Positions 1 through 64,000 of a stretch of DNA of 64,000 nucleotides are shown piece after piece. The notes under the pieces were generated by a model that ran no database searches, had not been told where the DNA came from, and worked only from the letters and a program-made list of their open reading frames with translations. The position numbers were made by a program, and so were the translations under genes. The DNA comes from an uncultured Isosphaeraceae bacterium (GTDB taxonomy: Bacteria; Planctomycetota; Planctomycetia; Isosphaerales; Isosphaeraceae): NCBI GenBank assembly GCA_945957605.1, contig CAMFLR010000009.1, forward strand, positions 1 through 64,000, given 5' to 3'. The first letter of the stretch is position 1, and every line of letters starts with the position of its first letter.

Positions 1-209
1 CCTTTCGGGTTGGCTCCGGCCGCTATAATGTAGTCGTAGTTTGACCCGTCGTCCGTGTCTCACTTCAACTTCGCGTCGCTCGCATCTCAGCGGCGACAAG
101 GGAAATAGTATCACCTCCTGGAGGTAATGCAAGAGGTTGGTCGAGAAAATCCCTGATTTCTTCGAGCCGCGTGAGACTGCGCGGTTTTCGTCGAGTAGGC
201 AGGCCCAAT

Positions 210-223
210 GTCTCGATAGAGAC
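210..223. promoter_or_regulatory. Candidate operator palindrome (distal)
   Basis: Inverted repeat GTCTC-GATA-GAGAC with perfect 5-bp arms. It shares the octamer ATAGAGAC with the palindrome at 313-326, about 103 bp downstream. Both lie upstream of a winged-helix gene. An operator role is inference from position and symmetry only. Confidence 0.35.
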
Positions 224-312
224 TACAACCCTCGCCTTTCGACGCTGAGTCTTCGCTTCTTATGAGCTGTGGGGCGCGGTAAACCAGGTGTCCTGGTCGA
301 GTTCCCAGTCAC

Positions 313-326
313 TCTCTATATAGAGA
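313..326. promoter_or_regulatory. Candidate operator palindrome (proximal)
   Basis: TCTCTATATAGAGA is a perfect 14-bp palindrome, 76 bases upstream of the GTG start at 403. With the related site at 210-223 it could bind a dimeric repressor, possibly the winged-helix protein encoded next. It is AT-rich in the middle, so it could also overlap a promoter. Confidence 0.4.
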
Positions 327-402
327 CGACCCACTTTTTCGCTCGAGGCTCTCTGACGACAGTGCTCAAAAGTCGCCGCCAAGTCTGCGGTAGGGGGTTC
401 CA

Positions 403-717
403 GTGTCGGTTGCAACGCCGGTTCAAACCGAATGGCTCAAAAGTGTCCTCTTCGACCGTGGCTTTTTGGCCCGCATTAAGGGAGAGGCGATCAAGGTCTA
501 CCTCGTCGTGATCGACGCCTGCGGCGGCATACCCGATCAGAGTGTTTCCTTGAGTCTCTCCTTCCTGCGGTCGAAGACGAGCCTTTCCACGCCAACGCTG
601 ATCGACAGCCTGGTCCAGCTCGAGGAGCTCGGACTCGTTGTCTCGACCACGCATGAGCGGGGCAAGGTAAAGACCTATTACGTGCCCGACCCGCTTCAAA
701 ACGTCGCGCATGACTGA
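403..717 (+). CDS. Small winged-helix DNA-binding protein
   Basis: A 104-residue protein that is almost entirely one winged helix-turn-helix domain. It aligns with the N-terminal domain of the next gene: GEAIKVYLVV here matches GSAIKVYLII there, and the putative recognition helix plus wing (SLSTPTLIDSLVQLEELGLV, then RGKVKTYYV) matches GLSRQTVLTAIDELVRAGLL and RGRATAYQI. The GTG start at 403 has a GGGGG ribosome site 6 bases upstream (391-397). It lies 85 bases before the longer paralogue, so co-transcription is likely. I infer a regulator of the neighbouring initiator-like gene, perhaps a DNA-binding-only version competing for the same sites. The family is not certain. Confidence 0.7.
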   Translation: MSVATPVQTEWLKSVLFDRGFLARIKGEAIKVYLVVIDACGGIPDQSVSLSLSFLRSKTSLSTPTLIDSLVQLEELGLVVSTTHERGKVKTYYVPDPLQNVAHD

Positions 718-802
718 CCTTGCGCGAAGCTGATGATTGATTGAGAACGATTTTGACAATCTGCTGGCAACTCAGGCGGATCCCAAGAAGGTGGCGGGCG
801 GC

Positions 803-1825
803 ATGGATTCTCTTTTCTTTCGCGTTGAACACGACCTTTTACGCTCGGAGTCGTTCAAAGTCCTCGGTGGATCAGCGATCAAGGTCTATCTCATCATTGG
901 CCTCTACTCCGATTTCGGCACCGGCTGGGCTTACCCCAGTATTCGCACGATCGCCCAGCAAGGCGGCCTGAGCCGGCAGACCGTTCTTACCGCAATCGAC
1001 GAACTCGTCCGCGCCGGCCTACTCGCGACCCACAAGTCGCGCGGCCGGGCCACTGCATACCAGATTCTTCGCGAGGCTCCCGCGCGACCGTCCTCAAAAT
1101 CTGCAAGGTCGACTCAGAAAGCCACCAAAACTGGTCCAAAATCTTTAGAGGTACCCCTTAAAACTGGTCCAAAATCTTTACACCCACCCCTCGAAGGTGG
1201 TCCAAATGTTGGGCGCGCACTGGCCCAATTCTTCGAAGAGAGCGGCCCCGCCGTTGGGCCCAAACAAGAACAAAGACCGAGAGAAGAAACCAACAGCATC
1301 CCGATTCCGGGAACACCGTTCCGTCTCTCCTCGGATGGACGGTTGCAGGTTGCTGTTGATTTACAAGAGCTTTTGACAGACCAAGGCATTCCGCGCCGCC
1401 TTGCTGAAAAGCTCGCCGCACAGAAAGATCCAGAAGCGGTCGCGAAGGTTTTGCTCAACGCTTTCTACCTTCAAAGCCAGGGCAAATTGCAAAACGGCCC
1501 CGGTTACATCCGCGCGGGTATCGAAGACGGCTACGACCTCCTGCCCCAGGTCGCCGATCGCCTCGAATCCCGCCGCCGCGAACTTGCCGCGCGGATGCAG
1601 GTGGTTGAAGCCAAAAAAGAGCGAAGCCGAGTGGAGCAAAATCAGGCATCTGAAGAGGCCGCAATCGGCCTGGTTTTGCAACAACTCGCGCCCGACGACA
1701 TTAATAAACTGATCGAACAGGCGATTGCCGAGCTACCGGCGCCCCTTGTGCGACGGAATCCCACGCTCTCGAACCCATTCATTCGCGCCAAGGTTTACGA
1801 ACTGGCTGCCGGCGAGCCCGAGTGA
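803..1825 (+). CDS. Replication-initiator-like winged-helix protein
   Basis: About 340 residues. Residues ~5-100 form a winged helix-turn-helix like that of the preceding gene. Residues ~100-165 are a proline- and lysine-rich linker with an 11-residue repeat (TGPKSL twice, then GGPNVG). Residues ~180-340 are a helical C-terminal domain with a charged helix. N-terminal wHTH, repeat-bearing linker and helical C-domain is the layout of phage and plasmid initiators such as lambda O, but no direct homologue is recognised. The ATG at 803 is chosen because AAGGTGG (788-794) lies 8 bases upstream; an in-frame TTG at 737 would add 22 residues without such a site. It converges with a ParB-methyltransferase gene, which supports a replication or partition role. 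Alternative: a transcription factor. Confidence 0.6.
   Translation: MDSLFFRVEHDLLRSESFKVLGGSAIKVYLIIGLYSDFGTGWAYPSIRTIAQQGGLSRQTVLTAIDELVRAGLLATHKSRGRATAYQILREAPARPSSKSARSTQKATKTGPKSLEVPLKTGPKSLHPPLEGGPNVGRALAQFFEESGPAVGPKQEQRPREETNSIPIPGTPFRLSSDGRLQVAVDLQELLTDQGIPRRLAEKLAAQKDPEAVAKVLLNAFYLQSQGKLQNGPGYIRAGIEDGYDLLPQVADRLESRRRELAARMQVVEAKKERSRVEQNQASEEAAIGLVLQQLAPDDINKLIEQAIAELPAPLVRRNPTLSNPFIRAKVYELAAGEPE
1127..1213 (+). repeat. Iteron-like direct repeats inside the initiator-like gene
   Basis: Two identical 21-bp units (1127-1147 and 1160-1180) and a third diverged unit (1193-1213) occur at an exact 33-bp period. All three keep the 9-bp core TGGTCCAAA (cores begin at 1132, 1165 and 1198). 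Looser GGCCCAA-type matches follow near 1222 and 1257. The period equals 11 codons and about three helical turns. The array lies in the coding linker between the two protein domains, as the origin iterons do in lambda O. Origin function is inferred. Confidence 0.55.
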
Positions 1826-1854
1826 CTTCCTGAGTTAGGTATCTTTCGCTCGGT

Positions 1855-3156
1855 CTAGGTTGGTTTACGCGCGATAAGAAGATCGCGCACCTGCCCCAGA
1901 AGCCGCCCTTCCTCGCGCGCCTTGCGCACATGCTGGGGCAAAAATGCACCCGACATCGGGCAACTGATCCGCCGTTGCGGCAAGAACCCCGCCTTCACGA
2001 TTGCCTGATATCCATAAAAAGCGTGATCGAGATACCCGAAACCTCTGGGCAAATCCTTTTCCGTTTGATTTGCGAGCAGAAGCGCGATGTGGCCGCCAGG
2101 CGCCAGCGTTTCAAAAGCGGCTGAAGCTACAGCTTCAAGAAACTCAACCCAGCCACTAAATGGCATGCCCGCAACGGTTTCGGGTCCATACGCGTCTACG
2201 AGCATCGTATGATACGGGGGATCGAGGAAGATCAGGTCGCATCCCGATGCCTCCACCGGAATTCCGCTCCGCACGTCATGCTTTTTAATGTCGCTGCGGC
2301 TGGGCTCGATATCATAAGCCAGACAGCGCCGACCCATCGAAGCGCAAACATCAATCGTCGTACCTCCGCCGGCCATCGGGTCGACGACGATCCCGCCTGG
2401 GTTGGTGTAGTAATATAGGGTATGCGCGACGATGGCTGGAGGAATCGCGCCGGGATGCGGAATACCGAACGCTCGATCGTGGCGGAATGACCAGACATCG
2501 TAGGGAGTTGGTTTGAAATTGGCCGAGAAACGATCGCGCCGCCGTAAGTCTTTGTAAGCAGCGTGAATCGTCTTCTCTTCGCGATCGAGCAAAATCAGGC
2601 TACTCTGTGCACGCGTGTCGCCAGCGAGCACTGCCTTCCAGATGGAGCGGGCTTGGCGATAAAGGTCCTTGCCGCCCAGACCAATGAGCTGCGCGATGGT
2701 CTCATCGGCGCGACCTTGTCGATTGTCGGAATTTCGACGATCGGGCCGGTTTTGATTCTGCCGCAAGTTTGCCGCACGGCGCTCGGCTGCCTTAGGTTGC
2801 TCGACTGCCTCGAGCAAATCCGCCTCACGCATCAATTGCGAGAACCGCTTGCGGCGCTGGCGGTTATAAACGAGCATCGCGCGCTGCTTTTCCGGCTCAT
2901 CGGCAAACGCTTTGATCTCACACGCCAAATTAGAGATGCCCAAACGCCGAGCGCAGGCGAGTCGCCGGTTGCCGGAAATCACCTCGGAGAGACCACGATC
3001 GTCCCTGGGTGCCACAACGAGGGGCACAAGAACACCATCAACTCTGATACTTGCTTCGAGGTCGGCTAGCTCGGACTCGGGATCCCCATATACCGCCAAA
3101 CTAAGGGCGCTTAATTCGAGTGACTCGATCGGTAAGATTTCGATGGGCGCTGCCAC
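1855..3156 (-). CDS. ParB-domain DNA methyltransferase fusion
   Basis: 433 residues. Residues ~1-95 are a ParB/sulfiredoxin-like N-terminal domain, with VISGNRRLACARRLGI matching the ParB nucleotide-binding box. Residues ~95-215 are a basic helical region that may hold the ParB HTH (RQNQNRPDRRNS and following). Residues ~215-433 are a Rossmann-type DNA methyltransferase: VVDPMAGGGTT is the AdoMet-binding motif and FLDPPYHTM the catalytic D-P-P-Y motif of N4-cytosine/N6-adenine enzymes. The start is GTG at 3156. The fusion type is known on phages and mobile elements, where it modifies DNA without an obvious restriction partner; none is seen here. It converges with the initiator-like gene. Target sequence unknown. 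Confidence 0.8.
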   Translation of the reverse strand: MAAPIEILPIESLELSALSLAVYGDPESELADLEASIRVDGVLVPLVVAPRDDRGLSEVISGNRRLACARRLGISNLACEIKAFADEPEKQRAMLVYNRQRRKRFSQLMREADLLEAVEQPKAAERRAANLRQNQNRPDRRNSDNRQGRADETIAQLIGLGGKDLYRQARSIWKAVLAGDTRAQSSLILLDREEKTIHAAYKDLRRRDRFSANFKPTPYDVWSFRHDRAFGIPHPGAIPPAIVAHTLYYYTNPGGIVVDPMAGGGTTIDVCASMGRRCLAYDIEPSRSDIKKHDVRSGIPVEASGCDLIFLDPPYHTMLVDAYGPETVAGMPFSGWVEFLEAVASAAFETLAPGGHIALLLANQTEKDLPRGFGYLDHAFYGYQAIVKAGFLPQRRISCPMSGAFLPQHVRKAREEGRLLGQVRDLLIARKPT

Positions 3157-3357
3157 GTCTCTCGCTTCAAAACAAGCTGCGACTTCATGTTGGGAACGGT
3201 GGGTCGTAGCTTAGCAGCGATGAAGCCATCCGTCCAGAATTGGCTTGGCGGTCGATCCGAGGTTGTCGACTTCAGCGATAAGACCGAAAATGTCGATAAA
3301 CCGGTTAATTGCCTACCGCGCGATTCAGTTCCCCCACGGATTGGGAGTTTGCCCAAA

Positions 3358-4248
3358 GTGGCTCTACGCTTCGACCCACCGCACACCAAACCCGGAGACG
3401 TCGCGCCCCATGGCCTAAAAGCCTCTGCGCCATGGCTTTCCGTCGTCGTGCCCGCGAAGAATGAAGCGGGGAATCTGCCGCAACTTGTGGCCGAAATCGT
3501 CGAGGCCCTGCAGCCCCTTACCGCTCCCCTACGCGCCACTCATAAACTCGGGGGCTTCGACATCCTGATCGTCGACGACGGCTCAACCGATGACTCGCCA
3601 CAAGTTCTTGCTGGATTAATGCTTAAGTATCCCGAACTTCAGCCGCTTCGGCTTGACCGCAACGTGGGACAATCCTCAGCAACGCTCGCAGGCATTCGCG
3701 CCTCGCGTTCCGAGTGGATCGCCCTGCTTGACGCCGACCTTCAGAATCACGCTGCCGACCTTGTGCGCTTGTGGGATGCCCTGCCCGGCCACGACGCCGC
3801 CCTCGGCTGGCGTGCCCAGAGGCGAGATGTCTGGTCCAAGCGCGTGATTAGCCGCTGGGCCAATCGTGCTCGCAATTCCCTTCTTAAGCAATCGATCAAA
3901 GATACCGGCTGCTCGGTGCGTATCTTCCGTCGCGATCATGCTTTACAGCTTCCCGCATTCCACGGTATGCATCGCTTTCTCGGCCCACTTCTGTTGCGTG
4001 ACGGGTGCCGAATCGTGCAGGTGCCGGTCACTCACCGGCCGCGCGGGGCGGGAAAATCGCATTACACGATCTGGAACCGCTCGCTACGCGTTGTGAGCGA
4101 CCTCTTTGGCGTCGCCTGGCTGATGCGTCGGCCTGTCCAGTACCAGATTATGCGTCTCGAGCCAGCGCGGGTGAATCGCCCGCACCTGGCAGTTCCGCGG
4201 CCTCATGACCACAAAACTCACCACCAACGAGCGGAACTCGCGTCATGA
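3358..4248 (+). CDS. Family 2 glycosyltransferase (polyprenyl-phosphate sugar type)
   Basis: GT-A fold glycosyltransferase resembling dolichol/undecaprenyl-phosphate mannosyl- or glucosyltransferases. It would transfer a sugar from a nucleotide sugar to a polyprenyl-phosphate carrier. Visible motifs are VVVPAKNEAGN (residue ~28), DDGSTDDS (~73) and the metal-binding DADLQ (~125). There are no C-terminal membrane helices, unlike ArnC/GtrB. The GTG at 3358 is preferred: GGGAG lies 10 bases upstream, and the 57 extra residues from the ATG at 3187 look unconserved and would leave only 30 bases to the divergent gene. The stop overlaps the next start (ATGA), so the two proteins are probably translated together and act in one pathway. 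Confidence 0.85.
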   Translation: MALRFDPPHTKPGDVAPHGLKASAPWLSVVVPAKNEAGNLPQLVAEIVEALQPLTAPLRATHKLGGFDILIVDDGSTDDSPQVLAGLMLKYPELQPLRLDRNVGQSSATLAGIRASRSEWIALLDADLQNHAADLVRLWDALPGHDAALGWRAQRRDVWSKRVISRWANRARNSLLKQSIKDTGCSVRIFRRDHALQLPAFHGMHRFLGPLLLRDGCRIVQVPVTHRPRGAGKSHYTIWNRSLRVVSDLFGVAWLMRRPVQYQIMRLEPARVNRPHLAVPRPHDHKTHHQRAELAS

Positions 4249-4574
4249 AAAGCACTTCCGCCTGGTTGGCGATCGGTTTTCTGGGACAGGCGATCTTCAC
4301 CGCCCGATTCCTGGTGCAGTGGCTCGCCTCAGAACGTCAGGGAAAGTCGATCGTGCCGTCGAGCTTCTGGTGGCTTAGCCTCATCGGCGGTTGCACTCTG
4401 CTCGTCTATGCCTCGTACAAGCAAGACCCTGTCATCATCGTCGGTCAAAGCCTGGGCGTCTTCGTTTATTTAAGAAACCTGGTGCTTGTATCGCGTGGCG
4501 CTACGGACAAGCCAAATAAGACCGCAGAACCAGAACTCACCATCGAGCCCAAGCAACTCAACCGCGCCGCCTGA
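4245..4574 (+). CDS. LAB_N domain membrane protein
   Basis: A 109-residue integral membrane protein of the lipid-A-disaccharide-synthase N-terminal (LAB_N) family. Three hydrophobic segments are visible at residues ~5-25, ~43-62 and ~66-86, with family residues in QAIFTARFLVQW, SFWWLSLIGG and GQSLGVFVYLRN. In LpxB this module precedes the catalytic domain. Free-standing copies usually sit beside a GT2 polyprenyl-phosphate glycosyltransferase, as here (4-base overlap). A membrane-lipid or surface-glycan modification role is therefore likely, but the reaction is unknown. Its stop lies one base from the stop of convergent trpC. Confidence 0.85.
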   Translation: MKSTSAWLAIGFLGQAIFTARFLVQWLASERQGKSIVPSSFWWLSLIGGCTLLVYASYKQDPVIIVGQSLGVFVYLRNLVLVSRGATDKPNKTAEPELTIEPKQLNRAA

Positions 4575-4575
4575 T

Positions 4576-5379
4576 TTAGCGACTTTCACCGGCGGTAAGG
4601 CCGAGCAACGCTTCAACGGCCGCACCGATGTCTGGGGAACGCATCAGCGTTTCGCCGACGAGAATCGCCGAGACACCGGCCGCTTCCAGGCGTTCGACAT
4701 CCTCCCGTGTACGAATCCCGCTTTCGCTGACGAGCGTTACATTGCTGGGGATCTGCGAGCGGAGGCGGAAAGTCAGGTCGAGATCGGTGACAAAGTGCTT
4801 GAGGTCGCGGTTGTTGACCCCGACCAGATCGGCACCCGCGTCGAGCACGCGCGCTAGGTTCGCCTCGTCGTGAAACTCGACGAGTGGCGTCATCCCCCAG
4901 CCGCGAATGCTCTGGATGAGCGACTTAAGTTCTTCATCGCTAAGGATTTCGGCGATGAGTAACACCGCATCCGCCCCGGCCAGCCGCGCCTCGACGACCT
5001 GATACTCGTCGATCACGAAATCCTTGCGCAAGAGCGGAATCGCCACGGCTGCGCGAATTCTGGCGAGATAGGAAATATGTCCCTGAAAATAGGGGGCATC
5101 GGTAAGCACGCTCAAACACGCTGCGCCATGGGCCTGGTAGGTCCGAGCGATCGAAATCGGCTCGAAATCCTCGCGAATGACCTTGGCGGAAGGGCTCGCC
5201 TTCTTGACCTCGGCGATCAGGCGAATCGGTCCAGGACCAGCCAGCGCACCAAGGAAGTCGCGCACCGGCGGAGCCGAAGCGGCCTGCACCTCGAGCTCAT
5301 CCTGCGGCAGCCGCTTGCGCGACGACGCCACTTCCACCCGCTTCGACGCCACAATCTCGTCAAGAATCGTCCCGGTCAT
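4576..5379 (-). CDS. trpC: Indole-3-glycerol phosphate synthase
   Basis: A 267-residue (beta/alpha)8 barrel converting 1-(2-carboxyphenylamino)-1-deoxyribulose 5-phosphate to indole-3-glycerol phosphate in tryptophan biosynthesis; cytosolic. Signature residues are present: E57-V-K59-K-A-S-P-S, K119 in LLRKDF, E168 in LVEFHDE, N189 in GVNNRDL, and VSESGI near residue 218 for phosphate binding. The length is that of a monofunctional TrpC, with no fused TrpF. The ATG at 5379 is used; a GTG lies one codon upstream. No other trp gene is nearby, so the pathway is dispersed. A 284-base gap separates it from the divergent cyclophilin-type gene. Confidence 0.96.
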   Translation of the reverse strand: MTGTILDEIVASKRVEVASSRKRLPQDELEVQAASAPPVRDFLGALAGPGPIRLIAEVKKASPSAKVIREDFEPISIARTYQAHGAACLSVLTDAPYFQGHISYLARIRAAVAIPLLRKDFVIDEYQVVEARLAGADAVLLIAEILSDEELKSLIQSIRGWGMTPLVEFHDEANLARVLDAGADLVGVNNRDLKHFVTDLDLTFRLRSQIPSNVTLVSESGIRTREDVERLEAAGVSAILVGETLMRSPDIGAAVEALLGLTAGESR

Positions 5380-5663
5380 CACACCACACCCCTATCCCAA
5401 TCGCTCATTTTCGAGGCGTTCCAGCTTACCGAATCGCAAAACGACGGCGATAGCTCAGTTACCAGCTCACGCCTTACGCGTCATTACGCTGCTTACGCTC
5501 GGCTACGTTCAATGTAAATCGTGTGTTGCCGCCGCTAAACACGTATGAATTCGAGGCTCCCCTGTCACTTGACGCGACCACTCACCGTAGCTAACATCAA
5601 GCATGCACGCAATCAGAATGGAGTGCATGACGGGGCAGCACAGCTGGGAGGTTCTCTCGCATC

Positions 5664-7907
5664 ATGGCTAAGCGTCAAAAGTCAGTTCGTCGAGTTGGTC
5701 TCGGTTCCAAGGGGCGCGCGATCGTGCTCGAATCACTCGAGTCGCGGCAGTTGCTCACAGTTGCCCTCGACCCAATCAGCAACGTCAGCCTACCCGCCAC
5801 AAAAACCATCTTTGTTCCCGTTCATGGTACAGATTCCGCCGGCAACCCCATCAATTACACGGTAACCAGCAGCAATTCAGCAGTTACCGCCACTGTCCGC
5901 TCGGACCACCCCTATCTCAAAATCAGTGTTGCCAATTATGGCGACATGGTCTTCCAGCTTTTCGACGATCTCGCGCCTAATACGGTCAGCGAAATCACGA
6001 ACCTGGTGAATCAGAAATTCTACGACGGCCTCACATTCCACCGGGTGATCTCGAACTTCGTGATTCAGGGCGGCGACCCCAAGGGCGATGGCACCGGCGG
6101 ACCTGGCTTCACCTTCCCCGACGAATTCAACGCCAACGCAATTTTTGATGGCAGCGGCCAGCTCGCCATGGCGAACTCAGGCCCGAACACGAACGGCTCG
6201 CAGTTCTTCGTCACCGTCGGTGCCCAGCGCTTCCTTGATTTCAACTACAACCTCTTCGGCCAGATCGTCAGTGGCCAGAGCGTACTCCAGGCGATCGACT
6301 CCGTCGCAACCGATAGCAGCGACAAGCCGCTCACGCCCATCACCATCACCAGCGCCAGCATCATTCAAGACACGTCCGACACAGTGCTGATGATCCAGGC
6401 TCCCGCCGGCACAGGTTCGTCAAGCATTACAGTGACCGGCACCGACAGTGTCGATCACACCACGCAAAGCCAGATGTTCCAGGCCAACTTCCAGGCCGAC
6501 ACCACGAACGACCCGCCGTTCCTGACGCCTGTCGCCAACCAAACAACGGCCGTCGGAACTCCGATCACCTTCACGCTCAGCTCGACCGACCTCGAAAACG
6601 ACCCGGTCACCTACACTGCATCCGAGCCCGACGGCCTGAACAACGCCACGGTTCAAGTGAATGGCAATCAGGTCACTGTCACACCCAAGGCCGGCTTTAC
6701 TGGTAATCTGAACATTCAAGTTGCTGTTCAACAAACCGGCGCCACCAGCCGAGGCAGCACATCCGACCCGCGCGATATCCGCACGCTCACCGTCGCCGTC
6801 GTTAACCCTGCGCTCACGCCGCAAAGCACAACAATCACAGGCGTCGCAGGCGCAACAGCCGCATACACCTTCGCGCACTTCACGGCGACACCCGTCGGCG
6901 CCGCGGCGAACTTCTCGGCATCAATCGACTTTGGCGACGGTAAAACAGGCGCCGGCACAATCGTCGCGAACGCACAGGGCGGATACGACGTCGTCGCCAC
7001 GCACGACTACGCCACAACCGGTACCTTCAGCCCGAAAGTTACAATCACCGGTCCCAACAGCACAACCGCCTCAACCACCAGCACCGCGACGATTGCCACC
7101 AGCAGCACGAATCCGCTCGTGATGAATGTGATTCCGTCGGCGACTGTGGTGAAGGTTGGAACTGAAGTCAGCTACGCAATCCAGATCACCAATACCGGCA
7201 GCACGTTGGTGAAGGGTGTCGTGCTTACGGATTTGCTCTCGAGCGGAGTCAGCTTCGTTTCCTCGACAAACACACCTAGCTCGTCATCGGGTTCGACGAT
7301 CGTGATTCCGGTGGGTGATATCCCCGCCGGCGCAGTGGCAACGATCATCATTAAGGAAAATCCCTCGGCGCTGGGTACTTTTACCAGTCAGTTCAGCGCA
7401 ACCGCGACCACCGGCGAATCGGCCAGCCTGACCGAAACTGCTCGAGGCTCAAAAACAGCCCCGGTCGGTTTCGGCGGCGGCCGGTTCGACTCAACGCTCG
7501 ACTACGTCCACGCCCCCGCCGGCGTCAGCCAGAACGCGATCAACCTTACATCGCACACATTCACGCAAATCATTTCGGGCAGCCACGATGGCTGGGATGG
7601 TCTCTACACCATCATGGCCCGGTTCGCCGATACCAAGAACGTCACGCGGCTCGACGCCGACCTCGCACGACTCTCGCATCACATTCCCTACGGCGCGAAG
7701 AATCTGCTGCCGACATGGCAACAGACCGTCGACGCCACCGACCTCACCTCGCCCACGCGCGACACCATTCGCACCCTGGCAAAGCAACTTCAGCACGACC
7801 TGATCAGCTACCTGGCCGAGAACGAGGGCACCTTGTTCAACATTCTCAAGAGCCACGGCGGCAACACGTACGACAGCCTGCTTACGTTCAACGGCAGCGT
7901 TTCCTGA
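5664..7907 (+). CDS. Secreted cyclophilin-type peptidyl-prolyl isomerase with Ig-like domains
   Basis: 747 residues. The basic N-terminus and L25-E-S-R-Q-L-L mark the planctomycete surface-protein leader seen in three other genes here. A cyclophilin domain occupies ~86-222 (FHRVISNFVIQGGDP and GSQFFVTV include the active-site Arg, Phe and Gln region). Then come a cadherin/Ig-like region (~285-375), a PKD-like segment (~385-470, with SIDFGDGKTG) and a DUF11 repeat (~481-590). The last ~150 residues match nothing I know. The domain predicts cis-trans isomerisation of X-Pro bonds, presumably outside the cytoplasm. The ATG at 5664 has GGGAGG 12 bases upstream. Domain borders are approximate; isomerase activity is inferred from the motifs. 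Confidence 0.85.
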   Translation: MAKRQKSVRRVGLGSKGRAIVLESLESRQLLTVALDPISNVSLPATKTIFVPVHGTDSAGNPINYTVTSSNSAVTATVRSDHPYLKISVANYGDMVFQLFDDLAPNTVSEITNLVNQKFYDGLTFHRVISNFVIQGGDPKGDGTGGPGFTFPDEFNANAIFDGSGQLAMANSGPNTNGSQFFVTVGAQRFLDFNYNLFGQIVSGQSVLQAIDSVATDSSDKPLTPITITSASIIQDTSDTVLMIQAPAGTGSSSITVTGTDSVDHTTQSQMFQANFQADTTNDPPFLTPVANQTTAVGTPITFTLSSTDLENDPVTYTASEPDGLNNATVQVNGNQVTVTPKAGFTGNLNIQVAVQQTGATSRGSTSDPRDIRTLTVAVVNPALTPQSTTITGVAGATAAYTFAHFTATPVGAAANFSASIDFGDGKTGAGTIVANAQGGYDVVATHDYATTGTFSPKVTITGPNSTTASTTSTATIATSSTNPLVMNVIPSATVVKVGTEVSYAIQITNTGSTLVKGVVLTDLLSSGVSFVSSTNTPSSSSGSTIVIPVGDIPAGAVATIIIKENPSALGTFTSQFSATATTGESASLTETARGSKTAPVGFGGGRFDSTLDYVHAPAGVSQNAINLTSHTFTQIISGSHDGWDGLYTIMARFADTKNVTRLDADLARLSHHIPYGAKNLLPTWQQTVDATDLTSPTRDTIRTLAKQLQHDLISYLAENEGTLFNILKSHGGNTYDSLLTFNGSVS

Positions 7908-7916
7908 GAGATTCGC

Positions 7917-7952
7917 CAACAGTGGCCCGCCGATGGTGGTGGGTCACTGTTG
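7917..7952 (+). terminator. Hairpin terminator after the cyclophilin gene
   Basis: Arms CAACAGTG (starting near 7917) and CACTGTTG (ending at 7952) extend inward through CCC/GGG and CC/GG with two G-T pairs, giving about 15 bp around a short loop. It begins about 10 bases after the stop codon. There is no T-run, so it may be a terminator or a 3'-end stabiliser. Confidence 0.6.
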
Positions 7953-8047
7953 AAATGATAGAGATGAAATCGATTGTAGTGTATCTTCGCGTGACAAGCT
8001 GACTGCAACCAGGGATAGAGCATCCTATCAAAAGGGAGTTGAGGATC

Positions 8048-11000
8048 ATGGTTCGTAAATATCGACGGGCGATTCACCAAACCAAGATCCTCGAACTTCT
8101 CGAAGACCGGCAACTACTCAGTGCCGACGTCTCGCAGGGCGTGCTCCTCTCCGCGCTCGCGCAAATGCCGCTAAGCTTCCAGCCCAGCCACTCCGCCACG
8201 AACGAAATTCAGTACTTGGCCAACACCGGCGAATACTCGGTCGCCCTCGACTCGACAGGAGCCACGCTCCAGATGTCGGGTAGCAATTCAGCGGTCCGGC
8301 TTTCGCTGATTGGTTCGGCATCATCGGCCGTGGCGACGGGCGAAGACCCACTCGCAGGCACCACCAATCAATTCATCGGCAACAATCCTTCGGACTGGTC
8401 GACCGCCGCCTCGAGTTATTCGCGAGTCACATATTCGAACGTCTATTCTGGCATCGATCTGACTTATTACGGCAATCAGGGACACCTCGAATACGACTTT
8501 ACCGTTGCCCCAGGCGCATCACCCAGCGCGATTCACCTGAACGTAAGCGGAGGTTCCGCGAGTCTCGATGCCTCTGGTAATCTGGTCATTCACACCAGCG
8601 CCGGCGATCTCGTCGAACAGGCACCCACGCTTTATCAGGATGTGGCGGGAGCGCGTGTGCCGGTCGCTGGGCACTATACGCTCGGAGCTAACGGCGACGT
8701 TGGTTTCAGCGTCGGCACCTACGACACAACGAAGCCGCTGGTCATCGATCCGGTGCTGGCATTTTCGAGTGCTTCCAAGCTGGCCAATGGTTCTGCTTTC
8801 TCTTCTTACAACGTGGCCGTCGACGCCGGACACAATCTCTATGTCGTTGGCACTGTAGGCTCGGGACAAGGACAGTCGAGAGAGATCGTGCTGGCGAAGT
8901 TTGATCCCAATGGCAAGCTGATTTACTCCACAACGTTCGGCGGAACGGCAGACAACGTCGGCCTGGGCATTGCAGTGGATGCGGCCGGTGATGCGTATGT
9001 GACCGGATACACCAGCGCGGCCGACTTCCCAACAACGGCCGGTGCCTATCAACCCACGCGTACCGGAACAAGTGGCGACGGTTACCACGCATTCGTGACA
9101 AAATTCGACCCCACCGGGTCGACAATGCTCTACTCGACCTATCTCACTGGCACAACCTCATCAAATAGTGCGACCGGAATTGCGGTCGACCAATATGGGC
9201 ATGTGTTCGTTGCGGGCTACATGGAATCGGCCGGGTTTCCAACCACTCCCGGAGCCTACCGAACGACTCCCGCCAGCTCCTTCGTGGCCGAATTGAGCAC
9301 AGATGGTTCGAGTCTGATCTACTCGACCTACCTCGGAACGGACTCGTTCCAGGATTTTGCGTACGACCTGGCGCTCGATTCAAATGGTGCTGTCTACGTC
9401 GTCGGACAGACTTCGTCCAGTGATTATCCAACAACAACAGGCGCGGCGAACCCGACCTATGACCATAGTTCCCTCGAAGGATTCGTCACAAAGCTGAACC
9501 CGACGGGCACGGGTATCGAGTACTCAACGTTTATCAATAACGCATATCCCAATTCAATTGCGGTTGATTCTTCGGGTTCTGCCTATGTGACAGGCAACGC
9601 GCCCCCAACCTTCGCAACCACGTCGGGAGCTTTTCAAAGAACCGGCTCCGCGTCCGATGTGATTCCCTTCATCCTGAAACTGAATCCGACCGGAACAGCC
9701 TTCGGCTACGCCACATTCCTCGGTAATTCCGCCTCCGCCGGTCAGATCGCGGTCGATCCCAATGGAGCTGCGGTAGTTGTCGGTGGTACATCTTCCCCCA
9801 ATTTTCCAACCACGCCCGACGTTCCCCAAAGTACCCTGATCAGCGCGACGAACGTCTTTGTCACCAAACTGAATCCAACCGGCACAGGTCTCATCTTTTC
9901 GACCTATCTCGGTGGACAATCCACCGATGTCGGATCTGGTGTTGCCGTTGATGAGCAGGGCAATGTTTATGTCGCGGCGCTTTCATCCGTCGCCAAGATC
10001 CTGGTGCTCGACGCATCGGTAACGACGATTACTGCCAAACCCAATCCCGCGGGGATCGGTCAAGCGATTACTCTCACAGCGAACGTTCAAGGAAGTGGCA
10101 CTCAAAAACCAACAGGTACGGTGACATTCTTCGACGGACTAACGGCGATCGGAACCGCCCAGCTCGACGCCACCGGCAAAGCCACATTCACGATCTCGAC
10201 TCTCACCCTTGGCGCACACAACATCACCGCAAGCTACAGCGGCGATAGCAACGTCTCCGCAGGTGCAACAATCTCGTCCACACTCGTCACAGTGGCTCAA
10301 GCCACGACAACGACAACTCTGACCACATCGTCACCAACAAATTCCTCGGTCTTCGGTCAAGCCATCGCTTTCACGGCAAACGTCAAACAATCTGATTCCA
10401 AACTACCAACGGGAACGGTGACGTTCTTCGACGGCTCAACGTCGATCGGTTCAAGTGGGCTCGACGCCAACGGTAACGCCGTACTCACAATCTCAACCCT
10501 CAGCGCCGGCACGCACAACATCACGGCGACCTATGGCGGCAATGGAAACGTCGTCTCCAGCACAACGGCATCGCCCACCGTCGTGACGGTCGCTCCCGCC
10601 ACAACGACGACAACTCTCACAACTTCGCCCGCGACCGTGGCGCCGTTCACGCCCGTCGCACTCACGGCCGTTGTGGCGGCATCATCCGGACTGGCGGCAA
10701 CCGGCTCAGTCGCCTTCTATTTGAATGGCACAGTCATCGGCCAGGTCGGCCTCACGAACGGCTCCGCGACGTTGAATCTCCCCAACCTTGCCATCGGTGC
10801 GAACGCCGTGATGGCGATTTACCAGGGCGATGCAAACGACTCGGCGAGTTCGTCGTCGGTAGCGACGGTGCAAGTCGGTAATAAGACCGAGCAATTCATC
10901 AACGCCGTCTACCTTCAGCTTCTCAATCAAACGGTCGACGCTGCCTCGCTCGGGGTCTGGGAAGGCTTGCTCAACAAGGGAACTTCCCCCACGAAGTTCG

Positions 11001-11512
11001 TAACCGCGATCGCGAAGATGCCTCAGGCGCGAATCGTGGCGATCCAGAATGCTTACGCCCAATACCTTGGCACGTCGCCGACCCCCGACCAAATCACCGC
11101 TGCCTTGAAGCTGAAAGCGTTCTCATCCTCCGCCGTGGCAGCCCAGATCCTGGGGTCGCCAACCTACTATCAAAAAGCAGGCGCAACGGCCGCAGGCTTC
11201 TTCTCCGCGCTCAGCCGAGACGTCCTTCACGGTGCCCCCGTGCCTGCGAGCATCGTCAAATCAGCAACCCGCTCAATCGCGAGCCAGACATCACGAACCA
11301 AGGCTGTTCAATCCTTGCAACGTACGACTCCCGCCCGAGTCGCGGCGATCAACGACGTCTATGTTAAAATCCTCGGTCGCGCTGCCTCAGCGGCTGAGGT
11401 CAAGAAGTTCCTCAAGCAGTTCAATAAGGGTGCAACGACCGACACGCTTGTAACCACGCTGCTCTCAACACCGGAATATATTTCCAGATTTCCTGGCAAT
11501 GGCGCGAAATGA
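8048..11512 (+). CDS. SBBP beta-propeller / Ig-like / DUF4214 surface protein (copy 1)
   Basis: 1154 residues. The N-terminus MVRKYRRAIH leads to L-L-E-D-R-Q-L-L (residues ~17-24), the planctomycete leader motif. Residues ~45-245 resemble the beta-sandwich domain that precedes SBBP repeats. Residues ~255-655 carry SBBP repeats (GIAVDAAGDAYVTGYTSAAD and STYL patterns), predicted to form a beta-propeller. Residues ~658-945 hold three group-3 Ig-like domains (GTVTFFDG). Residues ~948-1154 contain DUF4214-like units (YLQLLNQTVDAASLGVWE; ILGRAASAAEVKKFLKQ). The ATG at 8048 has GGGAG 9 bases upstream; an in-frame TTG at 8039 is less likely. Probably a secreted adhesin or binding protein; ligand unknown. 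The next gene is its paralogue. Confidence 0.85.
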   Translation: MVRKYRRAIHQTKILELLEDRQLLSADVSQGVLLSALAQMPLSFQPSHSATNEIQYLANTGEYSVALDSTGATLQMSGSNSAVRLSLIGSASSAVATGEDPLAGTTNQFIGNNPSDWSTAASSYSRVTYSNVYSGIDLTYYGNQGHLEYDFTVAPGASPSAIHLNVSGGSASLDASGNLVIHTSAGDLVEQAPTLYQDVAGARVPVAGHYTLGANGDVGFSVGTYDTTKPLVIDPVLAFSSASKLANGSAFSSYNVAVDAGHNLYVVGTVGSGQGQSREIVLAKFDPNGKLIYSTTFGGTADNVGLGIAVDAAGDAYVTGYTSAADFPTTAGAYQPTRTGTSGDGYHAFVTKFDPTGSTMLYSTYLTGTTSSNSATGIAVDQYGHVFVAGYMESAGFPTTPGAYRTTPASSFVAELSTDGSSLIYSTYLGTDSFQDFAYDLALDSNGAVYVVGQTSSSDYPTTTGAANPTYDHSSLEGFVTKLNPTGTGIEYSTFINNAYPNSIAVDSSGSAYVTGNAPPTFATTSGAFQRTGSASDVIPFILKLNPTGTAFGYATFLGNSASAGQIAVDPNGAAVVVGGTSSPNFPTTPDVPQSTLISATNVFVTKLNPTGTGLIFSTYLGGQSTDVGSGVAVDEQGNVYVAALSSVAKILVLDASVTTITAKPNPAGIGQAITLTANVQGSGTQKPTGTVTFFDGLTAIGTAQLDATGKATFTISTLTLGAHNITASYSGDSNVSAGATISSTLVTVAQATTTTTLTTSSPTNSSVFGQAIAFTANVKQSDSKLPTGTVTFFDGSTSIGSSGLDANGNAVLTISTLSAGTHNITATYGGNGNVVSSTTASPTVVTVAPATTTTTLTTSPATVAPFTPVALTAVVAASSGLAATGSVAFYLNGTVIGQVGLTNGSATLNLPNLAIGANAVMAIYQGDANDSASSSSVATVQVGNKTEQFINAVYLQLLNQTVDAASLGVWEGLLNKGTSPTKFVTAIAKMPQARIVAIQNAYAQYLGTSPTPDQITAALKLKAFSSSAVAAQILGSPTYYQKAGATAAGFFSALSRDVLHGAPVPASIVKSATRSIASQTSRTKAVQSLQRTTPARVAAINDVYVKILGRAASAAEVKKFLKQFNKGATTDTLVTTLLSTPEYISRFPGNGAK

Positions 11513-12007
11513 GGCCACTCCAAGTGATCTCTCTTTGCTCGTTCTCACGACTTTTCGTGGGAACGAGGCTTGCATTGCTTCGGTTCAAAGGATGCAAGGG
11601 ACCGGTCTAGATAGCTCTCAACGCAAAGCGCCGCGTGAATTCCTCGCCGGAATCGAAGATTGGCGTGCCCCCGATCGAGCAAGATCAGCGTGCATTCAAA
11701 GGATTTGCTTCTCATTCTTGGCTAAACCCGGCCAGAATCGGGGGTCAGATCGAATTGCGGGGCAAGCATAACTAGACATCCGTCAGAGATCCAAGTTGAA
11801 ATCCGCCGATCCCATCGGTGCTCGTTAGTGTAACGAGTTTACCAGCTACTTTCGAGACGCCCACCCATATTAATTTGTAGATAAAACATCGTGTTGGCAT
11901 GCTTTCGTATGGTAAACTGAAGTCGCCTTTGCGGTTCTGTTCATCTGGGCGCTGTAGACCGCAGGCCGTTCGTGCGAATTTAAGTGAAAAAGTTGGAGTC
12001 GACGATC
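11513..12007. other. 495-base spacer between the paralogous surface-protein genes
   Basis: No coding potential recognised. It opens with the two-hairpin element at 11538-11598. The rest shows no repeat or gene remnant I can support. GGAG at 11995-11998 is the ribosome site for the gene at 12008; the spacing to its ATG matches that of copy 1. Confidence 0.5.
11538..11598 (+). terminator. Two-hairpin element after copy 1
   Basis: Hairpin one has 12-base arms (11538-11549 and 11556-11567) around loop ACTTTT, with a single G-T pair. Hairpin two has arms CTTGCAT (11569-11575) and ATGCAAG (11592-11598). It starts 26 bases after the stop at 11512. It may terminate transcription. The order of two adjacent hairpins, and a first stem built on CGTTCYCACG, recall the dispersed repeats at 26784 and 46107. 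Confidence 0.55.
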
Positions 12008-15000
12008 ATGGTTCGTAAATATCGACGAGCGACTTTCCAAACTGCAATCCTTGAGCGTCTCGAAGACCGACAGCTTCTTAACGGCGACATATCCCAAAGC
12101 GTACGACTCTCTGAATTCGCACAGTTGCCGCTAAGTTTCCAACCCAGCCGTTCCGAACAGACTCCGAACGAAGTTCAGTATTTAGCGAACACGGCCGACT
12201 ATTCCGTCGCGCTCGATTCCACCGGCGCTACGCTGCGAATGTCAGGCAACGATTCGCCGATACGTCTCTCACTGATTAGTTCGTCGCCGTCAGCTGTGGC
12301 CACAGGTGAAGATCCGCTCGCAGGTACGACCAATCAATTCATCAGTAACAAGCCATCCGCGTGGACAACCGGAGCTACGAGTTATTCACACGTTCGATAT
12401 GCGAATGTCTATCCTGGTATCGACCTGACCTACTACGGCAATCAAGGCCGCCTCGAATACGACTTCATTGTGGCCCCCGGCGCATCGCCTAGCTCGATTC
12501 ACATGGGTGTGAGCGGAGCGGGAACGCCAAGCCTCGACGCGTCTGGCAATCTCGTCATTCACACCGGTACCGGCGACCTTATCGAACAGGCACCAACGCT
12601 CTATCAAGATGTGGCCGGAGCACACGTGCCGGTCGCTGGGCGCTATACGATCAATGCCAACGGCGAGGTTGGCTTCAGCGTAGGTGCCTATGACACAACG
12701 CGTCCGCTCGTCATTGACCCGGTGCTGGGGTATTCGATTGATCCCAAACAGGCAGACGGTTCTGGATTTGTACCGTATACCAATGCCCTTGATTCCGCGG
12801 GCAATCTTTATGTCGTTGGCGCCGATTCGTCTCTACAAGGTGCGAGAAAGATTGTCGTCGCGAAATATGACCCGACCGGCAAATTGCTCTACTCCACAAT
12901 GTTCGGCGGGACGGGAGATAATATTGGTCTAGGTATCGCAATAGACACGGTCGGCGATGCGTATGTTACGGGATACTCTGACGCGGCCGACTTCCCAACA
13001 ACTGAAGGTGCCTTCCAGCGAACGGTTACCTTCAACAGCTTTGGCGGCGACCGTTGGCACGCGTTCGTGACGAAGCTCGATCTCACGGGATCGACGATGC
13101 TCTATTCGACATATCTCGCAGGTGACAGTACGTTGAATTACGCGACAGGTATCGCGGTTAATTCTGCTGGAAACGCAATGGTCGTGGGTTACACGGGATC
13201 GCCGGGGTTTCCCACGACTGCTGGAGCTTATCGAACTGATCCGGCAAGTGCATTTGTGACCGAATTGAATGCAGACGGCACGGGCCTGATCTATTCGACA
13301 TACTTCGGTACAGGTTCATTCCAGGACTTTGCGAATGGTATCGCTCTCGGTCCCGATGGCGCTGTCTACATTACTGGACAGACCGCATCGCGGGATTTTC
13401 CGATTACATCGGGCGCAGCAAATTCCACCTATGGCGGTAATTATGTCGAAGGATTTGTCACGAAGCTAAACCCCACGGCGACAGACATTGAGTATTCGAC
13501 TTTTATTAATAATGTAAATGTGAACGCAATTGTAGTTGATGCTTCAGGTTCCGCCTATGTCACGGGAGGCGCATCCCCATCCTTTGTAACCACACCTGGA
13601 GCATTTCAAGCCACCGTTTCCGGAATCTATGCTGTTCCGTTTGTCGCGAAGCTCAACTCGAACGGCACAATGTTCGACTATGCAACGTTCCTGGGTGATT
13701 CGGGTTCCGGCGGTCGAATTGCGGTCGATTCTTCTGGCTCTGCTGTGGTCGTTGGCTATACCGACTCGACCGATTTCCCAACAACGCCGGACGTTCCTCA
13801 GCCTACCCTCGGCGGCGGAAACGACGGCTTCGTGACAGAATTGAATGGATCCGGTAGTGGTCTTGTGTTCTCGACGTACTTCGGAGGAAAAAGTGACGAT
13901 ACCATTTCCGGCGTTGCTGTGGATCGGTTCGACAACGTTTACGTGGTCGGTACTTCATCCATCGCCAAGATCCTTGTGCTCGATCCATCCGTAACAACGC
14001 TCACAGTCTCGCCCAACCCTGCAGAATATGGTCAGGCGATCACATTCAAAGCCAACGTCAAAGGAAGCGGAACCGAAATTCCGACTGGTACCGTAACGTT
14101 CTTCGACGGAACGGCGACCCTCGGTAAAGCCTCGCTCGATGCAAACGGCAACGCCACATTGACAGTCCCCTACCTCGCCGTTCTCACGTACAACATCAGC
14201 GCGACCTACAACGGTGGCGGTAATATCGCCCCCAGTACAACGGCAGCGCCCACGACCCTTGACGTTGCTCTAGCATCGACAACGACGAGCTTCACAGTAT
14301 CGACGTTGACCAATCCTCCGACGTTTAACCAAGTCATCACTTTCACAGCCAAGGTTCAAGCGAACGGATCCCAAATTCCCTCGGGCGTGGTAACGTTCTA
14401 CGACGGAAATTCACCTATTGGTTCGGTCCCACTCGACGCCAGTGGCGTTGCCGTATTTACGATCTCGAATCTCGGCGCGGGTACGCACACCATCATCCCC
14501 GTTTACGGGACTTCTCATGATTTCGCCTCCAGTACAGCGGCATCACCCGCGGTCATCACAATTGCTCGAGCCACCACAACGACGAGCCTCATCACATACG
14601 ACTCAGCCCTGACGCCAAACGCGCCACTCGCGTTAGTGGCGAATGTAACGGCGTCGTCAGGACTACCGCCAATGGGTTCGGTCACCTTTTATGTGAATGG
14701 CATCGTCCTCGGCCAGGCCGATCTTACAAACGGCACGGCCCTGCTCTTCTCGGACAGCCTTCCCATCGGCGTTGATGTATTGACGACGGTTTATCACGGC
14801 GATGCAAACAATACCGGGAGCTCGTCACCTGCGACAACGGTGCGAGTCGGTAATGCGGTCGAGCAGTTCCTCAATGGCGTCTATCTGCAACTTCTCAATC
14901 GACCGATCGACGCGGCCTCGCTTGGGATTTGGGAAAGCGCGCTCAGCAAGGGAACGTCTCCCGCGAAGTTCGTGAACACCATCGCGGCAATGCCTCAGGC

Positions 15001-15472
15001 GCGAATCGTGGCGATCCAGAATGCTTACCTCCGCGACCTGGGCGTGTTGCCGACTCCCGGGCAAATCACCGCGGCCTTGAAGCTGAAACCGTTCTCATCA
15101 TCAGTCGTCGCAGCGCAGATCCTGAGCTCACCGGCCTACTATCAAAAGGTAGGCGGAACGTCAGTGAGCTTCCTCTCAGGACTCAGCCGAGACGTCCTTG
15201 CCGGCGCCCCGCTGCCCGCGAGCTTCGTGAAATCAGCAACCCGCTCGCTCGCGGGCCACACGTCACATACCAAGATTGTGCAGACGTTGCTTCGCACGAC
15301 TCAAGCGAGAGTCGCTGGGATCATCAGCACATATCTTGAAATTCTCGATCGTCCTGCCACCGCGGCGGAAGCCAAGAAGTTCTTGAAGCAGATGAATCGA
15401 GGTGCGACCACCGACACGCTCACGGCGACGCTTCTCGCCTCGCCGGAGTATATGTCCAGGTTCGCCAAATAA
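12008..15472 (+). CDS. SBBP beta-propeller / Ig-like / DUF4214 surface protein (copy 2)
   Basis: 1154 residues, exactly the length of the gene at 8048 despite small compensating insertions and deletions, and alike in every region: MVRKYRRATF and L-E-D-R-Q-L-L leader, pre-SBBP beta-sandwich, SBBP repeats (DNIGLGIAIDTVGDAYVTGY), Ig-like domains (GTVTFFDG, GVVTFYDG, GSVTFYVN), and DUF4214-like C-terminus (YLQLLNRPIDAASLGIWE). The ATG at 12008 has GGAG 9 bases upstream; a GTG at 11984 is in frame but less likely. It differs most in the Ig loops and in the residues right after the leader. It arose by tandem duplication. The role is unknown; extracellular binding or adhesion is the usual guess. Confidence 0.85.
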   Translation: MVRKYRRATFQTAILERLEDRQLLNGDISQSVRLSEFAQLPLSFQPSRSEQTPNEVQYLANTADYSVALDSTGATLRMSGNDSPIRLSLISSSPSAVATGEDPLAGTTNQFISNKPSAWTTGATSYSHVRYANVYPGIDLTYYGNQGRLEYDFIVAPGASPSSIHMGVSGAGTPSLDASGNLVIHTGTGDLIEQAPTLYQDVAGAHVPVAGRYTINANGEVGFSVGAYDTTRPLVIDPVLGYSIDPKQADGSGFVPYTNALDSAGNLYVVGADSSLQGARKIVVAKYDPTGKLLYSTMFGGTGDNIGLGIAIDTVGDAYVTGYSDAADFPTTEGAFQRTVTFNSFGGDRWHAFVTKLDLTGSTMLYSTYLAGDSTLNYATGIAVNSAGNAMVVGYTGSPGFPTTAGAYRTDPASAFVTELNADGTGLIYSTYFGTGSFQDFANGIALGPDGAVYITGQTASRDFPITSGAANSTYGGNYVEGFVTKLNPTATDIEYSTFINNVNVNAIVVDASGSAYVTGGASPSFVTTPGAFQATVSGIYAVPFVAKLNSNGTMFDYATFLGDSGSGGRIAVDSSGSAVVVGYTDSTDFPTTPDVPQPTLGGGNDGFVTELNGSGSGLVFSTYFGGKSDDTISGVAVDRFDNVYVVGTSSIAKILVLDPSVTTLTVSPNPAEYGQAITFKANVKGSGTEIPTGTVTFFDGTATLGKASLDANGNATLTVPYLAVLTYNISATYNGGGNIAPSTTAAPTTLDVALASTTTSFTVSTLTNPPTFNQVITFTAKVQANGSQIPSGVVTFYDGNSPIGSVPLDASGVAVFTISNLGAGTHTIIPVYGTSHDFASSTAASPAVITIARATTTTSLITYDSALTPNAPLALVANVTASSGLPPMGSVTFYVNGIVLGQADLTNGTALLFSDSLPIGVDVLTTVYHGDANNTGSSSPATTVRVGNAVEQFLNGVYLQLLNRPIDAASLGIWESALSKGTSPAKFVNTIAAMPQARIVAIQNAYLRDLGVLPTPGQITAALKLKPFSSSVVAAQILSSPAYYQKVGGTSVSFLSGLSRDVLAGAPLPASFVKSATRSLAGHTSHTKIVQTLLRTTQARVAGIISTYLEILDRPATAAEAKKFLKQMNRGATTDTLTATLLASPEYMSRFAK

Positions 15473-15512
15473 CTTGAAGTGATGCCCGTTAACCGTCTCC
15501 TCTCGATGAAAT

Positions 15513-15575
15513 GCCCCACGATCTGGTAAGGTGAATCACTTGCCAGGCCGCAAAAATGCGTGGCGTGGGGCTTTT
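15513..15575 (+). terminator. Three-way-junction RNA-like structure with T-run
   Basis: Outer arms GCCCCACG (15513-15520) and CGTGGGGC (15564-15571) are followed by TTTT. Between them lie two more hairpins: CTGG...CCAG enclosing AAG...CTT around loop AAT, and GCCGC...GCGTGGC around an A-rich loop. It sits 40 bases after the copy 2 stop and 30 bases before uup. It could be the terminator for the surface-protein gene, a structured leader of uup, or both. Confidence 0.6.
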
Positions 15576-15605
15576 CCACGAGTTTGATTCGGATGAGGGC
15601 GGTTC

Positions 15606-17390
15606 ATGGCATTGCTCAGTTTGCGCGAGGTCAGTCTCGCCTACGGTGGACCAAAACTGTTCGATGGAATCAGTCTGCAAATCGAACGTGGCGACCGGCT
15701 CTGCGTTGTCGGCCGTAATGGTGAAGGAAAAAGTACGCTTCTTCGGCTAATCAACGGCGAAATGGAGCCCGATGAAGGCGAGGTCATTCGCCAGCAAGGG
15801 CTCCGCATCACCCGTCTGCCGCAGGAAGTGCCCATCGGTCACGACATGACGGTCAGCACCGAAGTTTCGCTAGGATTGCGGGAAGGCGACGGTTACGGCG
15901 ATTCAACCGACCACCGCGTCAGCGCGATTCTCTCGCGCGTTGGGCTCGATGGCGATCAGCGGTTCGACTCTCTCTCGTCCGGCATGAAGCGCCGAACGCT
16001 CCTGGCCCAGGCGCTCGTTTCCGAACCCGACATCCTCCTGCTCGACGAGCCGACGAACCACCTCGACATCGAGTCAATCAAGTGGCTCGAAGATTTCCTC
16101 CTGCGCTACGACGGCACGCTCGTCTTCATCACGCACGACCGCGTTTTCCTCGAACGCCTTGCAACGCGCATCGCTGAGATCGACCGCGGCCGGCTTCGCG
16201 ACTGGTCGTGCGACTACCAGACCTTCCTCAAGCGCCGCGATGAACTGCTCGCCGCCGAGGAAAAGCAGGCCGCGCTTTTCGATAAGCGCCTGGCGCAGGA
16301 AGAAGTTTGGATTCGCAAAGGGATTGAAGCCAGGCGCACGCGCAACGAAGGACGCGTTCGCGCGCTCAAGGCGATGCGCGTTACGCGCCAGGAACGTCGC
16401 GACAAACAAGGTGCGGCGAAGATCCAGGTCCAGGAAGCCGAACGCTCAGGCGCGCTTGTCGTCGAGGCGAAGAATGTCAGCTTCGGTTACGAGAATCGCA
16501 CGATCATTCACAACTTAACCACGACGATCATGCGTGGCGACAAGGTCGGCATCATTGGCCCCAACGGCGCCGGGAAATCCACCCTGCTCCGCTTGCTGCT
16601 CGACCAGCTCGCTCCCCAGACAGGAACCATTCGTCAGGGAACGAATCTCGAAGTCGCGTATTTCGACCAACTCAAGGCCGGGCTCGACGACGAAAAAACC
16701 GTCCAGCAAAACGTCAGCGATTACGAAATGATCACGGTAAACGGTCTCGGCCGCCACGTGATCGGCTACTTGCAAGACTTCCTCTTCCCGCCCGAGCGAT
16801 CGCGTAGTCTCGTGCGATTCCTCTCAGGCGGCGAGCGCAGCCGATTGCTGCTTGCGAAGCTGTTCACGAAGCCATCGAACGTGCTGGTGCTCGACGAGCC
16901 GACGAACGACCTCGATGTCGAAACGCTCGAGCTGCTCGAAAACTTGCTCGTCGACTATCAGGGAACCGTGCTGCTCGTCAGCCACGACCGCGCATTCTTG
17001 AACGACGTTGCGACCAACGTGCTGGTCATCAATCCCGACGGCAACGTCAAGGAATACGACGGTGGCTACGACGATTATGTTCGACAAGCAGGAGCCGAGC
17101 TGGCAAACATCGCCGTGAAGGAAGCTTCTGCGCCTCCTCCCAAAACTCAGACTCCCGACAAACCTCGCAAGCTTTCCTACAAGGAACAGCGCGAGCTTGA
17201 AGCACTGCCGGCTCGAATCGAGCAGCTCGAAACCTCACTTCGCGAACTACACGAAGCAATGGCCGACCCTTCGTTCTACAAGCTCGATCGTGCAGTGATC
17301 GCCGAGAAAACCACGCAGCTCGAAGCGTGGGAAGCGGAACTCGCCACCAGTTACGCGCGCTGGGAATCGCTGGAATCCCTCGCGAACTAA
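15606..17390 (+). CDS. uup: ABC-F ATPase, Uup type
   Basis: 594 residues with two ATP-binding cassettes and no membrane domain, the ABC-F layout. Cassette 1: Walker A GRNGEGKST (36-44), signature LSSGMKRR, Walker B ILLLDEPTNHLD. Cassette 2: GPNGAGKST (~317-325), signature LSGGERSR, VLVLDEPTNDLD. The C-terminal ~80 residues (YKEQRELEALPARIEQLE...) form the coiled-coil DNA/RNA-binding tail that marks Uup among ABC-F members. These proteins act on ribosomes, and Uup also affects precise excision of transposons and ribosome assembly. ATG at 15606, with GAGGG 6 bases upstream. The assignment as Uup rather than another ABC-F rests on the tail. Confidence 0.88.
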   Translation: MALLSLREVSLAYGGPKLFDGISLQIERGDRLCVVGRNGEGKSTLLRLINGEMEPDEGEVIRQQGLRITRLPQEVPIGHDMTVSTEVSLGLREGDGYGDSTDHRVSAILSRVGLDGDQRFDSLSSGMKRRTLLAQALVSEPDILLLDEPTNHLDIESIKWLEDFLLRYDGTLVFITHDRVFLERLATRIAEIDRGRLRDWSCDYQTFLKRRDELLAAEEKQAALFDKRLAQEEVWIRKGIEARRTRNEGRVRALKAMRVTRQERRDKQGAAKIQVQEAERSGALVVEAKNVSFGYENRTIIHNLTTTIMRGDKVGIIGPNGAGKSTLLRLLLDQLAPQTGTIRQGTNLEVAYFDQLKAGLDDEKTVQQNVSDYEMITVNGLGRHVIGYLQDFLFPPERSRSLVRFLSGGERSRLLLAKLFTKPSNVLVLDEPTNDLDVETLELLENLLVDYQGTVLLVSHDRAFLNDVATNVLVINPDGNVKEYDGGYDDYVRQAGAELANIAVKEASAPPPKTQTPDKPRKLSYKEQRELEALPARIEQLETSLRELHEAMADPSFYKLDRAVIAEKTTQLEAWEAELATSYARWESLESLAN

Positions 17391-17421
17391 CGGGCGGAAG
17401 CCAAACATCAAAACAGACGGA

Positions 17422-17465
17422 CAGCCGGACCCCCTTGCGAAGGTACCGGCTGCCGCCTTGGGGGT
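17422..17465. terminator. Bidirectional hairpin between uup and the pseudopilin gene
   Basis: Arms CAGCCGG (17422-17428) and CCGGCTG (17446-17452). An overlapping alternative pairs ACCCCC (17429-17434) with GGGGGT (to ~17465). It occupies the 84-base gap between two convergent stops, so a shared terminator is likely. Confidence 0.55.
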
Positions 17466-17474
17466 TGCTCCCGA

Positions 17475-18545
17475 TCAATAAGCGTCGGCCGAAACCACCT
17501 CGCCGTTGGCGCGGGTTCCAATGGCCCAGTAAGCCGAAACGGCGATGGAGCTCTTGATGAACTTCACGCTGCCATCGGCCATCATGTAGTTGCAGCCGCC
17601 CGAGTGCTGGCTCTGGGCGTTCGAATAGGCCATATCGGCCGCGTCGCAACCCGCGCTGCACCAGTTACGGCAACCGCCGAAGGTGTACTGCGTGCTGTTG
17701 GGCGGAACAACCGTATTGAAGATCGTTGCGCCCGAGCTACCCACGGCCCAGTAGTGGCCGTGCGTGTTCGAGATGTTCGCGTTCACAAACGCCTTCTGGC
17801 AAGTTCCCAAACCACCGCTGACCAGGAAATTCCAGCCAAGCGTGGTCACGTCATACACCTGATCGCCGGTGTTGCCAGCGCCCATGATGAGCTGCCCGCG
17901 CACTGCGTTCGAGTTCGACGGGCTGCAGAGCGATTCGCCAAACGCAATCGTGTTCGACGAGCCGTCGGTGATATCCCGCAGGCCATAAGCAATCCGGTAA
18001 GCGAACACGCCAGTGGTGTCGCCAGGGTTCACGCAGTCGGCGTCAACGTAGGTCGTCGTGCCGATCGAGGCGTAGTAGGAGTTGATGTTCGGCGAACCCG
18101 CGCGACCCGCGGTGCCAGCGTTGCCATCCGACGGGCAAAGATACGCGGCGATCTTGGAGTTGTACGCGGTTGAGTTTGCGTTCGTGCCTTCGCCCGGCCC
18201 TTCGAGTGAGAAGTTGATCGAACTGTAAATCGCGTTCTGCTCCATGTAGCCGAGCATCAGCGAGTGGGCGCTCCAGTTGTTCCAGGAGGCGTATGCGCAA
18301 GGATCCTTGGGATTCGAACCGTACAGATGCGTCGACGAACAACCGAGCGGAAACGCGTTGTTCGACGAGTGATAGTTGTGAAGCGCCAGGCCAATCTGCT
18401 TGAGATTGTTCACGCACTGTGCGCGACGGGCCGCTTCACGCGCGGCCTGAACGGCCGGCAGCAGCAAGGCGATTAGCACCGCGATAATGGCGATGACGAC
18501 AAGTAGCTCGATCAGGGTAAACCCGCGTCGTGCTCCCGTTTTCAT
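17475..18545 (-). CDS. DUF1559 prepilin-like protein (H-X9-DG)
   Basis: 356 residues. A type IV pilin-like signal is present: basic MKTGARRG, cleavage site G8/F9, the T-L-I-E that places E13 at mature position 5, then a hydrophobic helix ending [14 protein letters not shown]. The body is the DUF1559 (SBP_bac_10) domain, planctomycete-typical, with [14 protein letters not shown] near the N-terminus and the terminal H-X9-DG motif ([12 protein letters not shown]). ATG at 18545, with GAGGAG 9 bases upstream. Such pseudopilins occur in many copies per planctomycete genome, and their function is unsettled. The small lipoprotein gene 92 bases upstream on the same strand and the divergent XylR-type regulator form a common neighbourhood. 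Confidence 0.93.
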
Positions 18546-18637
18546 GAGACTGGCTCCTCAGCCCAAGGGATGAAAGTATGCGGACGATTTTTCGACAGGA
18601 AGATGCTTGCCGAATCGCGCCGAAATTGACCGACCGT

Positions 18638-18889
18638 TCACTTGCCGGCGGCGCGTTGCTGCTTGGCGCCTGCTTCCATTGCGCCTCGCGTGCTCTGCTG
18701 CTGCGTCTTCCCGTCGGACTTCTTTTTTGACTGGCTGTCCATCGCGCTCTTGGCGTCAGTCTGCGTCTGAGCTCGCGCTCCCGGATCGTCACCGGCCAGC
18801 CCTTCGCTGCCGCAGCCTGCCACTGCTATCAGCAACCCCGTGGCAGCCGCAGCACGGCCGGCGAGCGTAAAACGTTTCAGAATATCCAT
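18638..18889 (-). CDS. Small lipoprotein
   Basis: 83 residues from ATG 18889 (AGGGAG about 9 bases upstream). A basic start and hydrophobic stretch lead to lipobox V-A-G-C with Cys26, the predicted lipidated residue. The mature part is short, charged and low in complexity (many K, Q, S, A), with no fold I recognise. The longer reading frame up to 18988 is rejected because it would bury the signal peptide. It is likely co-transcribed with the DUF1559 pseudopilin. A partner or export role is possible, but the sequence does not show which. Confidence 0.75.
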   Translation of the reverse strand: MDILKRFTLAGRAAAATGLLIAVAGCGSEGLAGDDPGARAQTQTDAKSAMDSQSKKKSDGKTQQQSTRGAMEAGAKQQRAAGK

Positions 18890-19232
18890 TTCCGTGTTCT
18901 CCCTGCGGCCGATCATCTCTGCATGTGTTTTGTCAATATTTGCACAACGACAAAATGTCGTTTTTCTCAGCGCAAACAGTCCCCTCACGCTCGAGTCTCC
19001 CTGGCGGAAACGTCGAACGCAGCGATAGAATCAGACGTTTGCGAGATTGTGCTAGACCTGCATCATGGACTATATCGCCATGAGGCCGTTAATCTAGGGG
19101 TGATTTTCGGTCATTCTTTGTAGGATTTCGGTCAGCGCATTCAGATCAATACACGCGACTCATTTCCAGTCTCAACCCGAATCCTAAGCCAGGCAACACA
19201 TACAGCAAGCGAAAGTGGGGAGTCGACACGCG
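18890..19232. other. Divergent regulatory region of lipoprotein/pilin and regulator genes
   Basis: 343 non-coding bases between divergent genes. It contains an inverted repeat AACGAC-AAAAT-GTCGTT (18946-18962) close to the lipoprotein start, and a direct repeat with 21-bp period (19103-19134) on the regulator side. Promoters cannot be placed with confidence. Confidence 0.55.
19103..19134 (+). promoter_or_regulatory. Candidate AraC-family operator (21-bp direct repeat)
   Basis: ATTTTCGGTCA (19103-19113) and ATTTCGGTCA (19125-19134) share TTTCGGTCA at positions 19105 and 19126, exactly 21 bp apart. AraC-family proteins typically bind two direct half-sites two helical turns apart. The site lies about 100-130 bases upstream of a gene for just such a regulator. 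The role is inferred. Confidence 0.5.
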
Positions 19233-20423
19233 ATGGCACGAAGCCGTTCTCGTCAGAATCGGGTCGCGCCTCACGTCGCGCTTCTGATCGAGACCTCGCT
19301 CGCCTCCGGGCGCGATATTCTCCGTGGCATCGGCCGCTACGTCCGCGAACATGGCCCGTGGTCCATTTATCACGAGCCGCGCAGCCTTGAAGAATCCGTC
19401 CCACGCTGGCTGCAGAACTGGGACGGCGACGGCATCATCGCCCGCGTACAAAACACGCACATTGCCAATGCTGTGGCATCGACGGGCATCCCCGCCGTTG
19501 ATGTTCTCGGAGTCGTGCGCAGCCCTGGCTTGCCGCTCACCCACGTTGATAACGCAGCAATCTCGCGCCTCGCTGCAAACCATTTCCTCGAGCGCGGATT
19601 CAAGCGTTTTGCCTATTGCGGAGTCGAGGGTCTCAACTGGTCGCTCGAACGCCAGCAATACTTTGTTCAGGCCATCGAAGAAGCCGGCAACGAGTGCCTG
19701 ATCTACTCACTCAACAGCCAGCGCGGCGTCTGGGAAGACGAGCAACACCAGCTCGCAACCTGGGTGGGCAGCCTGCCCCAGCCATGCGCCCTGATGGCCT
19801 GTAATGATCCGGTCGGCCAGAAAGTGCTCGAAGCTTGCCGACGTAGCGGCGTGCGCGTACCAGACGAAATCGCCGTTGTAGGTGTCGATAACGACGAACC
19901 GATCTGTGCAATTTCCAGCCCGCCGCTTTCGAGCGTCGTTCCCAATCACGAATCGGTCGGCTATGAAGCGGCTGCCCTTCTCGACCGCCTTCGAGCACGC
20001 GAGATCGACAGCGATGCCGAGGTCTACATCGCGCCCGCCGGACTCGTCACGCGACAATCAAGCGACGTGCTGGCCCAGGCCGATCGTGAGGTCGCCGCCG
20101 CCCTCGGCTACATTCGCGAGCACGCTTGCCACGGGCTCGGAGTCGACGAACTCTGCCACGAACTCGCCCTCTCACGCAGCACCCTCCAGCGCAGGTTTTT
20201 GCGGCTCCTGGGCCACACGATTCACGACGAAATCGTCCGCGTAAGGCTAAAACGGGCCGAAGAACTGCTCGCGGAAACCGAAATGCCTATCGCCACCATC
20301 GCCATGCGCTGCGGCTTCGGCCGGCAAGAATACCTCGGCGCCGTCTTTCGCGCCCGCCTCGGCCAAACACCCGCAAGCTACCGCCGCCGCGTTCAACACG
20401 TTGGTAAGACTTCGGAAAAATAA
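19233..20423 (+). CDS. XylR-type AraC-family transcriptional regulator
   Basis: 396 residues. Residues ~13-280 form a LacI/periplasmic-binding-protein-like sensor (HVALLIETSLASGRDILRGI, then PALMACND-type and VGVDNDEPIC segments). Residues ~287-396 form a double-HTH AraC domain (LCHELALSRSTLQRRFLRLL and MRCGFGRQEYLGAVFRARLG, ending TPASYRR). This is the architecture of XylR, which senses a sugar and activates transcription. The ATG at 19233 is preferred (GGGGAG 10 bases upstream) over a GTG at 19215. It is divergent from the lipoprotein-DUF1559 pair, with a 21-bp direct repeat in the shared region. The sugar ligand is unknown. Confidence 0.92.
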   Translation: MARSRSRQNRVAPHVALLIETSLASGRDILRGIGRYVREHGPWSIYHEPRSLEESVPRWLQNWDGDGIIARVQNTHIANAVASTGIPAVDVLGVVRSPGLPLTHVDNAAISRLAANHFLERGFKRFAYCGVEGLNWSLERQQYFVQAIEEAGNECLIYSLNSQRGVWEDEQHQLATWVGSLPQPCALMACNDPVGQKVLEACRRSGVRVPDEIAVVGVDNDEPICAISSPPLSSVVPNHESVGYEAAALLDRLRAREIDSDAEVYIAPAGLVTRQSSDVLAQADREVAAALGYIREHACHGLGVDELCHELALSRSTLQRRFLRLLGHTIHDEIVRVRLKRAEELLAETEMPIATIAMRCGFGRQEYLGAVFRARLGQTPASYRRRVQHVGKTSEK

Positions 20424-20512
20424 AGCCACAATATCGTCGCTTAAATAAAACATCGGCACGATTGAGTCGCAACTCATGCTCGGGCCTGTCACACTTTTCG
20501 TCCGTACACCAA

Positions 20513-20537
20513 TTCCCAACGATTGGCGCGTTGGGAA
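20513..20537. terminator. Hairpin after the regulator gene
   Basis: Perfect 9-bp arms TTCCCAACG (20513-20521) and CGTTGGGAA (20529-20537) with a 7-base loop, about 90 bases after the regulator stop and 104 before the next start. There is no T-run. It may be a terminator or a single-hairpin relative of the dispersed repeats. The rest of the 217-base gap shows nothing clear. Confidence 0.45.
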
Positions 20538-20640
20538 CCGGCGACCGCCGGGATAGACTGGATGCTGAACAGATCAACCGGCGGCGTTTCGGCCTCGCCG
20601 CAACCTTAATCCCCCTCGACTCAGCTCGGGAGCTCTATCG

Positions 20641-21582
20641 ATGCGTGGCACCCTCGTCCGACTTGCACTCGGGTTCATGATGTCGACCGCCCTTGTGGCA
20701 ACCGCCAGCGCCCAGGCGACAAAATCGACGGCCGAAACAGCCAAACCCGCCGCCAAAAAGGCCGTGGGCAAGATCGACCTGAACAAGGCAACCGCCGAAC
20801 AGCTTCAAGAACTCCCCGGCGTCGGACCAGTTCACGCAGCCGATATCATCAAGGCCCGGCCGTTCAAAACGGTGTCCGACCTGAAGTCGGTGAAGGGGAT
20901 CCACGAATCGCTCTACACCAGCCTCCTGCCGCACGTGAAGGTGACGGAAGAGCCTGAAAAGAAGGCGATGACCAAGAAGGTCGACCTCAACACCGCCACG
21001 GCCGATCAGCTTCAGGAACTGCCCGGTATCGGCCCCGTTCGCGCGGCCGAAATCATCAAGGCCCGGCCGTTCAAATCAGTCGAGGCGCTCAAAGACGTCA
21101 AGGGGATGACCGAAAGCGCCTACACCGAGCTGGTCCCGCACGTCATCGTCCACACAGCCGCCACGCCAAAGCCGACGATGACCAAGGAAAAGATGACCAG
21201 GACAGAAGCCACCCCCACCCCCAAGAAAGCTGCAACACCTACCCCTGCTCCGACGACGACGGCTACGACCAAGGAAGAGATGCCCAAGACAGCGGCGAAG
21301 ACCACTCCCAAGAAGGCCGTAACCAAGGCAGCCGCGAAGGAAGCAGAGGAAGACGATCCGAAGCGCGTTTCGCGCAAGAAAGCGGCACTCGCGGCTGGCC
21401 GGCTGATCAACATCAACACCGCCGATGAGAAAGAACTTCAGGAACTTCCCGGCATCGGTCCCGTTCGTGCGGCGGCAATCGTCGAAAAGCGCCCGTTCGC
21501 CAAGGTCGAAGACATCATGGGCGTGACCGGCATCAAGGAAGGCATCTTCGGTCAGATCAAAGACCACATCAGCGTCAAGTGA
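20641..21582 (+). CDS. Secreted protein with three ComEA-type helix-hairpin-helix domains
   Basis: 313 residues. A signal peptide (residues 1-24, ending ATASAQA) is followed by three near-identical ComEA-like HhH domains at ~44-100, ~114-168 and ~257-313. Each begins D/I-N-x-A-T/A-x-x-x-L-Q-E-L-P-G-[IV]-G-P-V and continues with A-A-x-I-[IV]-x-x-R-P-F. Domains 2 and 3 are split by a ~90-residue Lys/Thr/Pro/Ala linker. ComEA binds incoming DNA at the cell surface during transformation with one such domain; three in tandem on an exported protein suggest DNA binding in the periplasm. ATG at 20641, with GGGAG 8 bases upstream. The kinase gene follows after 24 bases. No comEC or comF is in the window, so uptake is conjecture. 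Confidence 0.85.
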   Translation: MRGTLVRLALGFMMSTALVATASAQATKSTAETAKPAAKKAVGKIDLNKATAEQLQELPGVGPVHAADIIKARPFKTVSDLKSVKGIHESLYTSLLPHVKVTEEPEKKAMTKKVDLNTATADQLQELPGIGPVRAAEIIKARPFKSVEALKDVKGMTESAYTELVPHVIVHTAATPKPTMTKEKMTRTEATPTPKKAATPTPAPTTTATTKEEMPKTAAKTTPKKAVTKAAAKEAEEDDPKRVSRKKAALAAGRLININTADEKELQELPGIGPVRAAAIVEKRPFAKVEDIMGVTGIKEGIFGQIKDHISVK

Positions 21583-21606
21583 CGCGCTCGAAGCGTAACA
21601 AGCCCC

Positions 21607-23319
21607 ATGCCGTTCAACTCGAAGGCCAAAACCGAGCAATCAACCCCTGGGCCCGCGGAATCTGGAGCGGTCACCTTGGTGATGATGCCCCCACAGGTTG
21701 CCGCGCTCGATGGTAATGGCGCCACACCTGCAAAAACCCCCACGCCCCGGAGCAATTCGCCCCGGGGCAACACCCCACCCGCTGCGCCTCGGCTCTCCGG
21801 CGTCACGCAAACCCTGCGCGAAGCACGGCTAAAAACCGCGGCGTGGGTGCTCATCATCGTCGTGTTTTTGCTCATGGCTTGGCGGCTCCTCGGCTCACCC
21901 TCACCCAACCTCTGGCCGCTCAACGTCGCCATCATCACCGTCATCGCAACCACGCTCGGCATCATGTCGACCCGGCACCCCATGCCGGCGTTTGAGCTGG
22001 CCGTTGCCGAGTACGTCATCTTTGGGGCGATGTGTGTTTATATCGCCGTTCGTGATTACTATGGCCTCGTCTTTGGAAGCCACGACGATACAAACCTCTT
22101 CGCCACAGTTCGCGGCGCATTAATCGTTTGTATCCTTATCATGTTCACATACGCGATTCTTATTCCCAACACATGGCGCATCGCAGCGCGAATGATCATC
22201 ATCATCGGCCTGATGCCACCGATCACCATCATGATCGTCGCGTTCACGCACCCCGATATTCTTCGCGCAGTTCGCGAATCCGCATCGCACGGCCTGATCT
22301 CGGAAAACGCGCTGTTCATTGCAATTTCCATGTGCCTTTCCATCTACGGCACGCACGTACTCAATACCTTGCGCACCGAGGTTTTCGAAGCGAAAGAACT
22401 CAACCAGTACAACCTCGTCCGGCTCATTGGCTCGGGCGGAATGGGCGACGTTTACCTGGCCGAACATCGCATGATGAAACGTCCCTGCGCGCTCAAACTG
22501 ATTCGCCCCGATCGCGCCGACGATCAGCGTTCACTCGCACGATTCAGCCAGGAAGTTCAGGCAACCTCGCGCCTCTCGCATCCCAACACAATCGAAGTTT
22601 ACGACTACGGCCGCACCGAGGACGGTCGGTTCTATTATGTGATGGAATTTCTCCCCGGCCTCAGCCTGCAAGACCTTCTCGAAGAATACGGCCCGATGCC
22701 CGCCGCCCGCGTCGTTTTCCTGCTCCGCCAGGCTTGCGGCGCCCTTGCCGAAGCCCACGCAACCGGCCTGATTCATCGCGACCTCAAACCTGCCAACATC
22801 TTCGCCGCCCAGCGCGGCGGACGATTCGATGTCGCCAAGCTTCTCGACTTCGGCCTCGTCAAGGACACGAATTCCGACTCCGGCGATGGAATCACCCGCG
22901 AAAACACGGTGCAAGGCACGCCACTCTACATGGCACCCGAACAGGCGCTGGGCAAACACATCGATCATCGCATTGATATTTATGCAATGGGTGGCATCGC
23001 CTATGCATTGCTCACCGGCCGCCCACCGTTTGATCGCCCCAGTCGGATGGGCGTAATGGCCGCCCACGCCCGCGATCCGGTCGAACCGCCGTCGCAGCAC
23101 AATAGCAAGATTCCGCCCGAACTCGAGGCGATCATTCTCACCTGCCTGTCGAAAAACGCGGACGATCGCTACCCCAGCGCCGATGCCCTCGAACGCGCAC
23201 TCGCCTCATGCGCCTGCGCCGGCGACTGGAGTTTTGCCGAAGCCAAACTTTGGTGGGAGCAGAACGAGCTCAATCGCAATAGAAGTGGCGATGAAGCCGT
23301 TACGCACACAACTTTATAG
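21607..23319 (+). CDS. Membrane-anchored Ser/Thr protein kinase with six TM segments
   Basis: 570 residues. Residues ~1-70 are a Pro/Thr-rich cytoplasmic lead. Six hydrophobic helices follow (~77-250: AWVLIIVVFLLMAW, NVAIITVIATTLGIM, AVAEYVIFGAMCVYIAV, GALIVCILIMFTYAIL, IIIIGLMPPITIMIVAF, ALFIAISMCLSIYG). A Hanks-type kinase domain spans ~268-535: GSGGMGDVYLAEH (Gly loop), A-L-K-L-I (Lys), HRDLKPANI (catalytic loop, ~387), DFGLV (~414), GTPLYMAPEQ (~437). Here the membrane part precedes the kinase and has almost no outside loop, so the sensor may be the membrane bundle itself. The last bases overlap the convergent HAD gene. Substrates unknown. Confidence 0.93.
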   Translation: MPFNSKAKTEQSTPGPAESGAVTLVMMPPQVAALDGNGATPAKTPTPRSNSPRGNTPPAAPRLSGVTQTLREARLKTAAWVLIIVVFLLMAWRLLGSPSPNLWPLNVAIITVIATTLGIMSTRHPMPAFELAVAEYVIFGAMCVYIAVRDYYGLVFGSHDDTNLFATVRGALIVCILIMFTYAILIPNTWRIAARMIIIIGLMPPITIMIVAFTHPDILRAVRESASHGLISENALFIAISMCLSIYGTHVLNTLRTEVFEAKELNQYNLVRLIGSGGMGDVYLAEHRMMKRPCALKLIRPDRADDQRSLARFSQEVQATSRLSHPNTIEVYDYGRTEDGRFYYVMEFLPGLSLQDLLEEYGPMPAARVVFLLRQACGALAEAHATGLIHRDLKPANIFAAQRGGRFDVAKLLDFGLVKDTNSDSGDGITRENTVQGTPLYMAPEQALGKHIDHRIDIYAMGGIAYALLTGRPPFDRPSRMGVMAAHARDPVEPPSQHNSKIPPELEAIILTCLSKNADDRYPSADALERALASCACAGDWSFAEAKLWWEQNELNRNRSGDEAVTHTTL

Positions 23320-23970
23320 CGCACACAAAGCGCGGGCAACTTCCGCCCATTGCCCGAACCGCCGGAACGGCTCACCGCGCTCTGTCAGCGTCTCTGCGAG
23401 TAATCCGCGTGCAAACCGCAACTCGGCTGGAACCAAAAGCGCCGGCGCAAGGTCGGGCAATCCATCGCCGGCAAACGCCACGCGATCGAATCGCGCAATT
23501 GCATCCTTCACCACCTGCGGTTTGTTGATTCCCGTTTCCTGCGAGAAGTAGGGTGAGTCAACAGGCAACCGCATCATCAACCGGCCATCTTCAATCTCGC
23601 CCGGATTCGCATGCACATCGACGTGCACATTCGCCTCTTTGAGCAGTCGCTCGATATACCACCCGCACCCAGCCGAGGCGACCACCACATCCCACCCGTG
23701 GTTTCGCAGAGCTTCAACCTCACGATCGAGCCCCGGCTGCAGCTCGAGCCGGCGAGCCACATCAACCAACTTCGCTTCACCCGCCGGCGCTGAGCCAAAC
23801 GTCAAGCGCAGTGCCTCAAAATGCGTGACCTTGTGCGCGAGATACCACGACCAGTAATCCGGCGTTCCGGCTGGCACGAGCTCATCGAGCACCAGCCGAT
23901 AAAAATCGTGCTGCGTGAGCGTCCCATCAAAATCGGTCACCAGCACCGATGAACAGCCTTCTCGCACCAT
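23314..23970 (-). CDS. HAD-family phosphatase, MtnX/PSPase-like
   Basis: 218 residues of HAD superfamily subclass IB. Motif I is DFDGTLT (nucleophile D13, acid/base D15). A conserved Ser/Ala segment (VVVASAGCGWYIERLL) represents motif II. A lysine (INKPQVVKDAI) and motif IV GDGLPDL follow. The nearest known types are MtnX-like and phosphoserine-phosphatase-like enzymes. MtnX dephosphorylates 2-hydroxy-3-keto-5-methylthiopentenyl-1-phosphate in methionine salvage, but no mtn neighbour is present, so the substrate is open. ATG at 23970. The stop overlaps the kinase stop by 6 bases on the opposite strand. Confidence 0.8.
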   Translation of the reverse strand: MVREGCSSVLVTDFDGTLTQHDFYRLVLDELVPAGTPDYWSWYLAHKVTHFEALRLTFGSAPAGEAKLVDVARRLELQPGLDREVEALRNHGWDVVVASAGCGWYIERLLKEANVHVDVHANPGEIEDGRLMMRLPVDSPYFSQETGINKPQVVKDAIARFDRVAFAGDGLPDLAPALLVPAELRFARGLLAETLTERGEPFRRFGQWAEVARALCAL

Positions 23971-24159
23971 GATCGCACAGCTCTCTCTGCCCTCAGGTCG
24001 AAGTGCAACAGCCCCCTGATCGTATCACCCACCGCAAGCTTTCTGCATCGCCAACAGACCGTAATTTAAGGATTCCCCTGATTCTTCACAGTCGCCGCTC
24101 CGTTATACTTGGGCCAAATCCTCCAGCAACCAACCCGCCCTCGCCTGCGAGCCCACTCC

Positions 24160-25773
24160 ATGCGCACCATCAGCCCCTGGCGGTTGTCCCTCTTTGTCCT
24201 CAGCATCTCGCTCTTTGGAATCGACGTCGTGAACCAGGCCCACGGCGCAGAAGACTGGCAACTTCGACTCCGTTCCCGAATCGAAGCCCCCAAACTCCCC
24301 GGCCGCACGGCAATCATCGAAACTCCCGCAGCGTGGAAGCCCAGCGAAACCGCGATCATCGTTTGCGATATGTGGGACCTGCACCACTGCCTGAACGCCG
24401 TACGACGTGGTGAGGAACTCAGCCCCACGATGGACCGTGTGCTCAAAACCGCGCGCGACCAGGGTGCACTGATCATCCACGCCCCCAGCAGTTGCATGGA
24501 CGCCTACGCGAATCACCCCGCGCGGAACCACGCGCTCACAACCCCGCGCTCGAAATCGCTGCCCAAAGAAATCGGCACCTGGTGCTACAAAATTCCCTCA
24601 GAGGAAAAGGGAACATACCCGATCGACCAATCCGACGGCGGTGAAGACGACGATCTCGCCGAGCATAAAGCCTGGGCCGAAAAGCTCGCCGGAATGGGTC
24701 GCAATCCCAAGGCGCCGTGGAAGTCGCAAACCAAGGCACTCACCATCGTCGACAACGACTACATCAGCGATAACGGCGAGGAAATCTGGAGTATTCTCGA
24801 AGATCGCCAGATCAAGAATGTCGTCCTCCTGGGTGTGCATCTCAACATGTGCGTGCTCGGCCGCCCTTTCGGCCTGCGGCAAATGGCCAAGAACGGCCGC
24901 AACGTCGTTCTGATGCGCGACATGACCGACACGATGTACAACCCCAAGGCATCCCCCTACGTCAGCCACTTCACCGGCACCGATCTCATCGTCGAGCACG
25001 TCGAGAAATATGTCTGCCCTTCAATCACCAGCGACCAGATCCTCGGCGGCACCCCCTTCCGCTTCAAGGACGACAAACGCCCCAACCTCGCGCTCATCAT
25101 CGCCGACGATGAATATCGCACCGAGGTTTCTCTCCCCGATTTCGCACATCAAAACCTCTTGAAGGATTATGCGATCAGCTACATCCTCTCCCCCGTCGGT
25201 CAGCGCGACAACCTGCCCGGCGTGAACATGCTCAAGAACGCTGACTTGATGTTCGTCAGCGCACGTCGCCGCGTGCTGCCGCAAGAACAGGTCGATGCTC
25301 TCCACGCCTTCGTCGCATCAGGCAAGCCGGTGATCGGCATTCGCACCGCCAGTCACGCCTTCGCACCTCGCTCGAAAGACGCCGTTCCCGCCGGTCGAGC
25401 CGCCTGGTTCGACTTCGATGGCGAAGTGCTCGGCGGCCACTACACCAACCATTACCCCGAAAACGGCCCCAAGGTCGTGGTCACCGCAACCGTCACTCCC
25501 GAAGGCAAAGACCACCCAATTCTCAAGGGAGTCGACGGCTCGAAAATCCAAGGGCACGGCTCGCTCTACAAGGTAAGCCCGATCGCCAAGACCGCACACG
25601 CGCTGTTGCAGGGCTCTATCCCCGACCATCCCAGCGAGCCAATCGCCTGGACGAACGCCCCCGCATCAAAGGGACGCGTCTTCTACACGTCGCTCGGCTA
25701 TATCGACGACTTCACGCAGCCCGAGTTCACCCAGATGCTCCGCAACGCCATCGACTGGGCTCTCGCGAAGTAA
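24160..25773 (+). CDS. Secreted isochorismatase-like / ThuA-like fusion protein
   Basis: 537 residues from ATG 24160, chosen because it places a signal peptide (residues 1-27, ending QAHGA) at the start; the frame remains open for 17 more codons upstream. Residues ~55-290 are a cysteine hydrolase of the isochorismatase family: nucleophile C231 in HLNMCVLGRPFG and the catalytic Asp near D70 (IVCDMWD). Residues ~295-537 are a ThuA-like (class I amidotransferase-like) domain with LALIIADDEYRT, GIRTASHAF and HPILKGV. The isochorismatase-ThuA order is seen in planctomycetes, but the reaction is unknown. The next gene is a second ThuA protein, 33 bases away. TATACT at 24104-24109 could be its -10 box, with no clear -35. 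Confidence 0.85.
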   Translation: MRTISPWRLSLFVLSISLFGIDVVNQAHGAEDWQLRLRSRIEAPKLPGRTAIIETPAAWKPSETAIIVCDMWDLHHCLNAVRRGEELSPTMDRVLKTARDQGALIIHAPSSCMDAYANHPARNHALTTPRSKSLPKEIGTWCYKIPSEEKGTYPIDQSDGGEDDDLAEHKAWAEKLAGMGRNPKAPWKSQTKALTIVDNDYISDNGEEIWSILEDRQIKNVVLLGVHLNMCVLGRPFGLRQMAKNGRNVVLMRDMTDTMYNPKASPYVSHFTGTDLIVEHVEKYVCPSITSDQILGGTPFRFKDDKRPNLALIIADDEYRTEVSLPDFAHQNLLKDYAISYILSPVGQRDNLPGVNMLKNADLMFVSARRRVLPQEQVDALHAFVASGKPVIGIRTASHAFAPRSKDAVPAGRAAWFDFDGEVLGGHYTNHYPENGPKVVVTATVTPEGKDHPILKGVDGSKIQGHGSLYKVSPIAKTAHALLQGSIPDHPSEPIAWTNAPASKGRVFYTSLGYIDDFTQPEFTQMLRNAIDWALAK

Positions 25774-25806
25774 ATCAACGTCCACTCGACTCTCTCCAGG
25801 AAATCC

Positions 25807-26733
25807 ATGATGATGCGAACATTTCGGCAAGGCTTTCTGATTGCTCTCACCGCCGTTGTGATGGGCGGTTCTCTCTCCGCGGCCGAGCCGCTCAAAGCGC
25901 TGATCGTCGACGGCCAGAACAACCACGACTGGAAGTCAACCACGCCGTCCATGAAGGCCACGCTCGAAGCCACCGGCCGCTTCAAGGTCGACGTGGCCAC
26001 CAGCCCGGCCAAAGGTGCCTCGAAGGACGAGTGGAAAGCGTTCCACCCCGAATTCTCGAAGTACGACGTCGTCGTGAGCAACTACAACGGCGAAGGCTGG
26101 CCAGCCTCCGTGAACGAAGCTCTCGTCGACTACGTGAAAAACGGCGGCGGACTCGTCATCGTCCACGCAGCGAACAACGCTTTTGAGTCATGGCCCGAAT
26201 ACAACGACATGATCGGCCTCGGCTGGCGCGACAACAAGTTCGGCGAGCGCGTCACCATTGCCGACAACGGCGAAGTCGTCCACACGCTCAAAGGCCAAGG
26301 CCCAAGTTCAGGCCACGGCCCGCAGCACGCCTACAAGGTGATCATCCGCGATAACGAGCATCCGATTACCAAGGGCCTGCCCACCGAGTGGATGCACACC
26401 AACGACGAACTCTACCACGGCCAGCGAGGACCCGCGCGTAACATGCACGTGCTGGCCTCAGCCTATTCTGACAAGGCAAAGGGCGGCACCGGCGCGAATG
26501 AGCCAATGCTTTGGGTGATTCCCTACGGCAAGGGCCGCGTCTTCACCACCTTGCTCGGCCACGTCGGCGGCAGCAACAACGGCAAGACCGACACCCGCGC
26601 CATTCGCTGCCTGGGCTTCCAGACAACCCTCGCTCGTGGCGCCGAATGGGCCGCAACCGGAAAAGTCACCCTCCCCGCTCCGACCGAATTTCCCAGCGCT
26701 AGCGAGGAAAAACTCGCACCCGAAGCGAAGTGA
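25807..26733 (+). CDS. Secreted ThuA-domain protein
   Basis: 308 residues. A signal peptide ends near residue 25 (GGSLSAAE). The rest is a ThuA/trehalose-utilisation domain: ALIVDGQNNHDW, GGGLVIVHAANNAF, EHPITKGLP, ELYHGQRGP, and GKGRVFTTLLGHVGG with the conserved His. The family is flavodoxin/amidotransferase-like. ThuA takes part in 3-keto sugar metabolism in rhizobia, and planctomycete paralogues are often exported. It probably forms a unit with the preceding isochorismatase-ThuA gene. A strong terminator follows its stop. Confidence 0.9.
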   Translation: MMMRTFRQGFLIALTAVVMGGSLSAAEPLKALIVDGQNNHDWKSTTPSMKATLEATGRFKVDVATSPAKGASKDEWKAFHPEFSKYDVVVSNYNGEGWPASVNEALVDYVKNGGGLVIVHAANNAFESWPEYNDMIGLGWRDNKFGERVTIADNGEVVHTLKGQGPSSGHGPQHAYKVIIRDNEHPITKGLPTEWMHTNDELYHGQRGPARNMHVLASAYSDKAKGGTGANEPMLWVIPYGKGRVFTTLLGHVGGSNNGKTDTRAIRCLGFQTTLARGAEWAATGKVTLPAPTEFPSASEEKLAPEAK

Positions 26734-26747
26734 TGTAAGTGTGCAAA

Positions 26748-26776
26748 TGCCCTTCTTCAACCTTTGAAGAAGGGCA
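26748..26776 (+). terminator. Strong hairpin after the ThuA gene
   Basis: Perfect 13-bp arms, TGCCCTTCTTCAA (26748-26760) and its complement (26764-26776), with a 3-base loop. It begins 15 bases after the stop. An AATAT stretch, not a T-run, follows. Confidence 0.75.
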
Positions 26777-26783
26777 ATATCCT

Positions 26784-26878
26784 CGCTCCAATGCTCTGCG
26801 TTGGAGCGTCTCCGCGACCGCTCTGCGGTCATGAATTGTCGCACCTGTTTGCAGATCGCAAATGGCCGCAGAGCATTG
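26784..26878 (+). repeat. Dispersed two-hairpin palindromic repeat
   Basis: Hairpin one: CGCTCCAA - TGCTCTGCG - TTGGAGCG (26784-26808). Hairpin two: GACCGC-TCT-GCGGTC (26816-26830). A degenerate inverted piece, GGCCGCAGAGCATTG, lies at 26864-26878. The loops TGCTCTGCG and TCT recur in the copies at 46107-46232, while the stems differ by paired changes. The arrangement is REP/BIME-like. No transposase of the RAYT type is in the window. Confidence 0.7.
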
Positions 26879-26929
26879 TCACGAGAGGCTGCTCGGCTTC
26901 TACGAAGAGTACCAGACTTGTACCTTGGT

Positions 26930-27748
26930 TTATTTGATCAATTGACGGAACATCTCAATCGTCTGCTTCGCGGCCGCATCCGAATTCGGCAAAGCAAACG
27001 CCTCGGCCGAGAGATATCCGTCATAGTTAATTTGTTGCAGCGCTTCGACGATCGGCACGAAGTCAGTATGCCCAAACCCCGCCGCCCGACGGTTCGAATC
27101 CACAAAATGAATATGCCCAATTCGCGCCCCGCCCTGAGCTAAAGCAGCCGCAACATTCGACTCTTCAATGTTCATGTGGAATAAATCAGCAAGCAAAACA
27201 ATATTCTTGCTGCCGACGCGATCAAGCAGTTCCACCCCCGCCGCAACCGTATTCGCCACGTCGGTTTCATAGCGATTTAGCGGCTCGTAGATCAACGGCA
27301 CGCCATACTGCCGCGCGTGTTCGCCGAGCGTGTCGAGCGCCTCAATCAAATATCCCAGGTGCGTCGCCTTGTCGACACCGTTACCACTTCGCCCCTGCAT
27401 CGAGCCAATAATCGCCGATGCGCCGAACTGGCCGGCAAAGTCGATGATCGACTTCACAAAGTCGCACGCCTTTTGCCGATCGTTCGCATCGGGCAGAGCA
27501 AGCTGAAGCTTATGCTTCACCCACCCAGCCCCTGTTCCCACTGCCGCAAGCGCAAGCCCTTCGCCGTCGAGCAACTTGCGCAGCTCGGCGCTATCAACCG
27601 CATCGGCACCTGGCGGAAAAATCTCAACAGCGTCGAAGCCAAGCCCCTTCGCCTTCTTGCAACTTCCCGCCAGGTCGTCCCAGTAAACGAACGGACCGCC
27701 ACGCGCCTCGTTCACCAGACTGATCGTCACGCACGAACGAATACTCAT
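26930..27748 (-). CDS. Sugar (phosphate) isomerase/epimerase, TIM barrel
   Basis: 272 residues of the xylose-isomerase-like TIM-barrel family (AP-endonuclease-2 superfamily). Likely metal ligands are visible in IYEPLNRYE, LLADLFHMNIEE, IGHIHFVDSNRR and GYLSAEAF. The family includes hydroxypyruvate isomerases and ketose 3-epimerases; the exact substrate cannot be told. It is last in a five-gene minus-strand run (24 bases after the SDR gene) with AKR, Zn-dehydrogenase, UxaE-like epimerase and SDR, so a sugar-acid or keto-sugar substrate is likely. ATG at 27748, with AGGA upstream. Confidence 0.82.
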   Translation of the reverse strand: MSIRSCVTISLVNEARGGPFVYWDDLAGSCKKAKGLGFDAVEIFPPGADAVDSAELRKLLDGEGLALAAVGTGAGWVKHKLQLALPDANDRQKACDFVKSIIDFAGQFGASAIIGSMQGRSGNGVDKATHLGYLIEALDTLGEHARQYGVPLIYEPLNRYETDVANTVAAGVELLDRVGSKNIVLLADLFHMNIEESNVAAALAQGGARIGHIHFVDSNRRAAGFGHTDFVPIVEALQQINYDGYLSAEAFALPNSDAAAKQTIEMFRQLIK

Positions 27749-27771
27749 AGGAATTCCTGATCGCCTGAAAA

Positions 27772-28563
27772 TCAGAGACGCATCGCGGTGAAGCCACCGT
27801 CGACATAATACGTAGCGCCGGTGATAAAGCTGCCGGCGTTGCGCGAAAGCATGAGCAACGTCGCGCCAATCAGTTCATGCGGCTCGCCGAAGCGATTCAT
27901 CGGCGTTTGAGCCATGATCTTTTCGACGCGCGCCGCATCAAGAATCTTGCGGTTTTGCTCAGCCGGAAAGAAGCCGGGGCAAAGCGCATTCACACGAACA
28001 TTCAAGGGCGCAAGTTCGCGTGCCACGTTCTGTGTGAGATTCACGACGGCGGCCTTCGACGCCGAATACGCGAACACCCGTGAAAGCGGTAGATGCGCCG
28101 AGACGCTGGCGATATTCATGATCGCCCCGCCGCCGGCGTCGGCCATTGCCTTGCCGAAAATCTGGCAGCCCCAGTGCACCGCATTGAGATTGCTGGTGAG
28201 CACGCGGTTCCAGTCTTCGTCCTTGGCGTCGAAATAAGGGCTGGCGCTGTTCACGCCCGCGCCGTTGATGAGCATCTGCACCGAGCCGTGCGACTTCAAA
28301 ACGCTGTCGAGCAATTCCTGAATCGACTCGCGTTTCGACACATCAACACTCACGAACGATCCCTTGCCACCCGCTGCTTCAATCTCAGCAACGCGCGCCG
28401 CTCCCTTTTCAGGATCGCGCCCCGCCACCACGACCGATGCCCCCGCCTTCGCCAGGCCGAGGGCCAAGCCGCCGCCAAGCACGCCCGTGCCGCCAATGAC
28501 GACCGCCGTCTGCCCGGTCAGGCCGAACAACTCATCGAGAAATGTATTCGACATCGAACTCAT
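27772..28563 (-). CDS. SDR-family oxidoreductase, probable D-mannonate/fructuronate reductase
   Basis: About 263 residues of the classical SDR fold. The NAD(P)-binding GGTGVLGGGLA lies near the start, followed by the active-site Ser in NIASVSAH and Y-S-A-S-K (Tyr and Lys). The C-terminal ITGATYYVDGGF is typical. I infer reduction of D-fructuronate to D-mannonate, because it directly follows a UxaE-like epimerase, as an SDR does in Thermotoga maritima (from memory, TM0440/TM0441). By sequence alone, gluconate 5-dehydrogenase is an alternative. Start: ATG 28563 with GGGGA close upstream; ATG 28554 is also possible and a TTG at 28578 unlikely. The gap after uxaE is about 11 bases. Confidence 0.85.
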   Translation of the reverse strand: MSSMSNTFLDELFGLTGQTAVVIGGTGVLGGGLALGLAKAGASVVVAGRDPEKGAARVAEIEAAGGKGSFVSVDVSKRESIQELLDSVLKSHGSVQMLINGAGVNSASPYFDAKDEDWNRVLTSNLNAVHWGCQIFGKAMADAGGGAIMNIASVSAHLPLSRVFAYSASKAAVVNLTQNVARELAPLNVRVNALCPGFFPAEQNRKILDAARVEKIMAQTPMNRFGEPHELIGATLLMLSRNAGSFITGATYYVDGGFTAMRL

Positions 28564-28574
28564 CTTTCCCCGGC

Positions 28575-29864
28575 TCAAAGTCCGGCCCGAAGCGCTTCGA
28601 GATGACGGCTAAAATGGTCGGCAAGAACTTCTGTGTACGTATCAACATGAGCTTCAAGCAACTGCCGCACCAGCGGCCCGAACTCGTCGTGCGTCAACAC
28701 CGAGCCGAACGTGCAATGAAGAATCTGCCGGCCCGGGTTCGTGAAACCAAGGCCTTGCGGCACGTCCGACCAATTCTCGAGGTAGATCCGCTCAAGATCG
28801 GCTGCATTAGCAATCTCCGAGCTTGGCGGTGCCGATGCGAGCGTCGCCGAAACATGATACGTCGCCTTGTCGACGTCATACCGACTTCGCGCGAAATCAA
28901 TCAGGCGGCGGAACAAGCTCGTATCATGTCGCGCCACCACGCGCAACGCTTCCAGGTACGACGTTCCCGCCGTCTTAACGTGGAACCGTCCGCCGGTGGT
29001 ACGGGCCAGGGCTGCGTACATCGAGATCTTATCCGACCCCGAATGCAGGCTCAGCTTGTAGGGACCAAGCGCATTAGAAATCGCCGCGTGGTCACGCAAC
29101 GATACTTCAAGCTTGGCAACGTCCCCCTTGTAATCAACGCCCTTTTCCAGGTCGCCAATAAAGCGCGGAGCGAGACTCACAAGCTTCATACCGCGGCCCA
29201 GGCATTGATCCGCAATGATATAATGCTCGGCCAATGTGGTCGGCTGCTCGGTCTCGTCGACACTCAGCTCAATCTCGTAATCGCGCCCATTTTGCTTGTG
29301 AACCTGCGCGATATGATCGGCCAGCATGATCGCGTGATTTAAGGCCCGGCCGTATTTCACCGCCGCCCGCAAGCACGCTTCCTCATTCAGCTCGACCGCC
29401 GTCCCCGAGTCGAGGCGAATCGTCTTCCCTTGATATTGGGGAATCCAGTTCACTTCGCCAGCAACACCCGCAAACTTCTCACGCAGGGTTGCTTCGGAGT
29501 AGTCGTCGGCATGCGCATCGACGTGCTCCGAAGGGTCGATCGTGAAAAACGTGAAACCCACCTCGGCGGTGACATCCACGTCTTTGGTCGTCTTCAGGTG
29601 GTCAGCATCGGCACCAATCTGCCCGGTCCAGCCGGCAGCCTTCGCACCATTCAAAGCGTCGGTCATCACGCCGCTGGGCGTGCGCTTGGTGCGCGCCATT
29701 TCGCGGATCGATTGCTGGGGATAAATCGGATCGATCCCCTGCCCTGATCGCCGCATCGCCTCGACGTGCCCAGGCGTGGCCAGGCCGATACGATCGCCAA
29801 ACCCGAAGCTGGGGTTCAGGCCCAGCGTAACACACGGAAACCGCCCGGACGTGGACTCAGCCAT
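28575..29864 (-). CDS. uxaE: Tagaturonate/fructuronate epimerase family protein
   Basis: 429 residues resembling UxaE, which epimerises D-tagaturonate to D-fructuronate and replaces the UxaB/UxaA branch of galacturonate breakdown. Family-like segments include CVTLGLNPSFGFGDRIGLAT at the N-terminus, GADADHLK, VHKQNGRDYEIELSVDETEQ, LAPRFIGDLEKG and KLSLHSGSDKISMYA; the acidic and His residues in these probably bind the catalytic metal. The ATG at 29864 has GGGAG 11 bases upstream; a TTG at 29882 is rejected. It stands between a Zn-dehydrogenase and an SDR on one strand, which fits conversion of L-galactonate or tagaturonate to D-mannonate. Activity itself is not proven by sequence. Confidence 0.82.
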   Translation of the reverse strand: MAESTSGRFPCVTLGLNPSFGFGDRIGLATPGHVEAMRRSGQGIDPIYPQQSIREMARTKRTPSGVMTDALNGAKAAGWTGQIGADADHLKTTKDVDVTAEVGFTFFTIDPSEHVDAHADDYSEATLREKFAGVAGEVNWIPQYQGKTIRLDSGTAVELNEEACLRAAVKYGRALNHAIMLADHIAQVHKQNGRDYEIELSVDETEQPTTLAEHYIIADQCLGRGMKLVSLAPRFIGDLEKGVDYKGDVAKLEVSLRDHAAISNALGPYKLSLHSGSDKISMYAALARTTGGRFHVKTAGTSYLEALRVVARHDTSLFRRLIDFARSRYDVDKATYHVSATLASAPPSSEIANAADLERIYLENWSDVPQGLGFTNPGRQILHCTFGSVLTHDEFGPLVRQLLEAHVDTYTEVLADHFSRHLEALRAGL

Positions 29865-29890
29865 TAGACGTCGTGCTCCCAAAAGCGGCG

Positions 29891-30910
29891 TTAGTTCAGT
29901 TCGATCACAGCCTTGATCACGCCGGTTTCCGGCTTGGTGAAGCTGGGGAACACATCAATCACTTCATCGAACGACGTCCGGTGCGTGATCCACGGCTTGG
30001 TGTCGATCTGCCCGTCTTCGATCAGCTTGATGATCCGCGTGAAATCACCCGGCAACGCGTTGCGCGAGCACAGCAGGGTTCCCTCTGGACGGTGGAATAC
30101 AGGGTGGCGGAACTGCACTTCTTCGGTGGTAATGCCAACGAACACCAGGCGGCCCGTCGGCGCGATGTAGCTAAACGCCGCCGACATCGCGTAATTGCTT
30201 CCCGTCGCGTCGATCACCACGTCGGGCAAGGCGCCGTCAGTCAGGTCACGAAGGTCGGCTTCGAGATGCTCGGAAGGTTGCAGTGTGTGCTCCACGCCCA
30301 TCACGTCTCGGCAAAACTTCAGCCGGGTTTCGTTCGTGTCGAGCACGATCACTTTGGCGCCGGCAAGCTTGACGAACTCGAGCGCCGAGAGACCAATCGG
30401 CCCCGCACCCACGATCAAACACGGCTCGCCCGGCTGCAAACCGCTGCGATTCACCGCGTGACAACCAATCGCCAGCGTTTCGACCAGAGCAAGCTGATCA
30501 AAACTCAGCGTCGTCGACGGATGCAGCTTCTCAGCGCGAATCAGGAAGCGTTCCCGCATACCGCCGTCGATCATCACGCCAATCACTTCAAGCTTGGCGC
30601 AACAATTCGTGGCGCCTTTGCGGCAGGCGTGGCAGGTGCCGCAATTCATGTAAGGCTCGATCGAGCAACGATCGCCGGGTTGGACGTTCGTTACCCCTTC
30701 ACCCACGGCCAGAACTTCAACCCCCAGCTCATGACCGGGAATCCGAGGGTATTTGAAGAACGGCATCTTGCCGAGATAGCCGCTGATATCGGTTCCGCAA
30801 ACGCCAATGCGATGCACCCGCACCAGCGCCTGTCCCACGCCTGGCGATTCCGCCTCGGGAATCTCCATACGGCGGAATTGCTTGGGCGATTCGAGTTGAA
30901 TAGCTTTCAC
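29891..30910 (-). CDS. Zinc-dependent alcohol dehydrogenase, L-galactonate dehydrogenase-like
   Basis: 339 residues of the MDR zinc family. G-H-E in IPGHELGVEVLAVGEGV is at the catalytic zinc site. CGTCHACRKGATNCC carries the four structural-zinc cysteines. IVGAGPIGLSALEFVKLAGA is the NAD-binding Rossmann loop. It belongs with sugar and polyol dehydrogenases. Given its place next to UxaE, I infer oxidation of L-galactonate to D-tagaturonate, as LgoD does in E. coli; sorbitol or threonine-type substrates are alternatives. GTG start at 30910 with only a weak ribosome site. It follows the AKR gene by 45 bases and precedes uxaE by 26. Confidence 0.85.
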   Translation of the reverse strand: MKAIQLESPKQFRRMEIPEAESPGVGQALVRVHRIGVCGTDISGYLGKMPFFKYPRIPGHELGVEVLAVGEGVTNVQPGDRCSIEPYMNCGTCHACRKGATNCCAKLEVIGVMIDGGMRERFLIRAEKLHPSTTLSFDQLALVETLAIGCHAVNRSGLQPGEPCLIVGAGPIGLSALEFVKLAGAKVIVLDTNETRLKFCRDVMGVEHTLQPSEHLEADLRDLTDGALPDVVIDATGSNYAMSAAFSYIAPTGRLVFVGITTEEVQFRHPVFHRPEGTLLCSRNALPGDFTRIIKLIEDGQIDTKPWITHRTSFDEVIDVFPSFTKPETGVIKAVIELN

Positions 30911-30955
30911 GTGTCGATTACTCGCAAGTTCGAGAAGAGAGGGTGAGCACAGCCC

Positions 30956-31903
30956 TTATGCCGTCGGAAGCGGGTCGTTATTCTCGGGCCGGCCTTCGAT
31001 GTAAAACCAGTTATGGATTGGTTTGAGGATCTCTTGAACCTCGGCGACAAGCTGCGTATCGAGCGGAGTATCGGCCCATTTCACCCAGTTGCGCACGTTT
31101 TCGGGATTAGCCGAGCCGACAACGCATGTCGCCATCTGGGGATGAGCGATCGAGAACTGAAGCGCAAGCTGCGCGATATCCACCCCGCGGGCCGCACAGT
31201 GGTCGCTCGCACGTTTGGCAATCTCGCGCACAAAGGGCGTCGCCTTGTGCCAGGGGGGTAGCGTTGCGTTCGTGAGCAACCGCGCCGAGAACGGCGCGGC
31301 GTTCATCACGCCGACCTTTTTCTCTTCGAGATAAGGCAGCAAGTCGGCCAGCATCGTGTTTTGAAGCGTGTAGTGATTGTACGACAGAATCACGTCGAGC
31401 TTGGCACGGTCGAGAACATACTTGAACATGTTCATAGGATAACCACTGATGCCGATGAATCGCACCTTCCCCTGATCGCGCACTTTTTCAAGCGCGGGCA
31501 AGGTCTCTTCGACAATCTGCGACATCTCCACAAACTCGATATCGTGGCAGAGCATGATATCAAGATATTCGACGCCCATGCGGTGCAGGCTGACGTCGAC
31601 ACTTTCCACGACGCGCTTGGCCGAGAAGTCGAAATGGGCCTTGTCGTACCGCCCCAGTTTCGAGCCTAGCAAGTAGCGATCGCGCGGAATGCCGCGAAGC
31701 GCCACGCCTAGCAGCACCTCGCTCATGCCTCGGCCGTAAAACGGCGAGGTGTCGATAAAATTCATCCCCAGGTCGAGCGCCACATGCACCGAGCGCATCG
31801 CTTCCTGGATATCGACCGACCGGAACTCCGCCCCCAGCGACGAGGCTCCAAAGCTCAGCCACGAAAGGTTGAGCCCTGTTTGGCCCAGTGGTCGAAACTG
31901 CAT
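30956..31903 (-). CDS. Aldo/keto reductase, L-galactose (L-fucose) dehydrogenase-like
   Basis: 315 residues. The AKR tetrad is D51, Y56 (DTSPFYGRG), K82 and H120. It resembles plant L-galactose dehydrogenase, as I remember it, along much of its length: FGASSLG, NFIDTSPFYGRGMSE, YLDIMLCHDIEF, ETLPALEKVRDQGKVRFIGI, VDVILSYNHY, DLLPYLEEKKVGVM. That enzyme oxidises L-galactose at C1 to the lactone; bacterial homologues act on L-fucose or L-galactose. ATG at 31903, with AGGAGA 7 bases upstream. It is the first gene of the operon, with 187 bases before it that hold the likely promoter. The other genes make L-galactose the best guess. Confidence 0.85.
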   Translation of the reverse strand: MQFRPLGQTGLNLSWLSFGASSLGAEFRSVDIQEAMRSVHVALDLGMNFIDTSPFYGRGMSEVLLGVALRGIPRDRYLLGSKLGRYDKAHFDFSAKRVVESVDVSLHRMGVEYLDIMLCHDIEFVEMSQIVEETLPALEKVRDQGKVRFIGISGYPMNMFKYVLDRAKLDVILSYNHYTLQNTMLADLLPYLEEKKVGVMNAAPFSARLLTNATLPPWHKATPFVREIAKRASDHCAARGVDIAQLALQFSIAHPQMATCVVGSANPENVRNWVKWADTPLDTQLVAEVQEILKPIHNWFYIEGRPENNDPLPTA

Positions 31904-32090
31904 CCTGCGCTCTCCTGGAATCGGATGAAATCGCCCGCACCCAGATGGGTCAATCGCTGCCTCAATTTGATAGGGAAGGCAGGGATTTTACCTTAAATGC
32001 CGAGTCGCGTCACGAGCCACGTTTAAGCCTGCCGCAATTCCCGACCGCAGAATAGGGCAGCGCGTCCTATCGAACATGACCTCGGGACCG

Positions 32091-32633
32091 CTACTGGCGG
32101 CGTTTCTTTGGTTCGTCTTTCCTCAATCGCTCCAGTGCTCTCTCCAAATACGTGAGATAACTACCACCTGGTTCGATAAGCTCGCGGGCCTTGCGCTCCT
32201 CTTCACCCGCAACCCTGAGCAAGCAATCGAAGGCGGCCTCCTCGACGAACCATGTGTACATGCACCCTCTGGCGCGCCCGCCGCACTCGAGTTCATGCAA
32301 TCGAGCGAGTGGACAGATTGCAATATTCCAGGTCGCCTCATCACTCGAAGCGACGAACCAATCCCCTCGGTAGCTGATCACCCATTCCAGGCCCAACGCA
32401 CGCCGCAGCACCTCGCCACACACCAGCGCGGCGGATTCGATTCCTGTACCGCGCGGACTGATACCCTCGTAGCCGAGGTAATCGAGCGTGTGCGCGTCGT
32501 CGATCGAGCCATCAAACGCAGCACGAGTCGGAAGTTGGAGCGGGGCGCAATGGTCACGATAGAGCTTGGCGGCCGCAGAGACTGCCTCAAGATCATCGGA
32601 TGAAGCCAGAAATCCCCAGTCTCGCATGACCAT
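32091..32633 (-). CDS. Hypothetical protein
   Basis: 180 residues, not recognised. It has no signal peptide or membrane segment. The middle (LGLEWVISYRGDWFVASSDE) looks like an alpha/beta fold with alternating aromatic strands; the end is a charged helix (LERALERLRKDEPKKRRQ). Cys and Trp content is moderate. The ATG at 32633 has GGA 6 bases upstream; an ATG two codons later is equally possible. It lies between the AKR operon and the CE15 gene on the same strand but is separated from the former by 187 bases. Codon use resembles its neighbours. No function is proposed. Confidence 0.65.
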   Translation of the reverse strand: MVMRDWGFLASSDDLEAVSAAAKLYRDHCAPLQLPTRAAFDGSIDDAHTLDYLGYEGISPRGTGIESAALVCGEVLRRALGLEWVISYRGDWFVASSDEATWNIAICPLARLHELECGGRARGCMYTWFVEEAAFDCLLRVAGEEERKARELIEPGGSYLTYLERALERLRKDEPKKRRQ

Positions 32634-32665
32634 CGAGATCCATCAGACCAGTGACGAACCGGGGT

Positions 32666-33934
32666 TCACTTAGCCCCATTCCGCCCAAAATGCTTGTCGG
32701 CGAACTTCCAGAACGCCTGCCAATCTTCACGCCCCATCGAGTGCTTGCCCGGCCTGATGAAATACCCCTGCGTCGAGTCGACCAGCACCCCAACCTCGGG
32801 CATCTTATCAGCTTTCAAGCCGTCGGTTCCGAGCAGGCGATAAACCCCCTCCGCGGCCTTAAGCGCTTCAAACTGACCCGAAGGATTGGCCCACTGGTCA
32901 TCCACCGCGTTCGAGAGCAAAATCGGCCGAGGGGCGATGAGTGCCATCAAACCATTCTGGTCAAATGGCAGGCGATCGGTCTGCGTATTGAACGTCTTGA
33001 ACTCGTCGCAAAACCAATGCGGGAAACGGTCGTTAATTTGCTGGACCGACTCGCCAATCTTGCCTCGACTGGGCGCAGTACCGCCGCAGCCGGCCTGAAG
33101 TGGAATGACGAGCGCGATTCGCTCATCAAACGCGCCCGCTACAATCGCCGCTTTACCTAATCGCGAGTGACCGACGACTGCGATCTTCGACTTATCGAGA
33201 TCAGGCTCGGTCAGAAGATAATCGACCACGCGCGAAACACCCCACGCCCAGGCTCGCACAGCCCCCCAACCGTTCTTGTCGGGCTTGGGATACGCGGTAA
33301 ACACGCCGTCGTTCAGGCCGGGATGATCGGGCGCGACATCACCGCAATAGAACGTCGCCACGGCGTACCCGCGATCGATTGAGTCCTCGATCGCCCACGT
33401 CGCTTCCTGCGTGCCGCGTGATTCGTCGGTCGCACGGTTATTCTTGACACCTGGAGCGCGGTCGGGCATCCACGCGGTGGAAAGGCGAATCGCTGGATCC
33501 TTGAGCGCTGCGTGATTGCCGTAAAAATTCGGCCCGACAAACACCGGTACCGCCCCTACCCGCTTGTTGGGAATGGCCAGCAGCACGTGAATCTTCACAG
33601 CTTGCTGCAGCCCCATCGCGAGCACCATTTCCTTGATCGTCGCCTTGCCGCCGAGCGCCTGCCTGTCAACACGTTCGACCGAGAAAACCACCTGGTGCGG
33701 TTCGGGTGCCTTGCCATACATATAATGCGTAAAAAGCGCTTTCAATTCTTCGCGCCGTGATGTATTCCACTCTTCTGCTGTTTTGACAGTATGACCATCG
33801 CGCGCCACTAGTGGATCGGGCATCGCAGGTTGTGACGGCAAGGCGGAAACCGGCGGATCATCCGCGGCGATCGCGGGCAGCGATCCGGCAAGCAGTGTCA
33901 GGCCAAGAAGCGCTGCGCGACGAAGTGCCATCAT
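32666..33934 (-). CDS. Secreted glucuronoyl-esterase-like alpha/beta hydrolase (CE15-type)
   Basis: 422 residues. The signal peptide ends near A23 (SLPAIAA). An alpha/beta hydrolase fold carries nucleophile S257 in GHSRLGK, the CE15-style G-x-S-R-x-G elbow. HWFCDEF (~310), LIAPRPILLSNA, and a C-terminal His (GKHSMGREDW) resemble bacterial glucuronoyl esterases, which cut ester links between lignin and 4-O-methyl-glucuronate on xylan. ATG at 33934, with a GGCGGA site 8 bases upstream; a longer TTG/ATG frame is rejected because it would hide the signal. Its nearness to the hexuronate-type operon suggests use of plant glucuronoxylan. A related deacetylase is an alternative. Confidence 0.8.
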   Translation of the reverse strand: MMALRRAALLGLTLLAGSLPAIAADDPPVSALPSQPAMPDPLVARDGHTVKTAEEWNTSRREELKALFTHYMYGKAPEPHQVVFSVERVDRQALGGKATIKEMVLAMGLQQAVKIHVLLAIPNKRVGAVPVFVGPNFYGNHAALKDPAIRLSTAWMPDRAPGVKNNRATDESRGTQEATWAIEDSIDRGYAVATFYCGDVAPDHPGLNDGVFTAYPKPDKNGWGAVRAWAWGVSRVVDYLLTEPDLDKSKIAVVGHSRLGKAAIVAGAFDERIALVIPLQAGCGGTAPSRGKIGESVQQINDRFPHWFCDEFKTFNTQTDRLPFDQNGLMALIAPRPILLSNAVDDQWANPSGQFEALKAAEGVYRLLGTDGLKADKMPEVGVLVDSTQGYFIRPGKHSMGREDWQAFWKFADKHFGRNGAK

Positions 33935-33988
33935 GAAGATTTCCGCCTTCCCGATGTCGATTGTGGAGAGTGTGCGGGACGCAATCAC

Positions 33989-34723
33989 TTACGAATTCGC
34001 GTCGAACTGGATGGGTGGCAATGCCTGAACTGCACCTCGAAGCGTTTGTTCCCACTGGGCTTGAATCGCGGCCAGATCAGGATCGCGCTCGGAAAACCGC
34101 CGCTGCTTGCGTATCGTCAAATCATCGCGTTCATAGACAAGCAAATCAATCGGCGGGCCAACCGTCACATTCGAACGCATTGTCGAGTCGAGCGAAATCA
34201 ACGCATAGCGCGCACCGTCTTCGAGCGTTGTCCGTTCATAGCGCACGCCGCGATCGAGAATCGGCCGACCATATTTGCATTCGCCAATTTGAAGAAAAGG
34301 CGAATCCTCGGTCGCTCGTAGCGGGTTCCCTTGCGGATAGATCAAATAAAGATCATGCGGCTGACCGCGAATCTGTCCGGCTAGAATGATGTTCACGTTG
34401 AACTTGAAATCATCGCGCTCCAGAGCCTCGCGATCGAGCTCAGCCACGCGCCGCACTTGCTCGCCCACCGCGCGAGCGGCCTCGTACATCGTGTCAACGC
34501 TCGCCAGGCCCGATCCGTGGTCGAAATCTTTGCGCAGGAGCGTCACGATCGACTGGCTGCACGAAAGGCTGCCGCTCGTCATCAAGACGAACACCCGGTC
34601 CCCCTCGCGGACGAACGTGTGCATTTTGCGGCAGATATTCACCTGATCCGCACCAGCGTTGGACCGCGAGTCCGACGCGGCGACGAACCCTTCTTTCGTG
34701 GAAATTCCCAGACAATACGTCAT
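33989..34723 (-). CDS. Anbu-type proteasome-like peptidase
   Basis: 244 residues. M-T-Y-C-L-G at the N-terminus, with Thr2 as the predicted nucleophile once Met is removed, and FVAASDSRSNAGADQVN are typical of Anbu (ancestral beta subunit), the HslV/20S-like Ntn hydrolase. VFVLMTSGSLSCSQSI, SLDSTMRSNVTVGPPIDLL and the Arg/Asp-rich end also fit. Anbu forms open helical or ring assemblies whose substrates are uncertain. The ATG at 34723 has GGAGAG 8 bases upstream and sets Thr at position 2; the open frame to 34819 is rejected. The usual partners (alpha-E, ATP-grasp and transglutaminase-like genes) are missing here. Confidence 0.9.
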   Translation of the reverse strand: MTYCLGISTKEGFVAASDSRSNAGADQVNICRKMHTFVREGDRVFVLMTSGSLSCSQSIVTLLRKDFDHGSGLASVDTMYEAARAVGEQVRRVAELDREALERDDFKFNVNIILAGQIRGQPHDLYLIYPQGNPLRATEDSPFLQIGECKYGRPILDRGVRYERTTLEDGARYALISLDSTMRSNVTVGPPIDLLVYERDDLTIRKQRRFSERDPDLAAIQAQWEQTLRGAVQALPPIQFDANS

Positions 34724-34863
34724 CGCGCCTGCTCTCCGACAAATGTCACGTCGATCGGACGACTCTCGCCGCCGACCCTCATTTGTTCGTGAATACCATG
34801 CAGCGCGAACCGGTGGCAAGTCAACGTACCGGTCGGGGCGAAATTCGTCGCAGATTAGGCGAA

Positions 34864-36306
34864 TCAGGCGATCAGTTCATGCACAATCTTCGCCCGCTGG
34901 CCGTCGATGAGCGATCCATCACCATTCGCGCGTTTGAACACCAGCGATTTGTGATCCAGCCCGAAGAGATGGAGCAGCGTCGCGTGGTAATCGGAGTGCA
35001 TGACGATCTTTTCGACCGCCTTGTGCCCCAACTCATCCGTCGCGCCGTGGACATACCCACCTCGCAGGCCACCACCCGCGAACCATGAGGTAAATCCATA
35101 CGTGTTATGGTCACGACCAATGTTTTTTTCGTTCTGAATCACCGGCAAGCGGCCCATCTCGCCACCCCAGGCCACGAGCGTGGTGTCGAGCAAACCGCGC
35201 TGCTTGAGGTCGCGCACGAGAGCCGCGGACGGCAGATCGACGCGTTTGCACATCGCGGGCAAGGCCGTGGCAATGCCGCCGTGATGATCCCAACTTTGAT
35301 TGCCGGTGCAGATTTGCACGAACCGGACGCCGCGCTCGACCAGTCGCCGCGCCATCAAGCAGCGAATCCCAAACTCGCGCGATTCGGGCCGATCGATACC
35401 ATACATCTTGAGCGTCGCTTGCGATTCGCCCGAGATATCGAGCGCCTCGCGCGTCGAAGTTTGCATCCGCGCCGCTAGCTCGTAACTATTGATTCGCGCG
35501 GCAAGATCGTGCTCGCCCGGATGCGTCGCCAGATGCTCACGGTTGATCTCGCCAAGATATTTGAGATAACGCTCCTGCGGCTTCCCTTTAACGCGATCGG
35601 GCGGGTCGAGATTCAAAACGCGAGGCTCGCGCGGACGAATGACAGTCCCCTGATAAACGGCAGGCAACCAGCCGCTCGACCAATTGTCGACACCCAAAAC
35701 CGGCACGCCGCCAGGGTCGGTCAGCACGCAATAGGCGGGAAGCTGGTCGCTCTCCGAACCGAGTGCATAAGTCAGCCACGAACCGAGCGCGGGCCGGCCT
35801 TCGAGAATGCGTCCCGTGTTGAGCGCATTGATCGACTGTCCATGATTGTTCACGCCGGTTTGCATCGATCGCACGAGGCAAATGTCGTCGGCCACTCCCG
35901 CCAGGCCGGGTAACAGTTCGCTCAGTTCCATCCCGCATTCGCCGTGCTTGGCGAACTTCCAGGGGCTGCCAAACAACTTTGAGCTAGCCTCGCCCGCGTT
36001 ATCGAACTGGATGTCACCCGTAAAACTTTTGCCGCTGCGCTTGGTGAGTTCGGGCTTGGGGTCGAACAGGTCGATATGGCTCGGCCCACCCTGCATGAAC
36101 AGGTTGATCATCGCTTTCGCATGAGCGGGCGCAGGGGGCTGCTTCGGCTTGACGTCGAACGTCACGCGTTCAAGCGTCGGCTTGCGCGGATCGGCGGCAA
36201 ACGCGTTATCGCGTTGCATCAGCCAGGCAAGGGCGAGAGATCCAATTCCCAGCCCCTGCTGGGCCAGAAAATGCCGACGGCTCGATTGAAGTGAACGATG
36301 AAACAC
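34864..36306 (-). CDS. DUF1501 protein, Tat-exported (first copy)
   Basis: 480 residues. The Tat-like leader is SSRRHFLAQQGLGIGSLALA. The body is the DUF1501 (sulfatase-fold, alkaline-phosphatase-superfamily) domain: INLFMQGGPSHIDLFDPKPE at the N-terminus, SWDHHGGI, and LVAWGGEMGRLPVIQ near the C-terminus. The D/H residues of these motifs would bind metal. The GTG at 36306 has AGGAG 6 bases upstream. It starts 19 bases after the PSD1 gene, the standard DUF1549/DUF1553-DUF1501 operon of planctomycetes. The substrate is not established; periplasmic hydrolysis of sulfated or phosphorylated compounds is suspected. Confidence 0.93.
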   Translation of the reverse strand: MFHRSLQSSRRHFLAQQGLGIGSLALAWLMQRDNAFAADPRKPTLERVTFDVKPKQPPAPAHAKAMINLFMQGGPSHIDLFDPKPELTKRSGKSFTGDIQFDNAGEASSKLFGSPWKFAKHGECGMELSELLPGLAGVADDICLVRSMQTGVNNHGQSINALNTGRILEGRPALGSWLTYALGSESDQLPAYCVLTDPGGVPVLGVDNWSSGWLPAVYQGTVIRPREPRVLNLDPPDRVKGKPQERYLKYLGEINREHLATHPGEHDLAARINSYELAARMQTSTREALDISGESQATLKMYGIDRPESREFGIRCLMARRLVERGVRFVQICTGNQSWDHHGGIATALPAMCKRVDLPSAALVRDLKQRGLLDTTLVAWGGEMGRLPVIQNEKNIGRDHNTYGFTSWFAGGGLRGGYVHGATDELGHKAVEKIVMHSDYHATLLHLFGLDHKSLVFKRANGDGSLIDGQRAKIVHELIA

Positions 36307-36325
36307 GTCAAGCTCCTCGCATCAT

Positions 36326-38944
36326 TCAATCAATGTAGAGAAACGCATTCGACCCCATGAGCGCCTGGCAAAAGCTGGCCAGCGCCTGACGTTCGGGATC
36401 GGGTGCCTTCGCCAATTTCTCGGCGGTCGCCTTGCTAGCGAATTCCGTCTTCTGCTCGTTCATGAACGCCACCGCCGCATTAACTTGCGCTGCGGCCGGC
36501 TCAGAGCCAAACGCAATCCGCCACGCCAGCTTCACCCGCGCAGCCTTATCGGCGCCCGCTTGCTTGATCACGCGATCAGCGAATACTTCCGATTGCGCCA
36601 CGGCGAATTCATTGTTCATCAAAGCAAGCGATTGCGGCGAAACGGTCGACACCGCGCGCTTCGTACAATTCGGGTCGAGCGTTGGCACATCGAACGATTC
36701 GGTGAAACTCAGCGGCAACGAGCGCCGCACCTGAACGTAAATGCTCCGACGGAACTCCTCGGCTCCCAGCGATCCCGGCGTGCCATTTTGCCGCCCCGCC
36801 GAGTCGCGCGTATCCTTGCCGATCAGCACCTGCCCAGCCTCGTCGGGAGCCACGGGCAAGGGCGGACCGTACATATTCAGATTGAGCGCACCGCTGCACG
36901 CGAGCATCGCGTCGCGCACGGCTTCCGACTCCAACCGCCGCACCGACATCCGGCCAATCAGCCGGTTGTCGGGATCGACCGCATCAAGCGCTGTTGTGCG
37001 CGCCGAACTCTGTCGATAGGCGTTTGATGTCATGATCAGGCGATGAATATGCTTGAGCCGCCATCCGTTGTGCATAAATTCATCGGCCTGCCAGTCGAGC
37101 AATTCGGGATGGCTAGGACGTTCCCCCAGCATGCCGAAATCGCCGGGCGTGGCGACGAGCCCCTTGCCAAAATGATTGAGCCAGATGCGATTGACCAAGA
37201 CCCGCGCAACCAGCGGATGCTTGCCGCTCGTGAGGTGTCGAGCATACGCCAGCCGGCGCCCGCTCGATTGCGCACTGGGCGCTGCGATACTCAGCTTTCC
37301 CGCCGCGCTCAGAACCATCAACTCGTCGGGCTGAACCTCGTGCGCAGGCTGTTTAGGATCGCCACGCGTAAACAGAAACGTTTTGGGGACGCGTCCGGGC
37401 TGCTCGTTGAGTGCGTGAAAAAACGCCTCGGCAGGACGCTTGGCATTCGCCGCCGCGATCTTCTTGTCAAACTCCGCCATGATCGCGTTGTGCGAGCTGG
37501 CGTCATAGAGACTGACGTTCCCCGCCGAAACCAGCACGCGCGGATAGGTCTTAAGCAACTGGTTTTGTTCGCTCGTGCGCTTGGCGTCAGGCGTGTCGCG
37601 CGCTTGGCGTGCCTTCGTGCGTTCGGGCTCGGCAATTTGTCCCAGCTCGCGTTCGAGCACTCGCTTGACCAGTTCCTCAATCTTCTTACCGCGTTCGACG
37701 TTGAGTGCATTCACCGCCGCATCAACCTCAGTCGATTGCCGACGCTCATCAGGCGACCACAGCGAGATCAACCGTTGCGGCGAATTCCGCCAGTTCGCCA
37801 CGTCAAACGCCGGCTCGAAGACCGCGCGGAAGCGATAGTAATCATCATGCGTAATTGGATCATAACGATGCGAATGACACTGCGCGCAGCCGACCGTCAG
37901 TCCCAGCAGCGACGACGAAACCACCTTGATCGTCTCGGCCACAACATCATTACGCGCTTGGACAACTTCGGCACCCCCTTCGCTCGACGAGTCGGGTGCC
38001 ATGCGCAAGAAGCCGGTGGCAGCGAGTTTATCGTGATCGGCCGTGTCGAGATTATCGTATGAGCTGGCGATCATTTCATCGCCGGCCATTTGTTCTTGGA
38101 TCAAGATATTCCAGGGACGATCATTGTTCAAACTACGAATGACATAGTCACGATAACGATATGCATGCGGCCGAATCGCGTCGCCCGAAGGATTGCCATC
38201 GCTATCGGCGTATCCCACAACATCAAGCCAATGCCGCGCCCAGCGCTCACCATAGCGTGGCGATACCAGCAAGCGATCGATCAACCGTTCATAAGCGTCG
38301 GCAGATGTATCCTTGAGAAACGCGTCGATTTCGTCGATCGTCGGCGGTAAGCCGGTCAGGTCAAACGTCGCGCGACGAATCAGCGCGTGCCGCTCAGCCA
38401 CCTTGCTGTAGCCAAGCCCCTTCGCCTCGAGTTTGGCGAGCAAGAACGCATCGACCGGAGTACGAACCGCCGCCGCGTTCTTGACCTTGGGCACCTCGGG
38501 CCGCTTCACCGGCTGAAACGACCAGAACCCGCGTTCCTCGGCCGTCAAAACCGGTCCGGGCGGCAGCGATTTGGGCTCTGGACCCGTCACCTTGGCCCCA
38601 GCATCAATCCAGGCCCCAATGGTCGCCTTCTCTGCGTCGCTCAGCTTTTTGGGACCGGGCGGCATATCGCCGCTTTCAAGCCGCTCCCAGATCAGGCTTT
38701 CGTCGCGATGCCCTGGAGTGATCGCACCGCCCGAAACTCCTCCCCTGCGCATCGCCCGAACGATCCGCAAGTCAAGCTTTCCCTTGGGTTTCGGTTCCTC
38801 GCCATGACAGTGAAAGCAGTGCGCCTTGAGAATGGGCCGAACGTGCGTCTCAAAATTCAACGATGCACCAGCCGGTTCCGCCGCCCCAAGGCGCGTTCCC
38901 AAAGCCAGCAGAAACACGACGACCAGATGGCAGTTGAGACGCAT
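36326..38944 (-). CDS. PSD1-type planctomycete cytochrome c / DUF1549 / DUF1553 protein
   Basis: 872 residues. The signal peptide ends at AAE (residue ~22). A planctomycete cytochrome c domain carries C43-F-H-C46-H47 as the heme c site, then LRIVRAMRRGG and P-P-G-P-x-x-L. DUF1549 begins FWSFQPVKRPEVPKVK (~145). DUF1553 forms the C-terminal half (LVNRIWLNHFGKGLVATPGD, SNAYRQSSA, MNNEFAVAQ). A Lys/Glu-rich helix sits between them. The ATG at 38944 is preferred (GGAGGG 10 bases upstream); the frame to 39001 lacks a signal sequence at its start. It likely works in the periplasm with the co-transcribed DUF1501 protein. Oxidative chemistry is assumed from the heme, but no reaction is known. Confidence 0.94.
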   Translation of the reverse strand: MRLNCHLVVVFLLALGTRLGAAEPAGASLNFETHVRPILKAHCFHCHGEEPKPKGKLDLRIVRAMRRGGVSGGAITPGHRDESLIWERLESGDMPPGPKKLSDAEKATIGAWIDAGAKVTGPEPKSLPPGPVLTAEERGFWSFQPVKRPEVPKVKNAAAVRTPVDAFLLAKLEAKGLGYSKVAERHALIRRATFDLTGLPPTIDEIDAFLKDTSADAYERLIDRLLVSPRYGERWARHWLDVVGYADSDGNPSGDAIRPHAYRYRDYVIRSLNNDRPWNILIQEQMAGDEMIASSYDNLDTADHDKLAATGFLRMAPDSSSEGGAEVVQARNDVVAETIKVVSSSLLGLTVGCAQCHSHRYDPITHDDYYRFRAVFEPAFDVANWRNSPQRLISLWSPDERRQSTEVDAAVNALNVERGKKIEELVKRVLERELGQIAEPERTKARQARDTPDAKRTSEQNQLLKTYPRVLVSAGNVSLYDASSHNAIMAEFDKKIAAANAKRPAEAFFHALNEQPGRVPKTFLFTRGDPKQPAHEVQPDELMVLSAAGKLSIAAPSAQSSGRRLAYARHLTSGKHPLVARVLVNRIWLNHFGKGLVATPGDFGMLGERPSHPELLDWQADEFMHNGWRLKHIHRLIMTSNAYRQSSARTTALDAVDPDNRLIGRMSVRRLESEAVRDAMLACSGALNLNMYGPPLPVAPDEAGQVLIGKDTRDSAGRQNGTPGSLGAEEFRRSIYVQVRRSLPLSFTESFDVPTLDPNCTKRAVSTVSPQSLALMNNEFAVAQSEVFADRVIKQAGADKAARVKLAWRIAFGSEPAAAQVNAAVAFMNEQKTEFASKATAEKLAKAPDPERQALASFCQALMGSNAFLYID

Positions 38945-39040
38945 CGCGGTCTCGCCCTCCACGGCACAACTGTTGACACTCAATTGTTTAACATACTGCA
39001 AAACGCGAGGCGAGACAATGCGAACGGCGGGTTCTGAGGG

Positions 39041-40804
39041 TCATTTGACGAGCGTCAAAACAATGCCACGCACATCCATGACACCGGTTCCAGGCACGTC
39101 GAGGGCCTTGAGCGTGAGCGTCCCCTGCCCCTGGGCCAGGTCAATCGACCCGAGCCGAAGCGGCTTGAAATCTTTCACCAATGATTCACCCGCACGAGGA
39201 ACGCGGTCGTTCTCATCGCCACGCGCAGGGGGATCCCACGCCTCGCTTGTTTTGCCAGCCAGTTTCGCGCCGTTGAACGCGAGTTCGACCGTGGCACCAA
39301 CATCGGCCTGGCGAACCGTGCGAAGGATCTCAACGTCATAACGGCCAGATGTCGCCACTTCGATATTCCACGTCATGCTGCCACTGATCGTTTTCCAGTT
39401 CGTGAAGTACGAACAGTTGGGTGCTCGAGCGCTGCGTTCGATACCGCCGTGCGGCACGCCATCGCGGGCGGGAAGCGGCGTCCGAGGGAACTCGCGATAA
39501 CCGACGGTAAACGGTCGGGTGTCAGCCAAGCCTCGCGGCCCGACATCGCGCCGGTGATTTGCGACGGCCTCAACGAGCGTCTTGGTAAGGGCAGGATTCG
39601 CCTCAGCGATATCCCGAGTTTGTCCCGGGTCGGCAATCATGTCATAAAGTTTGCCGGAAGCACTCAGGCGATGCGTTTGCGTCCGCGCACTCACTTGGTT
39701 GGCCCAGGCGTTGAATAGAACGCGTTCGGGCGTGTCCGATCGTTCGCCCTTGAGCCAAGGAGCCAAATTCACGCCGTCGAGCGGCTTGCCTCCGCTGAGT
39801 TGCACGTCGCAAAGGGCAGCAAACGTCGGCAGCAGGTCGATTGCGCCGGCAATCGGCAAAATCGTAGTGCCGCCCTTGATGGCCTTTGGCCAACGAATGA
39901 TCGCTGGCGATCGCACGCCGCCTTCGTCGGTGGTTCCTTTGCGACCTTTCATCCCGCCGTTCCAGCGAAAAGCGTTCGGACCATTATCGCTGAAGTAGAA
40001 AACGATCGTATCATCGGCGAGATTAAGCGATTTCAAATGTGCAAGCATCCGACCGACGTTGTCGTCGATGTTCTCACACATCGCCAAAGCTGCGCGAGTA
40101 AAGGCGAGATCTTCAGGATCGCCCGTCTTTGCTCGCAATGGCAGAGGTTTATCCTTAAATCGCGCCCAGTAAGGGTCGGGAACTTGCATCGGCGAATGCG
40201 GCGTATTGAACGTGATCATGCAGAAGAACGGTTTGTCTTTATATGCGTTAACGTATTCCATCGCGTGCGAAGTCAAATCATCAGCCAAGAAGCCCTTACC
40301 TTGCGTGGGCTGGCCATTGTGTTCGAGCGGCGGCGAAAAATAGTCGCCCCAGTGGCCGGAAGTGAAGCCGTAATACTCCTGAAAACCACGAGCATTCGGG
40401 TGATAAGGATACTGGCTCCCATTGTGCCACTTGCCGAACATCGCGGTTGCATAACCGGCCGCACGAAAATGCTCGGCGATCGTCTTTTCGCCCAGATTCA
40501 ACCGTTCTCCGCCCGAGGTGACATCGCGCACACCACCGCGCGTGTGATAACGCCCGGTCAGAAATTCCGCACGAGTCGGCGAACAAACGGGGCAAACAAA
40601 AAATCGATCAAACCGTGCCCCATCACGCGCCAGCGAATCAATATTCGGGGTGCTGAGATTCGTATTGCCGCTGATCGAGAGATCGCCCCACCCTTGGTCG
40701 TCAGTCAGGAATATGACGACGTTGGGCCGGCGATCTGCGCCCATGAGAATCGGAAGAAAGAGCCCGAGCAGCACGATGCGAATCAAAGGCGTCAGATATC
40801 TCAT
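39041..40804 (-). CDS. Secreted arylsulfatase-type sulfatase with C-terminal beta domain
   Basis: 587 residues. Signal peptide ends near MGA (residue ~23). The sulfatase fold begins PNVVIFLTDDQGWGD (metal Asp35, Asp36). The formylglycine site is C74-S-P-T-R78 followed by A-E-F-L-T-G-R, the Cys type matured by FGE. WHNGSQYPYHP and YFSDNGPNAF are further motifs. Residues ~455-587 add a beta-rich module (NCSYFTNWKTISGSMTWNIE) like carbohydrate-binding domains. It would remove sulfate from glycans. The start is ATG 40804; a TTG at 40816 is possible. It lies between DUF1501 and PSD1 genes on one strand. Target sugar unknown. Confidence 0.94.
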   Translation of the reverse strand: MRYLTPLIRIVLLGLFLPILMGADRRPNVVIFLTDDQGWGDLSISGNTNLSTPNIDSLARDGARFDRFFVCPVCSPTRAEFLTGRYHTRGGVRDVTSGGERLNLGEKTIAEHFRAAGYATAMFGKWHNGSQYPYHPNARGFQEYYGFTSGHWGDYFSPPLEHNGQPTQGKGFLADDLTSHAMEYVNAYKDKPFFCMITFNTPHSPMQVPDPYWARFKDKPLPLRAKTGDPEDLAFTRAALAMCENIDDNVGRMLAHLKSLNLADDTIVFYFSDNGPNAFRWNGGMKGRKGTTDEGGVRSPAIIRWPKAIKGGTTILPIAGAIDLLPTFAALCDVQLSGGKPLDGVNLAPWLKGERSDTPERVLFNAWANQVSARTQTHRLSASGKLYDMIADPGQTRDIAEANPALTKTLVEAVANHRRDVGPRGLADTRPFTVGYREFPRTPLPARDGVPHGGIERSARAPNCSYFTNWKTISGSMTWNIEVATSGRYDVEILRTVRQADVGATVELAFNGAKLAGKTSEAWDPPARGDENDRVPRAGESLVKDFKPLRLGSIDLAQGQGTLTLKALDVPGTGVMDVRGIVLTLVK

Positions 40805-40833
40805 GATGATGTTCAAGCTCTTTCACACTGCGA

Positions 40834-42186
40834 TCAGAACAGCTCGGCAATTGGCCGTCCGCCCGCCGCGACAATCGGATTCGGCCGGTTCGTCGTGCCA
40901 TACCAGTTCGATTCGAGGTCGATCCCAAGGTAGGAAAACACAGTCGCCGCCAGATCTTGCGGGGTCACCTTGCGATCAAGAATCGAATGCCCCTTGCGAT
41001 CGGTCGACCCGATAATCTGCCCGTGTCGCAATCCGCCGCCCGCCATCACCATCGACATGACGTTCAGCCAGTGTTCGCGACCACCCTCGGCATTAATCAG
41101 CGGCGAACGGCCGAATTCGCCCATCATCAAGATCAACGTGTCGTCGAGCTTCCCGCGCTGTTCGAGGTCCATGATGAGCGTGGCCAGCGCCTGGTCGACG
41201 CGCGGCAAGAGCGGTTTGAGACCCTTCTCAATCCCCTTCCAGACCACGTTATCGCCGTGGTGATCGAAATAACCCCACGCCCCGCTCACGAGCACGAAAC
41301 GCACTCCAGCCTCGACCAATCGCCGCGCCAGTAGAGCTTTCTGTCCCAGGCTGTCGCGACCGTACGAATCACGCAGGCGCGGGTCTTCCGACTCCAGATT
41401 GAACGCCCGAAGCGCCTTCCCCGAAGTCACCATATCAACGGCAAGCCGAGAATAGTGATCGAGTCCTTCCATCGACGCACTAGCATCAAACGTCCGGTGC
41501 ATGGCGTCGAACTGCTTGCGCATACTCTCGCGATCGGCAATTCGGCCGACGGAAACGCCCTTAGGTGGTGCGAACTGCCCAGCCAGCGCCGTCCCCTGAA
41601 CCGGCGCATAGGCACCACCCATTTCACCCGCGCCCCAAACATCGGCCACCATGCTATCGGCCAGAGCGACGAACGGCGGCAACGCGGGATCGACCGGCCC
41701 GCGGAACTTGGCGGCGATCGAGCCCATCGAAGGAATTCCGCCCCCGTCGCGGCCATCATTCGTGCGCCTGGCGTGCGGGTTACCCGCTTGCATCGTGATC
41801 GGCGTATGGTCGCTGGCCGAGCAATCAACCGAGCGAATAATCGTCAACTTATCCGCAATCGCGGCCTGCCTGGGCAGATATTCGGAGAACCGCACGCCGG
41901 GCAGTTTTGTGGGAATCGTGCCGAACGGCCCGCGAATTTGCTCGGTCATATCGGGCTTGGGATCCCACATATCAATATGACTGGGACCACCCGACAGCCA
42001 GAACAAAATCACCGACTTACGATCGCTCGCCTTCTCCCCCGCCTTCGCCTGCAGCCGCAGCAAGTCGGCGGTGGATAACCCCATCAGGCCCGATAACCCG
42101 GCCTGAAGGAACCAACGGCGCGTCGGCGAGCCAATTCGCAAAACGTCGTTACCCGCGGGCGCAAACGAAAGCAGTTTCCCAATCAT
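40834..42186 (-). CDS. DUF1501 protein, Tat-exported (second copy)
   Basis: 450 residues from ATG 42186 (GGAGAG about 9 bases upstream). The frame open to 42270 is rejected. Tat-type signal SPTRRWFLQAGLSG (~21-34). The DUF1501 domain follows: FWLSGGPSHIDMWDPKPDM, PLVN-like PLINAEGGREHW, MMGEFGRSPLI, and GHSILDRKVTP near the end. It heads a minus-strand run with the sulfatase (29 bases between genes), PSD1 and the first DUF1501 gene, and is divergent from the redoxin-cytochrome gene. It is only distantly similar to the copy at 34864, so they are separate subfamilies rather than recent duplicates. Confidence 0.93.
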   Translation of the reverse strand: MIGKLLSFAPAGNDVLRIGSPTRRWFLQAGLSGLMGLSTADLLRLQAKAGEKASDRKSVILFWLSGGPSHIDMWDPKPDMTEQIRGPFGTIPTKLPGVRFSEYLPRQAAIADKLTIIRSVDCSASDHTPITMQAGNPHARRTNDGRDGGGIPSMGSIAAKFRGPVDPALPPFVALADSMVADVWGAGEMGGAYAPVQGTALAGQFAPPKGVSVGRIADRESMRKQFDAMHRTFDASASMEGLDHYSRLAVDMVTSGKALRAFNLESEDPRLRDSYGRDSLGQKALLARRLVEAGVRFVLVSGAWGYFDHHGDNVVWKGIEKGLKPLLPRVDQALATLIMDLEQRGKLDDTLILMMGEFGRSPLINAEGGREHWLNVMSMVMAGGGLRHGQIIGSTDRKGHSILDRKVTPQDLAATVFSYLGIDLESNWYGTTNRPNPIVAAGGRPIAELF

Positions 42187-42452
42187 TGATGTTCTCTCCG
42201 CGACCGCAGCCGCCCGCAGGGCAGGGACAAAAGGCATCGCCGGGCGAGAGTTTCCCGGGCGATCTTCCACTTACGTCGTCTCTTCTTAACGCAATGTTTA
42301 ACAGTTCTTGGTCATATCGCAAGAGAAATTCGCGCCAATTGGTTACGCGTTGATCTGTCGACTCACCGTCTCGCGTGTCTTCGACTTTTCCAGTATCAAT
42401 GATAGATGTTGGTTCTTCCCCTCCCGCCGCGCAGCAAAGCCAAGGAATGATA
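42187..42452. other. Divergent promoter region with a GC-rich hairpin
   Basis: 266 non-coding bases between divergent DUF1501 and redoxin-cytochrome genes. Arms ATCGCCGGG (42236-42244) and CCCGGGCGAT (42254-42263) form a stem with one bulge, about 50 bases before the DUF1501 start. It would lie in that gene's leader. No promoter boxes can be assigned. Confidence 0.4.
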
Positions 42453-44234
42453 ATGATTCGTACAATCATCTCACTTGTGCTGATCTCCTTGGCAAACTCA
42501 GCCTTGGCCAAAGATATCGACCGGCCCTCAATTGGGACGAAGGTCAACGGGCTCGAATTCAAAGACATCCGTTTTCTCACCCGTTCGCTTGATGAATTTG
42601 GTTCAAAAAAGGCGATCGTCATCGTTGCCGTGAGTCCAACGTGTCCGATCGCGCAGCGTTATTTACCCGTGCTCGGCGCGATGGAAAAAAACTATCGTCC
42701 TCGCGGCGTGCAATTCGCCGCGCTTTACGTCGGTGACGACTCCATTCGCGAAATGGCGGCGGACGCGATTGAATCCGGCGTTGAATTTCCCTTCCTTAGA
42801 GACATCAACCACAAGTGTACTTCGGCCCTCGGCTTCACGCGCACGCCGGAAGTGGTCGTGCTCGATGCCGATCACACCATTCGCTACCGCGGCCGAATTG
42901 ACGACCAGTTCCGCCTCGGTGGCGATCGCGCCGAGGCAACACAGCATCCCCTCCGCGACGCGATTGAAAACGTGCTCGCGGGTAAGCCTGTAACACTCAC
43001 CGAAACGCCCGTCGATGGGTGCGCGATCACCCGCGAAGAGAAATCACCTGGCACGGTTTCACCAACCTACGCCGAGCATATCGCCCCGCTGATTCAAAAG
43101 CATTGCCAGGATTGCCACCACCGCGGGACCGAGACACCTTTCCCGCTGCTCACCTATCGCGACGTCGCCAGCCGCGCCGAGATGATTGCCGAGGTGGTCG
43201 ACGACCGCCGCATGCCCCCCTGGTATGGCAGCGATCGCCACGGCCACTTCATCAACAAGCGCGAACTTAGCGAATCAGAGCGTGAGACGATCATCGAATG
43301 GGCACGGGCCGGTGCTGCGAAGGGTGATATGAACAAGGCCCCGAAGCCGCGCGAGTTTTCGACCGCGCGCTGGCACATTGGCGAGCCGGATATCGTCACC
43401 ACGATGCCAATCTCGCACCAGGTTCCCGCGACCGGTTTCGTTGATTACAAGTACACGATTTTCCCTCATATTTTCACGCGTGATACCTGGGTTCAGGCGA
43501 TCGAGATTCTGCCTGACAATCCGCGCGTGGTGCATCACGCCAATCTCGCGTTCGTGAAGTTCGGCGAGCGCCCGAGCGAGGATAATTTCATCACCGGGCG
43601 CGTTCCCGGCGGCGACGCGATGAAGCTCGATTCGGGCGTCGCGTTCATGATTCCCAAGGGCTGCGTGCTGGCCTTGCAAATCCACTACACGACGACGGGA
43701 AAGCCCGAAACCTCGAAGATTTCCGTCGGCCTTCGTTTTCCTCGCGAAGTGGTGCACAAGCAGCTTTATCACTCGCGTGTCGATACCGGCCGGTTCAAAA
43801 TCACCCCATTTTCGCCCGCATTTCCAGTGATCGCCTCGCGCAAGCTCGCGTTTGATGCCACTGGCGTCGGGCTGTTCACGCATATGCACGTGCGCGGCAA
43901 GGATATTCTCTTCGCCGCCAAACGCCCCGACGGCAACACCGAAAAACTGCTGCTCATACCGAACTACAGCTTCGACTGGCAGCAGTCGTACCGGTGGGAG
44001 CCGGGCAAGATGAAGTTCCCCAAGGGAACGACATTTGAAGTTGTCGCCCACTTCGACAATTCCGAATTCAACCCATTCAACCCCGATCCCAAGGCGACCG
44101 TTGGATGGGGCGACCAGACGACGTCCGAAATGATGATCGGCTTTTATTTCTACACCAGGGACGACGAAGACCTGAACCTGCAAATCGATCTCAAAACCGG
44201 CGCACCGATTGCAAAGCCAACATCAAAGGGTTAA
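42453..44234 (+). CDS. Redoxin / cytochrome c / copper monooxygenase-like fusion
   Basis: 593 residues from ATG 42453 (AAGGA 6 bases upstream). The signal peptide ends near LAK (residue 20). Residues ~25-175 are a thioredoxin-like redoxin domain with a single Cys in SPTCPIA (C64) rather than C-x-x-C. A heme c site C218-Q-D-C221-H222 follows. Residues ~305-590 resemble the PHM/DBH-type copper monooxygenase fold: H361-H362 (VVHHANL), H411 (LQIHYT), H477-M-H479 (LFTHMHV) and a Met-rich EMMIGFYFY, matching the two-copper ligand set. The predicted work is periplasmic oxidation using heme-delivered electrons; the substrate is unknown. A DUF3592-like gene follows after 35 bases. Confidence 0.87.
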   Translation: MIRTIISLVLISLANSALAKDIDRPSIGTKVNGLEFKDIRFLTRSLDEFGSKKAIVIVAVSPTCPIAQRYLPVLGAMEKNYRPRGVQFAALYVGDDSIREMAADAIESGVEFPFLRDINHKCTSALGFTRTPEVVVLDADHTIRYRGRIDDQFRLGGDRAEATQHPLRDAIENVLAGKPVTLTETPVDGCAITREEKSPGTVSPTYAEHIAPLIQKHCQDCHHRGTETPFPLLTYRDVASRAEMIAEVVDDRRMPPWYGSDRHGHFINKRELSESERETIIEWARAGAAKGDMNKAPKPREFSTARWHIGEPDIVTTMPISHQVPATGFVDYKYTIFPHIFTRDTWVQAIEILPDNPRVVHHANLAFVKFGERPSEDNFITGRVPGGDAMKLDSGVAFMIPKGCVLALQIHYTTTGKPETSKISVGLRFPREVVHKQLYHSRVDTGRFKITPFSPAFPVIASRKLAFDATGVGLFTHMHVRGKDILFAAKRPDGNTEKLLLIPNYSFDWQQSYRWEPGKMKFPKGTTFEVVAHFDNSEFNPFNPDPKATVGWGDQTTSEMMIGFYFYTRDDEDLNLQIDLKTGAPIAKPTSKG

Positions 44235-44269
44235 CCCTGCACGGGGTCAGCCAAGGCGGAGCATAATTC

Positions 44270-44674
44270 ATGAAGTCGGCGTTACCCGCGGCCATTGTGG
44301 GGGCCTTCGCAATCTTCCTGCTCTTCAGGGAGTGGGATTCAGGCCGGCGCTCGCTCGCCTGCGACGCCGTCGTTCTCAACAGCACAACGACCGGTCGCAG
44401 TGGCGCGACACTGGGCGAGGTGTCTTACCGTCTCAACGGCCAGCCGGTTGTGGCGTCGTTTCGCAGCTGGTTTTGTCACCTTCACCCGCGCCAGGTCGTG
44501 CCCATTCTCTACATTCCTGGCGATCCAACGAATGTCGAGCTCGCCTGGTTCTGGCAGCGCCACTTTGGATCAACGATCGCGCTAACGGCGTTCGCGGTTT
44601 TCGCCGCCGTCGAGGCCACAAAACACTTCTCTGCACGCCGCGAGCCTGCGCTATCGCTTCTGCGACACGATTAG
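44270..44674 (+). CDS. Small membrane protein, DUF3592-like
   Basis: 134 residues. Hydrophobic segments at ~5-20 ([13 protein letters not shown]) and ~103-122 ([14 protein letters not shown]) flank a soluble beta-rich part whose pattern [18 protein letters not shown] and [15 protein letters not shown] is typical of DUF3592 proteins. Those are membrane proteins of unknown function. ATG at 44270, with AAGGCGGAG upstream. It is probably transcribed with the redoxin-cytochrome gene. Its stop overlaps the asnS stop by 3-4 bases on the other strand. There is one Cys pair (CDAV and WFCH) with no clear motif. Confidence 0.65.
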
Positions 44675-46080
44675 AAGTCGGCATTGCCTGGCGTGCGCGG
44701 GAACGGGATGACGTCGCGAATGTTCGCCATACCCGTCGCGTAAATGATCGTGCGCTCGAACCCCAGACCAAATCCGGCATGCGGCACGGTGCCAAAACGC
44801 CGAAGGTCGCGATACCAGGAGTATTGCTCCTTCGAGAGGCCCAGCTCATCGAGCCGAGCATCGAGCACGTCAAGCCGTTCCTCGCGCTGCGAGCCGCCGA
44901 TGATCTCTCCGATACCTGGAGCCAGCACGTCCATCGCAGCGACGGTTTTGCCGTCGTCGTTCTGACGCATATAAAAGGCTTTGATATCTTTGGGGTAATT
45001 CATTACGACCACTGGTCGACCCACCAGCGTTTCGGTAAGATACCGCTCGTGTTCCGACTGCATGTCGATTCCCCACTTCACGGGGTACTCGAACTTCACC
45101 CCCTTCGCCACAGCCGCTTCGAGCGCCTTGATAGCATCGGTGTAATCCATGCGCTCGAAGCTCGAAGAAATGAACGATTCGACGCGGGTAATGCATTCCT
45201 TGTCGATATGCTGTGCGAAGAACGCCATGTCATCCGGCCGTTCTTCGAGCACCGCCTTGAAAATGTATTTCAGGAACGCTTCGGCTAGGTCGGCATCAGC
45301 GGCTAGGTCGGCAAAGGCAATTTCCGGCTCGATCATCCAGAATTCGGCCAGGTGCCGCGTGGTATTTGAATTCTCCGCGCGAAAGGTTGGGCCGAACGTA
45401 TAAACCCGGCTCATCGCCATGCAATACGTCTCGACATTCAACTGGCCCGAGACCGTCAAGCTCGCCGCGCGCCCGAAGAAGTCGTTCGAGAAGTCGATCT
45501 CACCATGCTCGGTGCGGGGAAGGTTCGCGAGGTCGAGCGTCGACACCCGGAACATCGCGCCGGCTCCTTCGGCATCGCTCGTAGTGATAATCGGCGTGTG
45601 GATCCAGAAAAAGCCATGTTCATGAAAGAACCGGTGCACAGCCATCGACAGACAATCGCGCACGCGAGCTACTGCGCCAAACGTGTTCGTACGGGGGCGC
45701 AGGTGAGCAATCGTTCGCAAGTATTCAAACGAATGTCGCTTGGCTGAAGCGGGATACTGATCGGGATTTTCAACCATTCCCACGACTTCAACACGGTCGG
45801 CCTGAACCTCGAACTTCTGCCCCTTCCCTTGCGACTCAACCAGCTTCCCCACCGCTCGCACAGCACAATGGGTTGTGAGGTGAAGAATTTCCGATTGATA
45901 GTTGGACAAGGTTGCTTCGGCAATGACCTGAATTGGATCAAAACACGAGCCGTCGTGAACTTGGAGGAATGACAGTCCCGCCTTGGAATCGCGCCTGGTG
46001 CGGATCCATCCTTCCACCGTAACGGACGAACCAACCGCCAGCTTGCCCGCCAGGATTTCCGCGATCGTCAGACTCGTCAT
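44671..46080 (-). CDS. asnS: Asparaginyl-tRNA synthetase
   Basis: 469 residues, the usual AsnRS length. Class IIb aminoacyl-tRNA synthetase: an N-terminal OB fold ([20 protein letters not shown]), motif 2 [20 protein letters not shown], and motif 3 [15 protein letters not shown] followed by [13 protein letters not shown]. It charges tRNA-Asn with asparagine. AsnRS rather than AspRS is indicated by [12 protein letters not shown] and by the C-terminal [10 protein letters not shown]. The ATG at 46080 has GGGGGAAG just upstream; the frame to 46155 is rejected. A pair of inverted two-hairpin repeats (46107-46232) lies directly upstream. Confidence 0.97.
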
Positions 46081-46106
46081 AGCTTCCCCCAGCCCAATTC
46101 GATCCT

Positions 46107-46232
46107 CGTTCCCGTGCTCCGCGTAGGAACGGCTCTCCGGCCGCTCTGCGGCCATTCAACTGCCTGTCGACCCAACGGCTTCGAAGAGGCCGCAGAGCGG
46201 CCGAAGAAGGCTCCCACGCAGAGCATGGGAGC
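46107..46232. repeat. Inverted pair of two-hairpin palindromic repeats
   Basis: Unit one (46107-46153): CGTTCC...GGAACG stem, then GGCCGC-TCT-GCGGCC. Unit two (46189-46232), opposite orientation: GGCCGC-AGA-GCGGCC, then GGCTCCCA-CGCAGAGCA-TGGGAGCC (read on the other strand, the loop is TGCTCTGCG). It is the same family as 26784-26830, but the stem bases differ in paired fashion. The two units can also pair with each other into one long hairpin. It sits upstream of asnS and downstream of the esterase gene. Confidence 0.75.
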
Positions 46233-46294
46233 CAGATAGGTCGAGTGCCGAATCGCAAATGAGGATACACAAAACACGCGTTTTGTGCCCTAGC

Positions 46295-47209
46295 TCACTT
46301 CGCGGACGGTTTGAGAATCCCGCGATCCTTCAGCCATTCTTCCGCCCGCTTGGGCCAGGTTGCAGCCGGCTTGCCCGTGGGACGCAGGCCAAAACCGTGC
46401 CCGCCCGAGTTGTAAATGTGCATTTCCACCGGCACCTTGGCCTTCTTGTAGGCCAGGAACAGGTAAATGCTGCTCTCGGGATTATCGTCGTTCGCGTGTA
46501 CGAAGAACGTCGGCGGAGTGTCGGCCGAAACGTGAATCTCAGGGGCAAGCTCGCCGTTTCCGCCGCGCTTGATGACACCGCCGGGATAAATCAAGATCGC
46601 AAAATCAGGCCGGCACTCGACCTTGTCGACATCGTCGATCGTCTCATACGCCCGCTTGTCGAAATTGGTCGAGGCCCACGCACCGAGATGCCCACCCGCC
46701 GAGAAGCCGAGAATGCCGATGCGCTTGGGATCGAGACCCCAATCCGCAGCCTTGGAGCGAACGAGGCTGAAAGCTCGCTGGACGTCCATCAGCGCCTGCG
46801 GCGGCGGTTGATTAGGATGACTGGCACGGCGCGGCACGCGATACTTCAAAATCGCCGCGTTGATGCCGACCGAGTTCAGCCAGCGGGCGACCTGCTCACC
46901 TTCGTGGTCCCACGCGAGGTTGTTATAGCCGCCGCCCGGACAAACGACGATCGTCACGCCGGTGTCGTTCGACTTGTCCGCCTTGTAAACGCTGAGCGTC
47001 GGCTTGGTGACGTTCGTCAAACTACGAATCGGCCCCTCGTTGTTCTTATCGCGGGTCTGCTTTTCTTCCTTGGGAATTGAGCCGTCCTCGCCCGGCGGAT
47101 TGCCCGGCCAGAGGTCAATAATTTGCGGTTTGACGTCATCCGCGGCGAAGCACGCCGCGCTCGACGCGAACGCCAGCGAAAGGCCCAGGCAAATGGCTTT
47201 GAGGCGCAT
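46295..47209 (-). CDS. Secreted alpha/beta hydrolase (esterase/acetyl-xylan-esterase-like)
   Basis: 304 residues from ATG 47209, with GGAG 12 bases upstream. Signal peptide ends near CFA (residue 22). IDLWPGNPPGE, VVCPGGGYNNLAWDHEGEQ (oxyanion loop), the nucleophile elbow GFSAGGHLGAW, PTFFVHANDD (Asp) and HGFGLR (His) outline the hydrolase triad. This is the BD-FAE-like family common in polysaccharide-degrading bacteria, which removes acetyl or feruloyl groups. The frame to 47377 is rejected since the signal peptide starts at 47209. Its neighbours are housekeeping genes, so context gives no substrate. Confidence 0.87.
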   Translation of the reverse strand: MRLKAICLGLSLAFASSAACFAADDVKPQIIDLWPGNPPGEDGSIPKEEKQTRDKNNEGPIRSLTNVTKPTLSVYKADKSNDTGVTIVVCPGGGYNNLAWDHEGEQVARWLNSVGINAAILKYRVPRRASHPNQPPPQALMDVQRAFSLVRSKAADWGLDPKRIGILGFSAGGHLGAWASTNFDKRAYETIDDVDKVECRPDFAILIYPGGVIKRGGNGELAPEIHVSADTPPTFFVHANDDNPESSIYLFLAYKKAKVPVEMHIYNSGGHGFGLRPTGKPAATWPKRAEEWLKDRGILKPSAK

Positions 47210-47294
47210 GATGAGGAGAGACTCCGGTGGGACGATCAAAAGGCGTGACCAAAGCTTTCGGCTATGATAATGCCCGCTCGTCCCCAGGGAAGGC

Positions 47295-47786
47295 TCAACC
47301 GCGCCTCTTGCCGCGTTTGATCGCGTGCAAGGTTTCATCGAGCTTGGCGAGAAACCGCGATCGGTCTTCCTTCGCAAACGGCGCGGGGCCGCCTGTCATC
47401 GTTCCCCCTTGGCGAAGCATGTCGAGCAACGCACGCGTAGCAAGAGCGTCGCCAATCGAATCCTCGGTGAACGCGTTCCCCTTGGGACCAAGCACGCGTG
47501 CCCCTTTTTCCAGGCTGCGGCCGGCCAGCGGTATGTCCGAGGTGATCACTAAATCACGCTCACCCACACGTTCGACGATCCAGTCGTCGGCCATATCAAA
47601 CCCGCCGCGCACCACCACCAGCTCGATCAATTCCTCGCTTGGTACGCGCATGATCGCATTGGCGACCACGAACACCTTCACCCCATGTCGCCGCGCGACG
47701 CGGTATACCTCCTCCTTCACGGGGCAGGCGTCGCCATCGATATAAATTGTCACCGATTGATTCGTTTCTTGCGGTTGCGATTCCAT
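47295..47786 (-). CDS. YaiI/YqxD family protein (DUF188)
   Basis: 163 residues. IYIDGDACPVKEEVYRVA at the N-terminus (Asp residues), VVVRGGFDMADDWIVERV, DLVITSDIPLA and GPKGNAFTEDSIGDALATR are the conserved blocks of the UPF0178/DUF188 family. The fold resembles PIN/NYN nucleases and the acidic residues are arranged like a metal site, so RNase activity is suspected but unproven. The ATG at 47786 lacks a good ribosome site. The gap of 192 bases to the divergent kinase shows nothing else. 85 bases separate it from the esterase gene downstream. Confidence 0.9.
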   Translation of the reverse strand: MESQPQETNQSVTIYIDGDACPVKEEVYRVARRHGVKVFVVANAIMRVPSEELIELVVVRGGFDMADDWIVERVGERDLVITSDIPLAGRSLEKGARVLGPKGNAFTEDSIGDALATRALLDMLRQGGTMTGGPAPFAKEDRSRFLAKLDETLHAIKRGKRRG

Positions 47787-47978
47787 GCATCCGATTATGG
47801 CAAGAGCAGCGACTTTTATCGAGCCGACCTAACCCTTATGACCGACAACGCCTTGACCAAGAGATTTCCGGCTGCTGGAATAATTGGGTTACATTCCGCG
47901 ATCTCAACCCGTCGCCAGAACTCATCCGCTCGCCTTGTGGTTTCGGCATTGCATCCAGTCTCTTGAGAATCGCTTCAC

Positions 47979-50144
47979 GTGGACGAACGTGCGCACGAAA
48001 AGCAAGCCGATGAGACTGCAGCGTCTCCCCCGCCGACGTTGAACAACGTCGAGGGAGATTACATCATCGGCGGTATGGAACCAACCATCGCGGTTCCTCT
48101 GGGCACGTCCGAAATTGCGAAGCTTGGCGCAATCGCCGCAAATATAATCGGTATCGATGAATTCATAAGATCGATCGTCGACCTCGGCCTTTTGAGTGCG
48201 TCGGAAGCCAGTTCGATCGGAGCCAAACATACCGCGTCGCAAGACAGCGCAAGCAGCCAGTTAATCGCGCGCGAGCTCGTGACGTCAGGTCGGCTGACTG
48301 GCTACCAGGCCGGAGCGATTTGCCAGGGGAAGGCGCGAGGACTCGTCATCGGTCGCTATATCGTGCTCGACAAGCTTGGTGCGGGCGGCATGGGAATGGT
48401 GTTCAAGGCGCAACATCGTAAGCTCAAACAGGTCGTCGCGCTGAAGATTTTGCCGCCGTCCGTCACCAGTAATGCCGAGCTGGTCCAGCGATTTCATCGC
48501 GAGGCCGAGGCCACGGCAAAGCTCAATCACCCGAATATCGTTCGAGCAATCGATGCCGACGAAGCCGGCGGCATGCATTTCCTCGTGATGGACTACGTCG
48601 ACGGAGTCAATCTGAGCAAGCTTGTGAAAGCGCGAGGCGTCCTGACGATCGCCAAGGCAATCGACATTCTCATCGCCGTGGGACAGGGCTTGGCCGTCGC
48701 GCATAGTGAAGGGATCGTCCACCGCGATATCAAGCCGTCGAATCTCATGATCGACACGCGCGGCATGGTGAAAATTCTCGACCTTGGACTCGCGCGATTG
48801 AGCGATTCGAACGCCCCCGATGACGGAGCACTCACACTCTCGGGGGCGATGGTGGGCACGGTTGACTACATGTCGCCCGAGCAGGCCTTCGACCCGCGCC
48901 TGGCCGATGCGCGATCCGACATCTATAGCCTGGGCTGCACGTTGCATTACCTGCTCACGGCGACCGCCGTTTATGGCGGATCGAGCCTGATGCAGCGCTT
49001 GCTCGCCCACCGCGAGAAGCCGATACCAAGCCTCCGCAAGGCGCGCCCCGACGTTCCGCCGGCGCTCGATACTCTCTTTCAAAAAATGCTCGCAAAGGAC
49101 CCCGCAAATCGCCCGAGTTCAATGACGGACGTGGTTGAAGCCCTTGAAGGATGCAAGAGCTCCGCTGCGATGCCGAAGGGTAAGAATACAAAACCGCTCA
49201 TGGTCTTCGACCTCAAGCGCAACGAAAAAACGCCGCCTCCGCTGGCGATCTTGGACGACCGCTCGGAATCGCGTGTCGATCCCACGCCCCTGCCCCGCCT
49301 CACTCATCCTCTGGACGCGATCAATCCCGATAGCCGCTCGGGATTGCGGCTCGAAGATAAGCGAAAAAACGTCCACCTCATTTGCGACGCCGACGCCGTC
49401 GGCTTCCGTCGTTGGGCCGAGTTCGTACGAGCCAGCGAGGCGATTCCCACGAGCGTGAGCGTGTTCGACGGCGGCCAGCGCCCCGCATTTGCCGCGATCG
49501 CTCTCCCAAATCGCGGGCAAATCGTCTGGGACGTCATGCTTCATGCCGACATCGATCAGTATCAAATCTATGCGAAGACAATGGAGTCGCGCGGGCGGAA
49601 ACTCTCGCACTTCAGCGGCTATCAAATCGCCTCGCGGCACGGCATTCTCTGCCAGTTTCGCAACACGGCCGATACGATTGATCATACAATCAATATCGAC
49701 CACAAAGCGCTCGTGCCTGCGCTGGAGAAGATCGAAAAAGCACTGCATCGCGTGATTTACCTGGCCGGCTATTCCACCGCCAGCGGTCGACGATTTGCGG
49801 TGGTTTCATCGCGCACATCAATCCGGCCGCAGCGCCTCGCCTACGAACTCACGCTCGATGCCCTGCGTGCGTTTACATCGCGAGCGCAGGACGAGGGGTA
49901 TTCACCCATCTCGCTCACATCGTCGTCGCACGGAGAAACGTCGTGCTTCTCGATCATTCTTGAAAAAGTGCCGGACCGCGTCGTAGAAATGAGCTTTGGT
50001 CTGACGCAGAATGAGCTGGAAAGTGAATTCCACCGCCGAATAACCCGAGGCTTTTTGCCGATTGTTTTCTGCGGCTTCAACCACGAAAAATCGGTTCTCT
50101 ATCATATGGGGTGGCTTCAAGGGCGGCTGCCCAAAGGCATTTGA
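47979..50144 (+). CDS. Ser/Thr protein kinase with repeat-type C-terminal domain
   Basis: 721 residues. An N-terminal ~120-residue helical region (FIRSIVDLGLLSASEASSIG...LVTSGRLTGYQAGAI) is a motif often found before planctomycete kinases. The Hanks kinase domain spans ~125-395: GAGGMGMVFKAQH (135), A-L-K-I-L, HRDIKPSNL (~248), DLGLARL, GTVDYMSPEQ (~297). A Pro-rich linker follows. Residues ~463-721 hold repeats of the form x-Y-x-x-x-x-x-x-x-x-R-G-[RF]-x-L/P-x-x-x-x-G-[YF] (KTMESRGRKLSHFSGYQIAS; HRRITRGFLPIVFCGFN), like bacterial tandem repeat domain 1. No TM helix, so probably cytosolic. GTG start with a weak ribosome site. It converges with the next kinase, 18 bases away. Confidence 0.9.
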   Translation: MDERAHEKQADETAASPPPTLNNVEGDYIIGGMEPTIAVPLGTSEIAKLGAIAANIIGIDEFIRSIVDLGLLSASEASSIGAKHTASQDSASSQLIARELVTSGRLTGYQAGAICQGKARGLVIGRYIVLDKLGAGGMGMVFKAQHRKLKQVVALKILPPSVTSNAELVQRFHREAEATAKLNHPNIVRAIDADEAGGMHFLVMDYVDGVNLSKLVKARGVLTIAKAIDILIAVGQGLAVAHSEGIVHRDIKPSNLMIDTRGMVKILDLGLARLSDSNAPDDGALTLSGAMVGTVDYMSPEQAFDPRLADARSDIYSLGCTLHYLLTATAVYGGSSLMQRLLAHREKPIPSLRKARPDVPPALDTLFQKMLAKDPANRPSSMTDVVEALEGCKSSAAMPKGKNTKPLMVFDLKRNEKTPPPLAILDDRSESRVDPTPLPRLTHPLDAINPDSRSGLRLEDKRKNVHLICDADAVGFRRWAEFVRASEAIPTSVSVFDGGQRPAFAAIALPNRGQIVWDVMLHADIDQYQIYAKTMESRGRKLSHFSGYQIASRHGILCQFRNTADTIDHTINIDHKALVPALEKIEKALHRVIYLAGYSTASGRRFAVVSSRTSIRPQRLAYELTLDALRAFTSRAQDEGYSPISLTSSSHGETSCFSIILEKVPDRVVEMSFGLTQNELESEFHRRITRGFLPIVFCGFNHEKSVLYHMGWLQGRLPKGI

Positions 50145-50162
50145 GCGTTATCAGATCATATC

Positions 50163-53100
50163 TTAGTGATGAAATGAATCGGCGGGTAACTCAATCAGAG
50201 AACCCAGTTTTTGCCGCCACTCGTCGGCGTTGAGCGGCTTTTGCCATTGAGTGTAAAGGTCAACAACTCGCAGCGCCGCAATACGAACAGGCGCTCCGGC
50301 TTTGGCGGGAATCGCGTTCTGTCTGGCGACGAGTCCCGCAAATCCCTGCACAAGAAGCGGCTCGGCCTCGCGATATCGCCCCTGGCGAACCAGCATCTCG
50401 CCAAGGCCGCTCATCAGATGATAGAGAGTCCAATCTTCCGGCGATGCCGATTCACGAATCGTCACCGCTTCGCGCAAGCACGCCTCTGCTTCGTCCCACT
50501 TTTGCAATTTCGCGAGAGTATTCGCAAGCGCGGCGAGACTATCGGCGAGAGGAAGCATACTCGATGTTTTCGCCGCCCGTCGCCCAGCGATCACACTCTG
50601 GCGGACGGCAATCGCCCGCGTCAAGCTTCCGCGCGATTCCTCATTCGTCGCCAGATTCTCCTGGTAAAGCAAGGTTCGCGGATGACTTGATCCAAGAATC
50701 CTTTGTGCGTCGGCCACACACGTTTCGAGCAACGCAATCGACTCATTAAGCCGCCCCGCCGCCGCATAACTCACAGCCAGGTTATAAACACTCACAAGCG
50801 TACTCGGGTGATTCTTACCTAATGTTGCGACACGCTGCTTGAGCGTGAGCTCGTGCAGGCGAATTGCCTCATCCGTGCGACTTGCAGCAAGATACGCAAG
50901 TGCAAGCGCACTTCGGCTTGTGAGCGTATTGGGATGCGCTACACCAAACTTCACTTCACACCGCGCCAGAGTTACCTCATGGAGTGAAATCGCCTCAGCG
51001 ATGCGCCCAACCGACACATACGCCGCCGCGAGATTATTACGAGTCGCCAGCACGTTCATATGATCGGACGGCAGAGCAGCCTCACGGATCCGCAGGTTCG
51101 CCTCATGCAGCTTGACAGCCTCCGGAATTCGCAGGCCTTCGAGCTGAAATGCCATCGCCAGATTATTGCGAGAGCTCAGCGTATCGGTATGGCTCGGTCC
51201 AAGTTTCGCTTCTCTGCGCTGAAGCGTTTGCGCGTGCACGCGAATCGCATCGGCAGTTCTTCCCGCGGCAGAATAGTCGTTCGCAAGCCCATCAGCGAAT
51301 TCAAGCGTCTTAGGATCATCGAGGCCGAAAACAACCTCCGCGCGCTCAAGAGTCTTTTCATCGAGCGCAATTGCGTCTGCGGTGCGACCGAGTGTGAGAT
51401 ACGTGTGCGCGAGATTGCTTCGCGAACTCAAAGTCGCGGCGTGATCGAGCCCCAATTTGGATTCTGCGAGCGTCTTATTCCGCTCATGTAGCGCCAGCGC
51501 TTCATTCGTGCGGCCTGCCGCGAGATAGAGCGCCCCAAGCTGATCGCGGCTGACTATCGTCGTTTCGTGATCGACATCCAGCTTCGATTCGCACAAATGC
51601 AGCGTTTCTTTTTGATGATCGATTGCAACAGCCGTCGCGCTGGTTCCGGTATAGGCGCGAGTCAGAGCATTGCGCGCGGTGAGTGTGGTTGAATGATCCG
51701 AACCTAGTTCGCGTTCGCGAATCGCAACCGATTGCGAGAGCAAAGGCACAGCGCGGTCGTAAAGTCCCAGACCGTGGTAGGTCATCCCCAGCGCACTCAA
51801 AAACGCCGCTTTGGTGAGATTTGTTCCCTTGAAACTATGCAGAAGACTTTCCGATGCGCGATCGAGCACGTCGGCAATCTTGATGGCACGACCATCGAGC
51901 GCAGGATCGGGACGGCGGAACGTATCGAAAAGAAAGTCGCTCACGGTTTCCGCTTCGCGTCGAGCTTCTTCCGATAGCTTCAGCGCCGCCTGCGTCTCTT
52001 TTTGAGCAATCTGAGTCTCAGTTAGCGAACGATTGACGATGGTGTTCGCCGTTTCGAGATCGTTTCCTCGACGCGTCGCCAACCCCTCGGCGTCGATGGC
52101 GCGCAGCATCAAAAGAGTGCTCACAACCGTCGCAATGATGAGAGTACATGCGAATGCCGTGATAACCGCAAGCGCCGCGCGATTCCGTCGAGCGAATTTG
52201 CTCAGCCGATACGCAAGCGTCGGCGGACAAGCCCGCACCGGTTCTCCCGCGAGAAAGCGTTCAAGGTCATCGGCGAATTCACCCGCCGAGTCGTACCGGC
52301 GACGGCGATTTTTTTCGAGCGACTTCAGCACGATCCAGTCAATCTCGCCACGAATTGCCTTCATCAACCGCATCGGCTCGACACCACGCGCAGCGGCGAT
52401 CGACCCCAACGATTCGCGCGAATCTTCCAGACGCGTCGAGGGCTTTGGCGTTTCCTCTTCCTTGATGCGTCTGAGAGCCTCGGCATACCCGTGCTCGCGC
52501 AGCCGTTCGGCGCGAAGCGGTGTCGAACCGGTGAGCAGTTCGAACAGCAAAACACCAAGTGAATAAACGTCACTCCGCGTATCAACGTCGAACTTCTCGG
52601 GCGCGGCCTGTTCGGGACTCATATATTCAAGTGTGCCGACGAACGAACCAAAATGCGTGAACAGGCTGCGTTCTATCGCGGTTTGGTCGATCGCCTTGGC
52701 AATGCCAAAATCGATGACCTTGGGCACTAGCTTGCCGTCGACCGTTGTCACAAGCACGTTACTCGGCTTCAAATCACGATGAATTACGCCTTTCTGGTGA
52801 GCGTGTTGCACCGCGCGGCAAACGGCAACAAACAGGCGGCAGCGTTCGTCGGCTGTTAAGCGAGCGTCGTCGCAACAGCTTGTAATCGATGGACCGTGGA
52901 CAAGTTCCATCACAAAATAGGGGCGGCCTTCGAGAGTAACACCCGCATCAAAAATCCGCGCGACGTTGGGATGATCCATCACAGCAAGAGCGCGGCGTTC
53001 GGCTTCGAATCGCTCGATCACTCGCGCCGTATCCATCCCCGGCTTGATGACCTTAAGTGCCACGCGGCGGCGGACGGGCTGCTCCTGCTCGGCCAGGTAA

Positions 53101-53405
53101 ATAACGCCCATCCCTCCTTCGCCGATCTTTTTCACCAGCCGGTACGGGCCAATCCAGTCGCCTTCAATTTCGGTACGAGGCGGATTAGAATCGCGTCGGA
53201 TGTTTTGGGGCGAACTGGCTTCAAGCGGCGGTATCCCACGCAAGGCAGCGAGCATATCATCACGCTTTGCTTCAACGCGCAGGATGATATCGGCACAGTT
53301 GGGACAGGTTTCCAGGTGTGCAGCAATGCGATCGAGGTCAGCCGCGGAAAGCCGGCCGACGTGATAATCGAGCAATTCCTGTTCGGTGGGACAATCGGGC
53401 GGCAT
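50163..53405 (-). CDS. Anti-sigma zinc finger / Ser-Thr kinase / TPR fusion protein
   Basis: 1080 residues from ATG 53405. Residues 1-50 are a zf-HC2 anti-sigma-type zinc finger (H30-x3-C34-x2-C37). The kinase domain (~85-380) has [34 protein letters not shown] and [13 protein letters not shown] helix follows (~405-430, [16 protein letters not shown]). A long C-terminal array of about ten 42-residue TPRs of kinesin-light-chain type (~500-960; [26 protein letters not shown]) probably lies outside the cytoplasm. The divergent gene is an ECF sigma factor, so the zinc finger may bind it and phosphorylation may control release. The frame upstream to 53525 lacks a better start. Confidence 0.93.
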
Positions 53406-53555
53406 GGTTATGTCTCGGCTTTGCCGACGGAAACAACGCGCGAGCTTTTTCGTATCAGAGTCAACAGCGACCAGCGATGTGGTCCGCGCGAAGGTTCTCA
53501 TTGTATGATCCAACGAGTGTGACACGACTTGCCGCCGAATAAAGAGGATTGTCCG

Positions 53556-54140
53556 ATTTCCGAATCATCCCCCACCTCGATGACGCTGCTCGAGCGAGTT
53601 CAGGCCAACGATCCCGAGGCCTGGGACCGCTTGCTTCGGCTCTATCAGCCGCTCGTCCTCTCGTGGTGCCGCAGGTCGGGAGCGTCCGAAGCCGATAGCG
53701 CGGACGTTGCGCAAGAGGTTTTCGTGGCCGTGGTTTCGGGAATCCTGCGATTTCGCCGTGAGCGCGAAGGCGACACATTTCGCGGCTGGCTTCGTGGCAT
53801 CACACGCAACAAATTGTTGCGTCTTGGCGAACGCCGTCGCGGCCAGCCGCTGGCGCAAGGCGGCACGGAAGCCAACATGCGACTCCATGAATTGCCCGAC
53901 GTGCCGCTCGACGATACCGATCCCGTCGAAGAAGAGCGGGATCTTTATCGCCGCGCGCTCGAACTTGTGCGTAATGAATTCGAAACAGCAACCTGGCAGG
54001 CTTTTTGGCGTGTGGCCGTTGATGGCCTGAGTGCGCCCGAGGCGGCCGAAGAGATGGGATTGAGCGCCGCGGCGGTTCGCCAGGCGAAGTCGCGCGTGCT
54101 TCGGCGACTGCGCGTCGAGCTAGGTGATTTGCTCGACTGA
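53556..54140 (+). CDS. ECF sigma factor divergent from the kinase-TPR gene
   Basis: About 194 residues. Sigma region 2 is [20 protein letters not shown] and [18 protein letters not shown]; region 4 is [20 protein letters not shown] and [15 protein letters not shown]. It directs RNA polymerase to a specific promoter set. Start choice is difficult: ATG 53580 would leave only one residue before the conserved TLLERV and lacks a ribosome site; TTG 53529 has none either; ATT 53556 has AAAGAGG 8 bases upstream and gives a family-like length, so I mark that one. Divergent from the zinc-finger kinase, with roughly 150 bases between. The large surface protein downstream may be a target. Confidence 0.85.
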
Positions 54141-54239
54141 CGAATCGTGTCACACGCGCCGGATCTTCAGTGGTGAGACGCGAATCGAGTCACCGGTGTG
54201 GCTCGCAACGCTTCCGCCTCTCTCCCTGGAGATGCCGCC

Positions 54240-57200
54240 ATGCTGTTTTCTTCACGTCAGCGAACTTCGAAGAGTCTTCCGGCCCAAAAATCCCGACGAC
54301 GCGCCCGCCCCGCCTTTGATTGCCTGGAAGGCCGTCAACTTCTTACGGCGACCGCCACGCTCTCAAACGGCACCCTCACCATCAACGCCGACAACAGCCC
54401 GACCAACGACGTGGTCGTATCGCCGCTCTTCCCGTCGTCAATTCGTGTCGTCTCGACCTCCAGCAAGAACTCCACCAAAGACCTTTTCGACATCACCAAG
54501 ATCACCTCGATCGTCTTCAACGGTGGCACCGGCGCAAACACATTCACGAACTCAACATCGCTCCCCGCGCTCATTCATAGCCACGGCAATGGCGATCGCA
54601 TCAACGCTGGAGTTTCGAGCAAAGATGTCGTAACCGTTGATTCTGCAAACGCCACGATCAACGGCGGATTGCTAGGCAATACGACTCTCGCGGTAACCAC
54701 CGACCGATTCTTCACCCTGACCGACACCAGCCTTACGACCAATACGGGAACATACAAGATCGATCATATCAGCAACGTCCAGCTCACGCTCGCCGGACCA
54801 GGCGCAGCGCTTGGCGGTTCGACCATTAGTCTTAACGGCTATTCGGGCGCAGCCAGAATCGATTCGCAAGGCGCAATCCGCACCGACTACATCCTCGGCA
54901 CCGGCCCGACGGTGATCAACGGCGGCTCGGGCCTGAACGTGCTGACGGTGAATAATGCCGCCATCGCCAGATTTGCAAACGGCGTGCTGACGGTGAATGG
55001 CGTACCCAACACGCTCAAAAACATCACGAACATCAATATCTCAAACACCGGCGGATCGAACGCGATCGACCTCAACGGCTTCACCGGCAGCACATTTACG
55101 ACAATCGCCAAGGCCGGTAACACAGTCGTCCGCGGCGGTTCGGGCTTCAACACAATCGTCAGCAGCGCTGGCACGAATATCGTTTTGCCGAGCCTAGGGA
55201 CCGATCAAGTTGGCGGATCAAACATAACGCGATTCCTCGGCGTCTTGCCAAACGTCTCTCCCGATCAACGAAACGCTGCGGCGGGTGTCGCATCAGTATT
55301 GCTCGAACCAAATGGCACGCTCGACGTTGCTGGTCCCACGGGCACAGGATTTAGCCTGCTGGGAAGTTGGTCGGTTTCGACGAACCCGACTGGCCTGCAA
55401 ACCTTCACCACAAGCAGCAACGTCGTGCTCAAAACGGCAGCCGGTGAATTTCCGTTTGTCGTTTCACCCACGAGCCCACTGATCATTCACGCGCAGGGTT
55501 CATTCCTTGGTTTTGGCTCGCTGGTCGACGCGAGTTTGAAGGGCCTGACGCTCGACACCAGCGTTGCAAGCAGCCCCCTCAGGCGTCTGGAAACCGTATT
55601 TGGCGTGCATGTTGCCTCTGCCGGCGCGACGTGGAATATCGCACTTGGCAAAGATGTTCCCGGCTCTTCGCAGTTCCCGGTCGAAGCTGCGGTGCCCTAT
55701 CTCTTCGCGACCGTCAACGCCGGCGCGAGCGCATCGTTCGGCACGCAATCATTTTCCGCAAGCAGCAGTCAGGCGCTCACCGTTTTTCTCGATCCCACCG
55801 ACCCATCGCTCTATGTTCTGGCGAACGGAACCAACTTCAAGGTTGGGGCATCGGTTCAAGGTTTGATTCCGTTCACTCCGACGCAGAATCTCTTCCAGAT
55901 TCTCAAAACTACGCCGGTCGTCTTCGGCAATCTCTTCACCACCGGTACGAATCCGTTCGCCGCAGGCGCAACGGTCGTCTTCGGCAATGCGCCCGTCACA
56001 CTTAACGGCCCGCTGGTGATCAATTTTGATGCGAACCACTCGCGTAACCTGGCTGGCGTAACGCCAAGCCTCGTGCAGCGAATTATCCTGGGACAACTTC
56101 CATTGAGCCAGGCGTTTCCCGATGGCGCCAGCGATCTCGCGATCGGCGTGAATGGCGGTCTGCGAGTTGGCTACACAGGCTCTTCCGTTCCACTCGCCTC
56201 GAATCCCGTGATCGACTACGACCTTACGCTGACATCGCCCGTTGCAAGCTTCGCATACACGCCCGGCAACGCACATTTCGCGGGGACTTTCACAAGCGTC
56301 GACCCTGGATTTCTCTCTGGCAAGTCAACTCCCCTTGCCTACCTGGGCACGAGCATCAAATCGATCTCAGGCGCCGTCGAGGGATTCAGTAATCCCAACG
56401 TGAGCATCCAAACTTCAATGAGCTTCACCGGTGCGCTAGGCGTGCTCGTGCCGAGTGCCTTGATCTCGTTCTCAAACAAGGGCATTGGCATCGTCGCGAC
56501 TTCGATTAGTGCGCCGGCTTTTGGTGCGTTCGACCTGACGGGCACAGTCGATCCCAACGGCGACCTTCGCCTGAACGGAACCAAGACAGCAACGGTGGTG
56601 CGAAACGCTCATGATTCATCTGGCTTGCTCTCCGACGACGGTCCGCCGCCGCAGTATCCGCTTGTCGGAAATTTCGGCCTGACCTATCAAGGTGCCACGA
56701 ATCCCAACCAGGTGCCGAATTCGGCAATCAAAGTTTCGATCATTCCGCTCAATATCCCTCAATACAACGCCAGCAATTCGCTTCATCACGACAACACGCG
56801 GCTCGACGGCGCGTTCATTCCCAAGTTCCAGACCGACGGCAAGTCGTTTATCCAATTTATCGGCGGCGGCTTGGTCACTGGCACATCAGTCAAGGAAGGA
56901 ATTCTCAACACTCCCGACACGCTCACACCGGTAAACTCGGCATGGGCGCTTGTGGGCAACCAGATCGTTCAGAGCTTCAACAATCCGTTCGATCCCCAGT
57001 TGAAGCAAAACGTCTTCGATCTTAACTCTGCAGCATTCCCCGGCGCACGCATCGCCCCGCGCGCCGAGACGAACCCCGTCGCAACGTTGGTCGGACGAAT
57101 CAGCGAGCCCGATCGCAATAGCACCTGGACGCTCACCGTCGACTGGGGCGACGGCACTCCCGCCCAAACGCTTGTTTTCCGCCGCGGCAGCAACGGTCGG

Positions 57201-57356
57201 CAGGTTGTGTTGCACCACCGCTATCGCTCGCCGAGCCCCTCAGGCCAGCCGTATCAAGTCGTCGCGCGCTGGCACGACGATCAGGGACGCGGTAATTCGG
57301 TGTTGCTCAATGTGACGGTTTGCGGACGCAACCGAACTGGGCATCACTCGAAGTAA
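54240..57356 (+). CDS. Large L-E-G-R-Q-L-L surface protein with C-terminal PKD-like domain
   Basis: 1038 residues from ATG 54240 (GGAG 8 bases upstream; GTG 54198 also in frame). The basic N-terminus and L29-E-G-R-Q-L-L form the planctomycete surface leader. Residues ~35-330 are Asn/Thr/Gly-rich beta repeats (NGGSGLNVLTVNNA, VNGVPNTLKNITNI), like a beta-helix passenger. Residues ~340-930 are further beta-rich sequence with no family I know. The end (~950-1030) is PKD-like (WTLTVDWGDGTPAQTL). No catalytic motif is seen. It follows the ECF gene by 99 bases. A multi-hairpin element lies just past the stop. Probably an exported cell-wall or adhesion protein. Confidence 0.8.
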   Translation: MLFSSRQRTSKSLPAQKSRRRARPAFDCLEGRQLLTATATLSNGTLTINADNSPTNDVVVSPLFPSSIRVVSTSSKNSTKDLFDITKITSIVFNGGTGANTFTNSTSLPALIHSHGNGDRINAGVSSKDVVTVDSANATINGGLLGNTTLAVTTDRFFTLTDTSLTTNTGTYKIDHISNVQLTLAGPGAALGGSTISLNGYSGAARIDSQGAIRTDYILGTGPTVINGGSGLNVLTVNNAAIARFANGVLTVNGVPNTLKNITNINISNTGGSNAIDLNGFTGSTFTTIAKAGNTVVRGGSGFNTIVSSAGTNIVLPSLGTDQVGGSNITRFLGVLPNVSPDQRNAAAGVASVLLEPNGTLDVAGPTGTGFSLLGSWSVSTNPTGLQTFTTSSNVVLKTAAGEFPFVVSPTSPLIIHAQGSFLGFGSLVDASLKGLTLDTSVASSPLRRLETVFGVHVASAGATWNIALGKDVPGSSQFPVEAAVPYLFATVNAGASASFGTQSFSASSSQALTVFLDPTDPSLYVLANGTNFKVGASVQGLIPFTPTQNLFQILKTTPVVFGNLFTTGTNPFAAGATVVFGNAPVTLNGPLVINFDANHSRNLAGVTPSLVQRIILGQLPLSQAFPDGASDLAIGVNGGLRVGYTGSSVPLASNPVIDYDLTLTSPVASFAYTPGNAHFAGTFTSVDPGFLSGKSTPLAYLGTSIKSISGAVEGFSNPNVSIQTSMSFTGALGVLVPSALISFSNKGIGIVATSISAPAFGAFDLTGTVDPNGDLRLNGTKTATVVRNAHDSSGLLSDDGPPPQYPLVGNFGLTYQGATNPNQVPNSAIKVSIIPLNIPQYNASNSLHHDNTRLDGAFIPKFQTDGKSFIQFIGGGLVTGTSVKEGILNTPDTLTPVNSAWALVGNQIVQSFNNPFDPQLKQNVFDLNSAAFPGARIAPRAETNPVATLVGRISEPDRNSTWTLTVDWGDGTPAQTLVFRRGSNGRQVVLHHRYRSPSPSGQPYQVVARWHDDQGRGNSVLLNVTVCGRNRTGHHSK

Positions 57357-57379
57357 GAGTTATGCAGGCGTTTCATTGA

Positions 57380-57500
57380 TTGGGTGACCAGGACAACTTG
57401 TTGTCCTGGTGGTACAGCCACAAGAGGCCGAAGCCAAACGCTTTGCGATTTCCTCTTGTCGCTTTGCGACCGGGACAACAAAGTTGTCCCGGCCACCCAA
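57380..57500. repeat. Nested multi-hairpin element between convergent genes
   Basis: Outer arms TTGGGTG (57380-57386) and CACCCAA (57494-57500). Inside are a 24-bp near-perfect palindrome (57387-57410; 11-bp arms, TT centre), CAAGAGG/CCTCTTG (57421-57427 and 57452-57458), GTCGC-TTT-GCGAC (57458-57470), and CCGGGACAAC-AAA-GTTGTCCCGG (57470-57492). The first and last hairpins both carry GGACAAC/GTTGTCC. It could be a bidirectional terminator or a MITE-like element. No neighbouring coding remnant is seen. Confidence 0.65.
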
Positions 57501-57555
57501 CTTCTCCCGTCCGTCAGATGCATCTATTCTAATTACTACTATATTTATGAAATTA

Positions 57556-59265
57556 TCAATATCCAATCGCACAACCATCCTTGCGCGGGTCAGACCCACC
57601 AATCAGGACATGATTATCTACGTCGATGCGAATCGCCTGATAACCACCGAATCCACCTCGCGATTCGACGAGTACGTGCCCCTTGGCCGCGAGCGCCTGT
57701 CGGACTTCGGCCGGAATTCCCGACTCGAGGGCAACAGTTCCTCCCTCTCGGGCGGGAATGCCGGTCGGGGTTGATGAGCCGGAATGCGAGAATCTTGGAG
57801 CGTCGCCGGCCGATTGGACGTCCATGCCGTAATCGATGATGTTCGATAATACCTGGGCATGTCCTTGCGCCTGCATGTCGCCACCCATCAGGCCGAAGCT
57901 TAGCCAGGGTTTGCCGTCCTTGGTAACGAACCCGGGGATGATCGTGTGGAAAGGACGCTTGCCGGGTTCCAAGCGATTCGCGTGATTCGGGTCCAGCGCG
58001 AAAAGACAGCCGCGGTTTTGCAGTGGGAATCCCAGGCCGGTGGGTACATGGTCGGAACCAAACCCTTCAAAATTGCTCTGAATCAGGCTGATGGCGTTCA
58101 GGTCCTTATCCACAACCGTGAGATAAACGGTGTCGGCCTGCAGCGGTTCGCCGGGCATCGGGCGATTGTTGGCCTTGGCGACGTCGATGAGCTTGCGACG
58201 CCGATCGGCGTAGGGCTTTGAGATCAGTTCTGCGACTGGCACCTTGGCAAAATCAGGATCGGCGTAGAATTTTGCGCGGTCTTCGTAGGCGAGCTTCTTA
58301 GCTTCGATCATCAAGTGCAGCCATTCGGCCGATTGCGGTTTGATCGACTTCAGGTCGAACGGCTCGATCAGGTTGAGCATCTCGAGAACCGCAATCCCCT
58401 GCCCGTTCGGCGGCAATTCCCAAACGTCGTAACCGCGATAGTTAGTTGAGACCGGTGAGATCCAGTTGCTTGTGTGGGTCGCGAAGTCTTCGAGCGAAAA
58501 CAGTCCGCCTTGCGATTTCGAGTAAGAAACGATTGTCTCAGCGATCGGGCCTTTGTAGAAAGCGTCGCGGCCGTCCTTGGCGATCAATTTCAAAGTCGCG
58601 GCCAACTTGGGGTTTTTGAAAACCGTGCCGAACGCCGGTGCGTGACCACCTGGTAGAAAACATTCGGCCGAAGACGGGATTGCGCCGAGTGAGCGTTCGG
58701 CGCCTTTCCACGATGCACCAATCACCTCGCTGACAGGAAATCCCTGCTCTGCGTACCAAATCGCGGGCGCGAGAACCTCCGACCACTGCTTCGACCCAAA
58801 CTTATCCTTCAATAGATCCCAGCCATCGACGCATCCGGGGACCGACCAGGAAAGCGGCCCTTTGCTGGGAATTTGCGTCAGTCCTTTGGAACGAAAAAGG
58901 TCGAGCGTCGCGGCTTTGGGAGCACGCCCCGAAGCGTTGAGGCCGTAGAGCTTTTTCGTCTTGTTATCCCAGACGATCGCGAAGAGGTCGCCGCCAATGC
59001 CGCACGACATCGGCTCAACCACGCCCTGAACCGCATTCGCGGCGATCGCTGCGTCAATGGCGTTGCCGCCGTCTTGCAGCACGCGAATCGCAGCGGCCGT
59101 GGCGAGAGGTTGGCTTGTCGCGGCCATTCCGTTGCGAGCGAGAACGGCTGACCTTGTTTTGTTGATGGGGCCGGTTGGGCGATCGTGGGCAGCGAGAGGA
59201 TCGGTGAAAATGAGCGACATACCGACACAACCTAGAAATGAAAGGATCAGGCGATATCGACGCAT
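57556..59265 (-). CDS. ggt: Gamma-glutamyltransferase family protein
   Basis: 569 residues. Signal peptide ~1-29 (ending PLAAH). Ntn-hydrolase GGT fold with large and small subunits made by self-cleavage before T379 (A-D/T-V-Y-L-T-V-V-D). MAATSQPLATAAAIRVLQDGGNAIDAAIA at the start and GIGGDLFAIVWD are typical. It would transfer or hydrolyse gamma-glutamyl groups (glutathione) in the periplasm. The usual T-T-H-Y-S pattern is T-V-Y-L-T here: the nucleophile is kept but the next residues differ, so specificity may not be glutathione. ATG at 59265, with AAGGGTGA upstream. It is separated from the RND gene by 198 bases. Confidence 0.9.
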   Translation of the reverse strand: MRRYRLILSFLGCVGMSLIFTDPLAAHDRPTGPINKTRSAVLARNGMAATSQPLATAAAIRVLQDGGNAIDAAIAANAVQGVVEPMSCGIGGDLFAIVWDNKTKKLYGLNASGRAPKAATLDLFRSKGLTQIPSKGPLSWSVPGCVDGWDLLKDKFGSKQWSEVLAPAIWYAEQGFPVSEVIGASWKGAERSLGAIPSSAECFLPGGHAPAFGTVFKNPKLAATLKLIAKDGRDAFYKGPIAETIVSYSKSQGGLFSLEDFATHTSNWISPVSTNYRGYDVWELPPNGQGIAVLEMLNLIEPFDLKSIKPQSAEWLHLMIEAKKLAYEDRAKFYADPDFAKVPVAELISKPYADRRRKLIDVAKANNRPMPGEPLQADTVYLTVVDKDLNAISLIQSNFEGFGSDHVPTGLGFPLQNRGCLFALDPNHANRLEPGKRPFHTIIPGFVTKDGKPWLSFGLMGGDMQAQGHAQVLSNIIDYGMDVQSAGDAPRFSHSGSSTPTGIPAREGGTVALESGIPAEVRQALAAKGHVLVESRGGFGGYQAIRIDVDNHVLIGGSDPRKDGCAIGY

Positions 59266-59463
59266 GATGACGATCACCCTTCGCGAGTGGAGGTGTCGAA
59301 ACGCAGACGCCTCATGATAATCACCGCGCGTGGCCGTGCCGAGTGGCAGGCGGAATGGCTTCGCGGAGTGGAACAAACGAAAAACGCCGGCTCAGGGACT
59401 TTTGATCCCAAAGCCGGCGTGCATGAGCGACATCAAGTTACGCGAGTAAAGCGATCAGCGCAC

Positions 59464-62400
59464 TCAATGGTGGCCGAACGGATCCGAATGCGAGTCATGC
59501 GAATCATGGCCGGAGTGATCCGAGTGATGATCGTCGTGGCCTGTGGGATGAGCGCCATGGCCTGGAACCTCGCCGTGCGTGATCCGCTCGGAAAGCGGTT
59601 CGTTGGCCTGGTCTCGGATGAGGGCCCGGCCGTCGGCCATCTTCGCAAAGATGTAGTACAGGCCCGGGATAACGAGCACACCCATACAAGTACCGATGAG
59701 CATACCACCGACCGCCGCCGTACCGATCGTCCGGTTTCCAATAGCACCAGGGCCAGTGGCAACGACGAGCGGAAGCAAACCGGCGATGAACGCGAACGAC
59801 GTCATCAAAATCGGCCGGAATCGGAGCTTACCACCTTCGATGGCCGCTTCCTTGATGCTCAAACCTTCGCTGCGTCGCTGCACGGCAAATTCGACGATAA
59901 GAATCGCGTTCTTACCGAGCAAACCGACGAGCATAACGAGACCGATCTGGGCATACACGTCGTTCGCCAGGCCGAGGGCCTTCAGCAGCCAGAAGGCGCC
60001 GAAGATACCGACGGGGAGTGAGAGAATAACGGCCAGCGGCAGGAAGAAGCTCTCGTACTGGCCGACCAGCACGAGGTACACAAAGATAACGACGATCAAG
60101 AAGATGAAAACGGCGAGGTTACCCTTGTTCGCTTCGTCGTAGGAAAGACCTTCCCAGCCGACGTCGAAACCAGGAGGCAACGTCTCCTTCGCAACTTCTT
60201 CGATCGCCTTGATCGCCTGACCCGAGCTGAAACCGTCGGCAGGGGCACCCTGAATAGCGGCCGACGGATAGAGGTTGTAGCGGTTGATTTCGTTCAAACC
60301 TTGCCGCTTCACGAGCTTCATGAACGAGGAGTAGGGAACCATCTCCCCCTTATCGTTCTTCACGAACATGTTATCGAGGTCTTCAGGGTAACGTCTAAAC
60401 TCAGGCGACGCCTGGACGAACACCTTGAAGAACTGGCCGAAGAGAATGAATCCCTGTTCCCAGGTACTACCGACGACGATCGACAGGTTATCCATCGCCG
60501 TACCGATCGACACGCCCTTCTGCATGGCCACATCGTTGTCGATGACGAGTTCGTACTGCGGGTAGTTGCTCGCAAAGAAGGTGAACAGACCTTTCACTTC
60601 CTTGCGCTTCTTCAGTTCGGTCATGAAGTTGGTGGTGACTTCACCAAGCCGCGCGTAGTTGTTCGTGTTCGTCTTATCGAGCACACGCGTGGAGAATCCA
60701 CCGGCCGCACCGAAGCCCGGAACAGCAGGCGGTTCGAAGAACTCCAGCTTCACGTTCGCCATCTTGGCGCATTTCTCTTCGAGCTCGACGATGATCTCTT
60801 TCGAGGTCATCTTGCGGTCGGCCCACGGCTTCAAGTTGATCAAACACGTTCCTGCGTTCGATCCGCGGCCTTCGGTCAAAACTTCGTAACCTGCCAGCGA
60901 GGAAACGGAATTAACGCCTTCAATTTCCTTGGCGATCTTCTGCAGTTCCTGGGCCTTGCTGTTGGTGTACTCCAGCGTTGAGCCTGGCGGCGTCTGGATA
61001 ATCCCGTAGATCATCCCCTGGTCTTCAAGCGGGATGAAACCAGACGGCAGCTTCGTGTTCACGAGGTAGATCGCGAAGCAGAAACCGCCGATCACCATCA
61101 TCGTCACCATACGAAGCGTGACGATCCGGCGCAGAACGCCGGCGTAACCGCCGGTGACCTTTTCGACACCGCGGTCAAAGATGTGGAGCAAGAGCGCGAG
61201 TGGTCCGCGAATCTTCTTCGGGCCCGAGTGTGGCTTGAGAATCATCGCGCACAAAACCGGCGTCAGCGTTAGAGCGACGACACCGGAGAGCACGATCGAG
61301 GTGGCCATCGTGAGACCGAATTGCCGGTAAAAGACGCCGACTGGCCCGGTCATGAAGGTCACGGGAATGAACACGGCCGTCATAACCATCGTGATGGCGA
61401 TAATGGCGCCGCTGATTTCGTTTAGCACCTCGAGCGTTGCTCGATATGGTGATAAATGTTTCTCGTGCATCTTGGCGTGTACCGCTTCGACCACGACGAT
61501 CGCGTCGTCGACGACGACACCGATCGCGAGCACGAGCGCAAAAAGCGTGATCAGGTTAATCGATAAATTCATCGCCAGCATGACGAAGAATGTACCGATC
61601 AACGAAACCGGCACCGCCAGCGTCGGAATCAACGTCGATCGCCAGTCACCCAGGAACAAGAACACCACCAAGGCCACTAGCACGAACGCTTCGAACAGCG
61701 TGTGGAGCACCTTTTCGATCGACGCTTCAAGGAATGCGGATACGTCGTACGTAACGGAGAAGTCCATCCCCGACGGGAACCGTTCCTTCTTGATCTCGTT
61801 GAGCTTGTCTTTCACTTCCTCGATGACGACGGCCGCGTTCGAGCCAGGCGTCTGCTTGAGCACGATAGCCGCGGACGGCAAACCGTCCATGTCCGAATAG
61901 AGGTTGTAGTACGAGGCGCTTAGCTCAACCTTGGCGATGTCTTTGAGTTTGAGGACTTCGCCGTCGGGATTGGCTTTAATGATAATATTTTCATACTGTT
62001 CGGGTTTGTTATAACGCCCGACCCAGGTCAATACGTATTCAACTGTTTGAGACGTTCGACCCGTTGCCTGTCCAAGTCGACCTGGCGACCCGATCATACT
62101 CTGCTTGGCGATCTGCTCCATGACTTCCGCGGACGAGATGTTGTAGGCTCGCATGCGGTCGAGATTGAGCCAGACGCGCATGGCGTACTGGCGGCTACCG
62201 AGAATCGTGGCCGTACCGACGCCACGGACTCGCTTGATTTCGGGCAAAACGTTGACAAATGCGTAGTTGTAAAGAAAGTTCTGGTCGACGCCCTGCTGCG
62301 TGCTATAGATATTCACGTACATCAACATACTCGTCATCATCTGCATGACGATGATGCCTTCACGCTCGACGAGCGGTGGAAGGCGGTTTTTCACCATGTT

Positions 62401-62733
62401 GACGCGATTATTCACGTTCAGCACCGCCACGTTCGGGTCGGTACCTGGCTCGAAAATAATCATGATCGTCGCCTCGCCGGCGCTTGTCGCGGCGGAGGCC
62501 ATGTAACGCATGTCCTGCACGCCGTTAATGGCCTGTTCGAGGGGAATCAGCACCGAGTCGACAAGCACGTTCGCGCTAGCGCCAGGGAACGCGACGGTCA
62601 CCACCACGCTTGGCGGGGCGACGGAGGGGAACTGGGAGATGGGCAAGGTTTTAATTGCCAGCCCACCAAGGAACAGAATCAGGATCGAGATGACGATCGC
62701 GAGTGCCGGTCTATAGAGAATTTTCGAGAACAT
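59464..62733 (-). CDS. RND multidrug efflux permease (HAE1/AcrB type) with His-rich tail
   Basis: 1089 residues, the length of AcrB plus a tail. TM1 begins LAIVISILILFLGGLAIKTL; porter motifs include QFPSVAPPSVVVTVAFPGA and GVQDMRYMASAATSAG. TM4 has GVVVDDAIVVVEAV with the paired Asp of the proton relay; DWRSTLIPTLAVPVSLIGTF and PSGFIPLEDQGMIYGIIQTP are family marks. It exports drugs or lipophilic compounds by proton antiport across the inner membrane, with an adaptor and outer-membrane channel. The last ~36 residues contain 12 His (HDDHHSDHSGHDSHDSH). ATG at 62733. The adaptor gene lies 329 bases upstream; no TolC gene is in view. Confidence 0.95.
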   Translation of the reverse strand: MFSKILYRPALAIVISILILFLGGLAIKTLPISQFPSVAPPSVVVTVAFPGASANVLVDSVLIPLEQAINGVQDMRYMASAATSAGEATIMIIFEPGTDPNVAVLNVNNRVNMVKNRLPPLVEREGIIVMQMMTSMLMYVNIYSTQQGVDQNFLYNYAFVNVLPEIKRVRGVGTATILGSRQYAMRVWLNLDRMRAYNISSAEVMEQIAKQSMIGSPGRLGQATGRTSQTVEYVLTWVGRYNKPEQYENIIIKANPDGEVLKLKDIAKVELSASYYNLYSDMDGLPSAAIVLKQTPGSNAAVVIEEVKDKLNEIKKERFPSGMDFSVTYDVSAFLEASIEKVLHTLFEAFVLVALVVFLFLGDWRSTLIPTLAVPVSLIGTFFVMLAMNLSINLITLFALVLAIGVVVDDAIVVVEAVHAKMHEKHLSPYRATLEVLNEISGAIIAITMVMTAVFIPVTFMTGPVGVFYRQFGLTMATSIVLSGVVALTLTPVLCAMILKPHSGPKKIRGPLALLLHIFDRGVEKVTGGYAGVLRRIVTLRMVTMMVIGGFCFAIYLVNTKLPSGFIPLEDQGMIYGIIQTPPGSTLEYTNSKAQELQKIAKEIEGVNSVSSLAGYEVLTEGRGSNAGTCLINLKPWADRKMTSKEIIVELEEKCAKMANVKLEFFEPPAVPGFGAAGGFSTRVLDKTNTNNYARLGEVTTNFMTELKKRKEVKGLFTFFASNYPQYELVIDNDVAMQKGVSIGTAMDNLSIVVGSTWEQGFILFGQFFKVFVQASPEFRRYPEDLDNMFVKNDKGEMVPYSSFMKLVKRQGLNEINRYNLYPSAAIQGAPADGFSSGQAIKAIEEVAKETLPPGFDVGWEGLSYDEANKGNLAVFIFLIVVIFVYLVLVGQYESFFLPLAVILSLPVGIFGAFWLLKALGLANDVYAQIGLVMLVGLLGKNAILIVEFAVQRRSEGLSIKEAAIEGGKLRFRPILMTSFAFIAGLLPLVVATGPGAIGNRTIGTAAVGGMLIGTCMGVLVIPGLYYIFAKMADGRALIRDQANEPLSERITHGEVPGHGAHPTGHDDHHSDHSGHDSHDSHSDPFGHH

Positions 62734-63062
62734 GGTTGCGACTGCGCCTTCAGGAAGAATGTCTGAATGTATGCGAGCCGAGTCTCAGCGCCGGCCGCCA
62801 CTGATCGGGCGTCCAACGCGAGACTTTTACCGACCCATCGATAATAACCAATTCAACTGGATCGTTTCCAACTCGTTCAGCGAGTCGATCCCAGCCGCGC
62901 CGGACCATAACAGCGCCGATCGACCCGCACCCTTTGACGGGCCGGGTCGATCGGACGAGATTTACGGTTGGGCCGGTCATTCGTAGCAGCGTTCCAGAAC
63001 TGAATCTGGTAAACACCGTTTTCAGATCCCTCTGGCCGAATTCCGTTGAGTGACGGGATTGG
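62734..63062. other. Intergenic region with long hairpin between adaptor and pump
   Basis: 329 non-coding bases in what is normally a tight operon. They hold a perfect 12-bp inverted repeat, CCGATCGACCCG (62916-62927) and CGGGTCGATCGG (62943-62954), whose 15-base loop can pair further (CCC with GGG). It could be a partial terminator or an RNA-processing site that tunes pump level. Nothing else is recognised. Confidence 0.6.
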
Positions 63063-64000
63063 TTATTCAGCCTTGTTCTTCAGGTGGGCCAGCACCTTTT
63101 CGACCGGCTCGTACTCGTGGTGCGCGGTGACTTTTTCACCGTCCTTGACCTGAAGGATCCCTTCGAGGACGACCTTCTCGTCGGCCTTGAGACCCTTCTT
63201 GAGTACGAAGATGTCATCCATTTCGAAGTCGATGCCGACCTCGCGCTGGTGTGCCACGTCGTCCTTGTCGACAACGAAGACATAACGCTTGTCGAGGACC
63301 TCGAAAACGGCCCGCTGCGGGAGGACGAGCGAGTCCTTCATGACGCGGTGAATGCGAACCTTGCCGGTCTGACCGTGACGCAGCAGGCGATCGGGGTTCG
63401 AGAAGTCGGCTCGGAAGGGGATGTTGCCGGTTTCGTTGTTGAACTTCGCTTCGATTGCACCAATGGCGCCGCTCTGGGGGAAGGTCTCGTGGTTGGCGAG
63501 CACGAGCTCGATCTGCTGGCTCTGGCGGCCGTCTTTCTGATGCGCCATGTATTCAAGGTAGTCGGCTTCGGGCACGTTGAAGTAAACCCACATCGTGCTG
63601 TTGTCAGAAAGCGTCGTGAGAATGTCGCCTTCCTTGATCAGGCTACCTTCTCGCTCCTTCAAGCGGTCGACGATGCCGTCGAACGCAGCGACCACGTTGG
63701 TGAAGTTCATCTCGGCCCGCGCCAGCTCAGCCTTGGCCTTCGCCTTGGCCAGCTTGGCACCGAGGAGCTGCACTTCGTTCTGCGACACGACGTTTTGTTC
63801 GTGCAGGCGAACGGTGTTGTTGTATTCGAGTTGGGCCAGATTCGCCTCGGCCACTTCGGCATCGAGCCGCGCCTGGTAGAGCACCGGCAGAATCGTGAAG
63901 AGCAAGTCGCCCTTCTTCACCGTCTGGCCTTCTTTGACCAGGACCTTCTCGAGGAAGCCGCTTTCGAGGGCACAGACGTCAATGTGACGCTGCGAGCGAA
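63063..64000 (-). CDS. RND efflux periplasmic adaptor (membrane fusion protein), 5' part beyond window
   Basis: The right end of the window cuts this gene: the frame stays open to 64000 with no stop, and the visible start codon at 63920 is only an internal GTG. About 312 codons are seen. In order: half a lipoyl domain (HIDVCALESGFLEKVLVKEG), a coiled-coil hairpin (LAQLEYNNTVRLHEQNVVSQ and QLLGAKLAKAKAKAELARAE), the second lipoyl half (FDGIVDRLKEREGSLI), and beta-barrel and membrane-proximal domains (RADFSNPDRLLRHGQTGKVR, EVLDKRYVFVVDKDD). It bridges the permease to an outer-membrane channel. It is upstream of the permease on the same strand. Confidence 0.92.
   Translation of the reverse strand, partial: RSQRHIDVCALESGFLEKVLVKEGQTVKKGDLLFTILPVLYQARLDAEVAEANLAQLEYNNTVRLHEQNVVSQNEVQLLGAKLAKAKAKAELARAEMNFTNVVAAFDGIVDRLKEREGSLIKEGDILTTLSDNSTMWVYFNVPEADYLEYMAHQKDGRQSQQIELVLANHETFPQSGAIGAIEAKFNNETGNIPFRADFSNPDRLLRHGQTGKVRIHRVMKDSLVLPQRAVFEVLDKRYVFVVDKDDVAHQREVGIDFEMDDIFVLKKGLKADEKVVLEGILQVKDGEKVTAHHEYEPVEKVLAHLKNKAE

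Follow-up and report, generated by a model that had tools for sequence, protein, structure and literature searches.

Within the window, by which we mean the whole 64,000-nucleotide stretch of DNA analysed here, a gene for a putative replication initiator holds three direct repeats, a cluster of GGCC positions and a purine-rich tract inside its own coding sequence, and it stands between a small winged-helix gene and a gene for a DNA methyltransferase. The features are listed here in order of position.

403..717, + strand: small winged-helix gene, 104 aa, candidate iteron regulator (PHROG 18020).
803..1825, + strand: initiator gene, 340 aa, with winged helix, disordered linker and helical C-terminal domain (HTH_36, PHROG, AlphaFold2).
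1130..1149, + strand: iteron 1, ACTGGTCCAAAATCTTTAGA, conserved in the codon alignment of 36 genomes.
1163..1182, + strand: iteron 2, ACTGGTCCAAAATCTTTACA, conserved in the codon alignment.
1196..1215, + strand: iteron 3, GGTGGTCCAAATGTTGGGCG, degenerate in the window genome and canonical in many relatives (codon alignment).
1222..1261, + strand: GGCC cluster, four conserved positions (nucleotide conservation).
1262..1290, + strand: purine/A-rich strand-asymmetric tract, AAACAAGAACAAAGACCGAGAGAAGAAAC, candidate unwinding region (composition, rare codons).
1298..1825, + strand: C-terminal helical domain, family-specific (predicted model, pLDDT 78).
1855..3156, − strand: ParB_N plus N6/N4 DNA methyltransferase gene, convergent downstream neighbour (Pfam; the window and 10 of 10 near-complete genomes).

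The initiator gene begins at ATG 803 and not at TTG 737, as the homologue alignment indicates. Its product carries an HTH_36 winged helix (Pfam, E 3.7e-12), and AlphaFold2 predicts disorder for the linker that follows (pLDDT < 50, residues about 114–184 when numbered from 737). The initial annotation had called the gene initiator-like and had placed the repeats in a linker between a winged helix and a C-terminal domain; the predicted models, with their disordered linker, agree with the second statement, and the first is borne out by matches to replication-initiation and O-like PHROG families, made through the winged-helix part only (O-like, E 6e-10), and by fold matches to RepA_N initiators. 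The latter rank first among structural matches to the winged helix (4pql, 4pt7 and 5kbj, with Z of 9.9, 9.7 and 8.7; Foldseek against 4pql, E 9e-4), and since unrelated winged helices score nearly as high, they speak for the fold and not for membership. Additionally, the RepA_N Pfam model matched none of 27 homologues at E 0.1, and we therefore class the initiator as working like RepA_N-type systems, not as a member of them. The lambda O Pfam model is not among the listed matches of the initiator, and RP-C is matched weakly (E 0.05). For the C-terminal domain, Pfam returned no match and a structural search of the PDB none below E 1.7; the domain is strongly conserved, with a mean column identity of 79%.

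What, then, are the repeats within the linker-coding DNA? A 21-mer, AAAACTGGTCCAAAATCTTTA, is present twice without a mismatch, beginning at 1127 and at 1160, and a core, TGGTCCAAA, occurs at 1132, 1165 and 1198, a spacing of exactly 33 bp. These are the two identical units, the third sharing their core and the exact spacing that had been described at the outset, and Tandem Repeats Finder concurs, reporting an array at 1126–1206 (period 33, 2.5 copies, score 106) that is one of two in the 64 kb. The three-copy periodicity score at 33 bp is 0.77, whereas shuffles reach at most 0.60 when all periods from 15 to 60 are considered. A codon alignment of 36 homologues, which leaves out Isosphaera pallida, gives the family unit as ACYGKYCCAnnnTCTTTAGA, three times at 33 bp; taken singly, 33 of 37 genomes have 33 bp as their best period, mostly above codon-order shuffles. 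The exceptions are three genomes with weak scores (L011, L031 and G006) and Isosphaera pallida (G020), in which the gene and the purine tract are kept and neither iterons nor 33-bp repeats are recognisable. The unit contains no evident palindrome; dimers of the RepA_N type bind semi-palindromes. Across 14 whole genomes, the motif is essentially confined to the initiator gene, with other matches at about the level of a reversed-pattern control, and a genome-wide motif regulon was rejected on that account.

The iteron repeats are under strong DNA-level selection. The codon TTA, for example, encodes 74 of the 177 leucines in the linker (42%) and 29 of the 1289 elsewhere (2%), and CCA, TCT, TTA and AGA, each expected at 2–6%, are fixed at 86–100% in the columns of the repeats and the purine tract. 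In 15 columns, over 70% of genomes share a codon whose expected frequency is below 15%, and 13 of these columns fall in residues 134–182; kinship inflates such counts of codon fixation, and the control is the remainder of the same genes. The encoded peptide changes (TGP, TVP, SVL or TDL) while the DNA motif stays constant, and the conserved bases include first and second codon positions. The suggestion in the initial annotation that the DNA identity exceeds what the peptide TGPKSL requires thus stands, with the fixation of rare codons confined to the linker. Nor did the observations that were to count against it materialise: homologues have kept the repeats, 33 bp being the best period in the 33 of 37 genomes mentioned above, and third codon positions within the repeats show almost no variation and no free drift.

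Beyond the third iteron, the first bases of the GGCC positions fall at 1222, 1235, 1244 and 1257, i.e. at intervals of 13, 9 and 13 bp, the second reading GAAG in the window genome. Lying between the iterons and the purine tract, these positions might be methyltransferase targets or form a hairpin. The tract is 76% purine and 56% A+T, compared with 51% and 38% for gene windows of the same length in 37 genomes, values that are enriched and not extreme, and the rare codons AGA, CCA, AAA and CAA are fixed in it. The lambda origin has a comparable purine asymmetry in the A+T-rich region adjoining its iterons (PMC5043065).

When viral contigs were scanned with the alignment, proteins with a winged helix 35–43% identical emerged on four IMG/VR contigs (L202–L205), and a further relative was found on the Polaromonas plasmid pA29BJ2. 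Their repeats lie directly behind the rep gene and have motifs unrelated to the iterons of the Isosphaeraceae, with successive spacings in bp of 33/32/33 (L202), 33/32/16 (L203), 16/32/33 (L204) and 32/33 (L205); in pA29BJ2, the repeats are 33/32 bp apart with TTATCCACA adjoining. A period of 32–33 bp is the best of all periods from 15 to 60, and above every shuffle, in five of six relatives; in the scanned stretch of an Acinetobacter plasmid relative (L208), no repeats of 32–33 bp were found. DnaA-box-like sequences stand by the repeats in at least three relatives. The 33-bp period noted in the window is therefore found in phages and plasmids with a related winged helix as well, and this sharing of a period by different motifs is, from the sequences compared, the strongest sign that the repeats may be binding sites of the winged-helix group. 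As a separate observation, HTH_36 Rep proteins of PHROG 28562, a family of unnamed function (L202–L205 and L207), have iterons of 32–33 bp right behind their gene, and we suggest that these iterons are a usable signature for the origins of unannotated phage-plasmids.

Of 45 Isosphaeraceae genomes, 39 have the initiator gene, each as a single copy, and all 10 near-complete ones (assemblies of at most nine contigs, n = 10) are among them; carriers known by name include Singulisphaera acidiphila DSM 18658, Tautonia sociabilis, Aquisphaera insulae and Paludisphaera soli. It is absent from 54 genomes of other families in the class, and a profile search of 294 genomes of the phylum returned only the window's own gene and one match to the winged helix alone, with no full-length relative outside the family. 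Upstream of the initiator gene, each of the 10 near-complete genomes has an rRNA operon pointing away from the gene (four loci were also examined with Rfam), and it is because of this operon that draft contigs, the window's among them, often break just upstream. The small winged-helix gene precedes the initiator in nine of the 10 near-complete genomes and in the window; it matches PHROG 18020 (replication initiation, O-like) at E 7e-11, and its product is 22% identical to the N-terminal domain of the initiator. At 104 aa, this protein amounts to hardly more than a second winged helix, and it may be a competitor of the initiator for the iterons. The ParB_N-methyltransferase gene downstream, in turn, may have a part in marking or segregating the site. 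Beyond these two genes and the rRNA operon, the neighbours vary. Presence as a single copy throughout the family, together with synteny, shows that the gene has long resided in the chromosome and was not recently inserted. The genome is one of the Isosphaeraceae, so that of the two settings initially proposed, a planctomycete chromosome and an integrated plasmid, the former holds; the latter does not agree with a single-copy, family-wide gene kept in synteny beside the rRNA operon and the ParB_N-methyltransferase gene. Family-wide synteny likewise rules out a recently integrated plasmid or prophage. We found no report of this locus in the literature.

Where does the locus lie on the chromosome? 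By coordinates, the initiator gene is 0.38–0.47 of a chromosome away from the S10 operon in each of the eight genomes in which this could be measured. In Singulisphaera acidiphila DSM 18658 (NC_019892), it is located near 4.64 Mb. In the usual bacterial layout, a locus antipodal to the S10 operon is on the terminus side, and so a terminus-side position is suggested; the fixed antipodal position itself fits either end of the origin–terminus axis. DnaA is present in every Isosphaeraceae genome examined, and dnaA and the chromosomal parB are mostly far from the locus, except that dnaA of Isosphaera pallida is only 1.7% away. Local GC skew changes from negative upstream to positive downstream of the gene in most genomes. 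Across 100 kb on each side, the change is seen in G027 and G029, is less clear in G021 and is hardly seen in G024, and the local skew is opposite to expectation in the window genome (on the downstream side) and in G013; the conserved neighbours and the rRNA operon contribute to this local signal. Whole-genome GC skew, for which three genomes were sampled at 20 points, runs irregularly and points to no origin, and the directions of rRNA operons, considered genome by genome, favour neither dnaA nor the initiator locus as origin. In G013 (Isosphaeraceae bacterium KatS3mg108), the skews of 20-kb blocks range from −0.41 to +0.23 with no simple two-arm pattern.

DnaA boxes were absent from the 20 kb regions at nine of the 10 near-complete loci, and the tenth has an isolated one 6.7 kb away. 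Tandem pairs of TTATCCACA, the DnaA box, are absent from 11 genomes, and single consensus boxes occur at or below the level of a reversed control, figures to be read with the proviso that the planctomycete box may differ from the consensus. The parS consensus TGTTTCACGTGAAACA, with at most one mismatch allowed, is absent from 13 of 14 genomes despite their chromosomal ParB, being found solely in G020 at about 0.46 Mb from the initiator gene; the Isosphaeraceae probably use a different parS.

We read the repeats as iterons that the initiator would bind, belonging to an embedded origin that is either still active or ancestral, and put the probability of this sequence-based reading at about 0.78. 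The gene would encode a replication initiator of the phage or plasmid winged-helix kind, with its own linker-coding DNA as the origin. The three iterons, set 33 bp or about three helical turns apart, would bind the winged helix, the purine/A-rich tract beyond the GGCC cluster would be the likely unwinding region, and the C-terminal domain may recruit the host helicase or primase. Such a module would have been captured by an ancestor of the Isosphaeraceae and kept at one place, between the rRNA operon and the ParB_N-methyltransferase gene. Counting against an embedded origin are the modest A+T content of the tract, the lack of DnaA boxes at nine of the 10 loci, the absence of recognisable iterons in Isosphaera pallida and the weak scores of three other genomes, the non-palindromic unit, the irregular whole-genome skew, the contrary local skew in the window genome and G013, the distance from S10, dnaA and parB, and the presence of DnaA throughout.

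The principal rival is a domesticated site that no longer serves replication, at which a former initiator binds the iterons in its own gene as a regulator, or which acts as a centromere-like segregation site or a site for copy-number titration. Vertical inheritance on the chromosome and a DnaA in every genome of the family speak for such a site, as do its position antipodal to the S10 operon and its conserved ParB_N-methyltransferase and small winged-helix neighbours, and DnaA boxes are missing at the locus, whereas the phage and plasmid relatives have them. However, a mere operator has no need of the purine tract, which is under equally strong DNA-level selection, nor does this account sit well with the strong conservation (79%) of the family-specific C-terminal domain, and it would be uncommon for an operator to sit 330 bp into its own gene. 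We consider a domesticated site improbable on balance.

Could the conserved codons instead act in the mRNA, through pausing at the rare TTA codons or as a folded regulatory RNA, or could the repeats be a matter of protein sequence only? That the rare conserved codons sit in a coding region is compatible with an RNA-level element, but no consensus RNA structure was found over the iterons (seven weak pairs lie outside them, one with two-sided change), first and second codon positions are conserved despite amino-acid change, and the relatives have the same spacing outside any gene, all of which makes an element of this kind very unlikely. The identity of units 1 and 2 over 21 bp in the window genome could in principle reflect selection for the TGPKSL peptide and a recent duplication of its DNA; yet members of the family differ in the peptide and agree in the fixed rare codons, the linker is predicted to be disordered, and a recent duplication does not account for repeats shared by 33 of 37 divergent genomes, so that we give this explanation hardly any credence.

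Returning to the embedded origin, does it fire in present-day cells? On the evidence at hand, we would rate this at slightly below even odds. Unlikely, in our estimation, is the further proposal that a captured in-gene origin starts the main chromosome, either replacing DnaA-oriC or acting as an additional origin roughly half a chromosome away from S10/dnaA; compatible with it are the presence of the gene in all 10 near-complete genomes, its fixed distance from S10, the outward rRNA operon, the skew change in most genomes and the absence of tandem DnaA-box pairs. To our knowledge, iteron origins inside genes have been described in phages and plasmids, but not as a fixed, family-wide part of a bacterial main chromosome. 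If active, the site would be a DnaA-independent or second chromosomal origin for the Isosphaeraceae, and the question of how replication proceeds in chromosomes whose GC skew is irregular would gain a named initiator; the family may, in other words, copy its chromosome, or part of it, by a mode of initiation undescribed for bacterial main chromosomes. If inactive, it would still show clearly how selection can maintain the DNA sites inside a gene of a captured replicon.

Several known systems resemble this arrangement in part. Plasmids of the pSK41 family of RepA_N replicons have their origin inside rep, and in pSK41 the protein sequence of the linker is dispensable (PMC5703833); the Isosphaeraceae gene shares with the pSK41 and pTZ2162 type the winged-helix fold and the iterons within the part of the coding sequence that joins the N- and C-terminal domains, but it lacks a RepA_N Pfam match, its C-terminal domain is without a structural relative, and it is chromosomal and family-wide, not plasmid-borne. 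The initial comparison with lambda O stands for the architecture, that is, a candidate origin inside the initiator gene with iterons followed by a purine-asymmetric A+T-rich region, and for the O-like PHROG matches. It fails for the iterons themselves, which are direct repeats at 33 bp whereas those of lambda are closely set and inverted, as well as for the Pfam match to lambda O, which is wanting; moreover, the locus is not in a prophage context and has no P-type loader gene next door, its neighbours being the small winged-helix gene and the ParB_N-methyltransferase gene. The HTH_36 Reps of phage-plasmids (the PHROG 28562 group) have a homologous winged helix, at 30–39% identity, and the 32–33 bp iteron period, but their iterons lie behind the gene and are accompanied by DnaA-box-like sequences, some have ParA upstream, and their C-terminal part is another one.

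In repABC replicons, which are also used by secondary chromosomes, oriV lies inside repC (PMC3155836). Here too the candidate origin is within an initiator gene, and there is the weak RP-C match, but repC origins have an A+T-rich region and no iterons, and the repABC gene order is absent at the Isosphaeraceae locus. Finally, cyanobacteria whose chromosome replicates independently of DnaA have an irregular GC skew and a dnaA gene without an evident origin nearby (PMC7198777). The Isosphaeraceae are alike in their irregular skew and in having dnaA away from any evident origin; whereas the alternative initiator of cyanobacteria is unknown, the Isosphaeraceae offer a concrete candidate for initiator and origin. 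Elsewhere in the window, positions 20770–21143 hold a tandem array (period 207), each unit of which, read as protein, is a helix-hairpin-helix repeat of ComEA-like type.
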